Positions 1-64,000 of a DNA stretch of 64,000 nt are shown here, piece after piece. The notes beneath the pieces are model-generated. The model ran no database searches. It was not told where the DNA came from and saw only the letters and a program-made list of their open reading frames with translations. Source of the stretch: Anaeromicrobium sediminis. Its GTDB lineage: Bacteria; Bacillota; Clostridia; Peptostreptococcales; Thermotaleaceae. Both the position numbers and the translations under genes were made by a program. The DNA lies in the NCBI RefSeq assembly GCF_002270055.1, contig NZ_NIBG01000001.1:62001-126000 (forward strand), given 5' to 3'. Within the stretch, counting starts at the first letter, position 1. Every line of letters starts with the position of its first letter.

Positions 1-1
1 C

Positions 2-1174
2 CCACAATTATTTAAACAATTATTAATGGTATCAGGAATGGACAGATATTTCCAAATAGTAAAGTGTTTTAGAGATGAGGATTTAAGAGCAGATAGACAA
101 CCGGAATTTACTCAAATAGATGTGGAAATGTCCTTTGTAGACATAGACAATGTATTATCTATTAATGAAGAATTAATTAATAAAATATTTAAAGAAACTT
201 TAGATGTAAATATTAATTTACCTATTGAAAGAATGCCTTATAAGGAGGCAATGGAAAGATTTGGTTCTGATAAGCCAGATACGAGATTTGGATTCGAATT
301 AAAATGTTTAAATGACATAGTAGAGAACTCTGAGTTTAAAGTATTTAGTGGCACCGTTAAGAAGGGTGGCGATGTTAGAGGTATTAATATAGATGGATAT
401 GGAGATAGCTTTAGCAGAAAAAATATTTCTAAACTAGAGGATTTTGCTAAAACTTATGGAGCAAAGGGTCTTGCGTGGATAAAGATTACAGAAGAAGGAG
501 TAAACTCTCCAATTGCTAAATTCTTAAGTGAAGATGAATTAAATAAGATAGTTGAACGTTTTTCTGCTAAAGCAGGGGATCTAATATTAATTGTGGCAGA
601 CGAATCAGATGTGGTATATGATTCATTAGGTCACTTAAGGGTAGAGATAGCTAAGAGACTAGACATTTTAAATAAAGATGAATATAAATTGTTATGGGTA
701 ACGGAATTTCCTTTATTTGAGTATGATAAGGAAGAAGATAGATATGTGGCTAAACACCATCCTTTCACATGTCCAATGGATGAAGACATACATTTACTTG
801 AAACAGAGCCTCATAAAGTTAGAGCTAAGGCTTACGATATTGTATTAAATGGAGTAGAAATTGGAGGAGGAAGTATAAGAATCCATAGTTCTGAACTTCA
901 ACAAAAAATGTTTAAGGCATTAGGATTTAGTGAAGAGCAAGCGTGGGAAAAATTTGGATTCTTACTGGAAGCATTTAAATATGGAACACCACCTCATGGA
1001 GGTATTGCATATGGATTAGATAGATTAGTAATGTTACTTACTGGTAATGACAGTATTCGTGAAGTAATAGCATTCCCTAAGACTCAAAATGCCTCTTCTC
1101 CAATGACAGAAGCTCCAACTTATGTTGAAGTTAAGCAATTAGAAGAATTACATATAGAATCTGCAGTAGAATAA
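2..1174 (+). CDS. aspS: Aspartyl-tRNA synthetase, 3' part
   Basis: This enzyme charges tRNA-Asp with aspartate in the cytoplasm. The reading frame is open to the first base of the window, so the gene starts upstream; about 390 residues remain of a usual length near 590, and the N-terminal anticodon-binding OB fold is missing. Class II motif 2 is visible as FRDEDLRADRQPEFTQID. The bacterial GAD insertion follows, and motif 3 is GIAYGLDRLVMLL near the C-terminus. An in-frame ATG at base 26 lies inside the catalytic domain and is not a real start. A hairpin terminator follows at once. The identification is firm; whether the enzyme is discriminating or non-discriminating cannot be told from this part. 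Confidence 0.97.
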   Translation, partial: PQLFKQLLMVSGMDRYFQIVKCFRDEDLRADRQPEFTQIDVEMSFVDIDNVLSINEELINKIFKETLDVNINLPIERMPYKEAMERFGSDKPDTRFGFELKCLNDIVENSEFKVFSGTVKKGGDVRGINIDGYGDSFSRKNISKLEDFAKTYGAKGLAWIKITEEGVNSPIAKFLSEDELNKIVERFSAKAGDLILIVADESDVVYDSLGHLRVEIAKRLDILNKDEYKLLWVTEFPLFEYDKEEDRYVAKHHPFTCPMDEDIHLLETEPHKVRAKAYDIVLNGVEIGGGSIRIHSSELQQKMFKALGFSEEQAWEKFGFLLEAFKYGTPPHGGIAYGLDRLVMLLTGNDSIREVIAFPKTQNASSPMTEAPTYVEVKQLEELHIESAVE

Positions 1175-1179
1175 ATAAT

Positions 1180-1210
1180 AGGGTGACCATTTTGGTTGCC
1201 CTTTTCTTTT
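1180..1210 (+). terminator. Terminator after aspS
   Basis: AGGGTGACCA and TGGTTGCCCT form an imperfect 10-bp stem with a TTT loop, followed by a T-rich run. It begins six bases after the aspS stop codon. Confidence 0.75.
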
Positions 1211-1245
1211 ATATAATTTATAATGAATTAAAGGTATATTTATGG

Positions 1246-1273
1246 TTAACAGACTGTAAAAATAGGGTATAAT
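1246..1273 (+). promoter_or_regulatory. Sigma-A-type promoter for the RseC-family gene
   Basis: TTAACA (1246-1251) and TATAAT (1268-1273) are separated by 16 bp. They lie about 35 bp upstream of the start codon at 1308 and after the aspS terminator. Confidence 0.6.
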
Positions 1274-1307
1274 GTAATTGTACTAGAAATGAAGTAGAGG
1301 TGAAGAT

Positions 1308-1736
1308 ATGAATCAAGTAGGATTTGTTACTAAAATTTTACCAAATAATAGAGCAGAGGTTAGTATGAAAAAACATGCTGCATGCGGTGAATGTGGCGCA
1401 TGTCAGCATGGTCATGAAAATATGAACTTAAATATTATAGCATTAAACAAGATAAAGTCTGTAGAAGGAAATAAGGTGGAAGTAGACTTAGAAACATCAA
1501 ATGTATTAGGGGCAGCTTTTATAATGTATGTGATTCCTCTAGTGACCATGGTAATAAGTATTTTCATAAGTAGACATGTTTTTGGAAATATAATGAAAAT
1601 TAATAACTTTGAAATATACTCCATTTTAACAGGGTTTACATGTTTATCCATAACTTTTTTAGCCATTAGATTAAATGAAAAAAAGTTTGAAGATAGTAAG
1701 AGGTATATTCCTACTATAACTAGAATTATAGAATAA
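1308..1736 (+). CDS. RseC/MucC-family membrane protein
   Basis: A 142-residue protein of the RseC family (SoxR-reducing system / positive regulator of sigma-E). In clostridia such proteins often accompany Rnf or electron-transfer systems, but no rnf gene is present here. An N-terminal cytoplasmic part carries a cysteine cluster, CGECGAC, near residues 25-31, a possible metal or redox site. Two membrane segments follow, at about residues 67-87 and 100-120, with a short basic tail. The RBS AGAGGTGAAG precedes ATG 1308. The gene appears monocistronic between a terminator and glyA. The family call rests on the Cys cluster plus two-helix layout; the exact role is unknown. Confidence 0.78.
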   Translation: MNQVGFVTKILPNNRAEVSMKKHAACGECGACQHGHENMNLNIIALNKIKSVEGNKVEVDLETSNVLGAAFIMYVIPLVTMVISIFISRHVFGNIMKINNFEIYSILTGFTCLSITFLAIRLNEKKFEDSKRYIPTITRIIE

Positions 1737-1847
1737 TGGGACAAGGATTCAAAATTACAACTAGATATATATTAAGGTAAAAGTTATACTTTGTTTAAAC
1801 TATATAATAATATATAATTTTTAAAATATATTAAGGAGGGGTTACCT

Positions 1848-3077
1848 ATGGACTTTAATAACTTAAAGGTTGTGGATGAAAAGGTATATGAATCAATTTG
1901 TAATGAAATTAGCAGGCAGCAAGAAAAGATTGAATTAATAGCTTCTGAAAACTTTGTAAGTGAAGCTGTTATGGAAGCAATGGGCAGTCAACTTACTAAT
2001 AAGTACGCAGAAGGATATCCTGCTAAAAGATATTATGGTGGCTGTGAACATGTTGATGTGGTAGAAGACCTAGCTAGAGAAAGATTAAAAAAATTATTCA
2101 ATGCAGATCATGTAAATGTACAACCTCATTCAGGTGCCAATGCTAATTTGGGTGTATATTTTGCTATATTAAAGCCAGGTGATGTGGTTTTAGGTATGAA
2201 TTTATCCCATGGTGGACATTTAACCCATGGAAGTCCCGTTAATATTTCTGGAACATATTATAAATTTGTTGATTATGGTGTAAACAAGGAAACAGAAACT
2301 ATAGACTATGAAGAAGTTAGAAGAATTGCAATAGAAAATAAGCCTAAGTTGATTGTTGCAGGTGCTAGTGCTTACCCTCGCGCTATAGACTTTAAAAAGT
2401 TTAGGGAAATAGCTGACGAAGTGGGAGCGTATCTAATGGTTGATATGGCCCATATTGCAGGGTTAGTTGCTGCTGGACTTCATGAAAATCCATGTGAGTA
2501 TGCTCACTTTGTTACGACTACTACTCATAAGACCCTAAGAGGTCCTAGGGGAGGAGCTATTTTATGCAAAGGAGAATTTGCTAAAAAAATCGATAAAGCT
2601 ATTTTCCCAGGTATTCAAGGAGGCCCTTTAATGCATGTTATTGCAGCTAAAGCTGTAAGCTTCAAAGAGGCTCTTGAAGATGAATTTATTACATATCAAA
2701 AACAAGTTATAAAAAATGCAAAGAGACTAGGAGAAGAACTTGTAAAGAGAGGGTTTAGATTAGTATCAGATGGCACTGACAACCATTTAATATTAATAGA
2801 TGTTAGAAATAAGAATATTACAGGAAAAGAGGCAGAAAGACTACTAGATGAGGCTGGAGTTACAGTAAATAAAAATACAATACCTTACGATCCAGAGAGT
2901 CCTTTTGTAACTAGTGGAATACGTATAGGAACGCCAGCAGTAACTACTAGAGGTATGAAAGAAGATGACATGGAAACAATAGCAGAGATTATTAGTACTA
3001 TAATAGATAAGAAAGATACTATGGATAAGGCTAAAGATATGATTAAAGGCTTATGTGAAAATTTTCCATTATATTAA
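1848..3077 (+). CDS. glyA: Serine hydroxymethyltransferase
   Basis: PLP enzyme that interconverts serine plus tetrahydrofolate with glycine plus methylene-tetrahydrofolate, the main source of one-carbon units. At 409 residues it has the usual bacterial length. The PLP-binding lysine is K228 in [14 protein letters not shown], and the N-terminal signature [11 protein letters not shown] is present. The RBS AAGGAGGGG lies just upstream of ATG 1848. The gene stands alone and is closed by two consecutive hairpins. FolD, which acts on the same folate pool, is encoded at 58.3 kb. Confidence 0.98.
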
Positions 3078-3091
3078 ATAAGTTTTAAGTT

Positions 3092-3130
3092 AAGGAAGGA
3101 AATTAGTAATTTAATTTCCTTCCTTTTTTA
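3092..3130 (+). terminator. Terminator after glyA
   Basis: AAGGAAGGAAATTA (3092-3105) pairs with TAATTTCCTTCCTT (3112-3125), a perfect 14-bp stem followed by a T run. Confidence 0.85.
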
Positions 3131-3165
3131 CTTTGTAGACCTTTACATTGTTTGTTATAGAGTAC

Positions 3166-3193
3166 AAAGATATGGAATCTTCATATCTTTTTT
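3166..3193 (+). terminator. Second hairpin with T tract downstream of glyA
   Basis: AAAGATATG (3166-3174) pairs with CATATCTTT (3182-3190) and is followed by TTT. It may be a back-up terminator, or may end a very short transcript from the 35-bp gap after the first terminator. No ORF lies between them. Confidence 0.5.
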
Positions 3194-3282
3194 GAAGCTA
3201 AAAGCCTATTTTTCATAAAGATTCCTTACCATATAAGAAGTTCCTGAATATAATGAGGTAAAAGAAAAATGGAGCTGATAGG

Positions 3283-3552
3283 ATGTTGTATTACAATGAA
3301 AAATATGTGATAGTGCTTTCTTCTGCCTATCATGGATATTATGTAGAAGATCTTCTTAGAAGAAATTCGATTCCTAATACTTTTAAAAGGGCACCAAGGG
3401 CCATAGGACCGTCATGCCATACGGCTATATATATACAAGAAAAGGATCTAGATAAAGCTATGGAGTTAATAAATAAGGTTAACGTATCTGTTAAGGGTGT
3501 CTATGAACTGATACAGATAGGAGGCATGTACGATTATAGAAAGATACAATAA
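3283..3552 (+). CDS. DUF3343 (putative Se/S carrier-like) protein
   Basis: An 89-residue protein that fits the DUF3343 family: an N-terminal beta strand with a histidine (SSAYHGYYVEDLLRR), a central arginine/proline patch followed by a cysteine (PRAIGPSCHTAIYI), and a C-terminal VKGVYEL strand. Some family members are thought to carry selenium or sulfur. No selenium gene is adjacent, so the function is open. ATG 3283 has GGAG eight bases upstream. The gene stands alone, with an imperfect GC-containing hairpin at about 3570-3606 downstream. Confidence 0.7.
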   Translation: MLYYNEKYVIVLSSAYHGYYVEDLLRRNSIPNTFKRAPRAIGPSCHTAIYIQEKDLDKAMELINKVNVSVKGVYELIQIGGMYDYRKIQ

Positions 3553-3696
3553 AATTAAAGACAAATATAAAAGAGGGGAAAACTACGACTTAAAATTCCC
3601 TTCTTTCATGCTTAATAGAAAGGATATTATACTTTTTAAACTTAAAGTAACAAATGAATTAATTGTATAGATTCATTTGAATCAATTGAGGCATAT

Positions 3697-3728
3697 AAAA
3701 AATAGGAGTAGTTTCCCACCTCCTATTT
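3697..3728 (-). terminator. Terminator of the minus-strand propeller gene
   Basis: AATAGGAG and CTCCTATT form an inverted repeat overlapping the stop codon of the gene at 3723-5144. Read on the minus strand it is followed by a run of T. Confidence 0.65.
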
Positions 3729-5144
3729 GAAAATGCGCTTAAAAATCCCAGCATTATTCATTTTATCAATTTCTTCCTTTAACTTTTTATTTTCATTATT
3801 AAGATTTTCAAGACGCTTACTCATGTTATCTAAACGCTCTTCATACATTTTAATTGAATTTTGTAAGGAGATATTTTCCTCATCCATAGACTTATAATCA
3901 TTTAGAAGTTTCTTATGCTTATTATTTAATATGTTAACATATGTCTTATTTTCATTATCTAATTTTTTTACCTCATCTCTCATGAGTTTTAGTTTACCTT
4001 CCAAGGTATGAAGTAAATTTGTCTTTGAATAAAGTTCCTGCTCTTTTTTATACAATTTTAATTGAAGATGTTTATGATTATCCTGTTTAGGTAAATTGTT
4101 TGTAACAGGTTTAATTGTTGATTTTATAGTAGAAAACTCTTTTTTTTCTGTTCTCATCCCTGTAATATCTATTGGAAATGGATTGCTAAGATCGCTACAT
4201 AGAATAAAATTTGATGTATAAGAACATGTACTTTCGTTTTGCCCATATACTTTTACTAAGTGGAAGTTAGGAATGTCTAAACTATAGGGGTTGTTAAAGT
4301 GGCTATTGCCTGCCTTTTTTGCATAGTAAACAATTTCATTAGAAAGAGTATAACAGATCATATTAGAACTATTAATAAATAAAAAGTGATCTGTAATGGG
4401 TGTATTTATTTCAGAGCTAATAGATGGTTTATGTATTATCTTATTTTCATATAAGGTTAAATACTTTATGCAATAATTATTTTTCTGTTTATCTGAATAG
4501 GCAATATGGTTAATATTATCTTCACTTACTATTACATCTATAGAAAAATTTTTAGTATATATGCAGGAAGAAATTTTCATGGGAATACTCCAATTTCCAT
4601 CTAAGAGTTTCGTATACATTAAGTCGAAAATCATATTATTATTACTAAGGTAAATTAAAGCTAAATTTTCACTTTTATCCTTATATAAAAAATATGGATT
4701 TATTGAATTTTTATGATTAAGGCGAACTCTATTGAATACATTTTTTTTCCATAAAGGTCCTTCCATATAATAGGAGAGTATAGACCAAGATAAGGAAGAA
4801 GATGTACCTTTCCAGCAAAAAACAATATGAGGTGAGCCATGAGAACAAACAAGAGAAATATTTTTTATAGTTTCTCCCTCTTCTGAGATTTCGTAGAGCA
4901 AATGAGAATGCCACATATTCCCTTCACTTTTATAGTATATTAGTTTTTTGCATTTAGTATATAAAGCTATATGTATATTTTTATCTTTATCCATGTCCAA
5001 ATTGTATTCGTCTACTTCATAAGGACTTATTTGGATGATAGAATCCTTTGTTTTATATTTTAAATAGTCATCTTCATCAACATATATATTGAAAAATTCA
5101 TTGTTAGTAAATAAAATCCTAGGTACTTTTTTATTTTCTATCAC
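3723..5144 (-). CDS. Predicted beta-propeller / coiled-coil protein (copy 1), probably spore-associated
   Basis: About 473 residues. The first roughly 330 residues are beta-rich and repetitive, with recurring aromatic strands (for example SHLLYEI, LSWSILSYYM, NWSIPMKIS) that resemble sialidase or lectin-type propeller blades. The last 120 residues are a strongly charged coiled coil ending in GIFKRIFK. A second protein with the same plan, ending IFSRLLNLFK, is encoded at 6449-7768, and each lies divergent to a coat-like gene. There is no signal peptide, which fits a mother-cell protein assembled on the spore. I chose GTG 5144 because AAGGTGGGTGAT sits just ahead of it; GTG 5156 overlaps that site. 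The family is not recognised and the fold is inferred from composition. Confidence 0.6.
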   Translation of the reverse strand: MIENKKVPRILFTNNEFFNIYVDEDDYLKYKTKDSIIQISPYEVDEYNLDMDKDKNIHIALYTKCKKLIYYKSEGNMWHSHLLYEISEEGETIKNISLVCSHGSPHIVFCWKGTSSSLSWSILSYYMEGPLWKKNVFNRVRLNHKNSINPYFLYKDKSENLALIYLSNNNMIFDLMYTKLLDGNWSIPMKISSCIYTKNFSIDVIVSEDNINHIAYSDKQKNNYCIKYLTLYENKIIHKPSISSEINTPITDHFLFINSSNMICYTLSNEIVYYAKKAGNSHFNNPYSLDIPNFHLVKVYGQNESTCSYTSNFILCSDLSNPFPIDITGMRTEKKEFSTIKSTIKPVTNNLPKQDNHKHLQLKLYKKEQELYSKTNLLHTLEGKLKLMRDEVKKLDNENKTYVNILNNKHKKLLNDYKSMDEENISLQNSIKMYEERLDNMSKRLENLNNENKKLKEEIDKMNNAGIFKRIFK

Positions 5145-5227
5145 ATTATCACCCACCTTAATAAAATATATTATTGATGGTATTACAATATGTAGAGATT
5201 TTAATGAAAAATTTTAAAAGTTTTATC

Positions 5228-5255
5228 ACCAAATAGGATTGGAATACATAATATA
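5228..5255 (+). promoter_or_regulatory. Possible sigma-K-type promoter for the coat-like gene
   Basis: AC (5228-5229), then 17 bp, then CATAATATA (5247-5255), fits the known sigma-K pattern AC-N16/17-CATANNNTA. It lies about 75 bp before ATG 5332. This is a by-eye match only. Confidence 0.35.
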
Positions 5256-5331
5256 CAATTAGAACAGGAGATTTATTTACTACTTACAGATAAGAATGTT
5301 TATCTTTAAATATAAAAGAGGGGGAGAATAT

Positions 5332-6144
5332 ATGTACAAAAAATCATCCTGCGGAATCAGTATGTATACTCCAGGTGTAATTCCGGAAGAATTAAGAGAA
5401 TCATTTGGAAATGCATGTGAGTTAGTTTGTGTACAGATTCCTAAGGTATACGATTCTTGTCTTTTAAGATTATGTTTAGTAGGAGATCAAGATAAAGCCA
5501 ACGAAGAAGAAGGTATTGAATTTGACAAAGACTTGAGAGTTAGAATTGATTGTTGCGTAGATGGTATAGTAAATGCAAGAGTTGTTGGCTTAGTACCAGG
5601 TTCCTTTAAGATAATCAGTAAAAGAGAAGTCCCAGGAGATTGTGACAGAAAGATTATTTGTTACACATATGAATTAAAAATATTGTACGATATTGTTTGT
5701 GAAGATGGTACAATATGCAAAGATGAAGTATTATGCTTAAGGAGAAGTGAGTGTGTTGGCCCATTATATTGCCCAGACTCAGAAACCATCATAAGAGAAC
5801 AACAAGGTGATCGTCGTCATCATCATCATCACCGTGATGATCCTATAGATGAGGAGATTATCAAATTAGAAATAATAGCTAAAGTTTTAGATGTAAAAAT
5901 CGAGCTGGAAGAATGTCCATGTGATCCATATGAGGATGAATGCTTTGCAGTATTTACAGTGGGAATTTACAATATAGTTAAATGTGAACTAGTAGTTCAA
6001 CTAGTAATACCTGCATTTGGATTCTGTCCACCACCAAAGCCATGTGAAAAAATGGGAGAACCATGTGAAATCTTTAATTCTCAATTACCACCTGCTTTCT
6101 TCCCACCACAATTAGATGATTTTATAACTGGTCCTTGTGTATAA
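5332..6144 (+). CDS. Cys-rich spore-coat/exosporium-like protein (copy 1)
   Basis: A 270-residue cysteine-rich acidic protein with no signal peptide. The first half contains VCVQIPKVYDSCLLRLCL, a VYDSC pattern I associate with clostridial coat-type proteins, followed by two similar beta-rich segments. A His run (DRRHHHHHRDD) sits at about residues 161-172. The C-terminus is proline- and phenylalanine-rich (LPPAFFPPQLDDF). The protein at 7899-8624 shares the same order, including the V-Q-L-V/L-P-A strand and the final F-P tail, so they are paralogues. ATG 5332 is preferred over 5296 because of the RBS GAGGGGGAG at 5318-5326. A structural spore-surface role is inferred from composition, neighbours and the sigma-K-like promoter. 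Confidence 0.6.
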   Translation: MYKKSSCGISMYTPGVIPEELRESFGNACELVCVQIPKVYDSCLLRLCLVGDQDKANEEEGIEFDKDLRVRIDCCVDGIVNARVVGLVPGSFKIISKREVPGDCDRKIICYTYELKILYDIVCEDGTICKDEVLCLRRSECVGPLYCPDSETIIREQQGDRRHHHHHRDDPIDEEIIKLEIIAKVLDVKIELEECPCDPYEDECFAVFTVGIYNIVKCELVVQLVIPAFGFCPPPKPCEKMGEPCEIFNSQLPPAFFPPQLDDFITGPCV

Positions 6145-6146
6145 AT

Positions 6147-6187
6147 AAATTGAGATGTTCTAATCTTGAACATCTCAATTTATTTTT
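6147..6187 (+). terminator. Terminator after coat-like gene 1
   Basis: AATTGAGATGTTC (6148-6160) and GAACATCTCAATT (6168-6180) form a perfect 13-bp stem with a 7-nt loop and a trailing T run. Confidence 0.85.
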
Positions 6188-6235
6188 TACGCTATAGGAA
6201 ATTATAAATTTTTAAAACTGTGGGTAAGTAAAAAA

Positions 6236-6356
6236 TAAGGGGGTGTGGGGGAAGAATTCCCCTGCCGCCTTTAAGGAGGGTGCTCAGCAACTTCAGTTGC
6301 GTCGAAGGGAACCATAGGGTTCCATAGCGAAGCATACGAAGTATGCCCTTTTTATA
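6236..6356. repeat. Array of short hairpins in the intergenic region, likely a dispersed repeat
   Basis: A patch clearly richer in G and C than its surroundings holds four close-packed perfect hairpins: GGGGAA/TTCCCC (6248-6262), GCAACT/AGTTGC (6287-6300), GGAACC/GGTTCC (6308-6323) and GCATAC/GTATGC (6332-6346), then CCCTTTTT. A weaker CGCCTT/AAGGAG pair lies between the first two. A 61-codon frame on the minus strand is a by-product of the repeat. It looks like a mobile intergenic hairpin repeat or a small structured RNA. The 303-bp gap holds no convincing gene. Confidence 0.55.
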
Positions 6357-6448
6357 TATTAAATTATTATTTAACAAAAATCTCTGTAATAATTATGCCA
6401 GTAAATCTAAAGATAAATATATCATAATAATGGATTAAAGGACATTTA

Positions 6449-7768
6449 CTATTTGAACAAGTTTAGTAGCCTGGAAAAAATATTATTATTATTATTATTT
6501 TTAAGATTTTCATTTAAAATATTACATTGATTTGTTAGAAACTCAATTTTTTCTTCGGTAAACTCTTGCTTTTCAGTTAATGAGTTTAATAAGCTATTTA
6601 TACTTTCTTGTTTTTTTTTCATATCCTCCATAAGTAATAAAAAATTTTTAATGTCATTTAAGCCTTCATATTCCATAATCTTAGTAGTTGATGTATCTAA
6701 TGGAACTGATAGGGATACAGTATTTTCCCTTTTAGTATAATCTATAAGGTTTATGCCTAAAATATATAATCTTTTCTTTAAAACGGAGTAAGTGAAAGGT
6801 ATTTTTAATAATTCATAATTAATATAGTTATTTCCTAATAAGGTAGAAGGAATAAGTTCATCATTCTCATATCCCATATCTTCAAATTCATCATTCCACA
6901 AATCTGCTAATATGTTTTTAGACTTAGAAATAAATTGTCCATTTTCATTCCATATTACCTTTATAAAGTTAGACATTTTCATTATTATGGGATTTGTGTT
7001 GTTAGTATTTTCCCTAGAAATTTTTTGTGCTTTAGTCCAAGAGCCCTTTGAGGAATTTAATTTTTCATTATAAGTATAATAAATTGATAGATTGTTGTTT
7101 TCTAGCTTGGACCAAACCATATGACCTTTGTTTAGATTATCGCAAAGTATAAAAGGGGTAGAATGAATATTAAAGGTATTAAGTATTCTAGTAGGGTGAG
7201 TCCAAAGGTCATAACCAGGGTTAAATTTGCAATAATATATGAAGTACTTCCTATTATATAGAGATTTAAATACTACATGAATATTATTATGATAATCCAT
7301 ATCAACATTAAATGGATTGTTGTATTTTTCAGTGACTATATCGCAAACTTTCTTAGTATACCATTTATGATTTTTATAGGAATGATGCTTTAGTGTCCAA
7401 AGTTCTGAGTTTAAAACATTGCATATGCCTAATAATATATGTATTTGTTCATTTATGATGAAGATTTTTAAATTCCTAAAATTATTAGACTTATAATCAT
7501 AATTAGTTATAGGTTTAAACTCATAGTCTCCGTTTTCATAGGTTGTGTATTCTAAATCTCCTAAGGAGGATATGACTACTATATGAAAGCTTTCCTTTGA
7601 ATCTATTCCAATAGCGTAATCTACTATATTTTTTGCCAATTTTTTATTCATATAGACTTGATTGTCTCTTATAATATCCAAATAAAGATCTTTATCTTTT
7701 TTATAAAAAAAGTATATAAAATTAGTTTTGGAAGAATAAATGTATTGATTTTTATAAATAGAGTTCAC
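6449..7768 (-). CDS. Predicted beta-propeller / coiled-coil protein (copy 2), probably spore-associated
   Basis: A 439-residue paralogue in layout of the protein at 3723-5144. A beta-rich N-terminal region of roughly 360 residues has repeated aromatic strands (ELWTLKHHSYKNHKWYTK, LSIYYTYNEKLN). A C-terminal coiled coil of about 60 residues follows, then a poly-Asn stretch and the amphipathic end IFSRLLNLFK. The N-terminal repeats have the rhythm of a propeller that reads 'history of a sugar or peptide ligand', but no catalytic Asp boxes are evident. The start is GTG 7768 with GGGAGGT upstream. It is divergent from the coat-like gene at 7899. The family is not recognised; a sporulation role is inferred only from context. 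Confidence 0.6.
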   Translation of the reverse strand: MNSIYKNQYIYSSKTNFIYFFYKKDKDLYLDIIRDNQVYMNKKLAKNIVDYAIGIDSKESFHIVVISSLGDLEYTTYENGDYEFKPITNYDYKSNNFRNLKIFIINEQIHILLGICNVLNSELWTLKHHSYKNHKWYTKKVCDIVTEKYNNPFNVDMDYHNNIHVVFKSLYNRKYFIYYCKFNPGYDLWTHPTRILNTFNIHSTPFILCDNLNKGHMVWSKLENNNLSIYYTYNEKLNSSKGSWTKAQKISRENTNNTNPIIMKMSNFIKVIWNENGQFISKSKNILADLWNDEFEDMGYENDELIPSTLLGNNYINYELLKIPFTYSVLKKRLYILGINLIDYTKRENTVSLSVPLDTSTTKIMEYEGLNDIKNFLLLMEDMKKKQESINSLLNSLTEKQEFTEEKIEFLTNQCNILNENLKNNNNNNIFSRLLNLFK

Positions 7769-7898
7769 AAACTATACCTCCCTTCATAAATTGTCCCATT
7801 ATAATATATTTTTTTTTATAAAAAAAAATTACAGATTCATTAAAAAAATTTGATATTCAAAAGAATAAGGTCATATATATTATTTAAGGGGGGATAGT

Positions 7899-8624
7899 AT
7901 GGAAGCTAGTTTTTCTAGTAACGGTAAAATATTAGAGGATAAAATAGTAGAGCCAAACCCATATACATCAAATAATAAGAAGAAAGAATATAATGTAGAA
8001 TCAATTGGAAATGTAAACTTCCTAGATGAAGTGGAATCTGTAGGTGTGCTATTGGATAAAGTTTATTCATTTTGTCAACTTAGGGATTGTTTTCCAAAAT
8101 TTAAAATAGATATACATGACTTTAGTAGAAAAACAGAATTTGAGAATATTATATTTCAAGAAGGATATATTGAAAGGGGAACTTTAGAGATAAGTTCTGT
8201 AGGAAAGAAAAGACCGAATTTTTCTAGGATAAAATTTACTCTAAAAATACCATTTACATTAAATCTAAGAAACCTGACAACTAAAGAATTAATAAGTATG
8301 AATGGGATTTTACCAGAATTAAAGAAGGATATTATAATGTACATACCAGAGGCAAGGAGTGAATTTGATTTTAGGGTGGTTGCAGAAACTAGAACAGAAA
8401 TATTATCTTTACCTGAGATCATAAATAATCAAATCGAAATTCCAATAGGTATATTTTCAATAATAAGGGTAGTAGGTAGAGTGCAATTACTTGTACCAGC
8501 ATACAAAACAACACCGGAACCTCCAGAGGCAGAAACATATGAGCATATGGAAGAATCCATATGTGAAGCCTTTGACACAAGAAACTTTCCACAAGATTTT
8601 TTTCCCATAAAAGATGATATATAA
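7899..8624 (+). CDS. Spore-coat-like protein (copy 2)
   Basis: A 241-residue protein without signal peptide, paralogous to 5332-6144. Shared features are the VGVLLDKVYSFCQLRDC segment (matching the VYDSCLLRLC region of copy 1), a beta-rich middle, the RVQLLVPAY strand, and an acidic, Pro/Phe-rich tail (NFPQDFFPIKDD). It has far fewer cysteines than copy 1 and no His run. The RBS GGGGGGAT precedes ATG 7899. A glycosyltransferase gene begins 27 bp downstream, so the two are probably co-transcribed, which suggests the surface protein is glycosylated or displayed with glycan. Function is inferred. Confidence 0.55.
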   Translation: MEASFSSNGKILEDKIVEPNPYTSNNKKKEYNVESIGNVNFLDEVESVGVLLDKVYSFCQLRDCFPKFKIDIHDFSRKTEFENIIFQEGYIERGTLEISSVGKKRPNFSRIKFTLKIPFTLNLRNLTTKELISMNGILPELKKDIIMYIPEARSEFDFRVVAETRTEILSLPEIINNQIEIPIGIFSIIRVVGRVQLLVPAYKTTPEPPEAETYEHMEESICEAFDTRNFPQDFFPIKDDI

Positions 8625-8651
8625 TATATGTGTTTTTAAGGAGGAATTGGG

Positions 8652-9644
8652 TTGCGAATATTATTTCAAATAAGAAAGGACTATGAGAAAAATTCAGCTG
8701 GTGATACAGTAATATTGAAAAATATGGTCGAAGGTCTGAGGAAATTAAATGTTTCTGTGGATGTATATAATGATCATAGGATTTCAGTGAAAAAATATGA
8801 TGTGGTCCATATTTTTAATACTATAAGGATTTATGAAAGTTACAAATTTTTTAAAAATGCTCAAAATGGTGGCAAAAGGATCGTTATAAGTCCCATATAT
8901 TGGAACTTAAAAGATTTTTATAAAAATAGTAATAATATGGAATTAGTTAAGATATGGGACAAAAATGAAAGTAAAAGAAAAGAAATGTTAGATGAATGTG
9001 ACGTCATACTAGCTCATGCTCAAGGTGAATTAGATGAAATAGAAAAATTTTATGGAAAAAAAACAAATTATAAAATACTTCCCTATGGGGTGGATAGGAA
9101 GTTTATAAATGGGAAAAAAAATTATTTGTTAAGTAAATACAATATAGATAATTATATATTGTGTGTTGGCAGAATTCATAGACAGAAAAATCAAATTTCT
9201 CTGTTAGAAGCCTTAAAAAAAGAAACAATTCCAATAGTTATAGCAGGGAATATTAATGATGAAGAATATTTAAAAACATGTCTTAAAATAAGAAAGAAAA
9301 ATGTATTTGTGCTCAATGGAAAAAATAAATACGATTTGCCTTCTTTATACAAGAGTGCTAAGGTTCATGCTCTTCCAAGCTTTTTTGAATATCCAGGATT
9401 AGCTAGCATGGAAGCAGGCCTAGGGGGCTGCAATGTGGTAACCACTCAAATAGGAACCACAAAAGAAATATTTAAGGATTATGCAAAATATTGTAATCCC
9501 AATGATGTAAATTCCATAAGAGAAAATATTATGGAAGCTTTTTGGGAAGAAAGAGATAGTAAATTAAGAGAATACATATATGAAAACAACAACTGGGAAA
9601 AAATTTGCCTGAAACTAAAAAACATATATGAATCTTTAATATAA
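8652..9644 (+). CDS. GT4-family glycosyltransferase
   Basis: A 330-residue GT-B fold glycosyltransferase. The C-terminal domain shows the group 1/GT4 features: YILCVGRIHRQKNQ at about 167-180, a donor-site motif FFEYPGLASMEAG (an E-x7-E variant) and a following GTTKEIF. The N-terminal domain starts MRILFQIRKD. The start is TTG 8652 with RBS AAGGAGGA. No membrane segment is visible, so it acts in the cytoplasm, most likely on a spore-surface or cell-surface glycan. It lies between coat-like gene 2 and the CDP-sugar genes. A terminator follows. Donor and acceptor are unknown. Confidence 0.85.
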   Translation: MRILFQIRKDYEKNSAGDTVILKNMVEGLRKLNVSVDVYNDHRISVKKYDVVHIFNTIRIYESYKFFKNAQNGGKRIVISPIYWNLKDFYKNSNNMELVKIWDKNESKRKEMLDECDVILAHAQGELDEIEKFYGKKTNYKILPYGVDRKFINGKKNYLLSKYNIDNYILCVGRIHRQKNQISLLEALKKETIPIVIAGNINDEEYLKTCLKIRKKNVFVLNGKNKYDLPSLYKSAKVHALPSFFEYPGLASMEAGLGGCNVVTTQIGTTKEIFKDYAKYCNPNDVNSIRENIMEAFWEERDSKLREYIYENNNWEKICLKLKNIYESLI

Positions 9645-9653
9645 AATAATAGA

Positions 9654-9687
9654 AAATGTTTAGGCACAAGGCCTAGACATTTTTTTC
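9654..9687 (+). terminator. Terminator after the glycosyltransferase gene
   Basis: AAATGTTTAGGC and GCCTAGACATTT form a stem with an ACAAG loop, followed by a T run. Confidence 0.8.
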
Positions 9688-9781
9688 ATTAATCATAATT
9701 CAATAGTAACAAAGGAAGTTAAACTTAAAAATTTAAAGTGAAGAATAATTTAGATAGGGTTAGCTCTCAAGGAGGGAAAGT

Positions 9782-10549
9782 ATGAAAGTAGTAATTCTAT
9801 GCGGTGGAAAAGGTGTAAGAATGAAAAAAATTACAGAGGATATACCAAAGCCAATGGCCCCTATAGGTGATAGGCCAATTCTTTGGCATATTATGAAGAA
9901 TTATATGCATTATGGTTTTAATGATTTTATTTTGCTATTAGGATATAAAGGAGATAAAATTAAGGAATATTTTTTAGACTATAAGTGGAGGAATTCAGAT
10001 TTTATTTTAGATACTAGATATGGAGAAAAAAAAGTAAATTATATAAATGGAGGTGAAAAATGGAGAATAACTTTTATAGATACAGGCCTTCATACTATGA
10101 CAGGAGGGCGAGTTAAACAAATTAAAAAGTATATAAAGAATACTTTTTTTCTAACATATGGAGATGGCTTATCAGACATAAATATAAAAAAACTTTTAGA
10201 TTACCACAAAGAAAGGGGCAAAATTGGAACGGTTACAGGTGTAAATAGAAACAGTCAATACGGCATATTGGATGTAGAAAAGGGGATGGTGAAAGAATTT
10301 AAAGAGAAACCCAATAATAAGGAGATAATAAATGGTGGATTCTTTGTTTTTGAACCGGAATTTTTTTCATACATAGAAGATGAAGAAAAATCCATATTAG
10401 AAAGAAAACCTTTAATGACTTTAGCTACTCAAAATGAATTAGCAGTTTATGAACACAAGGGATTTTGGATGGCCATGGATACGTACAAGGATGTATTAGA
10501 AGTGAATAAAATGTGGAATGAGAAAAGAGCAAAGTGGAAGGTGTGGTAA
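9782..10549 (+). CDS. rfbF: Glucose-1-phosphate cytidylyltransferase (RfbF-like)
   Basis: Makes CDP-glucose from CTP and glucose-1-phosphate, the entry step to CDP-linked deoxysugars. At 255 residues it matches RfbF length. The nucleotidyltransferase signature reads LCGGKGVRMKKITEDIPKPM at residues 6-25. Downstream YGDGLSDI holds the metal-binding aspartate and INGGFFVFEPEF the sugar-binding strand. The RBS AAGGAGGG precedes ATG 9782. The next gene, a dehydratase, starts 3 bp after its stop, as in rfbFG operons. The glucose specificity rests on similarity to RfbF. Confidence 0.87.
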   Translation: MKVVILCGGKGVRMKKITEDIPKPMAPIGDRPILWHIMKNYMHYGFNDFILLLGYKGDKIKEYFLDYKWRNSDFILDTRYGEKKVNYINGGEKWRITFIDTGLHTMTGGRVKQIKKYIKNTFFLTYGDGLSDINIKKLLDYHKERGKIGTVTGVNRNSQYGILDVEKGMVKEFKEKPNNKEIINGGFFVFEPEFFSYIEDEEKSILERKPLMTLATQNELAVYEHKGFWMAMDTYKDVLEVNKMWNEKRAKWKVW

Positions 10550-10552
10550 ATT

Positions 10553-11521
10553 GTGGGTAAAGATTTCTGGAAAAATAAGAATGTTTTCATAACCGGAGCT
10601 ACTGGTTTTTTAGGAAATCATTTATGGAAAAGACTGGTCAATGAAGGTGCTAATGTAACCATATTAGTTAGAGATAAATTAAAAGGTATAAATATATGTG
10701 AATATAAGGATGTAAATATTGTTTATGGAAAAATAGAAGATGTAAAACTAATAGAAAGAATATTAGGAGAATATGAAATAGATACTATATTTCACTTAGC
10801 TGCACAGGCTATTGTAGGAGTGGCTAATAGAAATCCTATATCAACCTTTGAAAGCAATATACTAGGAACGTGGAATATATTAGAAAGTGCCAGAAGGACT
10901 TCCCTAATAAAAAGAGTAGTAGTGGCATCTAGCGATAAGGCCTATGGACAACAAGAACGATTGCCCTATGATGAAAACATGTGCCTTAAGGGGAAACATC
11001 CTTATGATGTGTCAAAAACTTGTGCTGACCTAATAAGTCAGTCTTATTATTACACATATAATTTACCCGTTTGTATAACAAGATGTGGCAATTTATATGG
11101 AGAGGGAGATTTTAATTTTAATAGAATAATTCCTCAAACCATTAGGTCTATATACTATAATGAATCTCCAATTATTAGAAGTGATGGAACTTTTGTTCGA
11201 GACTACTTTTATGTTCAAGATGCAGTTGAAGCATATCTTTTGTTAGCTAAGAAGATGGATGATAAGTCTATATGGGGAGAAGCCTTTAATTTTAGCAATG
11301 AAATACAATTAAATGTATTCGAATTAGTGAGTAAAATATTAAAAATTATGAATAGTGACTTAAAACCCATCATACTGAACAAGGGAAAAAATGAAATAAA
11401 GCACCAATATTTATCTGCAAATAAGGCTAAAAAACTATTAAAATGGAGTCACATCTATAGTATGGACGAAGGATTAAGGCGAACTGTAAAATGGTATGCT
11501 GAGTATTTGAGCAAATTATAA
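10553..11521 (+). CDS. rfbG: NAD-dependent sugar dehydratase/epimerase, probably CDP-glucose 4,6-dehydratase
   Basis: A 322-residue extended short-chain dehydrogenase/reductase. The nucleotide-binding motif is [13 protein letters not shown] at about 13-25, the catalytic pair is YDVSK with a preceding SSDKAYG, and the LAAQA strand is present. Pairing with the cytidylyltransferase immediately upstream (3-bp gap) points to CDP-glucose 4,6-dehydratase, although GDP-mannose dehydratase-like enzymes look similar. The start is GTG 10553 with AAGGTGTGG just upstream. No further deoxysugar gene follows, so the final sugar is undefined. Confidence 0.8.
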
Positions 11522-11583
11522 TAATTAAAAGAGTAGTTCATTAAGGGAGAAGATATAATAGAAATCTTTATTAGTATAAGTTG

Positions 11584-11614
11584 AAAAAACTTTAGGATGT
11601 CCTAAAGTTTTTTT
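11584..11614 (+). terminator. Terminator after the CDP-sugar genes
   Basis: AACTTTAGGA and TCCTAAAGTT form a perfect stem with a two-base TG loop followed by seven T, closing the accessory region. Confidence 0.85.
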
Positions 11615-11672
11615 GTTTAAAGAAGTTATTCATATTAGAATTAATTTTATAAAAAAATAATTTTTGTGAATG

Positions 11673-11701
11673 TTGACATATTTAGTAGGGTATAATATAC
11701 T
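11673..11701 (+). promoter_or_regulatory. Sigma-A promoter of the isc genes
   Basis: TTGACA (11673-11678), a 17-bp spacer and TATACT (11696-11701). IscR usually represses its own promoter in other bacteria, but I cannot pick out an operator with confidence. Confidence 0.75.
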
Positions 11702-11750
11702 TAGATATGAATTCAGAGTAATTTACTTAGGATTTAGAGGGAGTGGTTAA

Positions 11751-12206
11751 ATGAAATTATCGACTAAGGGAAGATATGGAGTAAAAGCTATGTTCGAGCT
11801 AGCTCTTGCCCATGGAAATGGTCCAACGTCTTTAAATATAATTGCCGAAAAGCAAAACCTTTCCATTCATTATTTAGAACAGTTATTTTCTAGTTTAAGA
11901 AAGGCTGAGCTAGTTAGAAGTATCCGTGGAGCACAAGGGGGATATATACTAGCTAGAAATCCAGAAGAAATAACTGTAGGAGAGATTATTCGTACTTTAG
12001 AAGGACCACTGGCACCATCTGATTGTGTTATAGAAAATGAAGATAAAGGTCATGATTGTAACAGAGCTGGTTGCTGCGTTACAAGAACAGTATGGAAAAA
12101 AATTTGGGATAGTATTAATGATGTAGTAGATAATATTACATTACAAGATATGATTGATGATCATGATAAAATGACTTCTGAGGAAGGATATATGTATTAT
12201 ATATAG
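11751..12206 (+). CDS. iscR: Rrf2-family Fe-S regulator IscR
   Basis: A 151-residue Rrf2 regulator. It begins MKLSTKGRYGVKAMFELA, the family's winged-helix N-terminus, with the recognition helix around residues 30-55. The Fe-S-binding cysteines lie in a segment with CVIENEDK and CNRAGCC near 92-109, with a second pair close by. It heads iscS-iscU and so most likely tunes cluster assembly by sensing Fe-S supply. The RBS is AGAGGGAGTGG before ATG 11751. Some clostridial homologues are annotated as CymR; the Cys cluster and neighbours favour IscR. Confidence 0.9.
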   Translation: MKLSTKGRYGVKAMFELALAHGNGPTSLNIIAEKQNLSIHYLEQLFSSLRKAELVRSIRGAQGGYILARNPEEITVGEIIRTLEGPLAPSDCVIENEDKGHDCNRAGCCVTRTVWKKIWDSINDVVDNITLQDMIDDHDKMTSEEGYMYYI

Positions 12207-12222
12207 CTAGGGGGCTGATGAA

Positions 12223-13407
12223 ATGAACAAGAGAATTTACTTAGATTATGCTGCCACAACACCAGTTAAAGAAGAAGTTTTTCAGGCTATGAAGCCTTAT
12301 TTTACAGAAGCTTTTGGGAATCCATCTAGTGTGTATTCTTATGGTAGAGAAGGAAAACAAGCCATTGATACAGCTAGAAAACAGGTAGCTAAAGCTATTG
12401 GATCTAAAACTGATGAAATATTTTTCACAGGGGGAGGTTCAGAAGCTGACAACTGGGCAATAAAAGGGATTGCATATGCTAATAAAAACAAGGGGAAACA
12501 CATAATAACAAGTAATATTGAGCATCATGCAGTATTACATACTTGTGAGTATCTAGAAAAAGAAGGATTTAAAGTAACTTATCTAGAGGTGGATGAGTAT
12601 GGACAAATAAGAATAGAAGATTTAAAGAAAGCTATAACAGATGAAACTATTCTTATAACTATTATGTTTGCAAATAATGAAGTTGGAACTATACAACATA
12701 TTAAAGAAATTGGGGAAATTGCTAGGGAACACAAAATATATTTCCATACGGATGCAGTACAAGCTCTTGGAAATGTAAAAATAGATGTAAATGAATTAAA
12801 TATAGATCTACTTAGTGTATCTGCTCATAAGGTATATGGTCCAAAGGGCGTGGGAGCCTTATATGTAAGAAAAGGTATAAAGTTATTCTCTTTCATACAT
12901 GGTGGAGCTCAAGAGAGAAGAAGAAGAGCAGGTACTGAAAATGTTGCAGGTATTGTGGGCTTTGGAAAAGCTGCTGAAATGGCTACTGAAAATTTAGAAG
13001 AACATGTGTCTAAGATTAAGAAGTTAAGAGACAAGTTAATAGATGGGATAAATGAAAGAATAAAATATGTAAGACTTAATGGTCATCCTACAGATAGACT
13101 ACCTGGAAATGTGAATTTCGTATTTGAGTTTATAGAGGGAGAATCTTTATTACTAAGTCTAGATTTAATTGGCGTGGCTGGTTCAAGTGGTTCTGCTTGT
13201 ACATCTGGATCTTTAGACCCATCACATGTATTAATGGCACTTGGGTTACCTCATGAAATAGCACATGGTTCACTTAGATTAACTATAGGTGATTTTACTA
13301 CTGAAGAAGATATTGACTATGTTTTAGAAAATTTACCTAAGATAGTAGACAGATTAAGAATGATGTCACCATTATATGAAGAAGTTTTAAAGGGAGGACA
13401 AAAGTAA
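12223..13407 (+). CDS. iscS: Cysteine desulfurase
   Basis: PLP enzyme that takes sulfur from cysteine to build Fe-S clusters and thiolated tRNA. At 394 residues it is NifS/IscS length. The PLP lysine is K203 in SAHKVYGPKG, and the persulfide-carrying cysteine is C326 in GSACTSGSLDPSHVL on the mobile loop. It begins 16 bp after iscR and its stop codon overlaps the iscU start by one base, so the genes are translationally coupled. The nearby mnmA needs the same sulfur donor. Confidence 0.96.
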   Translation: MNKRIYLDYAATTPVKEEVFQAMKPYFTEAFGNPSSVYSYGREGKQAIDTARKQVAKAIGSKTDEIFFTGGGSEADNWAIKGIAYANKNKGKHIITSNIEHHAVLHTCEYLEKEGFKVTYLEVDEYGQIRIEDLKKAITDETILITIMFANNEVGTIQHIKEIGEIAREHKIYFHTDAVQALGNVKIDVNELNIDLLSVSAHKVYGPKGVGALYVRKGIKLFSFIHGGAQERRRRAGTENVAGIVGFGKAAEMATENLEEHVSKIKKLRDKLIDGINERIKYVRLNGHPTDRLPGNVNFVFEFIEGESLLLSLDLIGVAGSSGSACTSGSLDPSHVLMALGLPHEIAHGSLRLTIGDFTTEEDIDYVLENLPKIVDRLRMMSPLYEEVLKGGQK

Positions 13408-13844
13408 TGTATACAGAAAAGGTTATGGATCATTTTATGAATCCTAGAAATGTGGGAGAAATAGATAATGCCTCTGGAGTAGGACAAGTTGGAAATGCCA
13501 AATGTGGAGATATAATGAAAATTTATTTAGATGTTAAAGATGGTATTATTGAAGATGTTAAGTTTAAAACTTTTGGGTGTGGATCTGCCATAGCTAGTTC
13601 AAGTGTGGCTACAGAAATGATTAAGGGTAAAACTTTAGAGGAAGCTTTAAAACTTACAAACAGACAGGTTGTAAGTGCGTTAGACGGTCTTCCAGCACCT
13701 AAAATACACTGTTCTGTATTGGCAGAACAAGCTATAAAAAGTGCCATATTGGATTATGCTCAAAAAAATGGGTTACAATTTGATGAATTAAAAGATTTTA
13801 ATCCAGATGAAGACCATCATGATCATGGTCATGACCATGAGTAA
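13407..13844 (+). CDS. iscU: Fe-S cluster scaffold IscU/NifU-like
   Basis: A 145-residue scaffold on which IscS-derived sulfur and iron form clusters. The three cluster cysteines are visible in GNAKCGD, TFGCGSAIA and IHCSVLAE, with the conserved aspartate after the first. The tail is unusually histidine-rich (DEDHHDHGHDHE), which could bind metal. ATG 13407 overlaps the iscS stop codon. A terminator follows. Confidence 0.95.
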   Translation: MYTEKVMDHFMNPRNVGEIDNASGVGQVGNAKCGDIMKIYLDVKDGIIEDVKFKTFGCGSAIASSSVATEMIKGKTLEEALKLTNRQVVSALDGLPAPKIHCSVLAEQAIKSAILDYAQKNGLQFDELKDFNPDEDHHDHGHDHE

Positions 13845-13869
13845 AAATTAATACTAAGTTATAGAAATT

Positions 13870-13901
13870 AAAGCTCAGGATTTTCTGAGCTTTTAATTTT
13901 T
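13870..13901 (+). terminator. Terminator of the isc operon
   Basis: AAAGCTCAG and CTGAGCTTT form a perfect stem with a 6-nt loop, followed by TAATTTTT. Confidence 0.85.
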
Positions 13902-13962
13902 ATTGTATATGTTAGAATAATATAGAAAAGAGAGATAAAACTAAAAGTAGTAGGTGATTAAG

Positions 13963-15063
13963 ATGGAAAGTTTAGATAAGAAAAGAGTTGTAATAGGAAT
14001 GAGCGGTGGTGTAGATAGTTCTGTAGCAGCATACCTATTAAAAAAACAAGGATACGATGTAATTGGAATAATGATGAATGTATGGCCAGAAAAAGGTGAA
14101 GATTTTCAAGAAAAGGAAGGTGGATGTTGTGGTTTATCAGCCGTTGATGACGCAAGAAGGGTTGCAAATAAATTAGATATTCCCTTTTATGTTGTGAATT
14201 TTAAAGAGGCCTTTGAGAAAAAAGTGATAGATTATTTTGTGGATGAATATATGAATGGAAGAACACCAAATCCATGTATTGCATGTAATAAATATTTGAA
14301 ATTTGAGGAACTACTAAAAAAAGCCCATCAATTAGGAGCATACTATGTGGCCACAGGCCATTATGCTAAAATACAATATGATGAAACAATAGATAAATCC
14401 ATAATTAGAAAATCTAATTCCATTAAAAAGGATCAAACTTATGCATTATATAATTTAACTCAAAATCAAGTTAGACATATATTAATGCCATTAGGAGAAT
14501 TTTCTTCAAAGGAAGAAGTAAGAAAAATAGCAATGGATTTAGGACTAGATACGGCTGCAAAGCCTGATAGTCAAGAAATATGCTTTGTTGAAGATGACAA
14601 TTATGGCAGGTTTATAGAAGAAGAACGTGGAGAAGAAATTAAAAAAGGAAAATTCGTAGATATAGATGGAAATATATTAGGAGAACACAAGGGAATTGTA
14701 CATTATACTATAGGCCAAAGAAAGGGCCTTGGAATCGCATTGGGAAAACCAACTTACGTAGTTAGAATAGATCCAATTAAAAATGAAGTGGTACTAGGAG
14801 ATAATAAAGATGTATTCAATATGGGTTTAATAGCAGAAAATGTAAATTTTATACATTTAGGTAAATTTGTAGATGGCTTAGAAGTTGAATGTCAAATAAG
14901 ATATAATTCTAAGCCATCTAAAGCTAAATTATATCATTATAGTAATGGCCTTATAAAAGTTTTATTTGAAGAAGGCCAAAGAGCTATAACACCAGGTCAA
15001 GCAGTGGTATTTTATGATGGTGATTTATTATTAGGTGGAGGAACTATAACTAAAGCTATATAA
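13963..15063 (+). CDS. mnmA: tRNA 2-thiouridylase MnmA
   Basis: Installs the 2-thio group on uridine-34 of tRNA-Lys, -Glu and -Gln, using sulfur passed from a cysteine desulfurase. The PP-loop ATP-binding motif is [10 protein letters not shown] near residue 10. The catalytic cysteines fit C108 (in [12 protein letters not shown]) and C207 (in [10 protein letters not shown]). Length is 366 residues, as usual. I chose ATG 13963 over the GTG nine bases upstream because AGGTGA lies at 13953-13958. Its position after iscS-iscU makes functional sense. Confidence 0.96.
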
Positions 15064-15166
15064 TTTATCAAATATTTTCTAGTGTACTTATTGAATTTTT
15101 TAAATTTTAAAGTGGAAAAATAATAATACTATATAAAAAATTTAAATTATAAAAAGGAGTATAACT

Positions 15167-15361
15167 ATGAGAAATAAATTTATGTATGGAATTATTGCTG
15201 GTGGTATGATAGGAATGGCGACTAGTGCTTATATGAGTAATAGTATGAGTCCTCGCCAAAGAAGAAAGCTAATGAGAAGAGGACATAAATTAATGAGAAG
15301 AAGTCATAACGCAATTAACAAGGCAAATGACATGGTGGATGTGGTAAGAAATATTCTATAA
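15167..15361 (+). CDS. Small glycine-rich membrane protein (YrzQ/DUF3918-like)
   Basis: A 64-residue protein. An N-terminal hydrophobic segment, MYGIIAGGMIGMATSAYM, is rich in small residues. A basic stretch (PRQRRKLMRRGHKLMRRSH) and a short amphipathic end follow. Similar small proteins sit next to alaS in many Firmicutes. The RBS AAAAGGAG precedes ATG 15167. No function is known. Confidence 0.7.
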   Translation: MRNKFMYGIIAGGMIGMATSAYMSNSMSPRQRRKLMRRGHKLMRRSHNAINKANDMVDVVRNIL

Positions 15362-15370
15362 GAATATGCG

Positions 15371-15399
15371 TTGACAAATAGTTCTAATTTTTATATAAT
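15371..15399 (+). promoter_or_regulatory. Sigma-A promoter of the alaS T-box leader
   Basis: TTGACA (15371-15376), a 17-bp spacer and TATAAT (15394-15399), a full consensus match, placed directly before the T-box. Confidence 0.88.
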
Positions 15400-15417
15400 C
15401 TACTAAAGTTAAATTAA

Positions 15418-15672
15418 AAATGAGAAAAATACTATGAAAAAGAAGAGTACACTTTATTTCAATTCACAGAGAGGAGATTCTAGGCTGAGAAATCTCTATT
15501 CGGATAAGGTAGAAGCAACTTTGGAGTATTAACTTTGAAAATAACAGTAAAGGTTAACGATTGGCATACGTTATAATGCTCTTACTAAGAGATTACAGTA
15601 ACATGTAATAAGTAGGGTGGTACCGCGAGATACTCTCGTCCCTATCCCAGGGGATGAAAGTATCTTTTTTTT
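15418..15672 (+). promoter_or_regulatory. T-box leader specific for alanine tRNA
   Basis: The T-box sequence AAGTAGGGTGGTACCGCG is at 15610-15627. The variable base T in GGTGGT fits pairing with an A discriminator base, as in tRNA-Ala. Upstream, GAAGCAACTTTGG near 15510-15522 places GCA, an alanine codon, at the specifier position. Other stem I marks such as GGCTGAGA are present. The terminator stem pairs AGATACT (15628-15634) with AGTATCT (15659-15665) before a run of T. Uncharged tRNA-Ala would stabilise the antiterminator and switch on alaS. Confidence 0.93.
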
Positions 15673-15694
15673 GAAAAAAAAGGAGAGTGTGAAA

Positions 15695-18334
15695 ATGGAA
15701 AAAATGGGTTTAAATGAAATAAGAAAAAAATTCTTAGATTTCTTTGAAAGCAAAGATCATTATGCAAGGGAAAGTTATTCTTTAGTTCCTCAAGGGGATA
15801 AGAGTTTACTACTTATTAGTGCAGGAATGGCACCTTTAAAGAAATATTTCATGGGAGTAGAAACTCCTCCTAAAAATAGAATGGCTACATGCCAAAAATG
15901 TATAAGAACTGGAGATATTGAAAATGTAGGAAAGACTGCTCGTCATGCAACTTTCTTTGAAATGTTAGGAAATTTCTCTTTTGGAGATTATTTTAAGAGA
16001 GAATCCATAGCTTGGGGCTGGGAGTTTGTAACAAAACATTTAAACATGCCTGTAGAGAAATTATGGGTTAGTGTGTACTTAGATGATGATGAATCTTATG
16101 AAATATGGAATAAGGAAATTGGAGTACCTAAAGAGCAAATTGTAAGATTAGGAAAAGAAGATAACTTTTGGGAAATAGGAGTAGGCCCTTGTGGTCCATG
16201 TTCTGAAATTTATTATGATAGAGGAGAAAAGTATGGTTGTGACAATGTGGATTGTAAACCAGGTTGTGACTGTGATAGATATGTAGAATTTTGGAACCAC
16301 GTATTTACTCAATACAACAAGGATGAACAAGGAAATTATAATCCACTACCTAATCCTAACATAGATACGGGAATGGGTTTAGAGAGAGTAGCATGTATAA
16401 TGCAAGATGTGGATTCCATATTTGAAGTAGATACTATAAGGGCCATATTAGAAGCTGTATTAGATATAAGTAAAGCAGAATATGGCAAGGATGAAAAGAC
16501 TGATACTTCAATTAGAATAATAACAGACCATATTAGATCCGTATCATTTATGGTATGTGATGGAATAATGCCAAGTAATGAAGGTCGTGGCTATGTATTA
16601 AGAAGATTACTAAGACGTGCGGCTAGACATGGGAAGTTATTAGGAATCAAAGGAGCCTTCCTAAACGGCTTAGTTGATAAGGTAATAGAAGTTTCAAAGG
16701 TGGCATATGGTCAATTAGAGGAAAGAAAAGATTATATTAAAAAAGTAATATCCATAGAGGAAGAAAGATTCCAAGAAACTATAGATCAAGGCAGTGAAAT
16801 ATTAAAAGAATACATAGAAGAACTTAGAAAAGAAGAGAATAAAGTATTATCAGGAGAGAAAGCATTTAAACTATATGATACTTATGGATTCCCTCTTGAA
16901 CTAACTAAAGAAATATTAGAAGAAGAAGGTCTTGAAGTTAATGAAGAAAAATTTAAAGAAGAAATGGAACTTCAAAGGGAGAGAGCTAGATCTGCTAGAA
17001 CAGACAATAGTTTAGAAGCTTGGAAAGAAGATGTATTCTCTCAAATAGATGATAGTACTAATACTGACTTTGTAGGGTATAACAATTATGTAGTAGAAGG
17101 ACAGTTATTAAATATAGTAAAGGATAATGAGTTAGTAGATAAAGCTCAGGCTTCTGATAAAGTTACTCTAATATTAGATAAGACACCATTTTATCCAGAA
17201 GGTGGAGGTCAGCTAGGTGATAAGGGAACAATTGAGACTGATTCATGTAAAATAGAAATTTATGACTGTAAAAAAGGTAACAATGATTTAATTTTACATG
17301 TGGGAAAAATTATTGAAGGTTCAGTGAGTGAAAACGATAAAGTAATGGCTAAAATTAACATAGAGAACAGATTAAATTCTGCAAGAAATCATAGTGCTAC
17401 TCACTTACTACACAAGGCTCTAAAAGAAGTGTTAGGTAGCCATGTGGAACAATCTGGTTCGTTAGTATCTGCAGATAGACTTAGATTCGACTTCTCCCAT
17501 TTTACATCTTTAACTAAGGATGAAGTGGAAACTGTTGAAAGAATAGTTAATGAGAGAATACTAGATGGTCTAAAGGTAGAAACTGAAGAAATGTCCATAG
17601 AGGATGCAAGGAAAAAAGGTGCAACTGCCTTATTTGGAGAGAAATACGGAGAAAAAGTACGTGTAGTTTCAATGGATAAATACAGTATTGAATTATGTGG
17701 TGGGACCCACGTATCTAATGTAGGACAAATTGGATTATTTAAAATAGTAAGTGAAGGTGGAGTTGCAGCAGGAATCAGAAGAATAGAAGCAATAACTGGA
17801 TTTAGCGCATATGAGTATACAAAGCATAAAGAGGCACAATTAAATGAGATTGCAAAAATTACTAAGTCCAGCCAAAAGGATGTAAGTAAAAAAGTAGAAC
17901 AATTAGTAAATGAATTAAAATCCTATGAAAAGGAAATAAATGACTTAAAGAATAAATTAGCTTCTTCCTCTTTAGATGACATTATTAATAGTGTTGAGGA
18001 AATAGAAGGTATTAAAGTTATATCTAATAAAATTATGGGATTGGATATGAATTCATTAAGAACTATAGGAGATAAACTAAAGGATAAATTAGGATCTGGA
18101 CTAGTTGTATTAGCAACTGAAAATGAAGGTAAAGTAAGTTTTGTTGCTATGGCTACAAAGGACGCGGTGGATAAGGGTATACATGCAGGTAATGTTATTA
18201 AGACTATTGCCAAAATTGCTGGTGGCGGCGGTGGAGGAAGACCTAATATGGCTCAAGCTGGAGCTAAAGATCCATCCAAAATAGATGAGGCCCTAAATAA
18301 AGTTAAAGAAGTAGTAAAAGAACAAATAAAATAA
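15695..18334 (+). CDS. alaS: Alanyl-tRNA synthetase
   Basis: Charges tRNA-Ala. At 879 residues it is full length. Domains in order are a class II catalytic core ([17 protein letters not shown], then a Cys-rich [16 protein letters not shown] patch), a tRNA-binding middle, the editing domain with the zinc ligands HSATH and CGGTH, and a C-terminal DHHA1 domain with [17 protein letters not shown] 15695 is chosen because AGGAGAGTG lies at 15681-15689; frames further upstream fall in the T-box terminator. It is controlled by the alanine T-box and closed by a hairpin at 18358-18393. Confidence 0.98.
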
Positions 18335-18357
18335 AAAAATTCTTTCTGGATCAAAAA

Positions 18358-18393
18358 AAATTTTAGTGGGCTTAAAGTAGTCCACTAAAATTT
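18358..18393 (+). terminator. Hairpin terminator after alaS
   Basis: AAATTTTAGTGG (18358-18369) pairs with CCACTAAAATTT (18382-18393). The T tract after it is short, so termination may be partial and allow read-through into ireB. Confidence 0.6.
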
Positions 18394-18449
18394 ATATATG
18401 ATATAATATGGGTAAATGGACATATCCGATTATAAAAGGAGTGGTATAT

Positions 18450-18713
18450 GTGAGTGAAAATAACATGAACTATACAATGAAATTAGATGAGGTACAAAAG
18501 GAACAAATAAATGAGGCTGAGGAAATAATAAAAAGTGTGTACAAGGCTTTGAAGGAAAAAGGATACAATCCCATAAACCAATTAGTTGGATACATACTGT
18601 CTGGAGACCCAACTTATATTACTAGCCATAACAACGCTAGAAGTTTAATACGAAAATTAGAAAGAGATGAACTATTGGAAGAAATATTAAATACTTACCT
18701 AGAAAAGGAGTAG
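18450..18713 (+). CDS. ireB: IreB family regulatory protein (UPF0297)
   Basis: An 87-residue protein of the UPF0297/YrzL family. Its Enterococcus member IreB is a substrate of a Ser/Thr kinase and affects cephalosporin resistance. Features are the N-terminal TMKLDE segment with a candidate phospho-Thr, and the conserved [20 protein letters not shown] followed by [20 protein letters not shown] chose GTG 18450 (protein start MSENN) because AAAGGAGTGG lies just before it. The place between alaS and ruvX is conserved in Firmicutes. Confidence 0.9.
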
Positions 18714-18722
18714 AAATAGTAG

Positions 18723-20882
18723 TTGAAAAATAAAATTTTAATAAGTTGCCTACTAGTATTTATGCTGGCCTTTTTTAATGGGGCTTATGGAGAGGCAAAT
18801 AAGGATAAAAAGGTAGTCATGTTTGTAACTACCTATATGAACTTTCACGATTTAGAGACTATGGATAGTACTAATGGATTAATAAATACAGGATCAATTG
18901 GTCTTATGAATGCTAGAGCAGCTGGCAGCTACAGTATACATAAATCTTATTTAACCATTGGAACAGGAACTAGGGCAGATGCATCCTCTGGAAGTTTTTA
19001 TTTTCAAAAATTAGATGAGGATTCAAAAGAGATCTATGAGCTTAGAACAGGTCGTTTGCTTAGTGAAGATGGGGGAATTATAAACTTAGACCAGGCAAGA
19101 TTGGAAAAAATAAATGAAAATGGAGACTATGGTGCACAACCGGGAGCCTTAGGGGAAGCACTACATAAGGCTAACAAAAAGACTGCTATCATAGGGAACT
19201 TAGATATTAGTAATGAATTAAGAATTGCACCAAGTATAACTATGGATAAGGATGGATATACGGATTTTGGAACAATTGATAAAAGTATATTTAAACAGGA
19301 TTTATCCTATCCCTTTGGTATAAGAGAAGATTATGGATTTATGAAATCTAAATTTAAAGACTTTTACCAAAAGGCTGACTTCATAGTTGTAGAAATTGGA
19401 GATTTGTATAGGTTAGAATCATATAAGTCAAATATGACTAATGAAGCTTATATGAATAAAAAAAGAATAGTGTTAGAAAATATTGATAATTTTATGAAAG
19501 AATGTATATCAGAGATGAACCTGGAAAAGGATGAAGTTATAATATTAAATCCATATCCATCTCAAGTGGATATGAGAAATGGTCAAAAACTTACTCCTAT
19601 AATTTTAGCAGGAAATAACATTAAAAAGGGCATTGTATATTCTAACACTACTAGAAGAAAGGCCATAGTAGGAAATGTAGATGTGGCAGCCCATGTATTA
19701 AGTAGTTTCCAGTTAAAGGCTGAAGATATGAGTGGTAAGGACTTGATTTCTCTTTCCAAAGATAACAATATGGAATATGTTGAAAAACTATATAAGGATA
19801 CAGTATTAGTATCAAAGAACAGGTATCCAGTATTGTCTACCTTTGCTGTTTTTGAAATAGTCATATCTTTGCTAGGTCTAATGTTAATTTTGTTTAAAGA
19901 TAGAATTAGTAATAAGGGAATTAAATATTATACTAATATATTGCTTAGTACTATGGCAGTACCTGTAGTATTATTGCTTATACCTTTATTTGGTACATAT
20001 AATATATATATTACCTATGTATTAGTCATAGGTGGAACCATATTACTTACTTTAATAGCTAAAAAGTTAGGAAAAGAACCATTAGATGGAATTTTAATAT
20101 TGGCAAGTGCTACTACAATATTTCTCATGATGGATATATGTACAGGAGCTACCTTAATAAAGAAATCACTATTAGGATATGATCCTATAATAGGTGCCAG
20201 GTACTATGGTATAGGAAATGAATTTATGGGAGTTTTAATCGGATCTAGTTTAGTTTTTGCCACAGCCCTATTAGATAGATTCTCCATAAAAAGAATACAT
20301 GTTGTGGCTTTCTTTACCCTATTGGTGATAATCATGGGATTTCCCAAATTAGGGGCCAATGTGGGTGGCACTATTACGGCCATATGTGCATTTATATTTG
20401 TTACACTTAGACTTTATGATGTGAAGATTAAATTAAAACATTTTCTCATTATAGGAGTTAGTGTGGTAGTAATAGTGGGTATATTAGCATATATAGACAT
20501 AAAAGTATTAAATGGAGGCTCTCACTTGGGAAGAGCTGTTATGAAGATTATAAAAGAAGGTCCTGTTGAAGTCATAAGAATAATAAACAGAAAGATAAGT
20601 ATGAACTTAAGATTAATTGGTATTACCATATGGAGCAAGGTTTTAATTAGTACTATATTAATTATAGGAGTGTTATTTTATAGGCCAACAGGAACCATAT
20701 CTAGATTATCTAATAAATATCCAAATCTAACTAAGGGATTCTCAGGTATAGTTTGTGCTTGTATTGTTGCCTTTTTAGTAAATGATTCTGGGGTTGTGGC
20801 AGCTGCTACGGGAATAATATTCTTAGGAATGAGCATTTTGTATTTAATATTTTATATGGGACAAGATAGATTACAGGAGTAG
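18723..20882 (+). CDS. Large membrane protein with an exported alkaline-phosphatase-like N-domain
   Basis: 719 residues. A signal-like N-terminus (residues 1-23) is followed by about 350 exported residues with the sequence style of an alkaline-phosphatase superfamily domain. VVMFVTTYMNFHDL starts it, then FIVVEIGDLYRL, and VIILNPYPSQ near its end. The last half is about ten hydrophobic segments from residue 378 on. The start is TTG 18723, ten bases after the ireB stop. The next gene starts 3 bp after its stop. The function is unknown; the metal ligands are not clear enough to claim hydrolase activity. Confidence 0.6.
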   Translation: MKNKILISCLLVFMLAFFNGAYGEANKDKKVVMFVTTYMNFHDLETMDSTNGLINTGSIGLMNARAAGSYSIHKSYLTIGTGTRADASSGSFYFQKLDEDSKEIYELRTGRLLSEDGGIINLDQARLEKINENGDYGAQPGALGEALHKANKKTAIIGNLDISNELRIAPSITMDKDGYTDFGTIDKSIFKQDLSYPFGIREDYGFMKSKFKDFYQKADFIVVEIGDLYRLESYKSNMTNEAYMNKKRIVLENIDNFMKECISEMNLEKDEVIILNPYPSQVDMRNGQKLTPIILAGNNIKKGIVYSNTTRRKAIVGNVDVAAHVLSSFQLKAEDMSGKDLISLSKDNNMEYVEKLYKDTVLVSKNRYPVLSTFAVFEIVISLLGLMLILFKDRISNKGIKYYTNILLSTMAVPVVLLLIPLFGTYNIYITYVLVIGGTILLTLIAKKLGKEPLDGILILASATTIFLMMDICTGATLIKKSLLGYDPIIGARYYGIGNEFMGVLIGSSLVFATALLDRFSIKRIHVVAFFTLLVIIMGFPKLGANVGGTITAICAFIFVTLRLYDVKIKLKHFLIIGVSVVVIVGILAYIDIKVLNGGSHLGRAVMKIIKEGPVEVIRIINRKISMNLRLIGITIWSKVLISTILIIGVLFYRPTGTISRLSNKYPNLTKGFSGIVCACIVAFLVNDSGVVAAATGIIFLGMSILYLIFYMGQDRLQE

Positions 20883-20885
20883 AAA

Positions 20886-21836
20886 ATGGAATATAGAAAA
20901 TTAGGAAATACAGATTTAGTGGTATCTAGATTATGCTTTGGGGGTCTAACCGTAGGCCCTCTTCAAGCAAATCTGCCCATTGATGAAGGTGCTCGTATAA
21001 TGGTGGAAGCCTTTAAACGAGGCGTGAATTTTATTGATACAGCAGAGTTATATGAAACGTATCCATACATAAGAGAGGCACTAAAACTTTACAATGAAAA
21101 CCATATTATAATAGCAAGTAAATCCTATGCCTATGACAAGGATACAGCTAAAAATAGTATAGAAAAGGCTCGTAGGGAACTTAATAGGGATGTGCTAGAT
21201 ATTTTTCTATTACATGAACAGGAAAGTGAGCATACTCTAAGGGGACATTATGAAGCTTTAGAATATTATTTAAATTTAAAGGAAAAAGGAATTATAAAGG
21301 CTGTTGGCTTATCCACTCATACGGTTAGGGCTGTAGAGGTTGCAAGTAAAATGGATGAAATTGATGTTATTCATCCAATCATAAATAAGGCCGGTGTAGG
21401 AATTCAAGACGGAACAGTAGAAGATATGTTAGAAGCCATAAAAAAGGCATATACTAATGGTAAAGGGATCTATGGTATGAAACCAATTGGAGGAGGAAAC
21501 CTTATAAAAGATGTACCTGCTTCCTTGGATTATGTTTTAAATATAGAAGAATTACATTCTATTGCCGTTGGAATGCAGACTGTGGAAGAAGTAATATATA
21601 ATGTAAATAAATTTATAAACAAGGAAATTCCTAGGGAGATAATAAATAGAATTTCTACAAAGGAAAGAAAGTTACACATAGACTTTTGGTGTGAAGCTTG
21701 TGGTGAATGTGTAAAACACTGTAATCATAGGGCTTTGGAAATCATAGAAGGAAAGCTTATTGTAAAAAAAGAAAAATGTGTTTTATGCGGGTATTGTAGT
21801 AAATATTGTCCACAATTTTGCATAAAAATAGTCTAG
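20886..21836 (+). CDS. Aldo/keto reductase with C-terminal [4Fe-4S] domain
   Basis: A 316-residue protein. Residues 1-250 are an aldo/keto reductase barrel, with LGNTDLVVSRLCFGG at the start, FIDTAELYETYPYIREAL with the Asp and Tyr, and HEQESEH in place of the usual catalytic His region. The C-terminal 60 residues are a ferredoxin-like pair of cysteine motifs: CEACGECVKHC and CVLCGYCSKYCPQFC. This fusion is common in anaerobes, where ferredoxin probably supplies electrons. The substrate is unknown. It is coupled to its neighbours by gaps of 3 and 15 bp. Confidence 0.85.
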   Translation: MEYRKLGNTDLVVSRLCFGGLTVGPLQANLPIDEGARIMVEAFKRGVNFIDTAELYETYPYIREALKLYNENHIIIASKSYAYDKDTAKNSIEKARRELNRDVLDIFLLHEQESEHTLRGHYEALEYYLNLKEKGIIKAVGLSTHTVRAVEVASKMDEIDVIHPIINKAGVGIQDGTVEDMLEAIKKAYTNGKGIYGMKPIGGGNLIKDVPASLDYVLNIEELHSIAVGMQTVEEVIYNVNKFINKEIPREIINRISTKERKLHIDFWCEACGECVKHCNHRALEIIEGKLIVKKEKCVLCGYCSKYCPQFCIKIV

Positions 21837-21851
21837 AGGTGAGGTAAAATA

Positions 21852-22262
21852 ATGAGAACAATGGGATTAGACGTAGGAGATAAGACTATAGGAATATCAG
21901 TGAGTGATCTTATGGGATGGACAGCTCAAGGTGTGGAGACCATTAGAAGAACTAATTTAAAAGCAGATTATAAAAGATTAGGAGAACTTATAAAAGAGAA
22001 AGAGGTCTCCAAATTAGTAGTGGGATTACCCAAAAACATGAATGGAACCTTAGGACCACAGGGAGAAAAGGTATTAGAATTTGTAGAAGGCATAAAAAGA
22101 AGATTTAAGGTTGAAATTGTAATGTGGGATGAAAGACTTACTACTGTATCGGCAGAAAAAATGCTTATAGGAGCAGATGTAAGTAGGAAAAAAAGAAAAA
22201 AAGTAATTGACATGGTGGCAGCTAACTATATATTACAAGGATATTTAGATGCGCAAAAATAG
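21852..22262 (+). CDS. ruvX: RuvX/YqgF RNase H-like resolvase
   Basis: A 136-residue protein of the YqgF family, an RNase H-fold nuclease linked to Holliday-junction resolution and to 16S rRNA 5'-end maturation. The first acidic strand is [13 protein letters not shown], with the second at [10 protein letters not shown] and the third at MWDERLTT. The C-terminal helix includes [14 protein letters not shown]. It has the usual length and usual place in the alaS-mltG cluster. ATG 21852 has GAGGTGAGG upstream. Confidence 0.95.
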
Positions 22263-22280
22263 ATAACAGGGGTGAATATA

Positions 22281-22511
22281 ATGGAAAAGGGATACATAAA
22301 TTTGATAGATGAAAATAATAAAGAAGTAAGATTTCAAATAATAGATATGATTGAAATGGATAATGATACGTATGCAATATTAATGCCTTTAGATGATAAT
22401 GAAGAAGAAGGGGTAGTAGTATTTCAAGTCCTAGATGTTGAAAATCAAGTCCTTGAGTTAGTTACAGATGAGGAAATAGTTATGAAAGTAATCGATGAGT
22501 TTAATGAATAA
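22281..22511 (+). CDS. DUF1292 family protein (YrzB-like)
   Basis: A 76-residue acidic protein matching DUF1292. It has FQIIDMIEMDNDTYAILMPL, an acidic NEEEG turn, then VVVFQVLDVENQVLELV. It follows ruvX in many Firmicutes. I chose ATG 22281 with AGGGGTG upstream; an in-frame GTG at 22272 lies inside that RBS. No molecular function is established. The next small gene starts inside its 3' end. Confidence 0.88.
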   Translation: MEKGYINLIDENNKEVRFQIIDMIEMDNDTYAILMPLDDNEEEGVVVFQVLDVENQVLELVTDEEIVMKVIDEFNE

Positions 22512-22662
22512 GGTTACAAATTTCATGTGTGAGAAATGTGGATGTAGAATAGAAGATGAGAAAGCTACTAAATGTCCAAGGTGTCTAAGTATAATTAAAT
22601 GCAGAATGAAATGTAGTGAATGTAAAGGGTGTAGTTTAAATATTTTTAAGAAAGATAAGTAG
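22504..22662 (+). CDS. Small zinc-ribbon-like protein (52 residues)
   Basis: Starts at ATG 22504, overlapping the DUF1292 stop codon by 8 bases, which suggests translational coupling. It reads MNKVTNFMCEKCGC, then CPRC, then CRMKCSECKGC, giving nine cysteines in 52 residues in a pattern of paired zinc knuckles or an Fe-S site. The last residues are basic (NIFKKDK). I do not recognise a named family. The high cysteine density and coupling to a conserved gene support a real protein. Confidence 0.7.
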   Translation: MNKVTNFMCEKCGCRIEDEKATKCPRCLSIIKCRMKCSECKGCSLNIFKKDK

Positions 22663-22718
22663 CTTTTTAGCTAAATCGTGAAAAAAAATACATATTTTAA
22701 AAATAAAGAGGTGTAAAT

Positions 22719-23165
22719 GTGAATGAGATAATGGAGACAGTTAAAGATAGACTTAAGGAGAAGGGGTATAAACTGACTCCCCAGCGTAGAGCGACCTTAG
22801 ATACTATCATAGAAAACAAGGGAAAACATTTGAGTACTGAAGAAATATATGATATAGTTAAAGAGAAGTGTCCAGAAATTGGATTGGCTACGGTATATAG
22901 AACGTTACAATTATTAGATGAGTTAGATATAATTTCAAAAATAAATTTAGATGATGGATGTAGTAGATATGAGCTGAATGATGATGATGACAATCATCAG
23001 CATCATCATTTGATTTGTACAAAATGTGGGGCTATAATAGAAGTGGGAGTAGATCTATTAGATGAATTAGAATCGGAAATTGAGAGAAATTACAATTTCA
23101 CAATAAGTGATCATAAGGTTAAATTCTTTGGTCATTGTTCTAAGTGTAATAAATCCTGTAGCTAA
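22719..23165 (+). CDS. fur: Fur-family metal-dependent repressor
   Basis: 148 residues. The winged-helix part contains KLTPQRRATLDTIIENKGKH and the recognition helix GLATVYRTLQLLDEL. The dimer domain holds the regulatory metal ligands DNHQHHHLICTKCG, and a structural zinc site is formed by CTKCG with CSKCNKSC. The start is GTG 22719 with AGAGGTG upstream. The sequence is closest in style to Fur, but PerR and Zur share this pattern, so the metal is not certain. A terminator overlaps the 3' end. Confidence 0.87.
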   Translation: MNEIMETVKDRLKEKGYKLTPQRRATLDTIIENKGKHLSTEEIYDIVKEKCPEIGLATVYRTLQLLDELDIISKINLDDGCSRYELNDDDDNHQHHHLICTKCGAIIEVGVDLLDELESEIERNYNFTISDHKVKFFGHCSKCNKSCS

Positions 23166-23186
23166 AAAGTTACAGGATTTTATTTG
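23151..23186 (+). terminator. Terminator after fur
   Basis: AAATCCTGTA (23151-23160) pairs with TACAGGATTT (23171-23180), followed by TATTT. The left arm lies in the last codons of fur. Confidence 0.75.
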
Positions 23187-23423
23187 AGTATGGGAAATTT
23201 GCCACAATGATTAGATTTTATTAATAAATAGTTAAGTATAATTTAATCATAGTGTTTACATATGTATAAAGTGAGCAATAATAATATATAATGAGAGAGT
23301 TTAAAATATTGCTAACATATTCCAAATCAAGTATAATTAAATAAGTGTTAAAATGTACGGCTTAATTTAGACTTTATAATAACTAAAATATAGATATACC
23401 AAAATATAAGGAGAGTGATAATT

Positions 23424-25091
23424 GTGGCAAGAAGAACAGCAAAAGTTAAAGTAATTCCTCTTGGCGGGTTGAATGAAATTGGTAAAAATATGATGGCCTT
23501 TGAATATAAGGATGATATTATAGTGGTAGATTGCGGGATGAGTTTTCCGGAAGATGACATGCTAGGAATAGACATCGTTATACCGGATATAACTTACCTA
23601 ATTAAGAATAAAGATAAGGTTAGAGGGATCGTTCTAACTCACGGACATGAAGATCATATTGGGGCATTACCTTATGTTCTAAAGAGATTGAATGTACCAA
23701 TCTATGGAACTAAATTAACATTAGGCCTAGTAGAGAATAAATTAAAAGAGCATAAATTAGTATCTAGTGTTCAAACTAATATAGTAAAGCCAGGAGATAC
23801 TATTAAATTAGGAAATTATAAAGTAGAGTTTATGAAAACCAGCCATTCTATTGCAGATGCAGTATGTTTAGCTATTCACACACCAGTGGGAGTTATTGTT
23901 CATACGGGAGATTTTAAAATAGACTTTACTCCAATAGATGGTGAACCTATAGATTTTCATAGATTGGCAGAACTTGGGAAAAAAGGAGTACTTTTACTAT
24001 TGGCAGATTCAACAAATGTGGAAAGACCTGGATATACCATGTCAGAAAGAACTGTAGGTGTAACTTTTGAGAATATATTTAGGAATGCCACTCAGAGAAT
24101 AATAGTAGCTACCTTTGCTTCTAATGTTCATAGGGTACAACAGATTTTTGATGCAGCTCATAAATTCAATCGAAAGGTATCTGTATCAGGAAGAAGTATG
24201 GTGAATGTGGTAAACGTGGCTATGGAGTTGGGATATTTAAAAGTTGCAAATGATATATTAATTGATATAAATGATATTAATAAATACCCAGACCATGAAA
24301 TTGTAGTTATAACTACAGGAAGTCAAGGAGAACCTATGTCAGCGCTATCACGAATGGCTTCATCTGAGCATAGGAAATTAGAGATACATCCAGGTGATTT
24401 AGTAATATTGTCAGCTACACCGATTCCAGGAAATGAAAAAACTGTAGCTAGAGTTGTAAATCAATTATTTGAAAAGGGTGCCAATGTAATATATGAAGCC
24501 TTAGCAGATGTGCATGTATCTGGTCACGCATGTCAAGAAGAATTAAAAATGATGCATGCTTTAACAAAACCTAAATTTTTTATACCAGTTCATGGGGAGT
24601 ATAGACACTTAAGACAACATGGGAAACTGGCTGAAAGCCTTGGAATGCCAAAAGAAAATATCTTTACTATAGAAACTGGCCAAGTTGTGGAAATTTCAAA
24701 GGACCATGCTAGAGTTGCGGGCAGTGTACCTGCTGGAAAGATACTAGTAGATGGACTTGGTGTTGGAGATGTGGGAAATATAGTATTAAGAGATAGAAAG
24801 CATTTGTCAGAAGATGGGTTAATGGTAGTTGTAGTTACTATAACGAAAGAAAATGGACATGTAGTATCAGGACCTGATATTATTTCAAGAGGATTCGTAT
24901 ATGTTAGAGAATCAGAAGTGCTTATGGAAGAAGCTAGAAAAGTGGTTAAAAATGCATTACAAGTATGTGAGAGTAATGGAATAAGAGAATGGGCCGTATT
25001 AAAATCATCTATAAAGGATAGTTTAAGAGGTTTCTTATATGAAAAAACAAAGAGAAGTCCAATGATATTACCTATTATTATGGAAGTATAA
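23424..25091 (+). CDS. rnj: Ribonuclease J
   Basis: A 555-residue metallo-beta-lactamase/beta-CASP nuclease that processes and decays RNA, with 5'-exonuclease and endonuclease activity in the family. The catalytic zinc motif is H73-G-H75-E-D77-H78 (LTHGHEDHIGALPYVL), followed by HTGDFKID and the beta-CASP LLADSTNVERPG. PVHGEYRHL carries a late ligand. I chose GTG 23424 because AAGGAGAGTG lies at 23408-23417. It is flanked by terminators. Only one rnj copy is in this window. Confidence 0.96.
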   Translation: MARRTAKVKVIPLGGLNEIGKNMMAFEYKDDIIVVDCGMSFPEDDMLGIDIVIPDITYLIKNKDKVRGIVLTHGHEDHIGALPYVLKRLNVPIYGTKLTLGLVENKLKEHKLVSSVQTNIVKPGDTIKLGNYKVEFMKTSHSIADAVCLAIHTPVGVIVHTGDFKIDFTPIDGEPIDFHRLAELGKKGVLLLLADSTNVERPGYTMSERTVGVTFENIFRNATQRIIVATFASNVHRVQQIFDAAHKFNRKVSVSGRSMVNVVNVAMELGYLKVANDILIDINDINKYPDHEIVVITTGSQGEPMSALSRMASSEHRKLEIHPGDLVILSATPIPGNEKTVARVVNQLFEKGANVIYEALADVHVSGHACQEELKMMHALTKPKFFIPVHGEYRHLRQHGKLAESLGMPKENIFTIETGQVVEISKDHARVAGSVPAGKILVDGLGVGDVGNIVLRDRKHLSEDGLMVVVVTITKENGHVVSGPDIISRGFVYVRESEVLMEEARKVVKNALQVCESNGIREWAVLKSSIKDSLRGFLYEKTKRSPMILPIIMEV

Positions 25092-25152
25092 TAGACATAT
25101 ACAAGATTATAGGTGAAGGAATAAAAATAAAGGAATAGTATTTCACAATATT

Positions 25153-25190
25153 AAAAAAACTATTAAAGAGAACTCTTTAATAGTTTTTTT
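25153..25190 (+). terminator. Terminator after rnj
   Basis: AAACTATTAAAGAG pairs with CTCTTTAATAGTTT, followed by TTTT. The A-rich left flank lets it also act on the minus strand. Confidence 0.8.
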
Positions 25191-25274
25191 ACTTAATTAA
25201 GATAAAATATTGTAAATAGATGTAGATAAATGTATAATAGATTAGATAGGATTTAAGCCTTTGGAGGAATTAAA

Positions 25275-26279
25275 ATGAAAAACAAGAAAAAATTTTTCGC
25301 TGTAGGAATAGTAATATGCGTTCTATTTATCTTAATTACATACTACAAAATTCAAATAGGACCAGTAAATCCTAATGATAATAAGAAGATACTAGTTACT
25401 ATTCCTAAAGGTGTATCAACATCTCAAATTGGGAACATACTAAAAGATAAAGAATTAATTAACAATACTACTACTTTTAGAATATTAAATAAGCTATCAA
25501 AGACTAACGGCAAATTAAAAGCGGGAAACTATATATTATCTAAAAGTATGAGTGCAAAAAAAATTGTTGACGAAATGGTGTTAGGAAATGTAGTAGAAAA
25601 TACTATTAAATTTACAATACCAGAAGGATTTGAATTAAGGCAAATTGCAGATAGACTTGCAAGCATGAACTTAATTGATAAAGACAAATTTTATAAACTG
25701 GTTAATGAGGGGAATTTTGAATATGAATTTTTAAATGATATTCCTAAGGGAGAAAATCGTCTAGAAGGATTCTTATTTCCAGATACCTATGAAATACATG
25801 AAGGTGCTAGTGAAAATGAAATTATAATGAAAATGCTGGACAGGTTTAATGATGTTTTTTATGAAGCATATAAAAATAAAAGTATAGATAGGGATATGAC
25901 AATTAAAGAAATAGTTACACTAGCTTCTGTTATTGAAAGAGAAGCTAAGTATGATAAAGAAAGACCCATAGTTGCAAGTGTATTTTATAATAGAATAGAT
26001 AAAAATATGAAATTACAATCATGTGCTACAGTACAATATATTTTAAAAGATAGAAAACCTAAACTATCTATAAAAGATACTCAAATCGATTCTAAATATA
26101 ACACATATCTTTATGCAGGGTTACCAGAAGGTCCAATAGCTTCACCTGGAAAGGCATCTATTAATGCTGCTCTAAATCCTGCCGACACACAATACTTATA
26201 TTTTGTAGTGGGAAAAAATGGGCAACACTATTTCAACAAAAGCTATAAGGAACATTTAACGGATAAAAATAGAAGCTAA
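25275..26279 (+). CDS. mltG: Endolytic murein transglycosylase MltG
   Basis: A 334-residue membrane-anchored enzyme that cuts nascent glycan strands and sets their length. One membrane segment spans residues 7-23. A LysM-like region follows, then the YceG catalytic domain with the catalytic glutamate E221 in ASVIEREA and the conserved LPEGPIASPG. The RBS TTGGAGGAA precedes ATG 25275. The gene fits the alaS-udk block known from other Firmicutes (YrrL position). Confidence 0.95.
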   Translation: MKNKKKFFAVGIVICVLFILITYYKIQIGPVNPNDNKKILVTIPKGVSTSQIGNILKDKELINNTTTFRILNKLSKTNGKLKAGNYILSKSMSAKKIVDEMVLGNVVENTIKFTIPEGFELRQIADRLASMNLIDKDKFYKLVNEGNFEYEFLNDIPKGENRLEGFLFPDTYEIHEGASENEIIMKMLDRFNDVFYEAYKNKSIDRDMTIKEIVTLASVIEREAKYDKERPIVASVFYNRIDKNMKLQSCATVQYILKDRKPKLSIKDTQIDSKYNTYLYAGLPEGPIASPGKASINAALNPADTQYLYFVVGKNGQHYFNKSYKEHLTDKNRS

Positions 26280-26283
26280 CATG

Positions 26284-26311
26284 AAAACTAATACGTTAAC
26301 GTATTAGTTTT
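26284..26311 (+). terminator. Perfect palindrome with T tract after mltG
   Basis: AAAACTAATACGTT (26284-26297) is followed directly by its exact reverse complement (26298-26311), then a short T run. Confidence 0.65.
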
Positions 26312-26339
26312 TATAAAGTGCAAGGAGGATTAGTATATT

Positions 26340-26981
26340 TTGAGTAATATAGTTAATGAAGTAGTAGAAGAATATATAAGGAATAATATAAAAAGATATG
26401 ATGGGATTTTAAAAGAAATGGAAAGCTATGCAGAAGAAAACCATGTGCCTATTGTACAACCAGAAGTGGCTAAGTTCTTAGAAGTCCTTGTAAAAATGCA
26501 TAAGCCTAAAAGGATATTGGAAGTTGGAACAGCTATTGGATATTCTTCAATAATATTATGTAAGGATGATGATAACAGGCAAATAGTTACCATAGAAAGA
26601 CGTCCAGATCGAGTGGTTGAGGCTACTAATTATATAGATAAGGCAGGCTTGAAAGACAGAATAAGAATCATAGAGGGTAGTGCAGAGGAAGTTTTAGAAC
26701 ATGTAGATGGACAATTTGATATGATTTTCTTAGATGCGGCTAAAGGCCAATATATGAATTTTTTAGAATTGAGTATAGATAAATTAAAATTTGGTGGAGT
26801 GCTAATTTCTGATAATGTATTATACAAGGGAATGATAGCTGCTGATGAATACGTAGTGAGAAGAAAAAAGACTATAGTAAAGAGAATGAGAACTTATATT
26901 GATTACATCAATAAAAAAGATGAATTGACCACATGCGTAATACCAATTGGTGATGGTGTTGCCATAAGTTATAAAGGCTAG
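26340..26981 (+). CDS. SAM-dependent O-methyltransferase (YrrM/TrmR family)
   Basis: A 213-residue class I methyltransferase. The SAM site is ILEVGTAIGYSSI near residues 60-72, with TIERRPDRV at the ribose-binding strand, DMIFLDAAKGQY at the metal/acceptor site and ISDNVLYKG after it. The B. subtilis homologue YrrM (TrmR) methylates 5-hydroxyuridine-34 of tRNA. The U32 gene next to it encodes the enzyme class that makes that hydroxyuridine, which supports the same role here. The start is TTG 26340 with AAGGAGG upstream. Confidence 0.9.
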   Translation: MSNIVNEVVEEYIRNNIKRYDGILKEMESYAEENHVPIVQPEVAKFLEVLVKMHKPKRILEVGTAIGYSSIILCKDDDNRQIVTIERRPDRVVEATNYIDKAGLKDRIRIIEGSAEEVLEHVDGQFDMIFLDAAKGQYMNFLELSIDKLKFGGVLISDNVLYKGMIAADEYVVRRKKTIVKRMRTYIDYINKKDELTTCVIPIGDGVAISYKG

Positions 26982-26992
26982 GAGGAAAATTT

Positions 26993-28225
26993 ATGAAAAA
27001 AGTAGAATTGTTAGCTCCAGCAGGTGATTTAGAAAGATTAAAAATGGCAATTGTATATGGAGCAGATGCAGTTTATATAGGAGGACAAATATTTGGATTA
27101 AGAGCTAGTGCAAAGAATTTTTCACTAGAAGACATGAAAACAGGAATTGAATTTGCCCATGAAAGAGGGAAAAAAGTATATGTTACTTTAAATATTATTC
27201 CCCATAATGATGATCTTAATGAACTGCCGCACTATTTAACTAAATTAGAAGAAATAGGTGCAGATGCAGTAATATTATCAGACCCAGGTACTTTAATGTA
27301 CGTAAAGGAGTATATTCCTAATATGGAGGTTCACTTAAGTACTCAAGCTAATAATACTAATTATATGAGTGCTAACTTCTGGCATAAGCAAGGAATACAA
27401 AGGGTAGTTTTAGCTAGAGAATTATCATTAAAGGAAATAAAAGAAATTAGAGAAAAGACAGATGAGGACTTAGAGTTTGAAGCCTTTATTCATGGTGCCA
27501 TGTGTATTTCTTATTCTGGAAGATGCCTACTTAGTAATTATATGTCAAATCGAGATGCTAATAAGGGCGATTGCGCTCAGTCCTGTAGATGGAATTATTA
27601 TTTAGTAGAAGAGAAAAGACCAGGAGAATATTATAAGGTGGAAGAAGATGAAAAGGGAACATACTTTTTCAACTCTAAGGACCTATGCATGATAGAGCAT
27701 ATAGATAAAGTAATAGAGTCTGGTATATACAGTTTGAAAATTGAGGGCAGAATGAAAAGTGCCTATTATGTAGCTAATATAGTTTCCGTATATAGGGAAG
27801 CTATAGACACATATTATAGAGATAAAGAGAATTTTAAGTTTAATCCAAAATGGCTAGATGAAATTAAAAAGGCTAGTCATAGAGAATTCAGTTCAGGCTT
27901 TTACTTTGAGAAACCAGGTCATACGGAACAACATTATGGAAGTAGTTCCTATGTGCGTGATTATGATTTTATAGGTGTTGTCCTAGATTATGATTCTGAG
28001 ACTAAGCTTGCCACAGTAGAACAGCGAAATAGGATTTTTAAAGGAGAAGAAATAGAGATAATGGGTCCTAAAGTAGGAAATTCTAATCAAACTATTGAAG
28101 TAATGTTAAATGACAAGAATGAGGAAATTGAAGTGGCACCTCATGCAAAACAAATTATAAAGATCAAGGTAGATAAACCAGTGGAAAAATATTATATACT
28201 TAGAAGACCTAGAAAGGATGATTAA
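26993..28225 (+). CDS. U32 family protein, tRNA U34 hydroxylation (TrhP-like)
   Basis: A 410-residue U32 'peptidase'. The N-terminal barrel begins [18 protein letters not shown] with [10 protein letters not shown]. The cysteine-containing region has [17 protein letters not shown] followed by CAQSC, which are Fe-S ligand candidates. A C-terminal beta-barrel closes the protein. In B. subtilis the homologues YrrN/YrrO (TrhP) are needed to hydroxylate tRNA U34 from prephenate. The adjacent O-methyltransferase would complete mo5U. Only one copy is present here. The 11-bp gap upstream and tight udk spacing indicate one operon. Confidence 0.9.
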
Positions 28226-28226
28226 A

Positions 28227-28877
28227 TTGAGTAGACCCATATTAATAGGAATTACAGGAGGGACAGGATCAGGGAAAAGTACAGTTGCAAAGGCTATATT
28301 TGAAAGTCTTCCTCAAACAAATATATCAATAATAGAACAAGATTCATATTATAAGGATCAGACTCATCTATCTATGGAGGAAAGAATTAAAACTAATTAT
28401 GATCATCCTTTAGCTTTTGATTCTGATCTATTAAACAAACATTTAATCGATTTACTTAATAACAAGGCTATAGAAAAGCCTATATATAATTTTTCAAAGC
28501 ATACTAGAGAAACTAAAACTGTTACTGTACATCCTAAGGACATTATTATTTTAGAGGGAATTATGATTCTAGAAGATGAGAAATTGAGAAACCTTATGGA
28601 TATTAAAATATTTGTAGATACAGATGCGGACGTGAGAATAGTTAGAAGAATAACAAGAGATATAAATGAAAGAGGTAGAAAATTAGAATCGGTGATTAGA
28701 CAGTATTTGGATACTGTAAAACCAGCTCACCTTCAATTTATAGAGCCGACTAAAAGATATGCTGATATTATTATTCCAGAAGGTGGATACAATAAAGTAG
28801 CTATAGATATTATGGTATCAAAAGTAAAATCTATAATTTACGAGAAGCAAAATGGTGAAGAATATAAAATAAAATAG
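28227..28877 (+). CDS. udk: Uridine kinase
   Basis: Phosphorylates uridine and cytidine in pyrimidine salvage. The Walker A motif [16 protein letters not shown] is near residue 8, the [10 protein letters not shown] nucleoside-site segment follows, then the DHPLAFD motif. Length is 216 residues. Two starts are possible: ATG 28218 overlaps the U32 stop, and TTG 28227 has AAAGG nine bases upstream; I prefer TTG. The gene ends the alaS-to-udk block and runs into a strong hairpin. Confidence 0.94.
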
Positions 28878-28884
28878 AGTATAG

Positions 28885-28937
28885 CCCCTCCTTTATATGG
28901 ATAGAATTAAAATGTGTCATATGAAGGAGGGGTTTTT
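28885..28937 (+). promoter_or_regulatory. Hairpin that both ends udk and hides the PBP ribosome-binding site
   Basis: CCCCTCCTTTATATG (28885-28899) pairs with CATATGAAGGAGGGG (28918-28932), a 15-bp stem with one G-U pair, followed by TTTTT. The right arm is the Shine-Dalgarno sequence (AAGGAGGGG) of the PBP gene starting at 28940. In a long transcript the RBS would be paired; a transcript starting inside the loop would expose it. Confidence 0.7.
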
Positions 28938-28939
28938 AT

Positions 28940-30586
28940 ATGGGTAGAAGAGAAAATAAAAAAAAGAAAGAATATAATAGGGTTAAAATAATTGCTACAT
29001 TGTTTAGCTTCATAATGATGGTATTAATTATAAGATTATTTTATATACAAGTAATAATAGGCAAAACCTATGAATCCTCAGCTACCAATCAAAGGACTAA
29101 GGAAATTCCCATAGGAATTAAAAGAGGTACCATATATGATACTAATATGATTCCTCTAACTAACAGGGTGAGAAGCCAGCATATGATCATATATCCTGAA
29201 ATTTTTTTACCTAGTAAAGATAATCTTACTAAAATTGAAGAAATTACTGGTGTGAACATAAAAAATAAATTAACCTTAAAAAGAATACTAGATTTAAAGG
29301 TAAAGGATTATAATACAGATATAATTAATAGTTTAGAAAGAGAAAAGGGATTATTCATTGTAGCCTACGAAGAAAGGTATGAAGCAAATCAAATAGGGGC
29401 ACATTTAATAGGATATATAAATATGGCAGATAATAAGGGGCAATATGGATTAGAGAGGAAATATAATGATATTTTAACACAAGGTCAAGATAAAAAAATA
29501 GAAGTAGTAGTAGATGCACAAAAGCGAAGAATATTAGGTATTGAAAAATCAAAAAAGCTAAATAATAATGATGGAAAAGATATTATAACTACTATAGATA
29601 AAAAAATCCAAACTATTGTAGAAGAAAAACTAGACAATAAATATAAGAATGGTAGTGTAGTGGTTCTAGATACTAAGACAGGAAATGTATTAGCCCTGGC
29701 CAGTAGACCTAATTTTAATCCACTAGATATAGCTTCATATTTGGGAAAAAAGGATAAAGAATTTTATAATAGGGCTATACAGGTGTCCTATCCTCCTGGG
29801 TCTATCTTTAAGATTGTAGTGGCGGCAGCAGCACTAGAAACTGGTGTAGATATGGATAAAGCTTTTTTGTGTGATGGATATGAAGAAATAGATGACATTG
29901 TTATTAAGTGTCATAGCTATAAAACGGGAGGCCATGGGGAGATAAATATGGAAGAAGCTTTTAGTAAATCTTGTAATTCATATTTTATAAAATTAGGACA
30001 AGAAATAGGTGGAGAAAATATATTGAATATGGCAAGAAAATTAGGCTTTGGAAGAAAAACAGAAATAGGATTAGAAGAAGAAAGTGAAGGTCTCCTTCCA
30101 AATATTAATTATATTAAGGGGTCTGGTATAGGTAATATTTCAATAGGCCAAGGGCCCCTTGAAAGTACTTTAATCCAGATTGCAAAGATGACCAATATAG
30201 TAGCAAATGATGGAATTGATAGGGGCGTGTATGTATTAAAGGGAATTGTTGGTGAAAATAATAGTAAAATAATAGAAAAACCCCCTAGTAATGCTGTAAT
30301 AGATAAATCTATAGCAGAAAAGTTGAAGAAAATGATGAAAAAGGTAGTAGTGGATGGTACTGCAAAAAATATATATGACAAAGATATAAGTTTCGGAGGG
30401 AAAACTGGTTCTGCACAATCTACCGCAAATGGACAGTATGTTGTACATGCGTGGTTTACAGGATTCTATCCCTACGATAATCCAAGATATGTTATAAGTA
30501 TATGCATAGAAAATGGAGGGTCTGGAGGTCAAGTGGCTGCACCACTATTTAAAGATATATTAGATGAGATAGAAAAAACACATTAA
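28940..30586 (+). CDS. Class B penicillin-binding protein (peptidoglycan transpeptidase)
   Basis: A 548-residue monofunctional transpeptidase. The N-terminal membrane anchor is at about residues 14-36 after a basic start (MGRRENKKKKEYNR). A dimerisation domain follows. The catalytic motifs are S288-I-F-K291 (PPGSIFKI), S344-C-N346 and K488-T-G-S (GGKTGSAQ). It lies directly before sigK, as a PBP gene does in Clostridioides difficile, so a role in spore cortex or sporulation septum is likely but not proven. Its ribosome-binding site is in a hairpin. SpoVD- or PBP2-type assignment is uncertain. Confidence 0.9.
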   Translation: MGRRENKKKKEYNRVKIIATLFSFIMMVLIIRLFYIQVIIGKTYESSATNQRTKEIPIGIKRGTIYDTNMIPLTNRVRSQHMIIYPEIFLPSKDNLTKIEEITGVNIKNKLTLKRILDLKVKDYNTDIINSLEREKGLFIVAYEERYEANQIGAHLIGYINMADNKGQYGLERKYNDILTQGQDKKIEVVVDAQKRRILGIEKSKKLNNNDGKDIITTIDKKIQTIVEEKLDNKYKNGSVVVLDTKTGNVLALASRPNFNPLDIASYLGKKDKEFYNRAIQVSYPPGSIFKIVVAAAALETGVDMDKAFLCDGYEEIDDIVIKCHSYKTGGHGEINMEEAFSKSCNSYFIKLGQEIGGENILNMARKLGFGRKTEIGLEEESEGLLPNINYIKGSGIGNISIGQGPLESTLIQIAKMTNIVANDGIDRGVYVLKGIVGENNSKIIEKPPSNAVIDKSIAEKLKKMMKKVVVDGTAKNIYDKDISFGGKTGSAQSTANGQYVVHAWFTGFYPYDNPRYVISICIENGGSGGQVAAPLFKDILDEIEKTH

Positions 30587-30610
30587 AAGTAAAATATTCA
30601 TTAAAGACAT

Positions 30611-30639
30611 GCACAAAATCTTATTTTTCTACATATAAT
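30611..30639 (+). promoter_or_regulatory. Possible sigma-E promoter of sigK
   Basis: GCACAAA (30611-30617), 14 bp, then CATATAAT (30632-30639) resembles the sigma-E pattern KMATATT-N14/15-CATACANT. The -10 is good and the -35 weak. sigK is a known mother-cell gene transcribed by sigma-E. Confidence 0.45.
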
Positions 30640-30674
30640 TTAAAAGTGATGGGTTTTAGGAGGTGTGCAAAGGT

Positions 30675-31016
30675 ATGTTGAGTTTATTTACTACTTTATC
30701 TATTGTTATGATTAAACCACTATATATGCTTGTGTCATACGTATCAAGCAATAGTTCTTTTCCTACTCCGCTTACTCCGGAAGAAGAAAATAAATATTTG
30801 CAAAAGTATGAACAAGGAGACGAAGAGGCAAAAAATATTTTAGTGGAAAGGAACTTAAGATTGGTTGCACACATTGTGAAAAAATACCACAATACGGGAC
30901 GCGAAATGGATGACTTGATTTCTATTGGGACTATTGGTTTAATAAAAGCCATAACTTCCTTTGATAGGAATAAGGGTACTAGGTTGGCTACTTATGCTGC
31001 CAGATGTATAGAAAAT
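30675..31016 (+). CDS. sigK: sigK segment 1 of 3 (pro-sequence and sigma region 2)
   Basis: Encodes residues 1-114 of pro-sigma-K, the late mother-cell sigma factor of sporulation. Residues 1-21 are a hydrophobic pro-sequence. LVSYV at 19-23 matches the B. subtilis cleavage region, predicting a cut after S21. Region 2 follows: [11 protein letters not shown], the core-binding [13 protein letters not shown], and [13 protein letters not shown] in the -10 recognition helix. The frame then runs into element 1 and stops three codons later. ATG 30675 is chosen with AGGAGGTG at 30660-30667. Joined to 33676-33775 and 38197-38480 it gives 241 codons with no gap. Confidence 0.96.
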
Positions 31017-31017
31017 G
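31014..31017 (+). other. Left crossover repeat of element 1
   Basis: AATG within GAAAATGCTATA. Crossover anywhere in this repeat with the copy at 33673-33676 yields ATA GAA AAT GAA ATA TTA, reading I-E-N-E-I-L in frame, the conserved sigma-K sequence. Confidence 0.85.
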
Positions 31018-31061
31018 CTATATTTGTTTAATGGAAACATAAAAATTGTCTTATAGATTAT

Positions 31062-31098
31062 AAAAAGGATTGTTAATTTTATTAACAATCCTTTTTAT
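31062..31098. terminator. Bidirectional terminator at the left end of element 1
   Basis: AAAAAGGATTGTTAAT (31062-31077) and ATTAACAATCCTTTTT (31081-31096) form a perfect 16-bp stem with A and T tracts on both sides. It ends the recombinase mRNA (minus; its stop codon lies in the stem) and also the truncated sigK mRNA (plus) while the element is in place. Confidence 0.88.
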
Positions 31099-32728
31099 AT
31101 GAATTATTTTTTATATTAGATCCCATAAAAATCACTTCTACAATATTCCCATCCCAGATGATTTTTTCTATTAAACTATTAATTAAACTAATTTTTTCCA
31201 CATTACTTAATAAGTCTATTAATTTATGGAAATTACCTATTGTATCAGCTAAATCATCAAGATTAAATTTATCTGATTGGGCAGTGAATTTATCGTACAT
31301 AATTTTATATTTACCTTCTAATTTATTTAGATCTTCTTCTAAAGTTCTTATTTCTTTAAAAATGTATTTTCGAATAGATTCTTCTTCAGAGTAGGATATG
31401 GACTGGACTAATTGTTGTATTTGAAATTCCTTTTTTTTAATAATATTTTTAAGTAAAATTAAATCAGAATTTTTTTTTGTCCTAGTAAAAGTAAAATCAC
31501 TTTTACATAAGGCTTCAATAAAAATTGGATTTTTTTGAAAGGAGACTTTTAAATTTTCTAATAAAGTTTTATCAAGTTCATTACCTTGAATATTTTTTAT
31601 GGAACAATGGGATTTTTTACTTTTAATTTTATTTTCACATATATAATAAAAACTTTTTAATCCATTCTTGTTAGTTCTACCAATTTTGGGTCTCATACGG
31701 GCACCGCAATTTTTGCAATATAAGATTCCAGATAAAAGAGCTTGTGATGACTTTCTTCGTCTAAAGGATTTGAAGCTGTTTTGGGATAGTATATTTTGTA
31801 CAGTAATCCATTTTTCACTAGGAATAACTCCCTTGTGGGAGCCTATGGTTATTATCCATTCTGATGGAGTCCGCAGCTTATTGGAAATATTTTTCTTTTG
31901 AATAGTCTTATTATAGGCCATAATACCGTGTTTACCGTTAAATAGATTTTTATGTCCATAAATGGAATAATTATTTGTAATAAAATAATTATAAATATTT
32001 AAATCAGCCACGGCGTAAACTGGATTAGTTAATATATTACGTAAAGTGATGGGAGAAAAATTAATGTTATTTTTACTTTTTATATTTTTTTCCATACAAT
32101 AGTTTTCTAATTGAGTTAGAGATTTTAAGTCTAAAAATTTGTTGAAAATTAACCCTATAGTACGTATTTCATCTGGAATAGATTCTAGATTATAGATTTT
32201 CTTTATTTTTTTCTTTTCATCCTCTACTTTTATGCATGTAGATTTAAATCCAGTAGGACATATTCCACCTAACCAATGGCCATCTTTAGCCAATTGAAGC
32301 ATATTATCTCTTATACGTTCACCTATAGTTTCCCTTTCTAACTGAGCAAAAACACTAGCTATATACATCATTGCACGTCCCATAGGGGTGGATGTGTCAA
32401 AATGTTCTTTAATGGATATAAATGAAATATTATAATTGTTTAATTCTTCAATAAGAAATGAAAAGTCAGCTACATTCCTGCTAATCCGATCTAGCCTATA
32501 ACATATTAGCATATTGAATGATTTAAATTTGGCATCCAACAACATTTTTTTAAATTCAGGTCTATCCATAGAACCTCCTGAAAATCCTTCATCCTCATAT
32601 ACTATAAAATCCTCATTTGATAAATTGAAAGTTTTCATAGCATATTCTTTACAAAGCTGTATTTGATTTTCTATAGAATCACCTACACCTGTGAATTTAG
32701 ACTTCCTTGAATATATGGCACACTTCAT
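31082..32728 (-). CDS. Large serine recombinase of sigK element 1
   Basis: A 548-residue serine recombinase. The catalytic domain starts IYSRKS with nucleophile S10, then ICYRLDRISRN and MGRAMMYIASVFAQLERETIGERI. The 'recombinase' domain follows from about residue 150, with LLSGILYCKNCGARM and a second cysteine pair forming the zinc ribbon at about 340-385. A coiled coil lies at about 430-480. It is intact. It should join the AATG repeats and remove element 1 in the mother cell, as SpoIVCA does in Bacillus. Transcription is opposite to sigK. Its promoter region (32729-32858) is shared with a divergent small ORF. Confidence 0.95.
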   Translation of the reverse strand: MKCAIYSRKSKFTGVGDSIENQIQLCKEYAMKTFNLSNEDFIVYEDEGFSGGSMDRPEFKKMLLDAKFKSFNMLICYRLDRISRNVADFSFLIEELNNYNISFISIKEHFDTSTPMGRAMMYIASVFAQLERETIGERIRDNMLQLAKDGHWLGGICPTGFKSTCIKVEDEKKKIKKIYNLESIPDEIRTIGLIFNKFLDLKSLTQLENYCMEKNIKSKNNINFSPITLRNILTNPVYAVADLNIYNYFITNNYSIYGHKNLFNGKHGIMAYNKTIQKKNISNKLRTPSEWIITIGSHKGVIPSEKWITVQNILSQNSFKSFRRRKSSQALLSGILYCKNCGARMRPKIGRTNKNGLKSFYYICENKIKSKKSHCSIKNIQGNELDKTLLENLKVSFQKNPIFIEALCKSDFTFTRTKKNSDLILLKNIIKKKEFQIQQLVQSISYSEEESIRKYIFKEIRTLEEDLNKLEGKYKIMYDKFTAQSDKFNLDDLADTIGNFHKLIDLLSNVEKISLINSLIEKIIWDGNIVEVIFMGSNIKNNSYKKDC

Positions 32729-32858
32729 AACATCACCTTTAATATAAATATTAAGTAATATATAAAATTATTATGATTTTACATAATTATTACAAGCCAT
32801 ATTGAATAAATTTAATTAAAAGGGAAATATATCTTCGTAAGGAGGAGGAAGATTGATT

Positions 32859-33029
32859 GTGAAAATAAATATGCCAAAGGGGAAGGATGGAATAGATATA
32901 TTAGAAAGACATATAATTACTACTCATGGCAGGATAGTTAGAAATTATATAGATGAATTGGAAATTACTGAAGATAACAAGGAAATCCTATGTAAAAAAT
33001 TGAGAGATAATAAAAATACGGAAATGTAA
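32859..33029 (+). CDS. Small protein in element 1 (56 residues)
   Basis: GTG 32859 has a strong RBS (GGAGGAGGAA) nine bases upstream. It encodes a charged protein starting VKINMPKGKDGIDILERHI and ending in a basic helix, CKKLRDNKNTEM. It is divergent from the recombinase gene, a common place for a regulator or recombination directionality factor. I recognise no family. The good RBS and position support a real gene; TTG 32853 is a possible alternative start. Confidence 0.55.
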   Translation: MKINMPKGKDGIDILERHIITTHGRIVRNYIDELEITEDNKEILCKKLRDNKNTEM

Positions 33030-33139
33030 AACAAAATTACCTTATAAGAATATATTAAGATAAAACATGAGATTCCATTAATCCTTTTAAAAAGGGAACA
33101 AACATTATGAAAAAAAGTATTTTTATTATTATAAAAATT

Positions 33140-33169
33140 GGTATAAAAAATATAAGTCATGCATACAAT
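33140..33169 (+). promoter_or_regulatory. Strong sigma-E-like promoter inside element 1
   Basis: GGTATAA (33140-33146), 15 bp, then CATACAAT (33162-33169), a full match to the sigma-E -10 consensus with good spacing. It drives the 42-residue and perhaps the 70-residue gene downstream, implying mother-cell expression. Confidence 0.6.
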
Positions 33170-33207
33170 GGTACTAGCTATCTATTAATTAGGGAGGGAA
33201 AATTATT

Positions 33208-33336
33208 ATGGACAAGTACATTGTAGAAATTACTAATGGAGTAATAGAAATGAGTTTAAATACAGGTATGGCTGCTTCGGATTTAATAATGCAAGCAAAG
33301 GAGTTAGTTGAAGATAGGAAGAATGAAGAAAATTAA
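33208..33336 (+). CDS. Small protein in element 1 (42 residues), candidate excision factor
   Basis: ATG 33208 is preceded by AGGGAGGGAA and, about 40 bp upstream, by a sigma-E-like promoter. It encodes MDKYIVEITNGVIEMSLNT followed by an amphipathic helix (DLIMQAKELVEDRKNEEN). No family is recognised. Mother-cell-timed expression of a small element-encoded protein is what one expects of a recombination directionality factor; the C. difficile skin element encodes one. That role is inference only. Confidence 0.5.
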   Translation: MDKYIVEITNGVIEMSLNTGMAASDLIMQAKELVEDRKNEEN

Positions 33337-33426
33337 ATAAAAAAGTTTAGGGCATATTTTTCTTTACTTATTACTTTTTTAAAAGTAATATATTATATAT
33401 ATTATTTTTAAAAAAGGAGGAAAAAT

Positions 33427-33639
33427 ATGTTTTTTTATTTTAGAAATAAAAATAAAAAAATAAGTTATCTTAGAAAAAACATGTCATACACTGCAAAAGA
33501 ATTGGCATTAAAGTTAAAGGTTGATGATTCTATAATATTTAAAATAGATAACTTAAAGTTAAAGGAAGTTGATAAAGGATTGAGGGAAAAATTAATTCCT
33601 GTTTTTAGAGGTGATATGTACGATAACATCCCCTGGTAA
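33427..33639 (+). CDS. Small HTH-like protein in element 1 (70 residues)
   Basis: Starts at ATG 33427 with RBS AAAAGGAGG. A basic N-terminus (FRNKNKKISYLRKN) leads to MSYTAKELALKLKVDDSIIFKID, which reads as a helix-turn-helix of XRE-like type. The ending LREKLIPVFRGDMYDNIPW resembles small clostridial regulators with the same tail. It ends 33 bp before sigK segment 2. It could regulate the element or bind its ends. The HTH assignment is by eye. Confidence 0.6.
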   Translation: MFFYFRNKNKKISYLRKNMSYTAKELALKLKVDDSIIFKIDNLKLKEVDKGLREKLIPVFRGDMYDNIPW

Positions 33640-33672
33640 TCTTCATTAAGTAGCATTAAGTTTAGTATTCCT

Positions 33673-33676
33673 AATG
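33673..33676 (+). other. Right crossover repeat of element 1
   Basis: AATG within CCTAATGAAATATT, the partner of 31014-31017. Two CATTAAG copies lie at 33644-33660 on the element side. Confidence 0.85.
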
Positions 33677-33775
33677 AAATATTAATGACAATAAGATCTG
33701 GTAAAAAAACTAAGAGTGAAGTATCACTACAAGATCCTATAGGAATTGATAAAGAAGGCAACGAATTATCATTAA
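33676..33775 (+). CDS. sigK: sigK segment 2 of 3 (end of region 2 and region 3)
   Basis: One hundred bases between the two elements encode about 33 residues of sigma-[19 protein letters not shown] then [15 protein letters not shown]. These match the B. subtilis stretch EILMHLR...VSLHDPIGQDKEGNEISL. The segment has no start codon or RBS of its own and is useful only after rearrangement. If element 1 alone were removed, the frame would read six codons beyond segment 2 and stop at 33790-33792, giving a 152-residue protein without region 4. Confidence 0.95.
33767..33775 (+). other. Left crossover repeat of element 2
   Basis: TATCATTAA, identical to 38188-38196. The flanking bases GAATT versus GAAAT extend the similarity on the left side. 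Confidence 0.85.
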
Positions 33776-33806
33776 CTACTTATCAAAATTAAAGAGGTGA
33801 TTTTTT

Positions 33807-35156
33807 ATTAATAGAAGAACCATAAAAGATGTTCTCCACTTAGCTCTACCAGCTGTAGGAGAAATGATTTTATATATGTTAATATGGATATGTGATACTA
33901 TGATGGTAGGTAAATATGGTGGTAAACTTACTGTAACGGCAGTTGGACTCAGTGCACAAATAATATATACCGTTATAGGAATTTTTGTGGCAAATGGCAT
34001 AAGTGTTGGGGTAACATCTTTAGTAGCTAGAAGTGTAGGGGCTAAGAACTACAAAAAAGCTCAGGAATATGCATCTGTAAGTTTACATATAACTTTATTT
34101 TTAAGTATTATAATATCTACAGTATTTTTTACTTTTGCAAAAGAGATTCTATCAATAGCAGGAGCAGATAGGGAAGTTATAATTTTAGGGACAAGCTACA
34201 TTAAAATATGTTCTGTACAAATATTCTTCAATATGATGAGAAATAGTTTGAATGGAGCTTTAAGAGGACAAGGAGATACTAAAACACCTCTATATTCGTC
34301 TATTATATTAAATATTATAAATATTGGATTAGATTGGATTTTAATTTTTGGAAGATATGGATTCCCAGAAATGGGAGTAAATGGTGCAGCCATGGCCACT
34401 TCCATAGCTAGTGTAAGTGCATATATATATACTTTGATACATATTAGAAATAAAGAATGTATAAAGCCTAAAATCAATTCAATCTTTAAGATGAATTTAA
34501 AAAGAGCTAAAGAGTTGATGAAATTATCAATTCCTGCTAGTCTACAAGAGGCAAGTTTTAGCATTGCTAGATTAATAAATACTTTTATGATAATGATTTT
34601 AGGAAATGTGGCATTTTCAGCTAATGAAATTACAGTGAGCATAGAATCACTATCTTTCATGCCTGGCTGGGGTTTTGCAGTGGCATCTACTACTTTAGTA
34701 GGTCAAAAAATAGGTGAGAATAGATATGACAAAGCAAAGGAATATGCTCATACATCTATAATATTAAGTGCTGGTGTAATGGGAATATGTTCCTGCATAT
34801 TTATTCTATTTCCAAGCAATCTCATACAGATGTTTATTAAAAGTTCAGAAACGGAAGTTATAAGATTAGGAACCATATGTTTAATGATTGCTTCAATTGA
34901 ACAAATTCCAATGGCCATATCAATGACAACTGAAGGTGTTTTAAAGGGAATAGGAGATACTAAGAATCCTTTTATAGTGGCTTTAGCCACTAATTGGTTA
35001 ATAAGATTACCCTTAATGTATTATTTTATAGTCATAAAGAAGAGTTCAGTAACATATGTTTGGTGGATAACATCTATTCAGTGGATACTTCAGGGAAGTA
35101 TAATATATGTCATATATAGGTATAAATTTAAAAAGATGCTAGAAAAATCCCAATAG
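33807..35156 (+). CDS. MATE family multidrug/Na+ antiporter, cargo of element 2
   Basis: About 449 residues with twelve membrane segments. DTMMVGKYGG in the first helices, GRYGFPEMGVNGAAMAT in the middle and the PLMYYFIV end are typical of MATE exporters, which use Na+ or H+ to expel cationic drugs. The first canonical start is ATG 33864, but the frame is open back to 33801. The residues INRRTIKDVLHLALPAVGE look like the true MATE N-terminus, and AAGAGGTGA sits seven bases before ATT 33807, so an ATT start is proposed. It is the first gene after sigK segment 2 and would be lost from the mother cell on excision. Confidence 0.88.
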   Translation: MNRRTIKDVLHLALPAVGEMILYMLIWICDTMMVGKYGGKLTVTAVGLSAQIIYTVIGIFVANGISVGVTSLVARSVGAKNYKKAQEYASVSLHITLFLSIIISTVFFTFAKEILSIAGADREVIILGTSYIKICSVQIFFNMMRNSLNGALRGQGDTKTPLYSSIILNIINIGLDWILIFGRYGFPEMGVNGAAMATSIASVSAYIYTLIHIRNKECIKPKINSIFKMNLKRAKELMKLSIPASLQEASFSIARLINTFMIMILGNVAFSANEITVSIESLSFMPGWGFAVASTTLVGQKIGENRYDKAKEYAHTSIILSAGVMGICSCIFILFPSNLIQMFIKSSETEVIRLGTICLMIASIEQIPMAISMTTEGVLKGIGDTKNPFIVALATNWLIRLPLMYYFIVIKKSSVTYVWWITSIQWILQGSIIYVIYRYKFKKMLEKSQ

Positions 35157-35172
35157 ATATGTCTAGCATCTT
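35133..35172. terminator. Shared hairpin between convergent MATE and recombinase genes
   Basis: AAGATGCTAGA (35133-35143) pairs with TCTAGCATCTT (35162-35172). It spans both stop codons and the 6-bp gap. The T tracts are short, so its strength is uncertain. Confidence 0.5.
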
Positions 35173-36683
35173 AACTTAGGATATATTTTCAAAGTGAGAT
35201 TCTTCTTACTAGGTTTGTAGTAGGTGACTTTATACAAAAGACTCTTAATAAATCTATTTTGTTCTTCTATATTGTTGGATAGAAAATAATGGTCCATTAA
35301 GTCTCGATTAATGGACAAATTCCTTTTTAAATCCTCTTTTAATCCAAGAGACTCTTGCAGGTGTATTTTGTTTTTGTAAATCAGATTATTAATATGAAGT
35401 TCTTTATTTTTTAAGAAAGACACTCTTTCTTCATATAACTGTTTATCATATATTTTTCTTTCAAAATAATTGTAAACTTGAGTCTTTTGTAAATATAATT
35501 CCCTTAATTGACGTTCATTGTAATTGATTGAATTATTATAAAAGGAAATAGAAGAATTTAGGTCATCTAATAAATCCTTTTCCATATGAATGGTTATAGG
35601 GTAATTTGAAAAATATTTTCTCAAATTGCAAATTAAAGAGGTTTCTATTAGGGAAAATTTACTACTTTTATTGCCACATTTACTAGTACATATTAGTTGA
35701 GGTTCTCTGTTTTTATATGGCCTTAGAATCATTTTTTTATTACATATTTCACAAAATATTACCCCTGCTAGGGGGTTTTTTAATTGTCTTTTTCCTGGAA
35801 CTGGAGAATTTCTTCTGCTACTTAGTATGGACTGAGCCTTTTCATATGTTTCTTTTGTGATTAAGGCCTCATGTTTTCCATCAACAACCATCCAATTACT
35901 TTTATTCTGAGAAACAATATGTTTATTTCCAAGGGAGTCTTTGTAAGTTCGTGTTTTTTTCCAAGTTATTTTCCCTGTATATATGGGATTTTTCAATATA
36001 TTTAATATGGAATAGTTATTCCAAGGTTTATTAGTATGAGTTGTGTAACCTGAATCATTTAATCGGTGAGCTATTTTACTAGAACCTATAGACTCTGTAG
36101 TATACCAGTGAAATATTTTTTTTACAATTAAGGATTCACTATCTTTAGGTATTAAAAATCTTTCATTATGCTCTTCTTTTATTAAATATCCAAAGGGTGG
36201 ATTTGGAGAAATATAATTCCCCTCTTCAATAGATCGAATTCGACCTCGTTGTAATCGCCTAGTGATTATTTTTAACTCTTTTCTTGCCATAAAGGCTTCA
36301 AATTCACTATATTCTTCATCAAATTCATTATTTAGATCATAAATTTTTCTTGGTGTTATTATCTTAGTATGGGATTTTTTAAATGTATCTAGTATTAGAC
36401 CTTGTTCCCTCATATTGCCTCTTCCTAAGCGATCAATGTCCATACATAGTACTCCATAATAATTTTTGTTGTCCACTTCTTTTAGGAGAGATAACATTTC
36501 AGGTCTACTTATCAAACTATCTCCAGACACAATTTCCCTTTTTATGGATGTTACTATGTAATTCCTTTTATCAGCTAGATCTAGTAAGGTATCTTCGTGT
36601 TTTCTTAAGGCTTCAGTTGAAAGATCTTGTTCTAAATTTTCATCTCCTCTTGATTTTCTTAAATAGATACATACTTTTTTCAA
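35163..36683 (-). CDS. Large serine recombinase of sigK element 2
   Basis: About 506 residues. The catalytic start is KKVCIYLRKSRGDE with the nucleophile serine in RKS, then MDIDRLGRGNMREQG and EFEAFMARKELKIITRRLQRGR. The recombinase domain is followed by a zinc ribbon (GVIFCEICNKKM and LICTSKCG) and a long coiled coil. It belongs to a different subgroup from the element 1 enzyme (YLRKSR type with SGDSLISRPEM), so each probably recognises only its own sites. I chose TTG 36683, since AGGTGATT lies just ahead; GTG 36692 overlaps it. It runs opposite to sigK and convergent with the MATE gene. Confidence 0.94.
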   Translation of the reverse strand: MKKVCIYLRKSRGDENLEQDLSTEALRKHEDTLLDLADKRNYIVTSIKREIVSGDSLISRPEMLSLLKEVDNKNYYGVLCMDIDRLGRGNMREQGLILDTFKKSHTKIITPRKIYDLNNEFDEEYSEFEAFMARKELKIITRRLQRGRIRSIEEGNYISPNPPFGYLIKEEHNERFLIPKDSESLIVKKIFHWYTTESIGSSKIAHRLNDSGYTTHTNKPWNNYSILNILKNPIYTGKITWKKTRTYKDSLGNKHIVSQNKSNWMVVDGKHEALITKETYEKAQSILSSRRNSPVPGKRQLKNPLAGVIFCEICNKKMILRPYKNREPQLICTSKCGNKSSKFSLIETSLICNLRKYFSNYPITIHMEKDLLDDLNSSISFYNNSINYNERQLRELYLQKTQVYNYFERKIYDKQLYEERVSFLKNKELHINNLIYKNKIHLQESLGLKEDLKRNLSINRDLMDHYFLSNNIEEQNRFIKSLLYKVTYYKPSKKNLTLKIYPKLRC

Positions 36684-36812
36684 TATAATCACCTATGAAA
36701 GTTTAGTTATTAGAGTATATTTACTAGACAATGAATTTATTATTAACTATTAAAAATTTTATTATTAAAATGAGTGTCCACGCATATTAAGTATTAAGGG
36801 GATGATAAGAAG

Positions 36813-36944
36813 ATGGGAGAAGAGATAAATATAATAATAGTAAAGCCCACATTAAATAGTGATTATATGGAAGAAAAAATTGAAGAAGAAATTAAAAAAA
36901 GTATTATATCAATTTTAAAAAAAGAAATCATTAGTAAAAAATAA
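36813..36944 (+). CDS. Small protein in element 2 (43 residues)
   Basis: Divergent from recombinase 2. ATG 36813 has AAGGGG about ten bases upstream. It encodes MGEEINIIIVKPTLNSDYME then a long charged amphipathic helix rich in Glu, Lys and Ile. There is no named family. Position and size mirror the 56-residue ORF beside recombinase 1, so it is a candidate excision or regulatory factor for element 2. Confidence 0.5.
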   Translation: MGEEINIIIVKPTLNSDYMEEKIEEEIKKSIISILKKEIISKK

Positions 36945-37004
36945 ATGATAAAATTTGTTAGCACATAGACAGGCTAAGTAATATTATATAGCAGGGGTGG
37001 GAAA

Positions 37005-37910
37005 ATGCTAGAGAAAATAAATAAAAAGTTTGTCTATGGACTAATAGTTATATTGGCTGCTGTAACTGCATTTGGTACAAGCTTTTTTTATAAAAGTATT
37101 AGTGAAGAACAAATATTAGACACTACTACTAAAACTTTATATACAATTGGCAAAGATCAAGAAAATAGGATTTTAGAATTTTATGATAATGTTCTTTATA
37201 ATTTAAATTTAATTGCACAAGGCTATTCCATATCAGGGATGAAATGTGACAATGTGAATAGAATTATAGAATATATTAATTTTAAAAATAGAGACATTTT
37301 TATTGATATATACGTTATAGATAACGATTTAAATTTAATATATGGTAACAATTATGCACAAGAAAACTTTGAGGATAACGAGTGTATAAAACGTGCTTTA
37401 GATGGAGAATTGACCTTTGGACAAATATTAAAAATAAAGAATACCATATATACGGATGTGGCAATTCCAGTATATAGGGACAAGAAAGCCATTGGTGCCA
37501 TATATGCTAAGGTGGATTTAACATATTTGAATGATATAATGGCAAATTCTAAATTAATAGGAGAAGATGCAGAGAGTTTTATGTTGGATAATGAAGGCAT
37601 ATTTGTTACTGAGTCAAGATTTATTCCTAATGCTGTAGGAAAGCAGAGTGCAAATATTGGAAAAATAAAATCCTCAATAGATTATTCTAATAAGATACCT
37701 TATAAAAATTATAGGGATGAAGAAGTATATGGTATATATTTTACTATTCCTTATAATGAATTAACTTTAGTATTAGAGCATAGTAATTTAAACATGAATG
37801 AGAAACACAAGGAACAAATAGAAAAAATAGGTCAATTGGCAGCCTTAATAGAAGTGTTGGTTTTAGCAATTAGTAAGGTTGTTTATGAAAAACTATACAA
37901 AAATGAATGA
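37005..37910 (+). CDS. Membrane sensor with dCache-like extracellular domain and no output domain
   Basis: 301 residues. One membrane segment is at about 11-30. An extracytoplasmic region of about 240 residues has the double-Cache pattern (FIDIYVIDNDLNLIYGN, IYTDVAIPVYRDKKAIGAIY, FMLDNEGIFVTESR). A second hydrophobic segment lies at about 275-293. It ends ten residues later, so no histidine kinase, GGDEF or methyl-accepting domain is present. It may be a truncated receptor, or may work through a partner. RBS AGGGGTGGG precedes ATG 37005. It is cargo of element 2, closed by a strong terminator. Confidence 0.75.
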   Translation: MLEKINKKFVYGLIVILAAVTAFGTSFFYKSISEEQILDTTTKTLYTIGKDQENRILEFYDNVLYNLNLIAQGYSISGMKCDNVNRIIEYINFKNRDIFIDIYVIDNDLNLIYGNNYAQENFEDNECIKRALDGELTFGQILKIKNTIYTDVAIPVYRDKKAIGAIYAKVDLTYLNDIMANSKLIGEDAESFMLDNEGIFVTESRFIPNAVGKQSANIGKIKSSIDYSNKIPYKNYRDEEVYGIYFTIPYNELTLVLEHSNLNMNEKHKEQIEKIGQLAALIEVLVLAISKVVYEKLYKNE

Positions 37911-37935
37911 AAATATAAGAAGTAGCTTTTAGACT

Positions 37936-37964
37936 AAAAGGGTTCTCAAAAAGAGAACCCTTTT
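37936..37964. terminator. Bidirectional terminator near the right end of element 2
   Basis: AAAAGGGTTCTC and GAGAACCCTTTT form a perfect 12-bp stem with an AAAAA loop. It ends the dCache gene (+) and the tiny peptide gene (-). Confidence 0.88.
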
Positions 37965-37981
37965 AATTTAGTTCTTTTGAT

Positions 37982-38059
37982 TTATAAGTACATTATCTTT
38001 AAAAGTAATGCTAAGAATACAAAAGAAAACATGGAAAGTTTGAAATTTTTATGTTTCAT
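37982..38059 (-). CDS. Tiny hydrophobic peptide (25 residues) at the right end of element 2
   Basis: On the minus strand AGGAGG lies seven bases before ATG 38059. The peptide begins MKHKNFKLSMFSF and continues with VFLALLLKIMYL, one short membrane helix after a basic start. It ends shortly before a bidirectional terminator. The layout resembles type I toxin peptides or small membrane regulators. No antisense RNA is evident by eye. Its place between cargo and attachment site is suggestive, but function is unknown. Confidence 0.45.
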   Translation of the reverse strand: MKHKNFKLSMFSFVFLALLLKIMYL

Positions 38060-38187
38060 TTTTTTCCTCCTAAAAAATAATAGTTTAAATCTATTAATAT
38101 GTAAATATTAACAATATTATTCTTGAAATTTAAATAAAAATTTCACAATGTATTATAATTTTTTATAACTTGTTAATGATTATGAAA

Positions 38188-38196
38188 TATCATTAA
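38188..38196 (+). other. Right crossover repeat of element 2
   Basis: TATCATTAA. Just upstream, TTAATGAT (38173-38180) is the exact inverse of ATCATTAA (38189-38196), an 8-bp inverted repeat with an 8-bp spacer that may help the recombinase bind. Confidence 0.85.
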
Positions 38197-38480
38197 TAGA
38201 TATTCTTGGCACAGAGACAGATGAAGTTTTAGACGAGGTGGAATTAAAGATACAAGTGAAAAAATTATATGAAAAAATGAAATGTGTTTTAAAGGCAAGA
38301 GAAAGGACTGTAATACAATTGAGGTATGGATTAGCTAATGGAGGTAGCAAAACTCAGAGGGAAATTGCAAAACTATTAGGAATTTCTAGATCATATGTGT
38401 CAAGAATCGAGAAAAGAGCCATAAAAAAGTTAGGGAAGGCCTTTAATAGCAGTTGTAAAAAACAAAGTAAAGAGAAATAA
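38197..38480 (+). CDS. sigK: sigK segment 3 of 3 (sigma region 4)
   Basis: Encodes the C-terminal 94 residues of sigma-K: IDILGTETDEVLDEVELK, then region 4 with RERTVIQLRYGL and the -35-binding helix-turn-helix TQREIAKLLGISRSYVSRIE, ending in a lysine-rich tail. The frame continues upstream of any start codon to the TATCATTAA repeat. There is no RBS, so it is not an independent gene. A terminator follows at 38491. Total length of the joined gene is 726 nt including the stop, and the protein length of 241 equals that of B. subtilis pro-sigma-K. Confidence 0.96.
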
Positions 38481-38490
38481 ATATTTTTTG

Positions 38491-38523
38491 AAGATGTTAC
38501 ATAACATTGTAACATCTTTTTTA
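38491..38523 (+). terminator. Terminator after sigK
   Basis: AAGATGTTACA (38491-38501) pairs with TGTAACATCTT (38508-38518), followed by TTTTT. Confidence 0.85.
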
Positions 38524-38540
38524 ATGTTACTAAAAGATTT

Positions 38541-38569
38541 TTTACAGTACACAGGAATTTAGGTATATT
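38541..38569 (+). promoter_or_regulatory. Sigma-A-type promoter for capA and perhaps the pilus operon
   Basis: TTTACA (38541-38546), 17 bp, TATATT (38564-38569), about 65 bp before ATG 38635. Confidence 0.6.
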
Positions 38570-38634
38570 ATATATAACTTATTAAGAATAGTAATATTAC
38601 GATTTTATTCCGAGTAGATATAAAGGAGGATTAC

Positions 38635-39882
38635 ATGAAAAAAATAATCAGCATAATAATAATTAACATCATAATCATAAGTAACCCTTTTACAGTATAT
38701 TCCTTTGACGAAAGTGCCCTTATAAAAGAATTTAAAAAGAAATTTGAAAAAAATAAAGAAATAGATATCGTGGCTGTAGGAGATATAATGGTCCATGGTC
38801 CTCAATTAAGAGCTCAATATGACTTGAAAAATAAGTTATATTCTTTCGAAGATAATTTTAAATATATAAAGAAATATATTGAAAGAGCAGATATAGCTTT
38901 ATGTAATTTAGAAACGACCTTATTAGGATATGAGCCTTATACTAGCTACCCTAAATTTAATTCTCCAGATAATCTTGTAGATGCCCTTAAAAATAGTGGT
39001 TTTGATATAATATCAACTGCTAATAATCATTCCTTTGACACGAAGGCCATAGGCATGTTTAGAACGGTAGATGTACTTTTAAATAAGGGGTTAGATGTAA
39101 TTGGTACTAGGAATGATAATTATAACAAGGACTATATAATAAAAGAAGTTAAGGGAGTAAAAGTGGCTTTTACATCATTTACCTATGAGACTAAAAAATA
39201 TGGAAAAAATAAAACTATAAATGGAATTGTATTACCTAAAAAATACGAGACATACATTAATACTTTTAGTTATTATAACCTTGAAAATGATTTGAAGAAA
39301 ATGGAGAAAATAATTAAAAAAATGAAAAAAGAAAAGGTGGATTTAATAATTTTCTTTTTTCATTGGGGAAATGAGTATCATAATCAACCCAATGAGCATC
39401 AAAAGTTAATTGCTAAAAAACTATCCTCATATGGAGTAGATATTATTTTAGGAAGTCATCCTCATGTAATCCAACCCATAACTATAATTAAAAATGAATT
39501 TGGAAAAGAAACTGCAGTAGTATATTCAATGGGAAATTTTCTATCTAATCAAAGGTATGAGAATGTAAAAAATAGGTCTGCAGAAGATGGAATAGTAGTT
39601 GATTTTAAAATTATAAAAAGTTACAAAGGGGAAGTCTCTATAAAGAAAATATCATATATTCCCACCTGGGTATATAAAAGGTATATTAATGGAAAAAGGG
39701 ATTATAAAATTTTACCATTAATCCATAATAATAATGAATTGAAAAAATTAGTAGGTGAAGAAGCTAATTTGAATAGAGCTTTAAACTCAAGAAAAAATAC
39801 TACTAATTTAATAGAATATAATAAAGGGATAGGCCAGATTAAAGTGTATAATCCATTGGAGGATATAGATGATAAGCAGTAA
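38635..39882 (+). CDS. CapA-type metallophosphatase family protein
   Basis: 415 residues with a signal sequence (residues 1-23). The PGA_cap/CapA metallophosphatase domain has IDIVAVGDIMVHGPQL with metal ligands, CNLETTLLG, STANNHSFD, IFFFHWGNEY and GSHPHVIQP. Members are tied to poly-gamma-glutamate capsule export or to cell-surface phosphoesterase activity. No capBCD genes are nearby, so a capsule role is doubtful. Its stop overlaps the pilB start by 14 bases, so it may belong to the pilus transcription unit. Confidence 0.87.
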   Translation: MKKIISIIIINIIIISNPFTVYSFDESALIKEFKKKFEKNKEIDIVAVGDIMVHGPQLRAQYDLKNKLYSFEDNFKYIKKYIERADIALCNLETTLLGYEPYTSYPKFNSPDNLVDALKNSGFDIISTANNHSFDTKAIGMFRTVDVLLNKGLDVIGTRNDNYNKDYIIKEVKGVKVAFTSFTYETKKYGKNKTINGIVLPKKYETYINTFSYYNLENDLKKMEKIIKKMKKEKVDLIIFFFHWGNEYHNQPNEHQKLIAKKLSSYGVDIILGSHPHVIQPITIIKNEFGKETAVVYSMGNFLSNQRYENVKNRSAEDGIVVDFKIIKSYKGEVSIKKISYIPTWVYKRYINGKRDYKILPLIHNNNELKKLVGEEANLNRALNSRKNTTNLIEYNKGIGQIKVYNPLEDIDDKQ

Positions 39883-41512
39883 AATAGGAAAACTCTTAAT
39901 AAATGAAGGACTTATAGATGAAAAACAATTAAAAGAAGCTTTAGATAGTCAAAAGATTACTAATGAAAAACTAGGAAGCATATTAATAAAAAAGGACTAT
40001 GTGGGAGAGAAAGAGTTCTATATTACTTTAAGTAAACAACTAAAAATTCCTTTTATAGAGTTGGATAGTTGCCATATAGAGAGTCATGTTATAGAAATAC
40101 TTAATAAGAAATTTGTTACTAAAAATCTAGTAATGCCTTTTTATAAGGGAGATACGTTTTTAAAAGTATTAATGGAAGACCCCTTAGATATAAATTTATT
40201 AGATTTTATGAAAAATACTACAGGGTTAGATATTGATGTGTACATTGGAACTAAAAGTCATATATTATGCCAAATTGAAAAATATTACGATACATCATTC
40301 AAAGAAGAATTGATTCATGAGTTGGAAAAAAGAAATAAGGGAGAAGAAAGTTTTAGTACAATTCATATTAATGGAACTTCAATAGGTACCTTTTTTAATT
40401 TTTTAGTTAAAAAAGCTGTTCAGATGAAAAGTAGTGATATTCATATAGAGCCTAAAAAGCGTAATTTTATAATAAGGTTTAGGATAAATGGAGAATTAAA
40501 AAGAGTAGAAAATCTTCCGAAATCCGTTTATGATGCTTTAATTCAACATATAAAATATATGTGTCAGTTAGACTTAGCAGAAAAGAGAGTTCCGCAGGAT
40601 GGAAGATATGAAATAAATACAGGCGGTAATAATATTGATATAAGAATATCCACTATCCCTACTGTATATGGAGAAAAGGTAGTCTTTAGATTATTAAATA
40701 GAGATGAATTTATTAAGACGAAGGAAGAGTTGGGATTAGACAAAAAAAGTCTATTAGTATATAAAAATATGATAAAAAGAAATTCAGGTATAATTTTAAT
40801 CTCTGGTCCTACTGGAAGTGGTAAAACAACTACATTATATAGCATTATAAAGGAGTTAGATTTTAAAAATAAAAATATTACTACTATTGAAGATCCAGTA
40901 GAGTACAAAATAGAACATATAAATCAAATGGAAGTAAATGATAAAATAGGCATGACCTTTGAATCGGGTTTAAAGGCCCTATTAAGGCAAGATCCAGATG
41001 TAATAATGATTGGTGAAATTAGAAATAGGGATACGGCTAAAATTGCTTTTAAGGCGTCCATAACAGGACATTTAGTATTAAGTACTATACATACAAAGAA
41101 TACCTTTTCAACAATTTTAAGATTAAAGGACATGGGAGTTGATTCTTACTTAATAGCCAATGGTTTAATAGGTGTGATAGCTCAAAGACTAGTGAAGGAA
41201 ATATGCCCTAAATGTAGGATAACTTATAAGAATAAGAGTTTTTTAGTAGGTAGTATTAAAAAGCTGTACAAAGGAATGGGATGTGACTATTGTAATAATA
41301 CTGGTTATAAGGGGAGAAGAGGAGTATATGAAATTATGCCAATTGATAACAATATGAAAAAATTAATAAACGGGAAATTTTCCTTAGATAAGATAAAGAA
41401 TTATGCGGTGGAAAATGGTATGAGAACTTTAGAAAAGACAGGGCTAAATCTATTACAAAAGGGGATTATTACATTAGATGATTTTATGAGTTTATATTAC
41501 TCTATAAAATAA
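39869..41512 (+). CDS. pilB: Type IV pilus assembly ATPase PilB
   Basis: A 547-residue hexameric ATPase that powers pilus extension. An N-terminal MshEN domain (KIGKLLINEGLIDEKQLKEA) leads to the catalytic core: Walker A GPTGSGKTTT with K319, the Asp box TTIEDPVEY, Walker B DPDVIMIGEIR and the His box TGHLVLSTIHTKN. A zinc tetracysteine (CPKCR and CDYC) is in the C-terminal part. It starts inside capA. No PilT retraction ATPase is nearby. Confidence 0.95.
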   Translation: MISSKIGKLLINEGLIDEKQLKEALDSQKITNEKLGSILIKKDYVGEKEFYITLSKQLKIPFIELDSCHIESHVIEILNKKFVTKNLVMPFYKGDTFLKVLMEDPLDINLLDFMKNTTGLDIDVYIGTKSHILCQIEKYYDTSFKEELIHELEKRNKGEESFSTIHINGTSIGTFFNFLVKKAVQMKSSDIHIEPKKRNFIIRFRINGELKRVENLPKSVYDALIQHIKYMCQLDLAEKRVPQDGRYEINTGGNNIDIRISTIPTVYGEKVVFRLLNRDEFIKTKEELGLDKKSLLVYKNMIKRNSGIILISGPTGSGKTTTLYSIIKELDFKNKNITTIEDPVEYKIEHINQMEVNDKIGMTFESGLKALLRQDPDVIMIGEIRNRDTAKIAFKASITGHLVLSTIHTKNTFSTILRLKDMGVDSYLIANGLIGVIAQRLVKEICPKCRITYKNKSFLVGSIKKLYKGMGCDYCNNTGYKGRRGVYEIMPIDNNMKKLINGKFSLDKIKNYAVENGMRTLEKTGLNLLQKGIITLDDFMSLYYSIK

Positions 41513-41523
41513 GAGGTGTTAAC

Positions 41524-42720
41524 TTGATTAAATATTTATACAAAGCCATAGACGAAGAGGGAAATGAAGTAAAAGGAGATTATTTGGCAGAAAAGGAAGA
41601 TGATGTGATTTCACATATACATGATAAATCCCTATATCCAATAAAAATACGCAAAAGCTATGAAATGAACATGGATATAATAAAATCACTTTCCTATAAA
41701 GATACAATAGTATTTTGTAGGATGATGGGAACATTATTGATGGCAGATATTTCCTTCAGAGAAAGTATTAAAATATTATCCTTCCAAATTAAAAGCATAA
41801 AGTTAAGGGATGCTATAAAAACTATTTCTATAGGAATTGAAGAAGGTAAAAGCATTGGAGATAGTATGAAGAATTGTAAAGGAGCTTTTAATAATTTTTT
41901 TATAGGAATGGTAAAAATTGCTGAGGATACAGGTACACTCAATATTTTAATGTGTAAAATGGCAAATTTTTATGAGCGAAGAGAAAGCATTAAGAACAAA
42001 ATTATAAATGCTATAATGTATCCAGTGATTTTGTCCTTTGCATCTATAGGCATATTATTTTTCATATTCAATTTTGTCATACCAAGTATGAGTGGCATAT
42101 TTAAAACTATGGATATGAACTTGCCTTACTCTACTAAACTTATTTTTAAAATAAGTGAATACAAGGTAGAAATTTTAATTGGTATTATCATTAATGGAAT
42201 TTTGTTGAGTATATTTTTTCTATGTTTATATAGCAACAAAAAATATTTTATAGATAAAGCAAAAGTTAAAATACCAATTATTAAAAATATTATAATATTA
42301 AACCTAGTGTGTAATTTTTGTAGTAGTATGAGTTTAATGCTAAATTGCGATGTTCCTATTAAGAAAGCTTTAAATAATTTTATAGGTACTATTGATAATA
42401 TACATATTAAAAATGAATTTAAAAATGTGTTGTATGAAATCCAAAGTGGAAATAGTCTTTACAATTCATTGGAAAGTACAGGTCTATTTCCAGAGACTTT
42501 AATATTAATGGTTCGAATTGGAGAAGAATCATCTAAATTAAATTTTTTACTAGAAAAGGGTGAAGAAATTTACTATAGCGAGTTAGAAAATTTATTGAAA
42601 AAACTAACCATAATGATGGAACCTGTGTTTTTATCCATAATAGGAGTGGTAATAGGAACTATAGTTATATCTGTAGTAACACCTATATTTGGCATGATGG
42701 ACACGGTCAATTTTATGTAG
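41524..42720 (+). CDS. pilC: Type IV pilus platform protein PilC
   Basis: A 398-residue inner-membrane platform protein (type II secretion F family) that couples PilB to pilin insertion. Two T2SSF domains are seen, around residues 60-185 and 265-385, with membrane segments at about 160-190, 215-235 and 365-390. FCRMMGTLLMADISFRESI and CSSMSLMLNCDVPIKKAL are the paired domain starts. The start is TTG 41524 with AGAGGTG upstream. A terminator separates it from the pilin. Confidence 0.93.
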   Translation: MIKYLYKAIDEEGNEVKGDYLAEKEDDVISHIHDKSLYPIKIRKSYEMNMDIIKSLSYKDTIVFCRMMGTLLMADISFRESIKILSFQIKSIKLRDAIKTISIGIEEGKSIGDSMKNCKGAFNNFFIGMVKIAEDTGTLNILMCKMANFYERRESIKNKIINAIMYPVILSFASIGILFFIFNFVIPSMSGIFKTMDMNLPYSTKLIFKISEYKVEILIGIIINGILLSIFFLCLYSNKKYFIDKAKVKIPIIKNIIILNLVCNFCSSMSLMLNCDVPIKKALNNFIGTIDNIHIKNEFKNVLYEIQSGNSLYNSLESTGLFPETLILMVRIGEESSKLNFLLEKGEEIYYSELENLLKKLTIMMEPVFLSIIGVVIGTIVISVVTPIFGMMDTVNFM

Positions 42721-42730
42721 AGTATGTTTA

Positions 42731-42763
42731 AAATAAAGTCACTTATAGTGACTTTATTTTTTT
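42731..42763 (+). terminator. Attenuator/terminator between pilC and the pilin gene
   Basis: AAATAAAGTCACT (42731-42743) pairs with AGTGACTTTATTT (42747-42759), with trailing T. The pilin gene probably has its own promoter in the next 80 bp, which would allow higher pilin expression. Confidence 0.8.
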
Positions 42764-42843
42764 ATGTTAAAAGTTATAAAAAATGGAATAATTACAAATA
42801 ATACTCCTAGAATTTGTAAAAAAAGAAAAAGGAGGAAGAAATA

Positions 42844-43338
42844 ATGGAAAATAATAAAAAAAAGAATAAAGGATTTACCCTAATTGAAATCTTAGGAGTA
42901 TTAGCTATATTAGCCATATTAGTGGCCATGGTGGTACCTAAAATAGGAGGTTTTACCAATCAAGCTAAAAAGAGTGTAGATACAGTGGCACAAAATACTA
43001 TTCAAAAGGCATTGACCTTTTCTCTATTAAATGACGAGATAAAACTGGCTGATGATAGTACTGAAGGTGTAATAACTATAAAGAAAGGTGGAAGTGTAGA
43101 AGTTACAGATTTGACCATTAATGGTGAAGAAGATACAGATGGAGCAAAAGCAACAGTTCTTTTAACAGAATTATTAGGTAAAGATTTTTATCCAAAATCT
43201 GATGATTTCGATTCTTTTAAGATTACCATATCTGAAAATGACAATATTAAAGTAGAGCTAATAAAAAAAGATGATACGAAAAGTACTAATAAAGAAGATG
43301 AAAAAGACTCTAAGACAGGAGAGTCTACTGATAGTTAA
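42844..43338 (+). CDS. pilA: Major type IV pilin (PilA-like)
   Basis: A 164-residue prepilin. A short basic leader (MENNKKKNKG) is cut before F, then FTLIEILGVLAILAILVAMV has the conserved Glu at position 5 and the hydrophobic assembly helix. The globular part is short and acidic with a Lys/Asp/Ser-rich C-terminal tail (about 130-164) and no disulfide cysteines. A good RBS (AAGGAGGAAG) and a separate transcriptional position suggest it is the major subunit. Confidence 0.9.
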   Translation: MENNKKKNKGFTLIEILGVLAILAILVAMVVPKIGGFTNQAKKSVDTVAQNTIQKALTFSLLNDEIKLADDSTEGVITIKKGGSVEVTDLTINGEEDTDGAKATVLLTELLGKDFYPKSDDFDSFKITISENDNIKVELIKKDDTKSTNKEDEKDSKTGESTDS

Positions 43339-43355
43339 ACTATTTAAAGGAGAGT

Positions 43356-44162
43356 ATGAAATTGTTTAGTAAATTATGTATACAGGTACATGAACAAGAG
43401 ACAAAAATAATTTATGGAAACTATAAAAACAATATGTTTAACATTAAAAAATTTTATACTCTTAATAATTCCTATGATGAATTTAATAGAATTGAGACTA
43501 TTAAGAGCCTACTAGCAGATGAAAAAATTAAATGTAAGAAAGTATATTTCATACTTAATAATCCTAACCTCATATGCAAAACTATACAAACTCCCATTAA
43601 GCAAAAAAGAAATATAGATTCTTTCATGAGATATGAGTGGGAAAAACATATACCTAAGAATAAAGAATATATTACTAGATACAGAATTCTAAAAAGTAGT
43701 CATGAAGGAATAAAGGTACTATGGGCAGCCTGCCCAAAGTATATGGTAGAGGAGTATATGGGGTTGTGTTTAGAGCTAAATCTAAGACCTCATGTGTTAG
43801 ATGTGGCTACAAATTCCATATTGAAAGTCTTTGAAAAAATTAATTTAAAGGAAACCATAGCTTTTATAAGGTTAGAAGAAAATTATTTATACTTAAATAT
43901 CATAAATGGCAAATATGACCTGATTAGTAAATCTATTAAAATACATGAGTCTAAATCCGTTATAGACATGGTAGGAAGGTTATTTAAGTATTTTGAACAG
44001 GAATACAAAAGTCCCGTAGAGAAAATTGCATTTATGGGGGATGTTTCTAATAAGCTAAAAGGATTGAATCTACCTACATTAAGGGAAATAAATCATATGA
44101 AAATTTCTAATGGGATTAGCATATTAGATAATGTGGAAATCTTAGGTTCAATTATGAAGTAA
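43356..44162 (+). CDS. pilM: PilM-like actin-fold pilus assembly protein
   Basis: A 268-residue protein with the order and style of PilM, the cytoplasmic partner of PilN. YFILNNPNLICKTIQTP and MRYEWEKHIPKNKEYI match the PilM adaptor region. The later half reads IAFIRLEENYLYLNII, an actin-like strand pair. It is shorter than the usual 350 residues because the C-terminal subdomain is reduced. The assignment relies on position before pilN as well as sequence. Confidence 0.75.
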   Translation: MKLFSKLCIQVHEQETKIIYGNYKNNMFNIKKFYTLNNSYDEFNRIETIKSLLADEKIKCKKVYFILNNPNLICKTIQTPIKQKRNIDSFMRYEWEKHIPKNKEYITRYRILKSSHEGIKVLWAACPKYMVEEYMGLCLELNLRPHVLDVATNSILKVFEKINLKETIAFIRLEENYLYLNIINGKYDLISKSIKIHESKSVIDMVGRLFKYFEQEYKSPVEKIAFMGDVSNKLKGLNLPTLREINHMKISNGISILDNVEILGSIMK

Positions 44163-44222
44163 AGATTAATTGAAATTAAATATTAGAGTTGTCAGTCATT
44201 AGATAAACAGGTAGGTGGACTA

Positions 44223-44723
44223 ATGAAGCAAATAAACTTTTTTAAAGAAGAAAAAAGAAAAAGTACAAAATATACTAATTATATAGTGTTTTTCCTCATA
44301 TTAAGTATATTTATTTGTGAAGGTTATATTTTAAAGAAAAAATCAGACATAATAAAAACTTTTAACAAAATTGATTATACTAACGCCAGAGGAGTAAAGC
44401 GAAATAAAGAATGCATTAAAAAGATTGATGAGGAAATCCAAAATATATGTAGAGCAAAAGGAAAAATTATAGATGAAGATAATATTAATGATTTATTATT
44501 GTTAACTATAATTGATATTGTACCTAAAGAAATTTCTTTAGAGGAGTTATCTGTTTCAAAAAATGAAATTTTTTTATATGGAAGGTCATCTTTATTAGGC
44601 AGTTTGCAAAACTATAAAAACAGTCTTATAAGTTTAAATGTCTTTGAGAATATTAAAATGGAAACTAGAAAAGTAAAAAAGGGATATGAATTTAATCTAT
44701 CCTTTAATATAGGAATGAAATAA
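44223..44723 (+). CDS. pilN: PilN-like pilus assembly protein
   Basis: 166 residues. The N-terminus MKQINFFKEEKRK is the conserved PilN type (the INLL-like segment that binds PilM). One membrane helix at about 20-38 is followed by a coiled coil and a small ferredoxin-like domain (ISLEELSVSKNEIFLYGRS). It begins 60 bp after pilM. It is followed 2 bp later by the PilO-like gene, the usual order. Confidence 0.8.
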   Translation: MKQINFFKEEKRKSTKYTNYIVFFLILSIFICEGYILKKKSDIIKTFNKIDYTNARGVKRNKECIKKIDEEIQNICRAKGKIIDEDNINDLLLLTIIDIVPKEISLEELSVSKNEIFLYGRSSLLGSLQNYKNSLISLNVFENIKMETRKVKKGYEFNLSFNIGMK

Positions 44724-44725
44724 GA

Positions 44726-45763
44726 ATGATTAAATATATTAAGAAGAAAAAATATTGCCTCTTTATATTTATAATATTGAATTTAATAGTTTTTTCCTAT
44801 GAAGAGGCAAGTAGGGCAATTACTATAAAAGAGAGAGCCATAAAAGTTGATTCTAATTTTAGTAAAATTAAAGAAAGTCTAAAAAATGCTAATGAATATT
44901 TAAGTGAATATGAATCTAAAAAAGCAAAACTAAATAATGAAAAGAAGGATTTTTTCATTAACTTAGAAGAAGATAAGGCTATTACTTTAATAGAAAAATT
45001 TTTCAATATGAACAATTTAAATTTAATTAACATAGGTCTAGTGAAAGAGGAAAATATATCTAGCACATTTAACTGTTGGCTTATAAACACGGAATTTTCT
45101 GGAACATTTGAAGAGATAATAAATCTGCTTAGTTCCTTAAGAAATTATGAAAAAAATATAATTATAAGTGAAGTGGATTTGAGAAAATTGGAAAAGGGTC
45201 TTATTAAGGGGAATATGAACTTGTGCGTATATAATATTGAAGAAAAAAATGCCCTTACCATTATACCTCAGGTCATGTATTTTCCTATTGAAATAAATAA
45301 TAATCCTTTTAATAGAATTGAAAAAGAGGAGAAAACAATAGATAAAAGCCAGTCTTTACCATATTTTAAATATGGTCCAAATCTTTTAACTAAGGGAAGT
45401 ACTGTAGAAAGCACATTAACTTTCAACGAAGATTTTGTGAAAATAGATTATAAGTTCTATGGTAATGGGGCTACTAAATTAATTTTGTTTTTTAATAAGG
45501 ATATTCCAATTACAAAAGAGACTAAAATTTTAAGATGTGAAATAGTTGGAATAGAAGACGAAAATATTTTAGCAGAAATGATTATTAAGGACAACGAGAG
45601 AACTATTCATAAAATAATGCCAACAAGAAATGAAGGGGATTATCTATTTGACTTAAATGGAATTGAAACTACGTCAGTAATTCAACGATTAGAGTTTTCA
45701 ATTAAAACAAAAAAAAATGGCAGTATATATATAAAGTCTATATATATGAGTGAGGAGATATAA
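44726..45763 (+). CDS. PilO-like protein with extra C-terminal beta-sandwich
   Basis: 345 residues. The first 190 follow the PilO plan: a membrane helix at about 9-25, a coiled coil (KIKESLKNANEYLSEYESKK), then a small alpha/beta domain with FSGTFEEIINLLSSLRNY. The last 150 residues are unlike PilO. They are beta-rich (STLTFNEDFVKIDYKFYGNG, IYIKSIYMSEEI) and look like a carbohydrate-binding or jelly-roll sandwich. PilO proteins are usually about 200 residues, so this appears to be a fusion. It could contact the cell wall. The sandwich is an inference. Confidence 0.65.
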   Translation: MIKYIKKKKYCLFIFIILNLIVFSYEEASRAITIKERAIKVDSNFSKIKESLKNANEYLSEYESKKAKLNNEKKDFFINLEEDKAITLIEKFFNMNNLNLINIGLVKEENISSTFNCWLINTEFSGTFEEIINLLSSLRNYEKNIIISEVDLRKLEKGLIKGNMNLCVYNIEEKNALTIIPQVMYFPIEINNNPFNRIEKEEKTIDKSQSLPYFKYGPNLLTKGSTVESTLTFNEDFVKIDYKFYGNGATKLILFFNKDIPITKETKILRCEIVGIEDENILAEMIIKDNERTIHKIMPTRNEGDYLFDLNGIETTSVIQRLEFSIKTKKNGSIYIKSIYMSEEI

Positions 45764-45765
45764 AA

Positions 45766-46950
45766 GTGAAAAAAATCATTTTTATAATTATATCAATATT
45801 ATTAATTTCTTTTAATATAACATATGCTCAATCCAGTGAAGGAGAGAAAGCAGGGAATAAAATTGGGGCTCAAGCAGGAAAATTCAAAGGGGAAGCCGAT
45901 TATATTAATGGAAGGAAAAAGGATTGGGAAAAAGCAATTTTAAAAGATTATGAAATAATCAGCGAATGTAATTTACAAAGGGAAACACCAGAATATATAT
46001 TAAATTTTGTAAAGGGTTATAAAGATGGATTTAAAAAAGAATATAACAAAAACTTTTCATTAAAAAATATAAATACCATTAAAATGAATGTAAACTATAT
46101 TAAGTTAAAGCCTGATAAACTTACAGGAGAAAGTAAGGATAAAGTATTTAGTATAGACTTTACTAAGAATAGATTTTATAAGGACATATACCTATCTATA
46201 AAGAAAAAAACATATAATATACCTGAAAAATACGAAAAACTTACAAGCATATATGAAGTTAATATGGAAGGTTATAAGGAAAACATATATGAGCCTATAC
46301 AAGTATCTTTTGACTTCCCTTATAAGGAAAATGTAGGAATATATGAGCTTAGGGATAAGGGATGGATATATTTATATACTAAATCTTTAGATAAACGAAG
46401 TTATACAGATATAGAGAAGATTAGGTACTCAGGAGGTACATATGCCCTATTGAGAGATAATTACTTTAAATGCCCAAAGGATATTAATACAAATTGGGCT
46501 GCAGAAGAAATATATACATTTACTAAAAGAGGATACATAAGTACTAGCTATGATTTAACCTATAAGCCGGAAGAAGAAATGGAATTAGGAGAATTTATAA
46601 GGTTATTAGACAAAATAGACAAAAATGACTTTTTAATGGAGAATAATATATCAATACCAACTGAATTTGGCCAATATGGTAATTCTATTGAAAGTATCAT
46701 AAGAAAAAAGTATTTAAAAGAAGAAGACTTAAGGAAAATTGATCCTTATGAAAGTTTAAATTATAAAATGTTTGAAAAAATATTAAAAAGAATACCTGGA
46801 AATAGTAATTTCTCATGGAAAGAAATTGAAAATAAAATTCTCAATGAAAAATATAAAAAATCAGAGAGCACTAACGTAATGGATATACCTATGAAAAGGT
46901 CAGAAGTAATATATACCCTATACCACTTAGAGGAAAATAAGATAATATGA
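45766..46950 (+). CDS. Exported protein with SLH domain, in the pilus operon
   Basis: 394 residues with a signal peptide (1-22). A glycine-spaced helical stretch GEKAGNKIGAQAGKFKGEAD follows, then a beta-rich region. From about residue 235 comes an S-layer homology pattern (INTNWAAEEIYTFTKRGYIS ... MELGEFIRLL), with a weaker one near the end (VMDIPMKRSEVIYTLYHL). SLH domains bind pyruvylated wall polymers, so this may anchor the pilus machine to the wall. GTG 45766 starts 2 bp after the previous stop; the 3' end overlaps the next gene by 4 bp. Confidence 0.75.
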   Translation: MKKIIFIIISILLISFNITYAQSSEGEKAGNKIGAQAGKFKGEADYINGRKKDWEKAILKDYEIISECNLQRETPEYILNFVKGYKDGFKKEYNKNFSLKNINTIKMNVNYIKLKPDKLTGESKDKVFSIDFTKNRFYKDIYLSIKKKTYNIPEKYEKLTSIYEVNMEGYKENIYEPIQVSFDFPYKENVGIYELRDKGWIYLYTKSLDKRSYTDIEKIRYSGGTYALLRDNYFKCPKDINTNWAAEEIYTFTKRGYISTSYDLTYKPEEEMELGEFIRLLDKIDKNDFLMENNISIPTEFGQYGNSIESIIRKKYLKEEDLRKIDPYESLNYKMFEKILKRIPGNSNFSWKEIENKILNEKYKKSESTNVMDIPMKRSEVIYTLYHLEENKII

Positions 46951-47384
46951 GAAATAAAGGTATATCATTAATTGAAATGGTATTAGTCATGGCCATTATA
47001 GGTATAATATTTACCCTTTCAATTAAGTTTAATAATAATAAAATAGATGATTTCTTATTGTGTTCCACAGGGAAAGTAATAAAGAGTTATATTGAAGTTG
47101 CAAAGGAAATGAGTCTTAAAGAACAATCCTCATATAAGTTGGTTTTTAGTGAAAAGAACAATACTATAAAGATAAAGGAAAGAAATTTTAATCCTAAAGT
47201 TATAGATCATATTAAAATAAATGATAGGATCAAATTTATACATAATGGAATAAAGATTTTAGAGTTTAATTCTAATGGAAACAGTGGGTATTTTAACATT
47301 GTCATAAAAAATAAAAATAATAAAAAAATAGAAATTAAAGTACTTCCTGTAACAAATGAAGTGAAGGTAGAGGATATAAAATGA
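46947..47384 (+). CDS. Minor prepilin (GspH/FimT-like)
   Basis: A 145-residue prepilin-like protein: leader MRNKG, then ISLIEMVLVMAIIGIIFTLS with Glu5 and the assembly helix. The globular part is small and beta-rich, in the manner of FimT/GspH tip proteins. It overlaps both neighbours by 4 bp and so is translationally coupled. Probably part of the tip complex that starts pilus assembly. Confidence 0.82.
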   Translation: MRNKGISLIEMVLVMAIIGIIFTLSIKFNNNKIDDFLLCSTGKVIKSYIEVAKEMSLKEQSSYKLVFSEKNNTIKIKERNFNPKVIDHIKINDRIKFIHNGIKILEFNSNGNSGYFNIVIKNKNNKKIEIKVLPVTNEVKVEDIK

Positions 47385-47713
47385 AAAAATTTGAAAAGGG
47401 CATGACTTTAATAGAAGTCTTAATCTGTTTAGTCCTATTAACAACCATTAGCTCCATTGGAATAAAGTCTTGTGTGTTATTAAATAAGATGAAAAAGCTA
47501 CATACCTATAATCATATGACTAAAAGTGTTAATATGATGGAAGAATTTAAAGGACGAAAAAAGCTAAAAGAAGAGATAGACGTTTCAAATTATAATAATA
47601 TGACTTTAATAACAATCAAAGGTGAAGAAGTTCTCTATAGACTACAGGGAAATCATGACTTATTTAATGGAGAAATTCATGAAGAATATGAGGCATATAA
47701 TGGGGATATGTAA
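47381..47713 (+). CDS. Minor prepilin (GspI/PilV-like)
   Basis: 110 residues: leader MKKFEKG, then MTLIEVLICLVLLTTISSIG. This is short for a pilin; the globular part is only about 75 residues, as in GspI/PilV tip subunits. It overlaps the upstream gene by 4 bp and abuts the next one directly. Confidence 0.78.
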   Translation: MKKFEKGMTLIEVLICLVLLTTISSIGIKSCVLLNKMKKLHTYNHMTKSVNMMEEFKGRKKLKEEIDVSNYNNMTLITIKGEEVLYRLQGNHDLFNGEIHEEYEAYNGDM

Positions 47714-48208
47714 ATGAAAGGAAAAAAAGGGGTAACATTAATAGAATTAATCCTATCCATGGGGATTATGATTATAATATTATCTACAAGCATGATGATA
47801 TTTACCCTATACTGTAAAAAATATGTTTATACCTGTGTGGAATTAGAACATAGATTGGATTTGAAAGAAGCTGCTGAATTAATTGAAAATAGTATTGGGC
47901 AATTAAATAAAGATAATATTCAGTTTAAAGGAAAAGACATGGTTTTAGAGGGAATTGACTTTCATGGAAAGGTATATAAAATAAGTTTAAATGGAAAGTA
48001 CACGAGTAGTAAGAATGTAGTATTGTATTATTATGAAAACTTAGGACAATTAAGAAGAAACTTATCAGGAGAACAGAATGTATTAAGTAGAAACATAGAA
48101 TATATTAAGGTAAATGAAATTATACCATCTAGGTTGATTAGAATAATAATAGGAGATAAATTTCAAAATGAAGAAACGAGAATGATCTACATAGGTGAAA
48201 GTAAATGA
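47714..48208 (+). CDS. Minor prepilin (GspJ/PilW-like)
   Basis: 164 residues: leader MKGKKG, then VTLIELILSMGIMIIILSTS. The middle part with LRRNLSGEQNVLSRNIEYI is the GspJ/PilW style. It starts on the base after the previous stop codon and overlaps the next gene by 4 bp. Third of the set that normally forms a tip complex. Confidence 0.8.
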   Translation: MKGKKGVTLIELILSMGIMIIILSTSMMIFTLYCKKYVYTCVELEHRLDLKEAAELIENSIGQLNKDNIQFKGKDMVLEGIDFHGKVYKISLNGKYTSSKNVVLYYYENLGQLRRNLSGEQNVLSRNIEYIKVNEIIPSRLIRIIIGDKFQNEETRMIYIGESK

Positions 48209-48771
48209 AAGGATTTATATATATAAACTTAATAATAATTTTAGTAGTAGTTATGATGGTAACAGGTGTAATAGTGACTATTAATCTACATAATAACATG
48301 AAAATACAATTGAGGTGTGACTATTTTAAAGCTAAGTACTTAGCTGAAAGTGGAGTAGAAGAAGTTACTGATAGGATTTACGAGGAAGTTAGTGCTCATA
48401 TAGATTCATATTTAGTGAAGACAAAAGAACACAAACTAGCTTATATGAATAAGAAAGAAAAAGAGTATACTCCTTTAGATATACATAAGTACATAAACAA
48501 ACCTTTTATTGAAGATATTCATAATTACAATTATAAAAGATTAAATATGTTTAACTATGTACACGATCATGAGTATGAGATTATAACCACATATGAACCA
48601 AAATACAATGGGATTATAATAGAAAGTAAGGGAATATATAATAGAAGTAAAAGCAAAATACAGGTCATTGTTGAATTAACAAAATTGGAAGTAGATTATT
48701 ATGATGAAAATAACATACCCATTGTAAAAATTAAGTCTCCAGAGATTGTAGAATATAAATATATTTATTAA
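48205..48771 (+). CDS. GspK/PilX-like minor pilin
   Basis: 188 residues. The N-terminus MKGFIYINLIIILVVVMMVT has a two-residue leader and a hydrophobic helix, but position 5 of the mature form is Asn instead of Glu, which is typical of GspK tip proteins. The segment CDYFKAKYLAESGVEEVTDRI is the PilX/GspK signature (AESGxE). It ends the pilus operon. Together with the three preceding prepilins it would form the initiating tip. Confidence 0.77.
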   Translation: MKGFIYINLIIILVVVMMVTGVIVTINLHNNMKIQLRCDYFKAKYLAESGVEEVTDRIYEEVSAHIDSYLVKTKEHKLAYMNKKEKEYTPLDIHKYINKPFIEDIHNYNYKRLNMFNYVHDHEYEIITTYEPKYNGIIIESKGIYNRSKSKIQVIVELTKLEVDYYDENNIPIVKIKSPEIVEYKYIY

Positions 48772-48891
48772 GAAATACTACCATACATAAAAGTACATTA
48801 AGAGAAAATAAAGTATAAAATTCTACTCAAAATAACTAATTTGTGATATCATAATAAAAGATATGCAAAATTTACATATTGCATAGTCTTC

Positions 48892-49977
48892 ATGGAGGTG
48901 ATTCCTATAGAACAGCGAATCAATAATCTTAAAAATCTATTCAATGAAAGTAATTTGGAAGCTGCTTTAATATATAAACCGGAAAACAGAAGATATTTTA
49001 GTGGATTTACTGGTACTAGTGGGTATGTACTTATTACTAAGGATAAAAATTATTTTTTAACAGATTTTAGATATGTAGAACAGGCTAAAAATCAATGTAG
49101 AGCCTATGATATATTAAAGTTTGATAATAATTCAAAGGGAAATAGTCTATACGATATTATTGAGAAGTTAAATGTTAGGAAAATTGGATTTGAATCTGAG
49201 TTTATCACACTTAAAGAATATGAAACATTGAAAAACAAAATATCTAATACGGATTTCATTCCAATTGACGATGAAATTAAAGATTTAAGAAAAATTAAGG
49301 ATTCAATAGAGGTAGAATACATAAGAAAAGCAGCTAGTATAGCTGATGAAGCTTTTGCTCACATCTGTAGTTTTATTAAACCAGGAATTACGGAGAGAGA
49401 TATAGCAATAGAACTTGAGTTTTTCATGAAGAAAAGGGGTGCTACTGAGTTATCTTTTGATTCAATTGTGGCATCTGGAAAGAGATCTGCACTTCCTCAT
49501 GGAGTGTACACGGATAAGATTATTGAAAATGGAGACTTTATAACACTTGATTTTGGTTGTGTATATGAAGGATATTGTTCTGACATGACTAGAACTATAG
49601 TTGTGGGTAAGGCCAATGAAAAACAAAAGGAAATTTATAATATAGTTTTAGAGGCTCAAAAGAGGGCTTTAGAAAATATAAGGCCTAATGTAGAGTGTTC
49701 AAAAATAGATAAAATCGCTAGAGACTACATAAGTGAAAAGGGTTATGGCGAATATTTTGGTCATGGTCTAGGCCATGGAGTAGGAATGGAAGTTCATGAA
49801 AGTCCAAGATTATCTCCAGTTAGCAGTGACATATTGAAGCCTAATATGGTTGTTACAGATGAACCTGGAATTTATGTTCCGCAGTTCGGAGGAGTAAGAA
49901 TAGAAGATTTAGTAGTAGTTACTAATGAGGGACATGAAGTTCTATCCAAGTCACCAAAAGAATTAATAGAATTATAA
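48892..49977 (+). CDS. M24 family Xaa-Pro aminopeptidase
   Basis: A 361-residue metallopeptidase. The creatinase-type N-domain starts [12 protein letters not shown]. The 'pita-bread' catalytic domain has the metal ligands in [17 protein letters not shown] (two Asp), [14 protein letters not shown] (His), DEPGIYVP (Glu) and GVRIED (Glu). It removes an N-terminal residue ahead of proline. ATG 48892 lies inside a strong Shine-Dalgarno (GGAGGTGAT at 48894-48902), so the true start may be a rare ATA at 48907. It is followed by efp 17 bp later, a conserved pair in Firmicutes. Confidence 0.92.
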
Positions 49978-49994
49978 AATGTGGAGGGATAATA

Positions 49995-50552
49995 ATGATT
50001 TACGCAGGAGATTTTAGAAAAGGTATTACATTTGAAATAAACGGGGTTCCACATGTGATATTGGACTTCCAACATGTAAAGCCTGGAAAGGGAGCAGCTT
50101 TCGTTAGAACTAAGTATAGAAATATAATGACAGGAGCTACTCGTGAAGAGGCCTTTAATCCAAACGATAAGTTTAAAAAAGCTCATATTGAAACTAAAGA
50201 AATGCAATATTTATATAGCGATGGAGATTTATATTATTTCATGGATAATGAAACATATGATCAAGTTCCAATTACAAAAGAGAATGTAGAGGAAGCAATT
50301 AAGTACATAAGGGAAAATGATATGGCAACAGTTAAGTTTTTCAATGGAAGTGCATTCCAAGTAGATCCTCCTAACTTTGTAGAGTTAGCTGTAATTGAAA
50401 CAGAACCAGGAATTAAAGGGGCTACTGCTACTAACGTTACTAAGCCAGCTACAGTAGAAACAGGGGCAATTGTTCATGTTCCAGTTTTTATTAATGAAGG
50501 AGATAAAATTAAAATAGATACAAGATCCGGTGATTATTTATCTAGAGCTTAG
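49995..50552 (+). CDS. efp: Elongation factor P
   Basis: A 185-residue factor that relieves ribosome stalling at consecutive prolines. Three OB-like domains are seen. The tip loop with the residue that is modified in other bacteria reads [14 protein letters not shown], with K32 at the tip. The C-terminal [17 protein letters not shown] is the family ending. The RBS GTGGAGGGAT precedes ATG 49995. Confidence 0.97.
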
Positions 50553-50593
50553 GCAATACTATTATAGTAACTAAGCAAAAGGAGGTCGTATCT

Positions 50594-50989
50594 GTGAACT
50601 ATCTATATGAAAAAGTTGCGTACTTAAGAGGTTTAGCAGAAGGCATCGAAGTAACTGAATGCTCAAAAGAAGGAAAATTGCTTGTAGGGATTCTAGATGT
50701 ACTTGAAGAATTTGCTGATTCACTATCTGATTTAAATGAAGAAGTAGAAGAGTTAGATGAATACGTTGAGTGTATTGATGAAGACTTATCTGAAGTGGAA
50801 GAAGTTTTATTTGAAGAAGACGACGACGATGATGATCTACTAGAAGATGATGTTGATTTAGTTGAAGTGGAGTGCCCAAGCTGTGGAGACACAATTTATT
50901 TAGATGATGAAGTAATGTATAACAATGATGAAGAAACTGAATTATTGTGTCCAAGCTGTAACGAGCATATGTATGTTGAGCCAAATTAA
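50594..50989 (+). CDS. CD1247-type acidic zinc-ribbon protein
   Basis: 131 residues. The N-terminal YLYEKVAYLRGLAEGIEV fits the CD1247 N-terminal domain family of clostridia. A very acidic middle (EEDDDDDDLLEDDVDLVEVE) follows, then a zinc ribbon with CPSCGDT and CPSCNEH. The start is GTG 50594 with AGGAGGTCG upstream. It is often found between efp and spoIIIA. The function is unknown. Confidence 0.82.
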   Translation: MNYLYEKVAYLRGLAEGIEVTECSKEGKLLVGILDVLEEFADSLSDLNEEVEELDEYVECIDEDLSEVEEVLFEEDDDDDDLLEDDVDLVEVECPSCGDTIYLDDEVMYNNDEETELLCPSCNEHMYVEPN

Positions 50990-51001
50990 TAAAAAATAAA
51001 A

Positions 51002-51038
51002 AAAGATTCCTAATTAATTTAATTAGGAATCTTTTTTT
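51002..51038 (+). terminator. Terminator before spoIIIA
   Basis: AAAGATTCCTAATT (51002-51015) pairs with AATTAGGAATCTTT (51021-51034), followed by T. A weak sigma-E-like site (GGCATAAT at 51046-51053) lies between it and spoIIIAA. Confidence 0.85.
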
Positions 51039-51099
51039 ATTTTTTGGCATAATTCCAAATGAATTTAAATATTAATGATATAAAGGAGGACATGTTATT

Positions 51100-52110
51100 A
51101 TGAATTTTTCAAAATACAATAACTTCTTAAAAAAAGAGAAAAGTTTGCCCTATAATGTAATGGAAATATTTCCATTGAATATAAGAAATATATTATTAAA
51201 GATCTCAGAAGAAAGATTAAATGGGATAGAAGAAATTAGATTGCGCACAAATCGACCATTAATAATAAATAAATCTAATAAGGATTTTTTAATTAATAAT
51301 TTAGGCCATATGGAAACTAACCTAAATGAGCCTTACTTAGTGTCTAAAGAGGATATATTAAAAACATATCAATTAGTGACAGATTATTCAATATATGCTT
51401 TTGAAGAAGATATAAAAAATGGATTCATAACTTTGAAAGATGGTCATAGGGTGGGCATTTGTGGACGTGTAGTTTTTAATAAGAGTGGAATTCAAACTAT
51501 ACAAGATATATCTGGATTAAATGTGAGAATAGCCCATGAAAAGGTGGGTGTATCTAACTTTCTTATGAAATATTTGATTAATAATTCCATAGAGATTTAT
51601 AATACATTAATAATTTCTCCTCCTCAATGTGGCAAAACCACTTTATTAAGGGATATTATAAGAAATTTTAGTAATGGCATTAAAAAATTAAATTATGAAG
51701 GAACAAATGTGGGGGTTGTAGATGAACGTTCAGAAATTTGTGCTATGTATAAGGGAATTCCTCAGAACAATATAGGCATAAGAACAGATGTATTAGATGC
51801 TTGTCCAAAGTCTGAAGGTATATTTATGCTCTTAAGATCCATGTCTCCTAATGTTATTGCCACTGATGAAATTGGAAAGAAAGAAGATGTACACGCAATT
51901 AAGAGTATTTTAAATGCAGGTGTAAAGGTAATAACAACCATACATGGATATGATATAGACGATATTAAAAATAGAGAATATGTAGGAGAGTTAATAAATA
52001 AAAAAATATTTCAGCGTATTTTAGTTTTAACTAATAATCCTAAAGTAGGAACTGTAAAGGAAATAATTGATGGGAGAAATATGAGTAAGATATATGAATT
52101 TACTAATTAA
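51100..52110 (+). CDS. spoIIIAA: Stage III sporulation ATPase SpoIIIAA
   Basis: 336 residues. A secretion-ATPase-like protein that powers the mother cell to forespore channel (the 'feeding tube'). The Walker A motif is SPPQCGKTTLLRD, with VVDERSEI and the Walker B-like NVIATDEIG. The N-terminal part includes IEEIRLRTNRPL. It heads the eight-gene spoIIIA operon, which in other species is transcribed by sigma-E in the mother cell. RBS AAAGGAGG precedes ATG 51100. Confidence 0.96.
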   Translation: MNFSKYNNFLKKEKSLPYNVMEIFPLNIRNILLKISEERLNGIEEIRLRTNRPLIINKSNKDFLINNLGHMETNLNEPYLVSKEDILKTYQLVTDYSIYAFEEDIKNGFITLKDGHRVGICGRVVFNKSGIQTIQDISGLNVRIAHEKVGVSNFLMKYLINNSIEIYNTLIISPPQCGKTTLLRDIIRNFSNGIKKLNYEGTNVGVVDERSEICAMYKGIPQNNIGIRTDVLDACPKSEGIFMLLRSMSPNVIATDEIGKKEDVHAIKSILNAGVKVITTIHGYDIDDIKNREYVGELINKKIFQRILVLTNNPKVGTVKEIIDGRNMSKIYEFTN

Positions 52111-52128
52111 AACAAAGGAGGAGTTAAA

Positions 52129-52650
52129 TTGTTGATTAAGTTAGTTTTGTCAACCTTAATTATAGGAGCATGTACTTTCATAGGCTATATGTATTCGTAC
52201 TCCTATACTCAACGATTTAAAGAGCTAAAAGCTCTATATAGTAGCATACAGCAATTAGAAACAGAAATAATGTTTACATCATCGAGATTAGTTGATGCAT
52301 TACATAGGGCTGGAGAATATTCTAAAGATAGCATAGGAAGAGTGTTTATAGAGATCTCAAATTTGCTATCAACTAAAAGGGGATATACAGTAGAGGAGGC
52401 ATTTAAAATAACTATAGATAAAGAAGCTAATAATCTATTTGTCTTAAAAGATGATATTGACATAGTATATAATCTATTTTTAAATTTAGGTTATATGGAC
52501 AAGGAACACCAACAAAGTTTTTTTAAAAGCTCTTATGTAGAATTAGAGCAACAAAAAAGAGAAGCCTATGAATTGGCAAAACGATATGGAAATATGTACA
52601 GAAAAATAGGAGCTTTAATTGGAATTGCCATAGTAGTAATTTTTATATAA
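52129..52650 (+). CDS. spoIIIAB: Stage III sporulation protein SpoIIIAB
   Basis: A 173-residue protein similar to the GspF/PilC platform fold, the membrane base of the SpoIIIA channel. Membrane segments lie at about 4-22 and 153-171, around a helical cytoplasmic part (RFKELKALYSSIQQLETEI). The start is TTG 52129 after AGGAGGAG; a second TTG follows directly. Confidence 0.93.
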   Translation: MLIKLVLSTLIIGACTFIGYMYSYSYTQRFKELKALYSSIQQLETEIMFTSSRLVDALHRAGEYSKDSIGRVFIEISNLLSTKRGYTVEEAFKITIDKEANNLFVLKDDIDIVYNLFLNLGYMDKEHQQSFFKSSYVELEQQKREAYELAKRYGNMYRKIGALIGIAIVVIFI

Positions 52651-52674
52651 ACCCAAAGTCTAAGGAGGATTGCT

Positions 52675-52878
52675 ATGAATGTTAGTGTTGATTTGATTTT
52701 TAAAATTGCAGGAATAGGTATAGTAGTAACAGTATTAAACCAGGTACTTATACGCTCGGGCAGGGATGACCAAGCAATGATGACTACATTAGCAGGAATA
52801 ATCGTTGTATTATTCATGATTATAAAAATGATAAGTGAATTGTTTGCTACTGTAAAGACCATGTTTCAACTTTACTGA
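52675..52878 (+). CDS. spoIIIAC: Stage III sporulation protein SpoIIIAC
   Basis: A 67-residue protein with two membrane helices (about 7-25 and 36-58) separated by RSGRDDQAMM. Length and sequence match SpoIIIAC, a membrane subunit of the channel. RBS AAGGAGG precedes ATG 52675. Confidence 0.95.
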   Translation: MNVSVDLIFKIAGIGIVVTVLNQVLIRSGRDDQAMMTTLAGIIVVLFMIIKMISELFATVKTMFQLY

Positions 52879-52892
52879 TAAGGGTGATTTGT

Positions 52893-53279
52893 ATGGACAT
52901 ATTCAAAATTGTAGGAGTAGGTATAATAGCAACTATTCTATCTATGACTTTTAAAAAGCATAAGCCTGAAATATCTCTACAAATAAGCTTAGTAGCAGGT
53001 TTAATAATATTTCTCTTTATACTATCTAAATTAGGAACTGTTTTAGATCTTCTGAATATGATAGCTAAAAGGCTTGATATAGATATGATATACATATCCA
53101 CAATATTTAAAATTATTGGTATAGCATATATAGCAGAATTTGGAGCGCAACTTTGTAAAGACGCAGGTGAAGGAGCTATTGCTTCAAAGATTGAATTAGC
53201 TGGGAAAGTATTAATAATGGTACTAGCAATACCAATTTTGGTAGGCCTTTTAAATACCATTATACAATTAATAGCATAG
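52893..53279 (+). CDS. spoIIIAD: Stage III sporulation protein SpoIIIAD
   Basis: 128 residues and four membrane segments. It opens MDIFKIVGVGIIATILSM and contains KPEISLQISLVAGLIIF, both typical of SpoIIIAD, which is distantly similar to SpoIIIAC. ATG 52893 is preferred because AAGGGTGAT is just upstream; GTG 52884 lies in that site. Confidence 0.95.
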   Translation: MDIFKIVGVGIIATILSMTFKKHKPEISLQISLVAGLIIFLFILSKLGTVLDLLNMIAKRLDIDMIYISTIFKIIGIAYIAEFGAQLCKDAGEGAIASKIELAGKVLIMVLAIPILVGLLNTIIQLIA

Positions 53280-53289
53280 GGTGAATGAG

Positions 53290-54468
53290 ATGAAAAAAAC
53301 AATTTTAATATTATTAATATTTTTCGCATTAACATCAACGTCCTATTCTTTAGATAACAATAATAATACATATTCACAAGAAGACATATTAAATGAACAA
53401 ATAAACAGTATAGATTTTCAATCTATAGATAAGATATTAGATGAAATAGATGTTAATGGGAAAAGAGAATTATCAAATATAAATGTAAAAAAAATGTTGA
53501 TAGACATAATTAAAGGGGAGGGGAATTATTCTGTAAAGGCAGGTATTGAATATAGTTTTAAAGTACTTTTTAGGGAAATAATTTCAAATTCACATATATT
53601 GGCACAGATAATAATTTTATCAATAATATGTACTTTATTAAGTAACTTATCATCTGCCTTTGAAAGTGACTCAGTGGCCCAATTGGCATATATGGTATGT
53701 TATTTACTCATTATTACCCTAGCAATTAAAAATTTTTCAAATGCCATAAGCATAGGAAATAAAAGTATTGACAATATGTTAAGTTTTATGCAAGCCCTAT
53801 TTCCCATATTGATTACTTTTATAGTAAGTACAGGATCAATAACCACAGCAACTTTATTCCAGCCAATAATATATAGTTCAATATCTATTGTAAGTACATT
53901 TATGCAAACTATAATCATGCCTCTTATTTTTTTTACGGCCATATTGAGTATGGTTAATAATCTTTCATCAAAGATTCATATAAATAAACTCTCATCCCTC
54001 TTAAGGGAAGGAACCTTAGTTGCTATGGGATTTATTTTGACACTATTTAGTGGTGTAATAGCAATTAAAGGAGTAACATCAGCAGCAAGTGATGGATTAA
54101 CTTTAAGAACAGCTAGATTCGCTGTAGAAAGTTTTGTTCCAGTAGTTGGAGGATTCATATCAGATGCCTTTGATACCATAATTGGTTGTTCTGTTTTATT
54201 AAAAAATGCAGTGGGGATTATAGGGATAATAGTTCTTCTTATTATAGTATCAATGCCTTTGTTAAAAATATTATCCTTAATATTTTTATACAAAATATCG
54301 GCAGCCATAATAGAACCTATAACAGATAGTAAATTAGTTAATTGTTTAAATGAAATAAGCAAAGCAATGGTTTTAGTATTTGCAGTTGTAGCTTCTGTTG
54401 CAATTATGTTCTTTTTGGCAGTAACCATTATAATTGGAACAGGAAATCTGACTTTGATACTTAAGTAG
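53290..54468 (+). CDS. spoIIIAE: Stage III sporulation protein SpoIIIAE
   Basis: A 392-residue polytopic membrane protein. A signal peptide (MKKTILILLIFFALTSTSYS) is followed by an exported segment of about 80 residues and some eight membrane helices. GFILTLFSGVIAIKGVTSAA and ESFVPVVGGFISDAFDT are the conserved core. ATG 53290 is chosen over GTG 53281, which is within GGGTGAATGAG. It is the largest membrane part of the channel. Confidence 0.95.
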   Translation: MKKTILILLIFFALTSTSYSLDNNNNTYSQEDILNEQINSIDFQSIDKILDEIDVNGKRELSNINVKKMLIDIIKGEGNYSVKAGIEYSFKVLFREIISNSHILAQIIILSIICTLLSNLSSAFESDSVAQLAYMVCYLLIITLAIKNFSNAISIGNKSIDNMLSFMQALFPILITFIVSTGSITTATLFQPIIYSSISIVSTFMQTIIMPLIFFTAILSMVNNLSSKIHINKLSSLLREGTLVAMGFILTLFSGVIAIKGVTSAASDGLTLRTARFAVESFVPVVGGFISDAFDTIIGCSVLLKNAVGIIGIIVLLIIVSMPLLKILSLIFLYKISAAIIEPITDSKLVNCLNEISKAMVLVFAVVASVAIMFFLAVTIIIGTGNLTLILK

Positions 54469-54476
54469 GTGATTAA

Positions 54477-55091
54477 ATGGAAGTTTTCTTTAAAGATTGG
54501 ATAAAAAATATATTAGTTTTAGTAATATTCATTACAGCAGTAGATGTCATATTACCTAATGGATCTACTAAAAAATATGTAAATCTAGTAGTAGGTATTT
54601 TAGTTATTATTGTAATAATAAACCCTATTTTACTATTGGTAAAAGGGGATATAAATATTGAAGGCGAGATAATAAGAACATCGACCATTTTAGATACTAA
54701 TATATTAGCATTAAAAAAAGATAATATTAAGTTTGACCAAGAAGAACAAATTATAAGAGTATATAAAAATAAGCTAGAAGGTCACATAAAAGATAGAATT
54801 TCTAAGGACTATGCTGTGACAGTGAATGAGGTAGACGCAGAAATAATAAAAGACACTAGTAGTGATAACTTTGGAACTATTAAAAATATTAAAGTAGGAA
54901 TTTCATTTAAAGAAAATGATAAAAATGATTTGAATAGAATAGAAAAAATATATATAAATGTAAGTAATAATAAAGGAGAAAATGTAAAAGCAGAAAAAAA
55001 CAAAAGTAAGGAAATAGACAAGATAAAAAAGGAAATAGCTCTATTTTATGATTTAGATGATACTAATATAACAATAATAAATGAAAATTAA
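54477..55091 (+). CDS. spoIIIAF: Stage III sporulation protein SpoIIIAF
   Basis: 204 residues with two membrane segments at about 10-26 and 35-55 and a soluble domain of about 140 residues predicted in the intermembrane space. The start MEVFFKDWIKNILVLVIFIT is typical. The soluble part is highly charged (GENVKAEKNKSKEID). In other species it forms a ring with AG and AH. Confidence 0.93.
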   Translation: MEVFFKDWIKNILVLVIFITAVDVILPNGSTKKYVNLVVGILVIIVIINPILLLVKGDINIEGEIIRTSTILDTNILALKKDNIKFDQEEQIIRVYKNKLEGHIKDRISKDYAVTVNEVDAEIIKDTSSDNFGTIKNIKVGISFKENDKNDLNRIEKIYINVSNNKGENVKAEKNKSKEIDKIKKEIALFYDLDDTNITIINEN

Positions 55092-55106
55092 AGGAAGGGG
55101 ATAAAT

Positions 55107-55694
55107 ATGAAAATTTTTAACTTCTTCAAAAATCTATTAGATAAGAAGAATAGTAAAAAGTTAATGAACAGTTTAATTTTGATAATCATCATAAGCGTAA
55201 TTGGATTGATAGGATTAGACATTATAGATATAAGCGATACATCTCAATCAAATATTAAATTAGTCAATGAAAAAAAGGTCTCTGATAAAGAATATGAGAA
55301 CCCTGATACATATAATGATACTACAGAGAAGGAACTAGAGGGTATATTGTCACAAATAAAAGGAGTAGGAGAGGTTGATGTAATGATAACCTATGAAACT
55401 ACCTCTGAAGTAATACCTGCTATGAATGTAACTAGTTCTATGGAAGAATCTCAAGAAAAGGATTCAGAAGGGGGAACTAGAACAACAAAACAAGAAAATA
55501 TTTCCAAAAATGTTGTAACAAATAATCAGCAACAAGATCTAGTAGTAATAAAAGAAATAAAACCAGATATACGAGGTGTAGTAGTAGTAGCCCAAGGAGT
55601 GGAAAACATAGTTGTTAAAAATTCTATAATAGAGGCAGTCAGAACTGTTTTTCAAATTCCATCATATAAGGTAATGGTGTATGAAAAGAAATAA
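55107..55694 (+). CDS. spoIIIAG: Stage III sporulation protein SpoIIIAG
   Basis: 195 residues. One membrane helix is at about 21-40. The soluble ring-building domain has ELEGILSQIKGVGEVDVMIT and a C-terminal VVVVAQGVENIVVKNSIIEA, the SpoIIIAG signature. A Ser/Thr/Glu-rich loop lies between them. RBS AAGGAAGGGG precedes ATG 55107. Confidence 0.94.
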   Translation: MKIFNFFKNLLDKKNSKKLMNSLILIIIISVIGLIGLDIIDISDTSQSNIKLVNEKKVSDKEYENPDTYNDTTEKELEGILSQIKGVGEVDVMITYETTSEVIPAMNVTSSMEESQEKDSEGGTRTTKQENISKNVVTNNQQQDLVVIKEIKPDIRGVVVVAQGVENIVVKNSIIEAVRTVFQIPSYKVMVYEKK

Positions 55695-55722
55695 ACTTTA
55701 ATGATAAAAGGAGTGTTTTAAT

Positions 55723-56391
55723 ATGTTTATAATTAAAAAGAAAAATCTATTTATTTTTTCCTTAGTTATTTTATTATGTGTAATAAGCTATTTGAATTAT
55801 TCTATCAATAAATTTTCGCTTTTAGAGACTTCTCAAGAACTTGAAGAATATGAGGAAAATAAATTAGCAGAAAATATAGAATTAAATGAAGATGAACAAC
55901 TTATTGTAACTAAAGAACCTACACAAGAAGTGGTAAAAGAAGCGGATGAAAATCTAGTTGTGGTAGATAGTAATGAGAGCAAAATAAAAGATATTATATC
56001 AGAAACAAGCAAATCTATTGAAAGTGATATTTTGACAAAGGAAAAGGATAATTTCTTTATAGAATCTAGATTAAATATAAACATGGAAAGAGAAAAAATG
56101 TTAGAATTACTAAATGAAATAATTGATAATGACAAGACGGATGAGAGTAGTAGAAAACTGGCAAATAAGGAAAAAATGAGTATAATTAATACTATAAACA
56201 AAGAAAAAATAGTAGAAAATTTAGTAAGATCTAAAGGCTTTGAAGATGTGGTTGTATTTGTGACGGAACACTCAGTAAATGTAATAGTACAAACAGAAGA
56301 ACTATCAAATTCTGATATGGCTAAAATATTAGATATTGTTACAAGGGAAACTAAGGCTCCTATGGACAATATAAAAATAAATTTTAGATAA
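55723..56391 (+). CDS. spoIIIAH: Stage III sporulation protein SpoIIIAH
   Basis: 222 residues. An N-terminal membrane helix (about 7-25), an acidic linker and a C-terminal YscJ/FliF-like ring domain. In B. subtilis it binds SpoIIQ across the septum. The end reads DVVVFVTEHSVNVIVQTEEL. The linker here is unusually rich in Glu and Asp. Last gene of the spoIIIA operon. Confidence 0.93.
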   Translation: MFIIKKKNLFIFSLVILLCVISYLNYSINKFSLLETSQELEEYEENKLAENIELNEDEQLIVTKEPTQEVVKEADENLVVVDSNESKIKDIISETSKSIESDILTKEKDNFFIESRLNINMEREKMLELLNEIIDNDKTDESSRKLANKEKMSIINTINKEKIVENLVRSKGFEDVVVFVTEHSVNVIVQTEELSNSDMAKILDIVTRETKAPMDNIKINFR

Positions 56392-56463
56392 GATTGTAAA
56401 AAAAACATGATTTTGGTATACTAAAGATTAGATAAAATTAATATGAATCAGGGGGTTATTTCT

Positions 56464-56838
56464 GTGAAGGATAATCTAGAAAATATGGACTATGGTCAGA
56501 TTAAAATTTCTGATGACGTAGTAGGAATTATTGCTGGACTGGCAGCTACAGAAGTTGAAGGTGTAGCTGGTATGAGTGGTGGAATTGCTGGAGGAATTGC
56601 GGAGATACTGGGTAAAAAGAATCTATCAAAAGGTGTAAAAGTAGAAGTAGGAGAAAAGGAAACTGTAATAGATTTATACATAATAGTAGAGTATGGTGCT
56701 AAGATTCCAGAAGTATCATGGCAAATTCAAGAGAATGTAAAAAAGGCAATTGAAACTATGACAGGATTAAAAGTATTGGAAGTTAATATTCATGTTCAAG
56801 GTGTAAACATGAATCAAAACCAAGAAACGGAAAAGTAA
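56464..56838 (+). CDS. Asp23/Gls24 family protein (YqhY-like)
   Basis: A 124-residue protein. GQIKISDDVVGIIAGLAATE is the family start, followed by VEGVAGMSGG and IDLYIIVEYGAKIPEVSWQI. YqhY in B. subtilis is linked to acetyl-CoA carboxylase control and envelope homeostasis. I chose GTG 56464 because CAGGGGGT lies just before it; ATG 56443 has no RBS. It is transcribed before nusB, its normal place. Confidence 0.92.
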   Translation: MKDNLENMDYGQIKISDDVVGIIAGLAATEVEGVAGMSGGIAGGIAEILGKKNLSKGVKVEVGEKETVIDLYIIVEYGAKIPEVSWQIQENVKKAIETMTGLKVLEVNIHVQGVNMNQNQETEK

Positions 56839-56858
56839 TTTTTTCAATTTTTTAAGAT

Positions 56859-56898
56859 AAATTTACCCTCTGATTAATCAGAGGGTAAATTTGAGTTT
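56859..56898 (+). terminator. Terminator after the Asp23 gene
   Basis: AAATTTACCCTCTGATT (56859-56875) is followed immediately by its exact reverse complement (56876-56892), then GAGTTTTT. A perfect 17-bp palindrome. Confidence 0.85.
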
Positions 56899-56964
56899 TT
56901 ATTCATATATAATTTGAAAATTGTGAAACAATAACTATAATACTACAATTATTAGGAGGATTTT

Positions 56965-57369
56965 ATGCAAAGAAAAATGGCAAGAGAGATAGCAATGCAA
57001 ATAATATTTCAAATGGAGATACAAAAGGACTTTTCTATAGAAAAATTGAATGAATTAATAGGTGTGAATATACCTGAGAAGGACAAGCAAGAAAAATATG
57101 TAAATAATATAGTTTCCAACTTAATAGAACATAAAGAAAATGTAGATGAAGTTATTAAATTAAATTTAAAGAGTTGGAAATTTGACAGAATAGCAAAGGT
57201 TGATTTAAGTATTTTAAGAACAGCCATAGTAGAGATTTTATATGATGAAAATATTCCTAATCTAGTAGCTGTGAATGAAGCAGTAGAAATGGGTAAAAAG
57301 TTTAGTACAGAAGAGTCAGGTAGTTTCATAAATGGTATTTTGGGTAATGTTTTAAAGAGTGATAGATAA
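56965..57369 (+). CDS. nusB: Transcription antitermination factor NusB
   Basis: 134 residues, all helical. MQRKMAREIAMQIIFQMEI is the RNA-binding start, with WKFDRIAKVDLSILRTAIVE and VAVNEAVEMGKKFSTEESGSF in the second half. Works with NusE/S10 on rRNA operons. RBS TTAGGAGGA precedes ATG 56965. Its stop is one base before the next ATG. Confidence 0.96.
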   Translation: MQRKMAREIAMQIIFQMEIQKDFSIEKLNELIGVNIPEKDKQEKYVNNIVSNLIEHKENVDEVIKLNLKSWKFDRIAKVDLSILRTAIVEILYDENIPNLVAVNEAVEMGKKFSTEESGSFINGILGNVLKSDR

Positions 57370-57370
57370 T

Positions 57371-58330
57371 ATGAGTAACTATGTACTAGGTATTGATACT
57401 AGTAACTATACCACATCAGTTGCCGTTGTGGATCTTGATGGAAACATTATTCTAGATAAAAGGCAACTTTTAAAAGTACCTATGGGAAAAAGAGGGCTAC
57501 GACAATCCGATGCCCTTTTTCAACATATAAATAATATTCCAATTTTACTTAATGAAATTGGAAAGTTGAAAATTTGTGGTAAAATTAAAGGTGTATGTGC
57601 TAGTAGTAAACCAAGGCCTACCCTAGAATCCTATATGCCAGTCTTCAAGGCATCCACTTCTTTTGGACAAACTATATCTAATGTACTAGGGTGCAAATAT
57701 TTTGAATGTAGTCATCAAGAAAATCACATTAAGGCTGCTATTCATTCTATTGATGAACAATTTGACAAAAAATTTTTAGCTATACATATCTCAGGAGGAA
57801 CAACAGAATTACTTTTAGTTAAAAGAAATTCTAAATTAGGTTATAATATAGATATAATAGGTGGAACTACGGACATAAGTATAGGGCAATTTCTAGACCG
57901 AGCAGGTGTGAAAATGGGATTTGATTTTCCAGCAGGTCCCAGATTAGATGAAATTGCTTTTGATTCAAAGATGAAGCTTAAAGAAGAAATAAAAATGTTT
58001 GCAAAAAATGGTGAAATTAGTCTTTCGGGTCCAGAGACTAGGATTTGTAAGTTAATTGAAGAAAAAATGGATAATGAGTATATAAGCCTTTTGATCTTTG
58101 AATACATAATTAAAGGTTTAAGCTCCATGATAAATTATGCCACTAAAAAATACAACATGGACAAAGTAATTTTAGTGGGAGGCGTTGCATCTAGTAATTT
58201 TATTAAAACCCATTTAAATAGTAGGATTAATGACTCAACAAGTATATATTTTGCTAAAGCTTCCCATTGTACTGACAATGCTATTGGAAGTGCACTTATA
58301 GGAGCTGAGGCTATTTTTGAGGAGGAATAA
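57371..58330 (+). CDS. TsaD/Kae1 paralogue (M22-family protein)
   Basis: 319 residues of the ASKHA TsaD superfamily. It has VLGIDTSNYTTSVAVVD, a paired histidine site SHQENHIKAA (in place of the HxEGH of true TsaD), HISGGTTELLLV and a late CTDNAIGSALIG aspartate. Clostridia often carry this second copy beside folD and xseA, while the true TsaD is elsewhere. It may therefore not make t6A. ATG 57371 follows the nusB stop by one base. Confidence 0.8.
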   Translation: MSNYVLGIDTSNYTTSVAVVDLDGNIILDKRQLLKVPMGKRGLRQSDALFQHINNIPILLNEIGKLKICGKIKGVCASSKPRPTLESYMPVFKASTSFGQTISNVLGCKYFECSHQENHIKAAIHSIDEQFDKKFLAIHISGGTTELLLVKRNSKLGYNIDIIGGTTDISIGQFLDRAGVKMGFDFPAGPRLDEIAFDSKMKLKEEIKMFAKNGEISLSGPETRICKLIEEKMDNEYISLLIFEYIIKGLSSMINYATKKYNMDKVILVGGVASSNFIKTHLNSRINDSTSIYFAKASHCTDNAIGSALIGAEAIFEEE

Positions 58331-58332
58331 AA

Positions 58333-59190
58333 ATGGCAAAGATATTAGATGGAAGAAAAATCTCAAAGGAAATCAGAGCAGACATAATTGAAAGAGTTGA
58401 CCGAATGAAAGAAGAAAAGGGTATAGTACCTGGGTTAGCAGTGGTAATCGTAGGTGATGATGAGGCTTCCCATGTATATGTATCAATGAAAGCAAAAGCG
58501 TGTAAAAGTGTAGGATTCCATTCAGAAGAACATAAACTTCCAGAATCTACTACTCAAGAAGAATTATTAAACCTTATAGATCATTTAAATAACGATGATA
58601 AAATTAATGGTATACTGGTTCAATTACCCCTTCCAAAACATATGGATGAAAATCTTGTAAATTCACATATTTCACCTCAAAAGGATGTGGATGGTTTCCA
58701 TGCAGTAAATATGGGAAATTTAACATTAGGAGAAGAATCATATGTACCTTGTACTCCAAAAGGAATAATAGAACTAATTAAAAGAACAGGAACTGATATG
58801 GCAGGAAAAAATGCGGTAGTAGTAGGTAGAAGTAATATAGTAGGTAAACCTGCAGCCATATTATTGTTAAAGGAAAGTTGTACAACCACTATTTGTCATT
58901 CTAAAACTAAAAATATGGAACTATTTTTAAAAGAAGCAGATATAGTTGTTGCGGCAGCAGGAGTTCCTAATTTAATAAAGGGACATATGATAAAAGAAGG
59001 AGCCATAGTGATTGATGCAGGAACTAGAAAATTAGACGGTAAGCTTGTGGGGGATGTGGAATTTGATAGTGCTAAAGAAGTTGCTTCATGGATTACTCCT
59101 GTTCCAGGCGGTGTAGGGCCTATGACTATTACTATGTTACTTGAAAATACTTTGGAAGCAACTGAAAAGCTATGGAACTCAAGGCCTTAA
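58333..59190 (+). CDS. folD: Bifunctional methylene-THF dehydrogenase/cyclohydrolase
   Basis: 285 residues. Converts methylene-THF to formyl-THF in the folate one-carbon route supplied by glyA at 1.8 kb. YVSMKAKAC holds the catalytic Lys. QLPLPKHM, VVVGRSNIVGKPAAILLL and DAGTRKLDGKLVGDV are the conserved segments, and the end reads TPVPGGVGPMTITMLLENT. It starts 2 bp after the TsaD paralogue. It overlaps xseA by 19 bp. Confidence 0.97.
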   Translation: MAKILDGRKISKEIRADIIERVDRMKEEKGIVPGLAVVIVGDDEASHVYVSMKAKACKSVGFHSEEHKLPESTTQEELLNLIDHLNNDDKINGILVQLPLPKHMDENLVNSHISPQKDVDGFHAVNMGNLTLGEESYVPCTPKGIIELIKRTGTDMAGKNAVVVGRSNIVGKPAAILLLKESCTTTICHSKTKNMELFLKEADIVVAAAGVPNLIKGHMIKEGAIVIDAGTRKLDGKLVGDVEFDSAKEVASWITPVPGGVGPMTITMLLENTLEATEKLWNSRP

Positions 59191-60416
59191 GTGTTACGGA
59201 ATTAAATAAATATATAAAAAAAATATTAACCATTGACCCCATATTGAATAATGTTTCTTTAAAAGGGGAAATATCTAATTTCAAGTTACATTCAAGTGGC
59301 CATGCTTATTTCTCAATTAAGGATGATGAAAGTAAAATAAATTGTATTATGTTTAGGAATAATGTTAATCTTTTGAACTTCAAACCAGAAAATGGCCTAA
59401 AAGTAATTGTTAAAGGATATATATCTGTATATGAGAGGGATGGTCAATATCAATTATATGCTCAAAGTATATTACTAGAAGGTTTAGGAGAGCTACATGA
59501 GAAATTTAAAAAATTAAGGAACTATTTAGAAGGAGAAGGTTTATTTTCTCCTATATATAAAAAAAGCATTCCTAATTTTCCTAAGAAGATTGGAGTAATA
59601 ACGTCTCCAACTGGTGCGGCAATTAGGGATATTATCTCTGTAATTAGTAGAAGAAACTCTTTAGTTAATGTGTATATTTTCCCAACCCTAGTTCAAGGCG
59701 TTAATTCAAGTACATCTATTTGTGAGAACATAGACAAGATAAATAGTATTTATGATGATATGGATGTAATAATATTAAGTAGAGGTGGAGGCTCCATTGA
59801 GGAGTTGTGGTCTTTTAATGAAGAAAAGGTTGCCAGAGCCATATTTGATTCCAAAATTCCTATTATTTCAGGAATTGGCCATGAAACAGACTATACTATA
59901 GCTGATTTTGTTTCTGATTTAAGGGCTCCAACTCCATCTTCTGCAGCTGAATTATGTGTAAAAGATTTAAGAGATATTAAAAATTTTATTAAAATAAGAT
60001 ATGAACAAAGTAAAATTTCTCTAGAAAAAAATATTGTAAACATGGAAAATAGATTATCAAAATTAAATCCTATGAATGGAAGAAAAATTGTGGAAAATAA
60101 ATTAAATACATATGAAAATACTATTCATAGTTTTAAACAGGTTATGGATTTTTCCGTACAAAATTATTTGAATAAGGCAGAGTTTAAAGTTGAAAATCTA
60201 GGTTTAAAATTGGGAACCTTAAATCCATTTTCTACGATTAGCCGAGGTTATGCTGTCATATCTAATGATTATGGAACTATTAATAGCATAGAAGAAGTTT
60301 CAATAGAAGATGAGATCAAGGTGAATTTAAAAGATGGTCATTTAATATGTAAGGTTGAAAATAAATATAAGGAGTCTATTCTAAATGGAAGAATTTGGCC
60401 AATTAGCTCTAAATAA
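59172..60416 (+). CDS. xseA: Exodeoxyribonuclease VII large subunit
   Basis: 414 residues. An N-terminal OB fold (VSLKGEISNFKLHSSGHAYF) is followed by the catalytic domain with VITSPTGAAIRDIISVISRR and ISGIGHETDYTIADFVSDLRAPTPSSAAE, then a coiled-coil tail that binds XseB. Degrades single-stranded DNA from either end. ATG 59172 lies within folD; the 3' end overlaps xseB by 32 bp. Confidence 0.96.
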   Translation: MELKALSVTELNKYIKKILTIDPILNNVSLKGEISNFKLHSSGHAYFSIKDDESKINCIMFRNNVNLLNFKPENGLKVIVKGYISVYERDGQYQLYAQSILLEGLGELHEKFKKLRNYLEGEGLFSPIYKKSIPNFPKKIGVITSPTGAAIRDIISVISRRNSLVNVYIFPTLVQGVNSSTSICENIDKINSIYDDMDVIILSRGGGSIEELWSFNEEKVARAIFDSKIPIISGIGHETDYTIADFVSDLRAPTPSSAAELCVKDLRDIKNFIKIRYEQSKISLEKNIVNMENRLSKLNPMNGRKIVENKLNTYENTIHSFKQVMDFSVQNYLNKAEFKVENLGLKLGTLNPFSTISRGYAVISNDYGTINSIEEVSIEDEIKVNLKDGHLICKVENKYKESILNGRIWPISSK

Positions 60417-60618
60417 TAAGGATACATTTGAAGAAGCTTTATATAAGCTAGAAAGAGTTACAAACCTTTTAGAAGAAGGGGAGTTATCTTTAAATGATCT
60501 TTTAAAAGTATACGAGATTAGTATCAGCTTATATAGATTTTGCAATAATGAAATAGATAATGCAAATCAAAAAATAAAAGTTTTAGCTGAGGATACATTT
60601 ATAGATTTTGAAAACTAA
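60385..60618 (+). CDS. xseB: Exodeoxyribonuclease VII small subunit
   Basis: A 77-residue helical protein: FEEALYKLERVTNLLEEGELSLNDLLKVYE is the signature region. Several copies bind one XseA. ATG 60385 overlaps the end of xseA, giving translational coupling. Confidence 0.94.
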   Translation: MEEFGQLALNNKDTFEEALYKLERVTNLLEEGELSLNDLLKVYEISISLYRFCNNEIDNANQKIKVLAEDTFIDFEN

Positions 60619-60649
60619 GGTTAGACAAAGGGAAACGGAGGGCACAAGT

Positions 60650-61534
60650 GTGGACATCAAAGAGGTTTTAAAGGCTAAAATAGAAGTAGTGGAAAGAGCT
60701 TTAGATAAATATATGCCTAATGAAGGATCTTATGAAAAGGTAGTATATGAATCTATGAGATATAGTGTATTTGCTGGTGGTAAAAGATTAAGGCCCATAT
60801 TAATGTTAGCCGCATGTGAATTTGTGGGAGGAAATTATGAAGATGCAATACCATATGCTTGTGCCATGGAAATGATACACTCTTACTCCCTAGTTCATGA
60901 TGATTTACCGTCAATGGATAATGATGACTATAGAAGAGGTAAATTAACAAATCATAAAGTATATGGTGAAGCTATGGCCATATTAGCTGGCGATGGACTT
61001 TTAAACTATGCATATGAATTAATGCTAAAAGCTACTTTAGAAGACTTTAATAAAAATAAGTTATTGGCGTCACAAGAAATTGCATGGTCATCAGGAGCTT
61101 CAGGAATGATAGGAGGTCAGGTTGTAGATCTTCTTAGTGAAAATAAAAAGATAGATAAGGGTACACTAGACTTTATACACAGGAAAAAGACGGGAGCTCT
61201 AATAAGAGCATCTATACGTGCAGGAGCCATAATTGGAGGTGCTTCTGAAAGTGAACTAGAGGATTTGACTAAATATGCTGAAAATATAGGATTAGGATTC
61301 CAAATTACAGATGATATTTTAGATATTGTAGGGGATGAAAAAAAATTAGGAAAAAAAGTTGGAAGTGACATAGAAAATAATAAATCTACATATCCTTCAC
61401 TATATGGAATGGAAGAGTCAATAGAAAAAGTGAATTTCTTATTTGATGAAAGTATAAACTTACTTAGGAAATATGAAGATAAAGCAGAATTTTTCATTGA
61501 ATTAGCAAAATATCTTGTAAAAAGGGAATACTAA
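60650..61534 (+). CDS. ispA: Polyprenyl (farnesyl/geranylgeranyl) diphosphate synthase
   Basis: 294 residues. Condenses isopentenyl and dimethylallyl diphosphate to C15 (or C20) chains. The first aspartate-rich motif is HDDLPSMDNDDYRRG and the second DDILDIVGDEKKLG. GGKRLRPILML holds the diphosphate-binding Arg. GTG 60650 is chosen for GGAGGG at 60637-60642; the longer frame begins inside xseB. It shares a pathway with dxs at the window's end. Confidence 0.95.
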   Translation: MDIKEVLKAKIEVVERALDKYMPNEGSYEKVVYESMRYSVFAGGKRLRPILMLAACEFVGGNYEDAIPYACAMEMIHSYSLVHDDLPSMDNDDYRRGKLTNHKVYGEAMAILAGDGLLNYAYELMLKATLEDFNKNKLLASQEIAWSSGASGMIGGQVVDLLSENKKIDKGTLDFIHRKKTGALIRASIRAGAIIGGASESELEDLTKYAENIGLGFQITDDILDIVGDEKKLGKKVGSDIENNKSTYPSLYGMEESIEKVNFLFDESINLLRKYEDKAEFFIELAKYLVKREY

Positions 61535-61550
61535 TTGAGGAGGAAAAAAT

Positions 61551-62003
61551 TTGCTCTTTATACATGAATTAATAAATAACGAAATAATATCAGTTACTTT
61601 TATTGCATGGTTTATTGCTCAAATATTAAAAGTGATTTTAACACTAATAACGGATAAGAAATTTGATGTATATAGATTTGTTGGTTCAGGTGGAATGCCT
61701 AGTTCACACTCTGCTTTAGTCATGGCTTTATCTACTGCTGTAGGGCTAAAAAAGGGTTGGGGTTCTGTTGAATATGCCATAAGTTTGGCTGTGGCCATGG
61801 TAGTCATGTATGACGCCTCAGGAGTAAGAAGATCCGTAGGAAAACAGGCTATGATATTAAATAAAATTATTGCTGATAAACATAATCACAAAAGTTTAAA
61901 AGAAATAAGAGAAAAGAGATTAAAAGAACTTATCGGACATACACCTATTGAGGTTTTTGCAGGAGCATTATTGGGTATACTTATAGCAAACGTTGTAATG
62001 TAG
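61551..62003 (+). CDS. Divergent PAP2 family (DUF212) membrane protein
   Basis: 150 residues. GGMPSSHSALVMALSTAVGL is the phosphatase-like signature, followed by VVMYDASGVRRSVGKQA. Membrane segments are at about 10-28, 60-75 and 130-148. It lies between ispA and the OLE RNA, as in other OLE-bearing genomes, and may act on isoprenoid phosphates. The start is TTG 61551 after GAGGAGGA. Confidence 0.88.
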   Translation: MLFIHELINNEIISVTFIAWFIAQILKVILTLITDKKFDVYRFVGSGGMPSSHSALVMALSTAVGLKKGWGSVEYAISLAVAMVVMYDASGVRRSVGKQAMILNKIIADKHNHKSLKEIREKRLKELIGHTPIEVFAGALLGILIANVVM

Positions 62004-62038
62004 TAGGTAAATTTTAATGTAAATTATAAAAAATTAAC

Positions 62039-62611
62039 AGGTGGTGCAGTATTCTAGTCAGATCATTCATTTCTGAAGGCGGGCCTAAAAATCCGTCAAA
62101 GGGCACATCGATGAAGTTCCTGGTATCTGCTGCTAACGCCCAGTCAGGGGTTGATGCTGGGAGTAAGGAGTAGGGGGCGATCCGCAATGGCATGTGGGCG
62201 ATGACCCTCCCTCCGTGGAGACCTAATGGAAGATAATTCTATCTATTAGGATAAACCTACAATTGTGGTATGATGAGTGCTACGTGTAGAGTAGCCTGCC
62301 TTGAGTGGAATATGGTGGATAAATAGATAAAGATATTGTTTTACGGGCCAATAAAATAATACTATTGCTATTTGAAACCTATTCTGCAAAAGAGGCTAGG
62401 AAATGATTTGACTGTTGAGGAAAGCTCCTAGACTGTTTGGAAAAGGTATACTGAAGATTGTAGTGTGGACTAAGTGGTAATCTAGTCATGTTATTGGCAA
62501 CAATGCATAAAAAGATTGGAAGGGAAACCACTGATCTGGCGACAGACCAGTATCTTTTTGGGAAATCCAACTAGACCTAAGCCGCAAAATTTATTCCGTA
62601 TACCACCACCT
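62039..62611 (+). ncRNA. ole: OLE RNA (ornate large extremophilic RNA)
   Basis: A 636-base gap between the DUF212 gene and oapA has much higher G+C than the surrounding DNA and no long frame. Ends pair: AGGTGGTG (62039-62046) with CACCACCT (62604-62611), giving a 573-nt structured unit. Internal hairpins include CCTAAT/ATTAGG (62222-62250) and a stem around TGATCTGGCGACAGACCAG near 62532. OLE RNAs have this length, this terminal pairing, and this place between isoprenoid genes and oapA. The RNA-OapA complex acts at the membrane and is tied to Mg2+, alcohol and cold tolerance in Bacillus halodurans. The call rests on context plus structure; a covariance search would settle it. Confidence 0.88.
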
Positions 62612-62639
62612 ATTTTAATACTTATAAAGGTGATAATAT

Positions 62640-63248
62640 ATGTCTAAAAATTCTAATAGTAAAACTGCTTTATTTAAAAGCATAAAAAAATCTTTGTACA
62701 AAAGCAGAAAATGGGTGCTCCTTATAACAATATGGACATTTTTTTTGTCCATATTAATTACTCTTATATCTGATTTACTTATAAATAAACTAAATATATA
62801 TATGGCATTTATGGTGTTATTGTTTATAATATCAATAGGAATACTATTTGATTTAATAGGAGTAGCAGTTACATCTGCTAATGAAAAACCATTTCACTCT
62901 ATGGCATCGAGAAAAGTAGCAGGGGCAAGACAAGCTGTTAAACTAATTCGAAATGCTAGTACTGTATCAAATTTTTGTAATGATGTTATAGGAGATATAT
63001 GTGGTATAGTAAGTGGTATGGCCGGTGCTGTTATTATATTAAAAGTAGCGTTACTTATAAAATCCCACTCTATTTCAGAGAGTATATTGAATGTATTATT
63101 AAGTGGAGTTGTGGCATCGCTGACTGTTGGTGGAAAGGCTTTGGGAAAGGAAATTGGAATAAGTCATTCAAAGGAAATTGTGTTTGCAGTAGGAAAGTTG
63201 TTATACCAGATAAAGAAAAAAATTGGGTTGAATATAATTAAAGATTAA
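62640..63248 (+). CDS. oapA: OLE-associated protein OapA
   Basis: 202 residues with about four membrane segments: 26-44, 52-74, 117-137 and 150-168. Basic ends ([12 protein letters not shown] and [14 protein letters not shown]) are suited to RNA contact. The core has [20 protein letters not shown] and [13 protein letters not shown], a D-x3-D motif known as essential in OapA. It binds OLE RNA at the membrane. RBS AAAGGTG precedes ATG 62640. Directly downstream of the OLE RNA and upstream of dxs. Confidence 0.93.
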
Positions 63249-63262
63249 TAATTGAAAGAGAG

Positions 63263-64000
63263 ATGAATAGGGTGCAAAACTTTTTAGATAAAGTAAACAC
63301 ACCAAATGTATGTAAGGCGTCTAACTATAATGAATTGGAAGTTTTAGCAGGTGAGATAAGAAAATATTTAATAGATAAAGTTTCTATCACAGGGGGGCAC
63401 TTAGCATCAAATTTGGGGGTTGTGGAATTAACATTAGCACTACATAATGTATTTGATACTTCTAAAGATAAAATAGTTTGGGATGTAGGTCATCAAACCT
63501 ATGTTCATAAAATTTTAACGGGAAGAGCAAATGAGTTTGATACCTTAAGACAATATAAGGGGTTAAGTGGATTTCCAAAACGTTCTGAAAGTATACATGA
63601 CCACTTTGATACAGGACATAGTAGTACATCAATTTCTGCAGCTTTGGGGATGGCAAAAGCTAGAGATATAAAAGAAGAAGATTATTCTGTTGTGGCAGTA
63701 ATTGGGGATGGAGCATTAACAGGTGGAATGGCCTTTGAAGCCTTAAATCACGCAGGACATTCTAATACAGAATTAATAGTAATATTAAATGATAATGAAA
63801 TGTCTATTTCTCCCAATGTGGGAGGTATGTCAAAATATCTAAATAGGCTAAGAACAGACCCAAAATATGTAAAAGTCAAAGATGAAATAGAGCAATTACT
63901 AAATAAAATTCCTGCAGTCGGAAAAACTATGGCTAAAACAGTGGGAAAAGCTAAGGATAGTTTAAAGCATCTTCTTGTACCTGGGGTTTTATTTGGAGAG
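63263..64000 (+). CDS. dxs: 1-deoxy-D-xylulose-5-phosphate synthase, 5' part
   Basis: First step of the non-mevalonate isoprenoid pathway (pyruvate plus glyceraldehyde-3-phosphate). The frame from ATG 63263 is open to the window end, giving 246 of about 620 residues. [32 protein letters not shown] and the thiamine diphosphate motif [18 protein letters not shown] are clear, with [13 protein letters not shown] after it. GTG 63272 is a possible alternative start. It feeds ispA, encoded 2 kb upstream. Confidence 0.96.

Follow-up and report, generated by a model that had tools for sequence, protein, structure and literature searches.

In the window, the 64-kb stretch of DNA analysed here (positions 62001-126000 of contig 1 of genome G000, 4.71 Mb), the late sporulation gene sigK of a spore former is broken into three pieces, with two DNA elements between them that, judging by the sequence, are removable. 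Piece 1 (N-terminal part, GTG start; 30663-31013, plus strand), recognised by tblastn against the sigK of relatives and by the open joined frame, ends at the core of site 1, whose left copy (attL side) is the AATG at 31014-31017 on the plus strand; AATG is repeated at both ends of element 1. The right copy (33673-33676) opens piece 2 (middle part; 33673 to about 33762, plus strand), and the left copy of the site-2 junction, GAATTATCATTAA, follows at 33763-33775 (plus strand). Twelve of these 13 bases recur in the right junction copy (38184-38196), which opens piece 3 (C-terminal part; 38184-38480, plus strand). Joining the pieces at AATG (31014/33673) and within GAANTATCATTAA (33763-33775/38184-38196) yields a single open frame; the site-1 core is well placed, and at site 2 either choice of crossover keeps sigK open. 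Element 1 occupies 31014-33672 (2659 bp, 2.66 kb) inside sigK, and element 2, the second split, measures 4421 bp (4.42 kb). In relatives, site 1 is flanked on the left by AATGCTAT and in most cases on the right by AATGAAAT, and site 2 has AATGAA on both arms.

Element 1 encodes recombinase 1 (31082-32728, minus strand), a large serine recombinase of 548 aa with the Pfam domains Resolvase, Recombinase and Zn_ribbon_recom. A long hairpin or terminator-like palindrome (31059-31099, plus strand; 19 pairs in a terminator scan) lies in the passage from sigK piece 1 to the end of recombinase 1. Divergent from the recombinase is a 56-codon ORF (32859-33029, plus strand; GTG start, or 58 codons from an upstream TTG), which has AAGGAGGAGG as its ribosome binding site (RBS) and is followed by a 42-aa ORF (33208-33336, plus strand; ATG start) and by a basic ORF of 70 aa (33427-33639, plus strand) with weak matches only, some of them to HTH-type regulators. 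Prophage structural genes are absent among the ORFs of element 1, and a scan of viral contigs gave 19 pattern matches, not one of which codes for a relative of recombinase 1. Element 1 splits a sporulation gene that is made whole by core joining, and it encodes a large serine recombinase. It is, by these features, a skin-type large-serine-recombinase element in sigK, as the preliminary description had implied, and the recombinase domains and the open joined frame bear this out; its excision would take place in the mother cell.

Element 2 carries recombinase 2 (35163-36692, minus strand), a 509-aa large serine recombinase by Pfam, together with two cargo genes, for a MATE-type transporter (33864-35156, plus strand; Pfam MatE) and a dCache sensor-like protein (37005-37910, plus strand; Pfam dCache_1). 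Position alone makes a 43-aa ORF divergent from recombinase 2 (36813-36944, plus strand) a candidate for the directionality factor of this element; it has no significant profile match to the ORFs of relatives, which hold a different, promoter-marked ORF at that position. For one such site-2 ORF (G009), AlphaFold2 predicts strands plus a helix (pLDDT 76), and none of 68 Foldseek matches of this model in the PDB has E <= 0.001. From 31014 to 38196, the window thus holds a sigK split twice by recombinases of different lineages. We found no report of a twice-split sigK in the literature searched, which included few subscription journals and is weak evidence of absence.

We compared sigK across 16 genomes of the family, 14 of which yielded its C-terminal piece. 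Three of these have splits at both sites: the window genome, G006 (locus L045), in which the joined frame is open, and G003, probably, where the double split is pieced together from two contigs. Site 1 alone is split in six (G001, G002, G005, G008, G010 and G011) and site 2 alone in two (G004 and G009). Neither site is split in G015, which serves as an intact counterpart, or in G012, where sigK is cut farther downstream; G014 shows an intact site 2 and no visible site 1. Homologues of recombinase 1 with 52-55% identity occupy the same sigK site in five relatives (G005, G008, G006, G001 and G002), and homologues of recombinase 2 occupy site 2 in four relatives (47-50% identity) and a locus of genus g44 that resembles the C. 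difficile skin (about 42%).

Programmed DNA rearrangement has a standard example in skin excision. Presumably the B. subtilis skin is inserted at the same sigK codon as site 1. The literature describes skin-type elements as carrying int and rdf, with CD1234 conferring mother-cell specificity on skin excision in C. difficile (PMC5025042, PMC6957869), and assigns the attB sites of the two skins to separate parts of sigK (PMC6957869); in the window sigK, both kinds of skin site appear to be filled. Like the B. subtilis skin (SpoIVCA, Skr), which has the repeat AATGA and whose recombinase gene runs opposite to the 5' part of sigK (PMC10745906), element 1 has the core AATG(A) and an opposed recombinase beside that part. 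It differs from this 48-kb, prophage-like element (PMC6957869, PMC10745906) in its 2.66 kb and in the divergent position of its candidate factor, whereas skr is described as overlapping the start of spoIVCA (PMC6957869). The C. difficile element skinCd (recombinase CD1231, factor CD1234) likewise combines a large serine recombinase element in sigK with a small sigma-E-controlled gene, and CD1234 is described as a small, acidic factor of 72 aa under sigma-E and SpoIIID control (PMC5025042).

Four genomes of the genus g44 have a 72-aa ORF in the corresponding part of their sigK element, with the promoter geometry found in our relatives' candidate factor genes; its -10 element fits the start site published for CD1234, 14 bp before the codon (PMC5025042). 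We liken the g44 element to skinCd by layout, the computed pI of the ORF being 4.95 and the value given for CD1234 in the same source 5.5. The g44 split is at site 2, and its recombinase is related to recombinase 2, not to recombinase 1. Element 1 differs from g44 and skinCd in its position in sigK, its 2.66 kb and its recombinase lineage (about 22% identity to the g44 recombinase). Element 1, and above all its counterpart in G005, comes close to a recombination unit of attL, int, rdf and attR. Interrupted sporulation genes with a recombinase are also described for yin in yabG, vfbin and the gerE element, yin with a putative small factor; in the cases described there, these have one insertion per gene, whereas the window sigK has two (PMC10747680).

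In these five relatives (G005, G008, G006, G001 and G002), an ORF of 57-68 aa lies divergent from the recombinase, at the same position as the 56-aa ORF. A profile built from these five ORFs, with the 56-aa ORF excluded, matched the latter at E 8.4e-7 (best of 500 shuffles, 0.026), and the 12 top-ranking matches of that profile included none of the 42-, 70- and 43-aa ORFs. Comparison by hhalign of the 56-aa ORF with the relatives' family gave 82-90%, the 90% coming from a wider set, some members of which were first gathered with a profile containing the window sequence. The columns P, YI, L and K are invariant. With the relatives' candidate factors the 56-aa ORF shares no more than 16-21% identity (52-54% for the recombinases); among the relatives themselves, candidate factors are 57-68% identical where the recombinases share 70-75%, and 40-50% identical where these share 59-60%. 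Since the relatives' recombinases have 52-54% identity to recombinase 1, element 1 should encode a cognate factor of their family. In the 2.25-kb element of G005, the gene of the 56-aa family is the sole RBS-bearing ORF of at least 25 aa between the recombinase and sigK. The 56-aa ORF has an excellent RBS and a codon score above random, and AlphaFold2 predicts two helices for it (pLDDT 86); none of 149 Foldseek matches of the model in the PDB has E <= 0.001, and its family has no significant match among PDB chains, the SPbeta integrase-YotN fusion among them. The profile matches and the shared divergent position indicate that the 56-aa ORF is a remote homologue of the relatives' candidate factor. 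Despite similar layouts, we did not accept that the candidate factors of site 1 and site 2 are homologous to each other or to the CD1234-like 72-aa ORF (hhalign 0.3-3.8%); against that ORF, the site-2 family reached 3.8% (E 0.011), the 56-aa family 0.9% and the 42-aa ORF 0.3%.

The candidate factor genes of relatives also share a promoter signature, ATA[A/G][G/T]ACAA-N11-CATA (ATA and CATA spaced by 20 nt), which combines a sigma-E-type promoter with a SpoIIID-like box. We take the ACAA box to be a SpoIIID site from the B. subtilis consensus. The C. difficile SpoIIID consensus given in PMC5025042 was also used for this reading. The signature precedes 20 of the 30 candidate factor ORFs of relatives, within 130 nt upstream for 28 of them and 90 nt for those of G010 and G011. 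It is found before all five site-1 ORFs (G005, G008, G006, G001, G002), all five site-2 ORFs, all four CD1234-like ORFs, four of five ORFs of a third family (L050, L055, L056 and L058, not L054) and both members of a fourth, the 77-aa ORFs of G010 and G011, but before none of seven ORFs that immediately precede the recombinase gene in the same orientation and neither of two others (L070, L077). Position or similarity guided the choice of most of these small ORFs; the promoter was in view when the site-2 family was recognised, which is thus not a blind sample. A looser sigma-E pattern occurs before none of nine recombinase genes tested, the two of the window included. At the four other large serine recombinase loci of the window genome, a still looser pattern has a site before two of the four recombinase genes (L225, L226), and no small ORF there is preceded by a sigma-E-like site. 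In relatives, then, a small gene with a mother-cell-type promoter lies in the recombinase's element, usually beside the recombinase, and the 77-aa ORFs of G010 and G011 suggest that the promoter persists while the directionality proteins differ strongly between elements.

Across the 16 genomes the signature has 57 matches (32 for a reversed control), of which 13 are candidate factor genes described above, so that it is not exclusive to such genes. In the window genome it has three matches (eight for the control), none beside any of the six recombinase genes, and it is absent upstream of the window's four small ORFs. The 56-aa ORF, unlike all five of its site-1 relatives, therefore has no such signature upstream; it is preceded, 33 nt away, only by a degenerate GAATA-N17-AATATATC, with a chance probability of 0.175. 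The preliminary description had proposed a small excision protein timed to the mother cell, and the relatives' promoters speak for this arrangement in general, while the window's own 56-aa gene departs from it. However, no clean ATA-spacer-CATACANT site was found in the 200 nt upstream of either spoIVA or spoIIID in the window genome. The host sigma-E consensus is thus not sharp, and the missing site before the 56-aa ORF is weak evidence. Nor is a mother-cell promoter a defining trait of every directionality factor of large serine recombinases.

The best sigma-E-like site in element 1 belongs to the 42-aa ORF. As the preliminary description had it, this ORF has a good RBS (AGGGAGGG, 9 nt upstream of the start), and a sequence GGTATAA-N15-CATACAAT lies upstream at exactly 33140-33169 on the plus strand (in full, GGTATAAAAAATATAAGTCATGCATACAAT), with an 8/8 match to the -10 element, which begins 46 nt upstream of the ATG. 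Calling it a close sigma-E match is accurate for the letters, but the match has modest statistical weight. CATACAAT occurs twice in the 64 kb where 3.98 occurrences are expected, and the 4.7-Mb genome contains ATA-N16-CATACAAT 10 times and its reversed control 12 times, so that the pattern is not over-represented. Nevertheless, this is the sole case on either strand of the window in which [G/T]NATA stands 18-21 nt before an 8/8 -10 element, and a post hoc probability for such a site within the 178-nt gap is 0.001 under a Markov-1 model; with a looser, position-limited pattern (NATA for CATA), the chance of a match before the 42-aa ORF is 0.12. With a 1-nt gap, the site reaches a score of 7.2, where the 12 training sites have 21.9-34.7; ATA and CATA are 19 nt apart instead of the relatives' 20, and the SpoIIID-like box is missing. 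By sequence the ORF may nonetheless be transcribed by sigma-E RNA polymerase.

The 42-aa ORF also looks coding: its codon score of 0.57 log2 odds per codon, which is partly driven by amino-acid composition, exceeds that of all 3000 random ORFs of non-coding composition (maximum 0.25). The predicted product has a pI of 4.25. In the 16 family genomes it matched only itself, and among 393 genomes sampled from the order there was no convincing homologue, only the self-match and two weak matches of a strength attainable by chance (G009, E 0.016; G362, E 0.042). Searches of plasmids gave no matches and searches of phages three records, all with E of 2 or worse. Membership in a known family was rejected, with nothing significant in Pfam, PHROGs, NCBIfam or the PDB. 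We conclude that the ORF is probably a real, lineage-specific gene, whose role may be an accessory one.

Homology and position thus point to the 56-aa ORF and the promoter to the 42-aa ORF, so that the criteria disagree. In our judgement the recombination directionality factor of element 1 is probably the 56-aa ORF rather than the 42-aa ORF. Element 1 would then be a small skin-type unit (attL, int, rdf, attR) inside sigK, in which the 56-residue protein (32859-33029), made divergently from recombinase 1, would make this enzyme act on attL x attR; recombinase 1 would excise the element in the mother cell and join sigK piece 1 to piece 2, and element 2, unrelated to element 1, would do likewise for pieces 2 and 3. 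What the sequences show is that sigK has two insertions and an open frame once joined, that the 56-aa ORF is remotely homologous to the relatives' candidate factors and placed like them, and that the relatives follow a promoter rule; that the elements are excised, when this happens and what each small protein does, we infer. The preliminary description had selected the 42-aa ORF as the excision factor by its promoter. The presence of a homologue of the relatives' factor at the same position, together with the lack of a convincing homologue of the 42-aa ORF, speaks against that selection, which keeps some weight, as the 56-aa ORF has no good sigma-E promoter. The 42-aa protein would on that account be a directionality factor made only in the mother cell through its sigma-E promoter, having replaced the ancestral factor. 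It combines the best sigma-E-like site of the element with a good RBS, coding-like codons and an acidic pI, CD1234 being likewise small and acidic (PMC5025042). Moreover, a mother-cell-type promoter marks the candidate factor gene in relatives despite differing proteins, and a takeover of the role by a new protein is conceivable, given how strongly directionality proteins differ beneath a persistent promoter. We nevertheless consider such a replacement unlikely: neither the loci nor the genomes of relatives contain a convincing homologue of the 42-aa ORF, its hhalign values against the three candidate factor families are 0.1-0.4% (0.1% for the 56-aa family), its promoter scores 7.2 against 21.9-34.7 and has no SpoIIID-like box, and a homologue of the relatives' candidate factor is already present in element 1.

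The 42-aa ORF may instead be cargo or a chance ORF with a chance promoter match, excision being timed from elsewhere. This is doubtful but deserves some weight: the promoter pattern is no more frequent than expected (10 against 12 in the control, and 2 against 3.98 for the -10 element), the ORF has no convincing homologue, and relatives hold other ORFs in that interval. Its codon score, above all 3000 random ORFs, argues otherwise, as do the proper order of promoter and RBS and the fact that the site is the only 8/8 one of its kind in 64 kb. This account is compatible with the 56-aa ORF as the factor, and the probabilities we give the various readings do not sum to one. A division of labour between the two proteins also overlaps with that explanation. 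The 56-aa protein would be a loosely timed directionality factor, and the sigma-E-controlled 42-aa protein a second, lineage-specific factor for licensing or timing. Both ORFs look coding, the sigma-E-like promoter fits the strand and place of the 42-aa ORF only, and the 56-aa ORF has no promoter of the relatives' kind; however, a requirement for two proteins is not seen in what we consulted on the C. difficile and B. subtilis skin (PMC5025042, PMC6957869), and the 42-aa ORF offers no conservation to draw on. We regard it as quite improbable. Also rather unlikely, though a little less so, is a broader scheme in which two unrelated recombinases would be two locks at separate sigK positions, both to be opened before sigma-K is made, the promoter would be a common timing code that outlives the proteins it serves, and the timing of element 1 would, in this lineage, have moved away from the directionality factor to the 42-aa product, as a separate, new mother-cell peptide that gates it.

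The double, single and intact states of sigK within one family offer a test of what each lock adds. Large serine recombinases are tools for genome engineering, and their directionality factors are hard to find by homology. The promoter signature marks candidate directionality genes that share little protein sequence, and may aid in finding such factors.

The relatives' loci hold several other features. An Asn-Glu-Ile codon triplet is present at both sigK insertion sites (L045, L172), and the word AATGAAAT is common to both sites in G006 and G012 and occurs at site 1 only in G015; two recombinase lineages may have found one core word twice in sigK. In G012 (L230, from about 3219), sigK stops after GISRSY and is followed by ORFs that include, by eye, a ParA-like one; the 9.6 kb read did not contain the rest of the gene, and the break is possibly a third insertion point in sigK. 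In Candidatus Petromonas (L081 2238-7992), the N and C pieces of sigK are in opposite orientations, both recombinase types are present, and the middle piece was not found within the locus. A second C-terminal piece of sigK lies about 22 kb from the first in G010 (L176 2684-7639), with a site-2-type small ORF and its signature promoter upstream; no relative of recombinase 2 was detected in L175 or L176.

Site 1 of G001 and G002 (L048 5740-9337, L049 5798-9432) contains two tandem recombinase-1-type genes and a 325-aa ORF, which may reflect the integration of one element next to another. A minus-strand ORF of 58-65 aa, FPLW[IV]AQNKHKI[LI]IYD..., is found in the site-1 elements of G008 (L046 7595-7771) and G006 (L045, about 8207-8404) as well as in the site-2 element of G009 (L053, about 9267-9452), which suggests cargo exchange between site-1 and site-2 elements. 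Finally, between recombinase 1 and sigK in L045, L046 and L047, repeated TTCCGAG stretches lie on both sides of the small factor gene.
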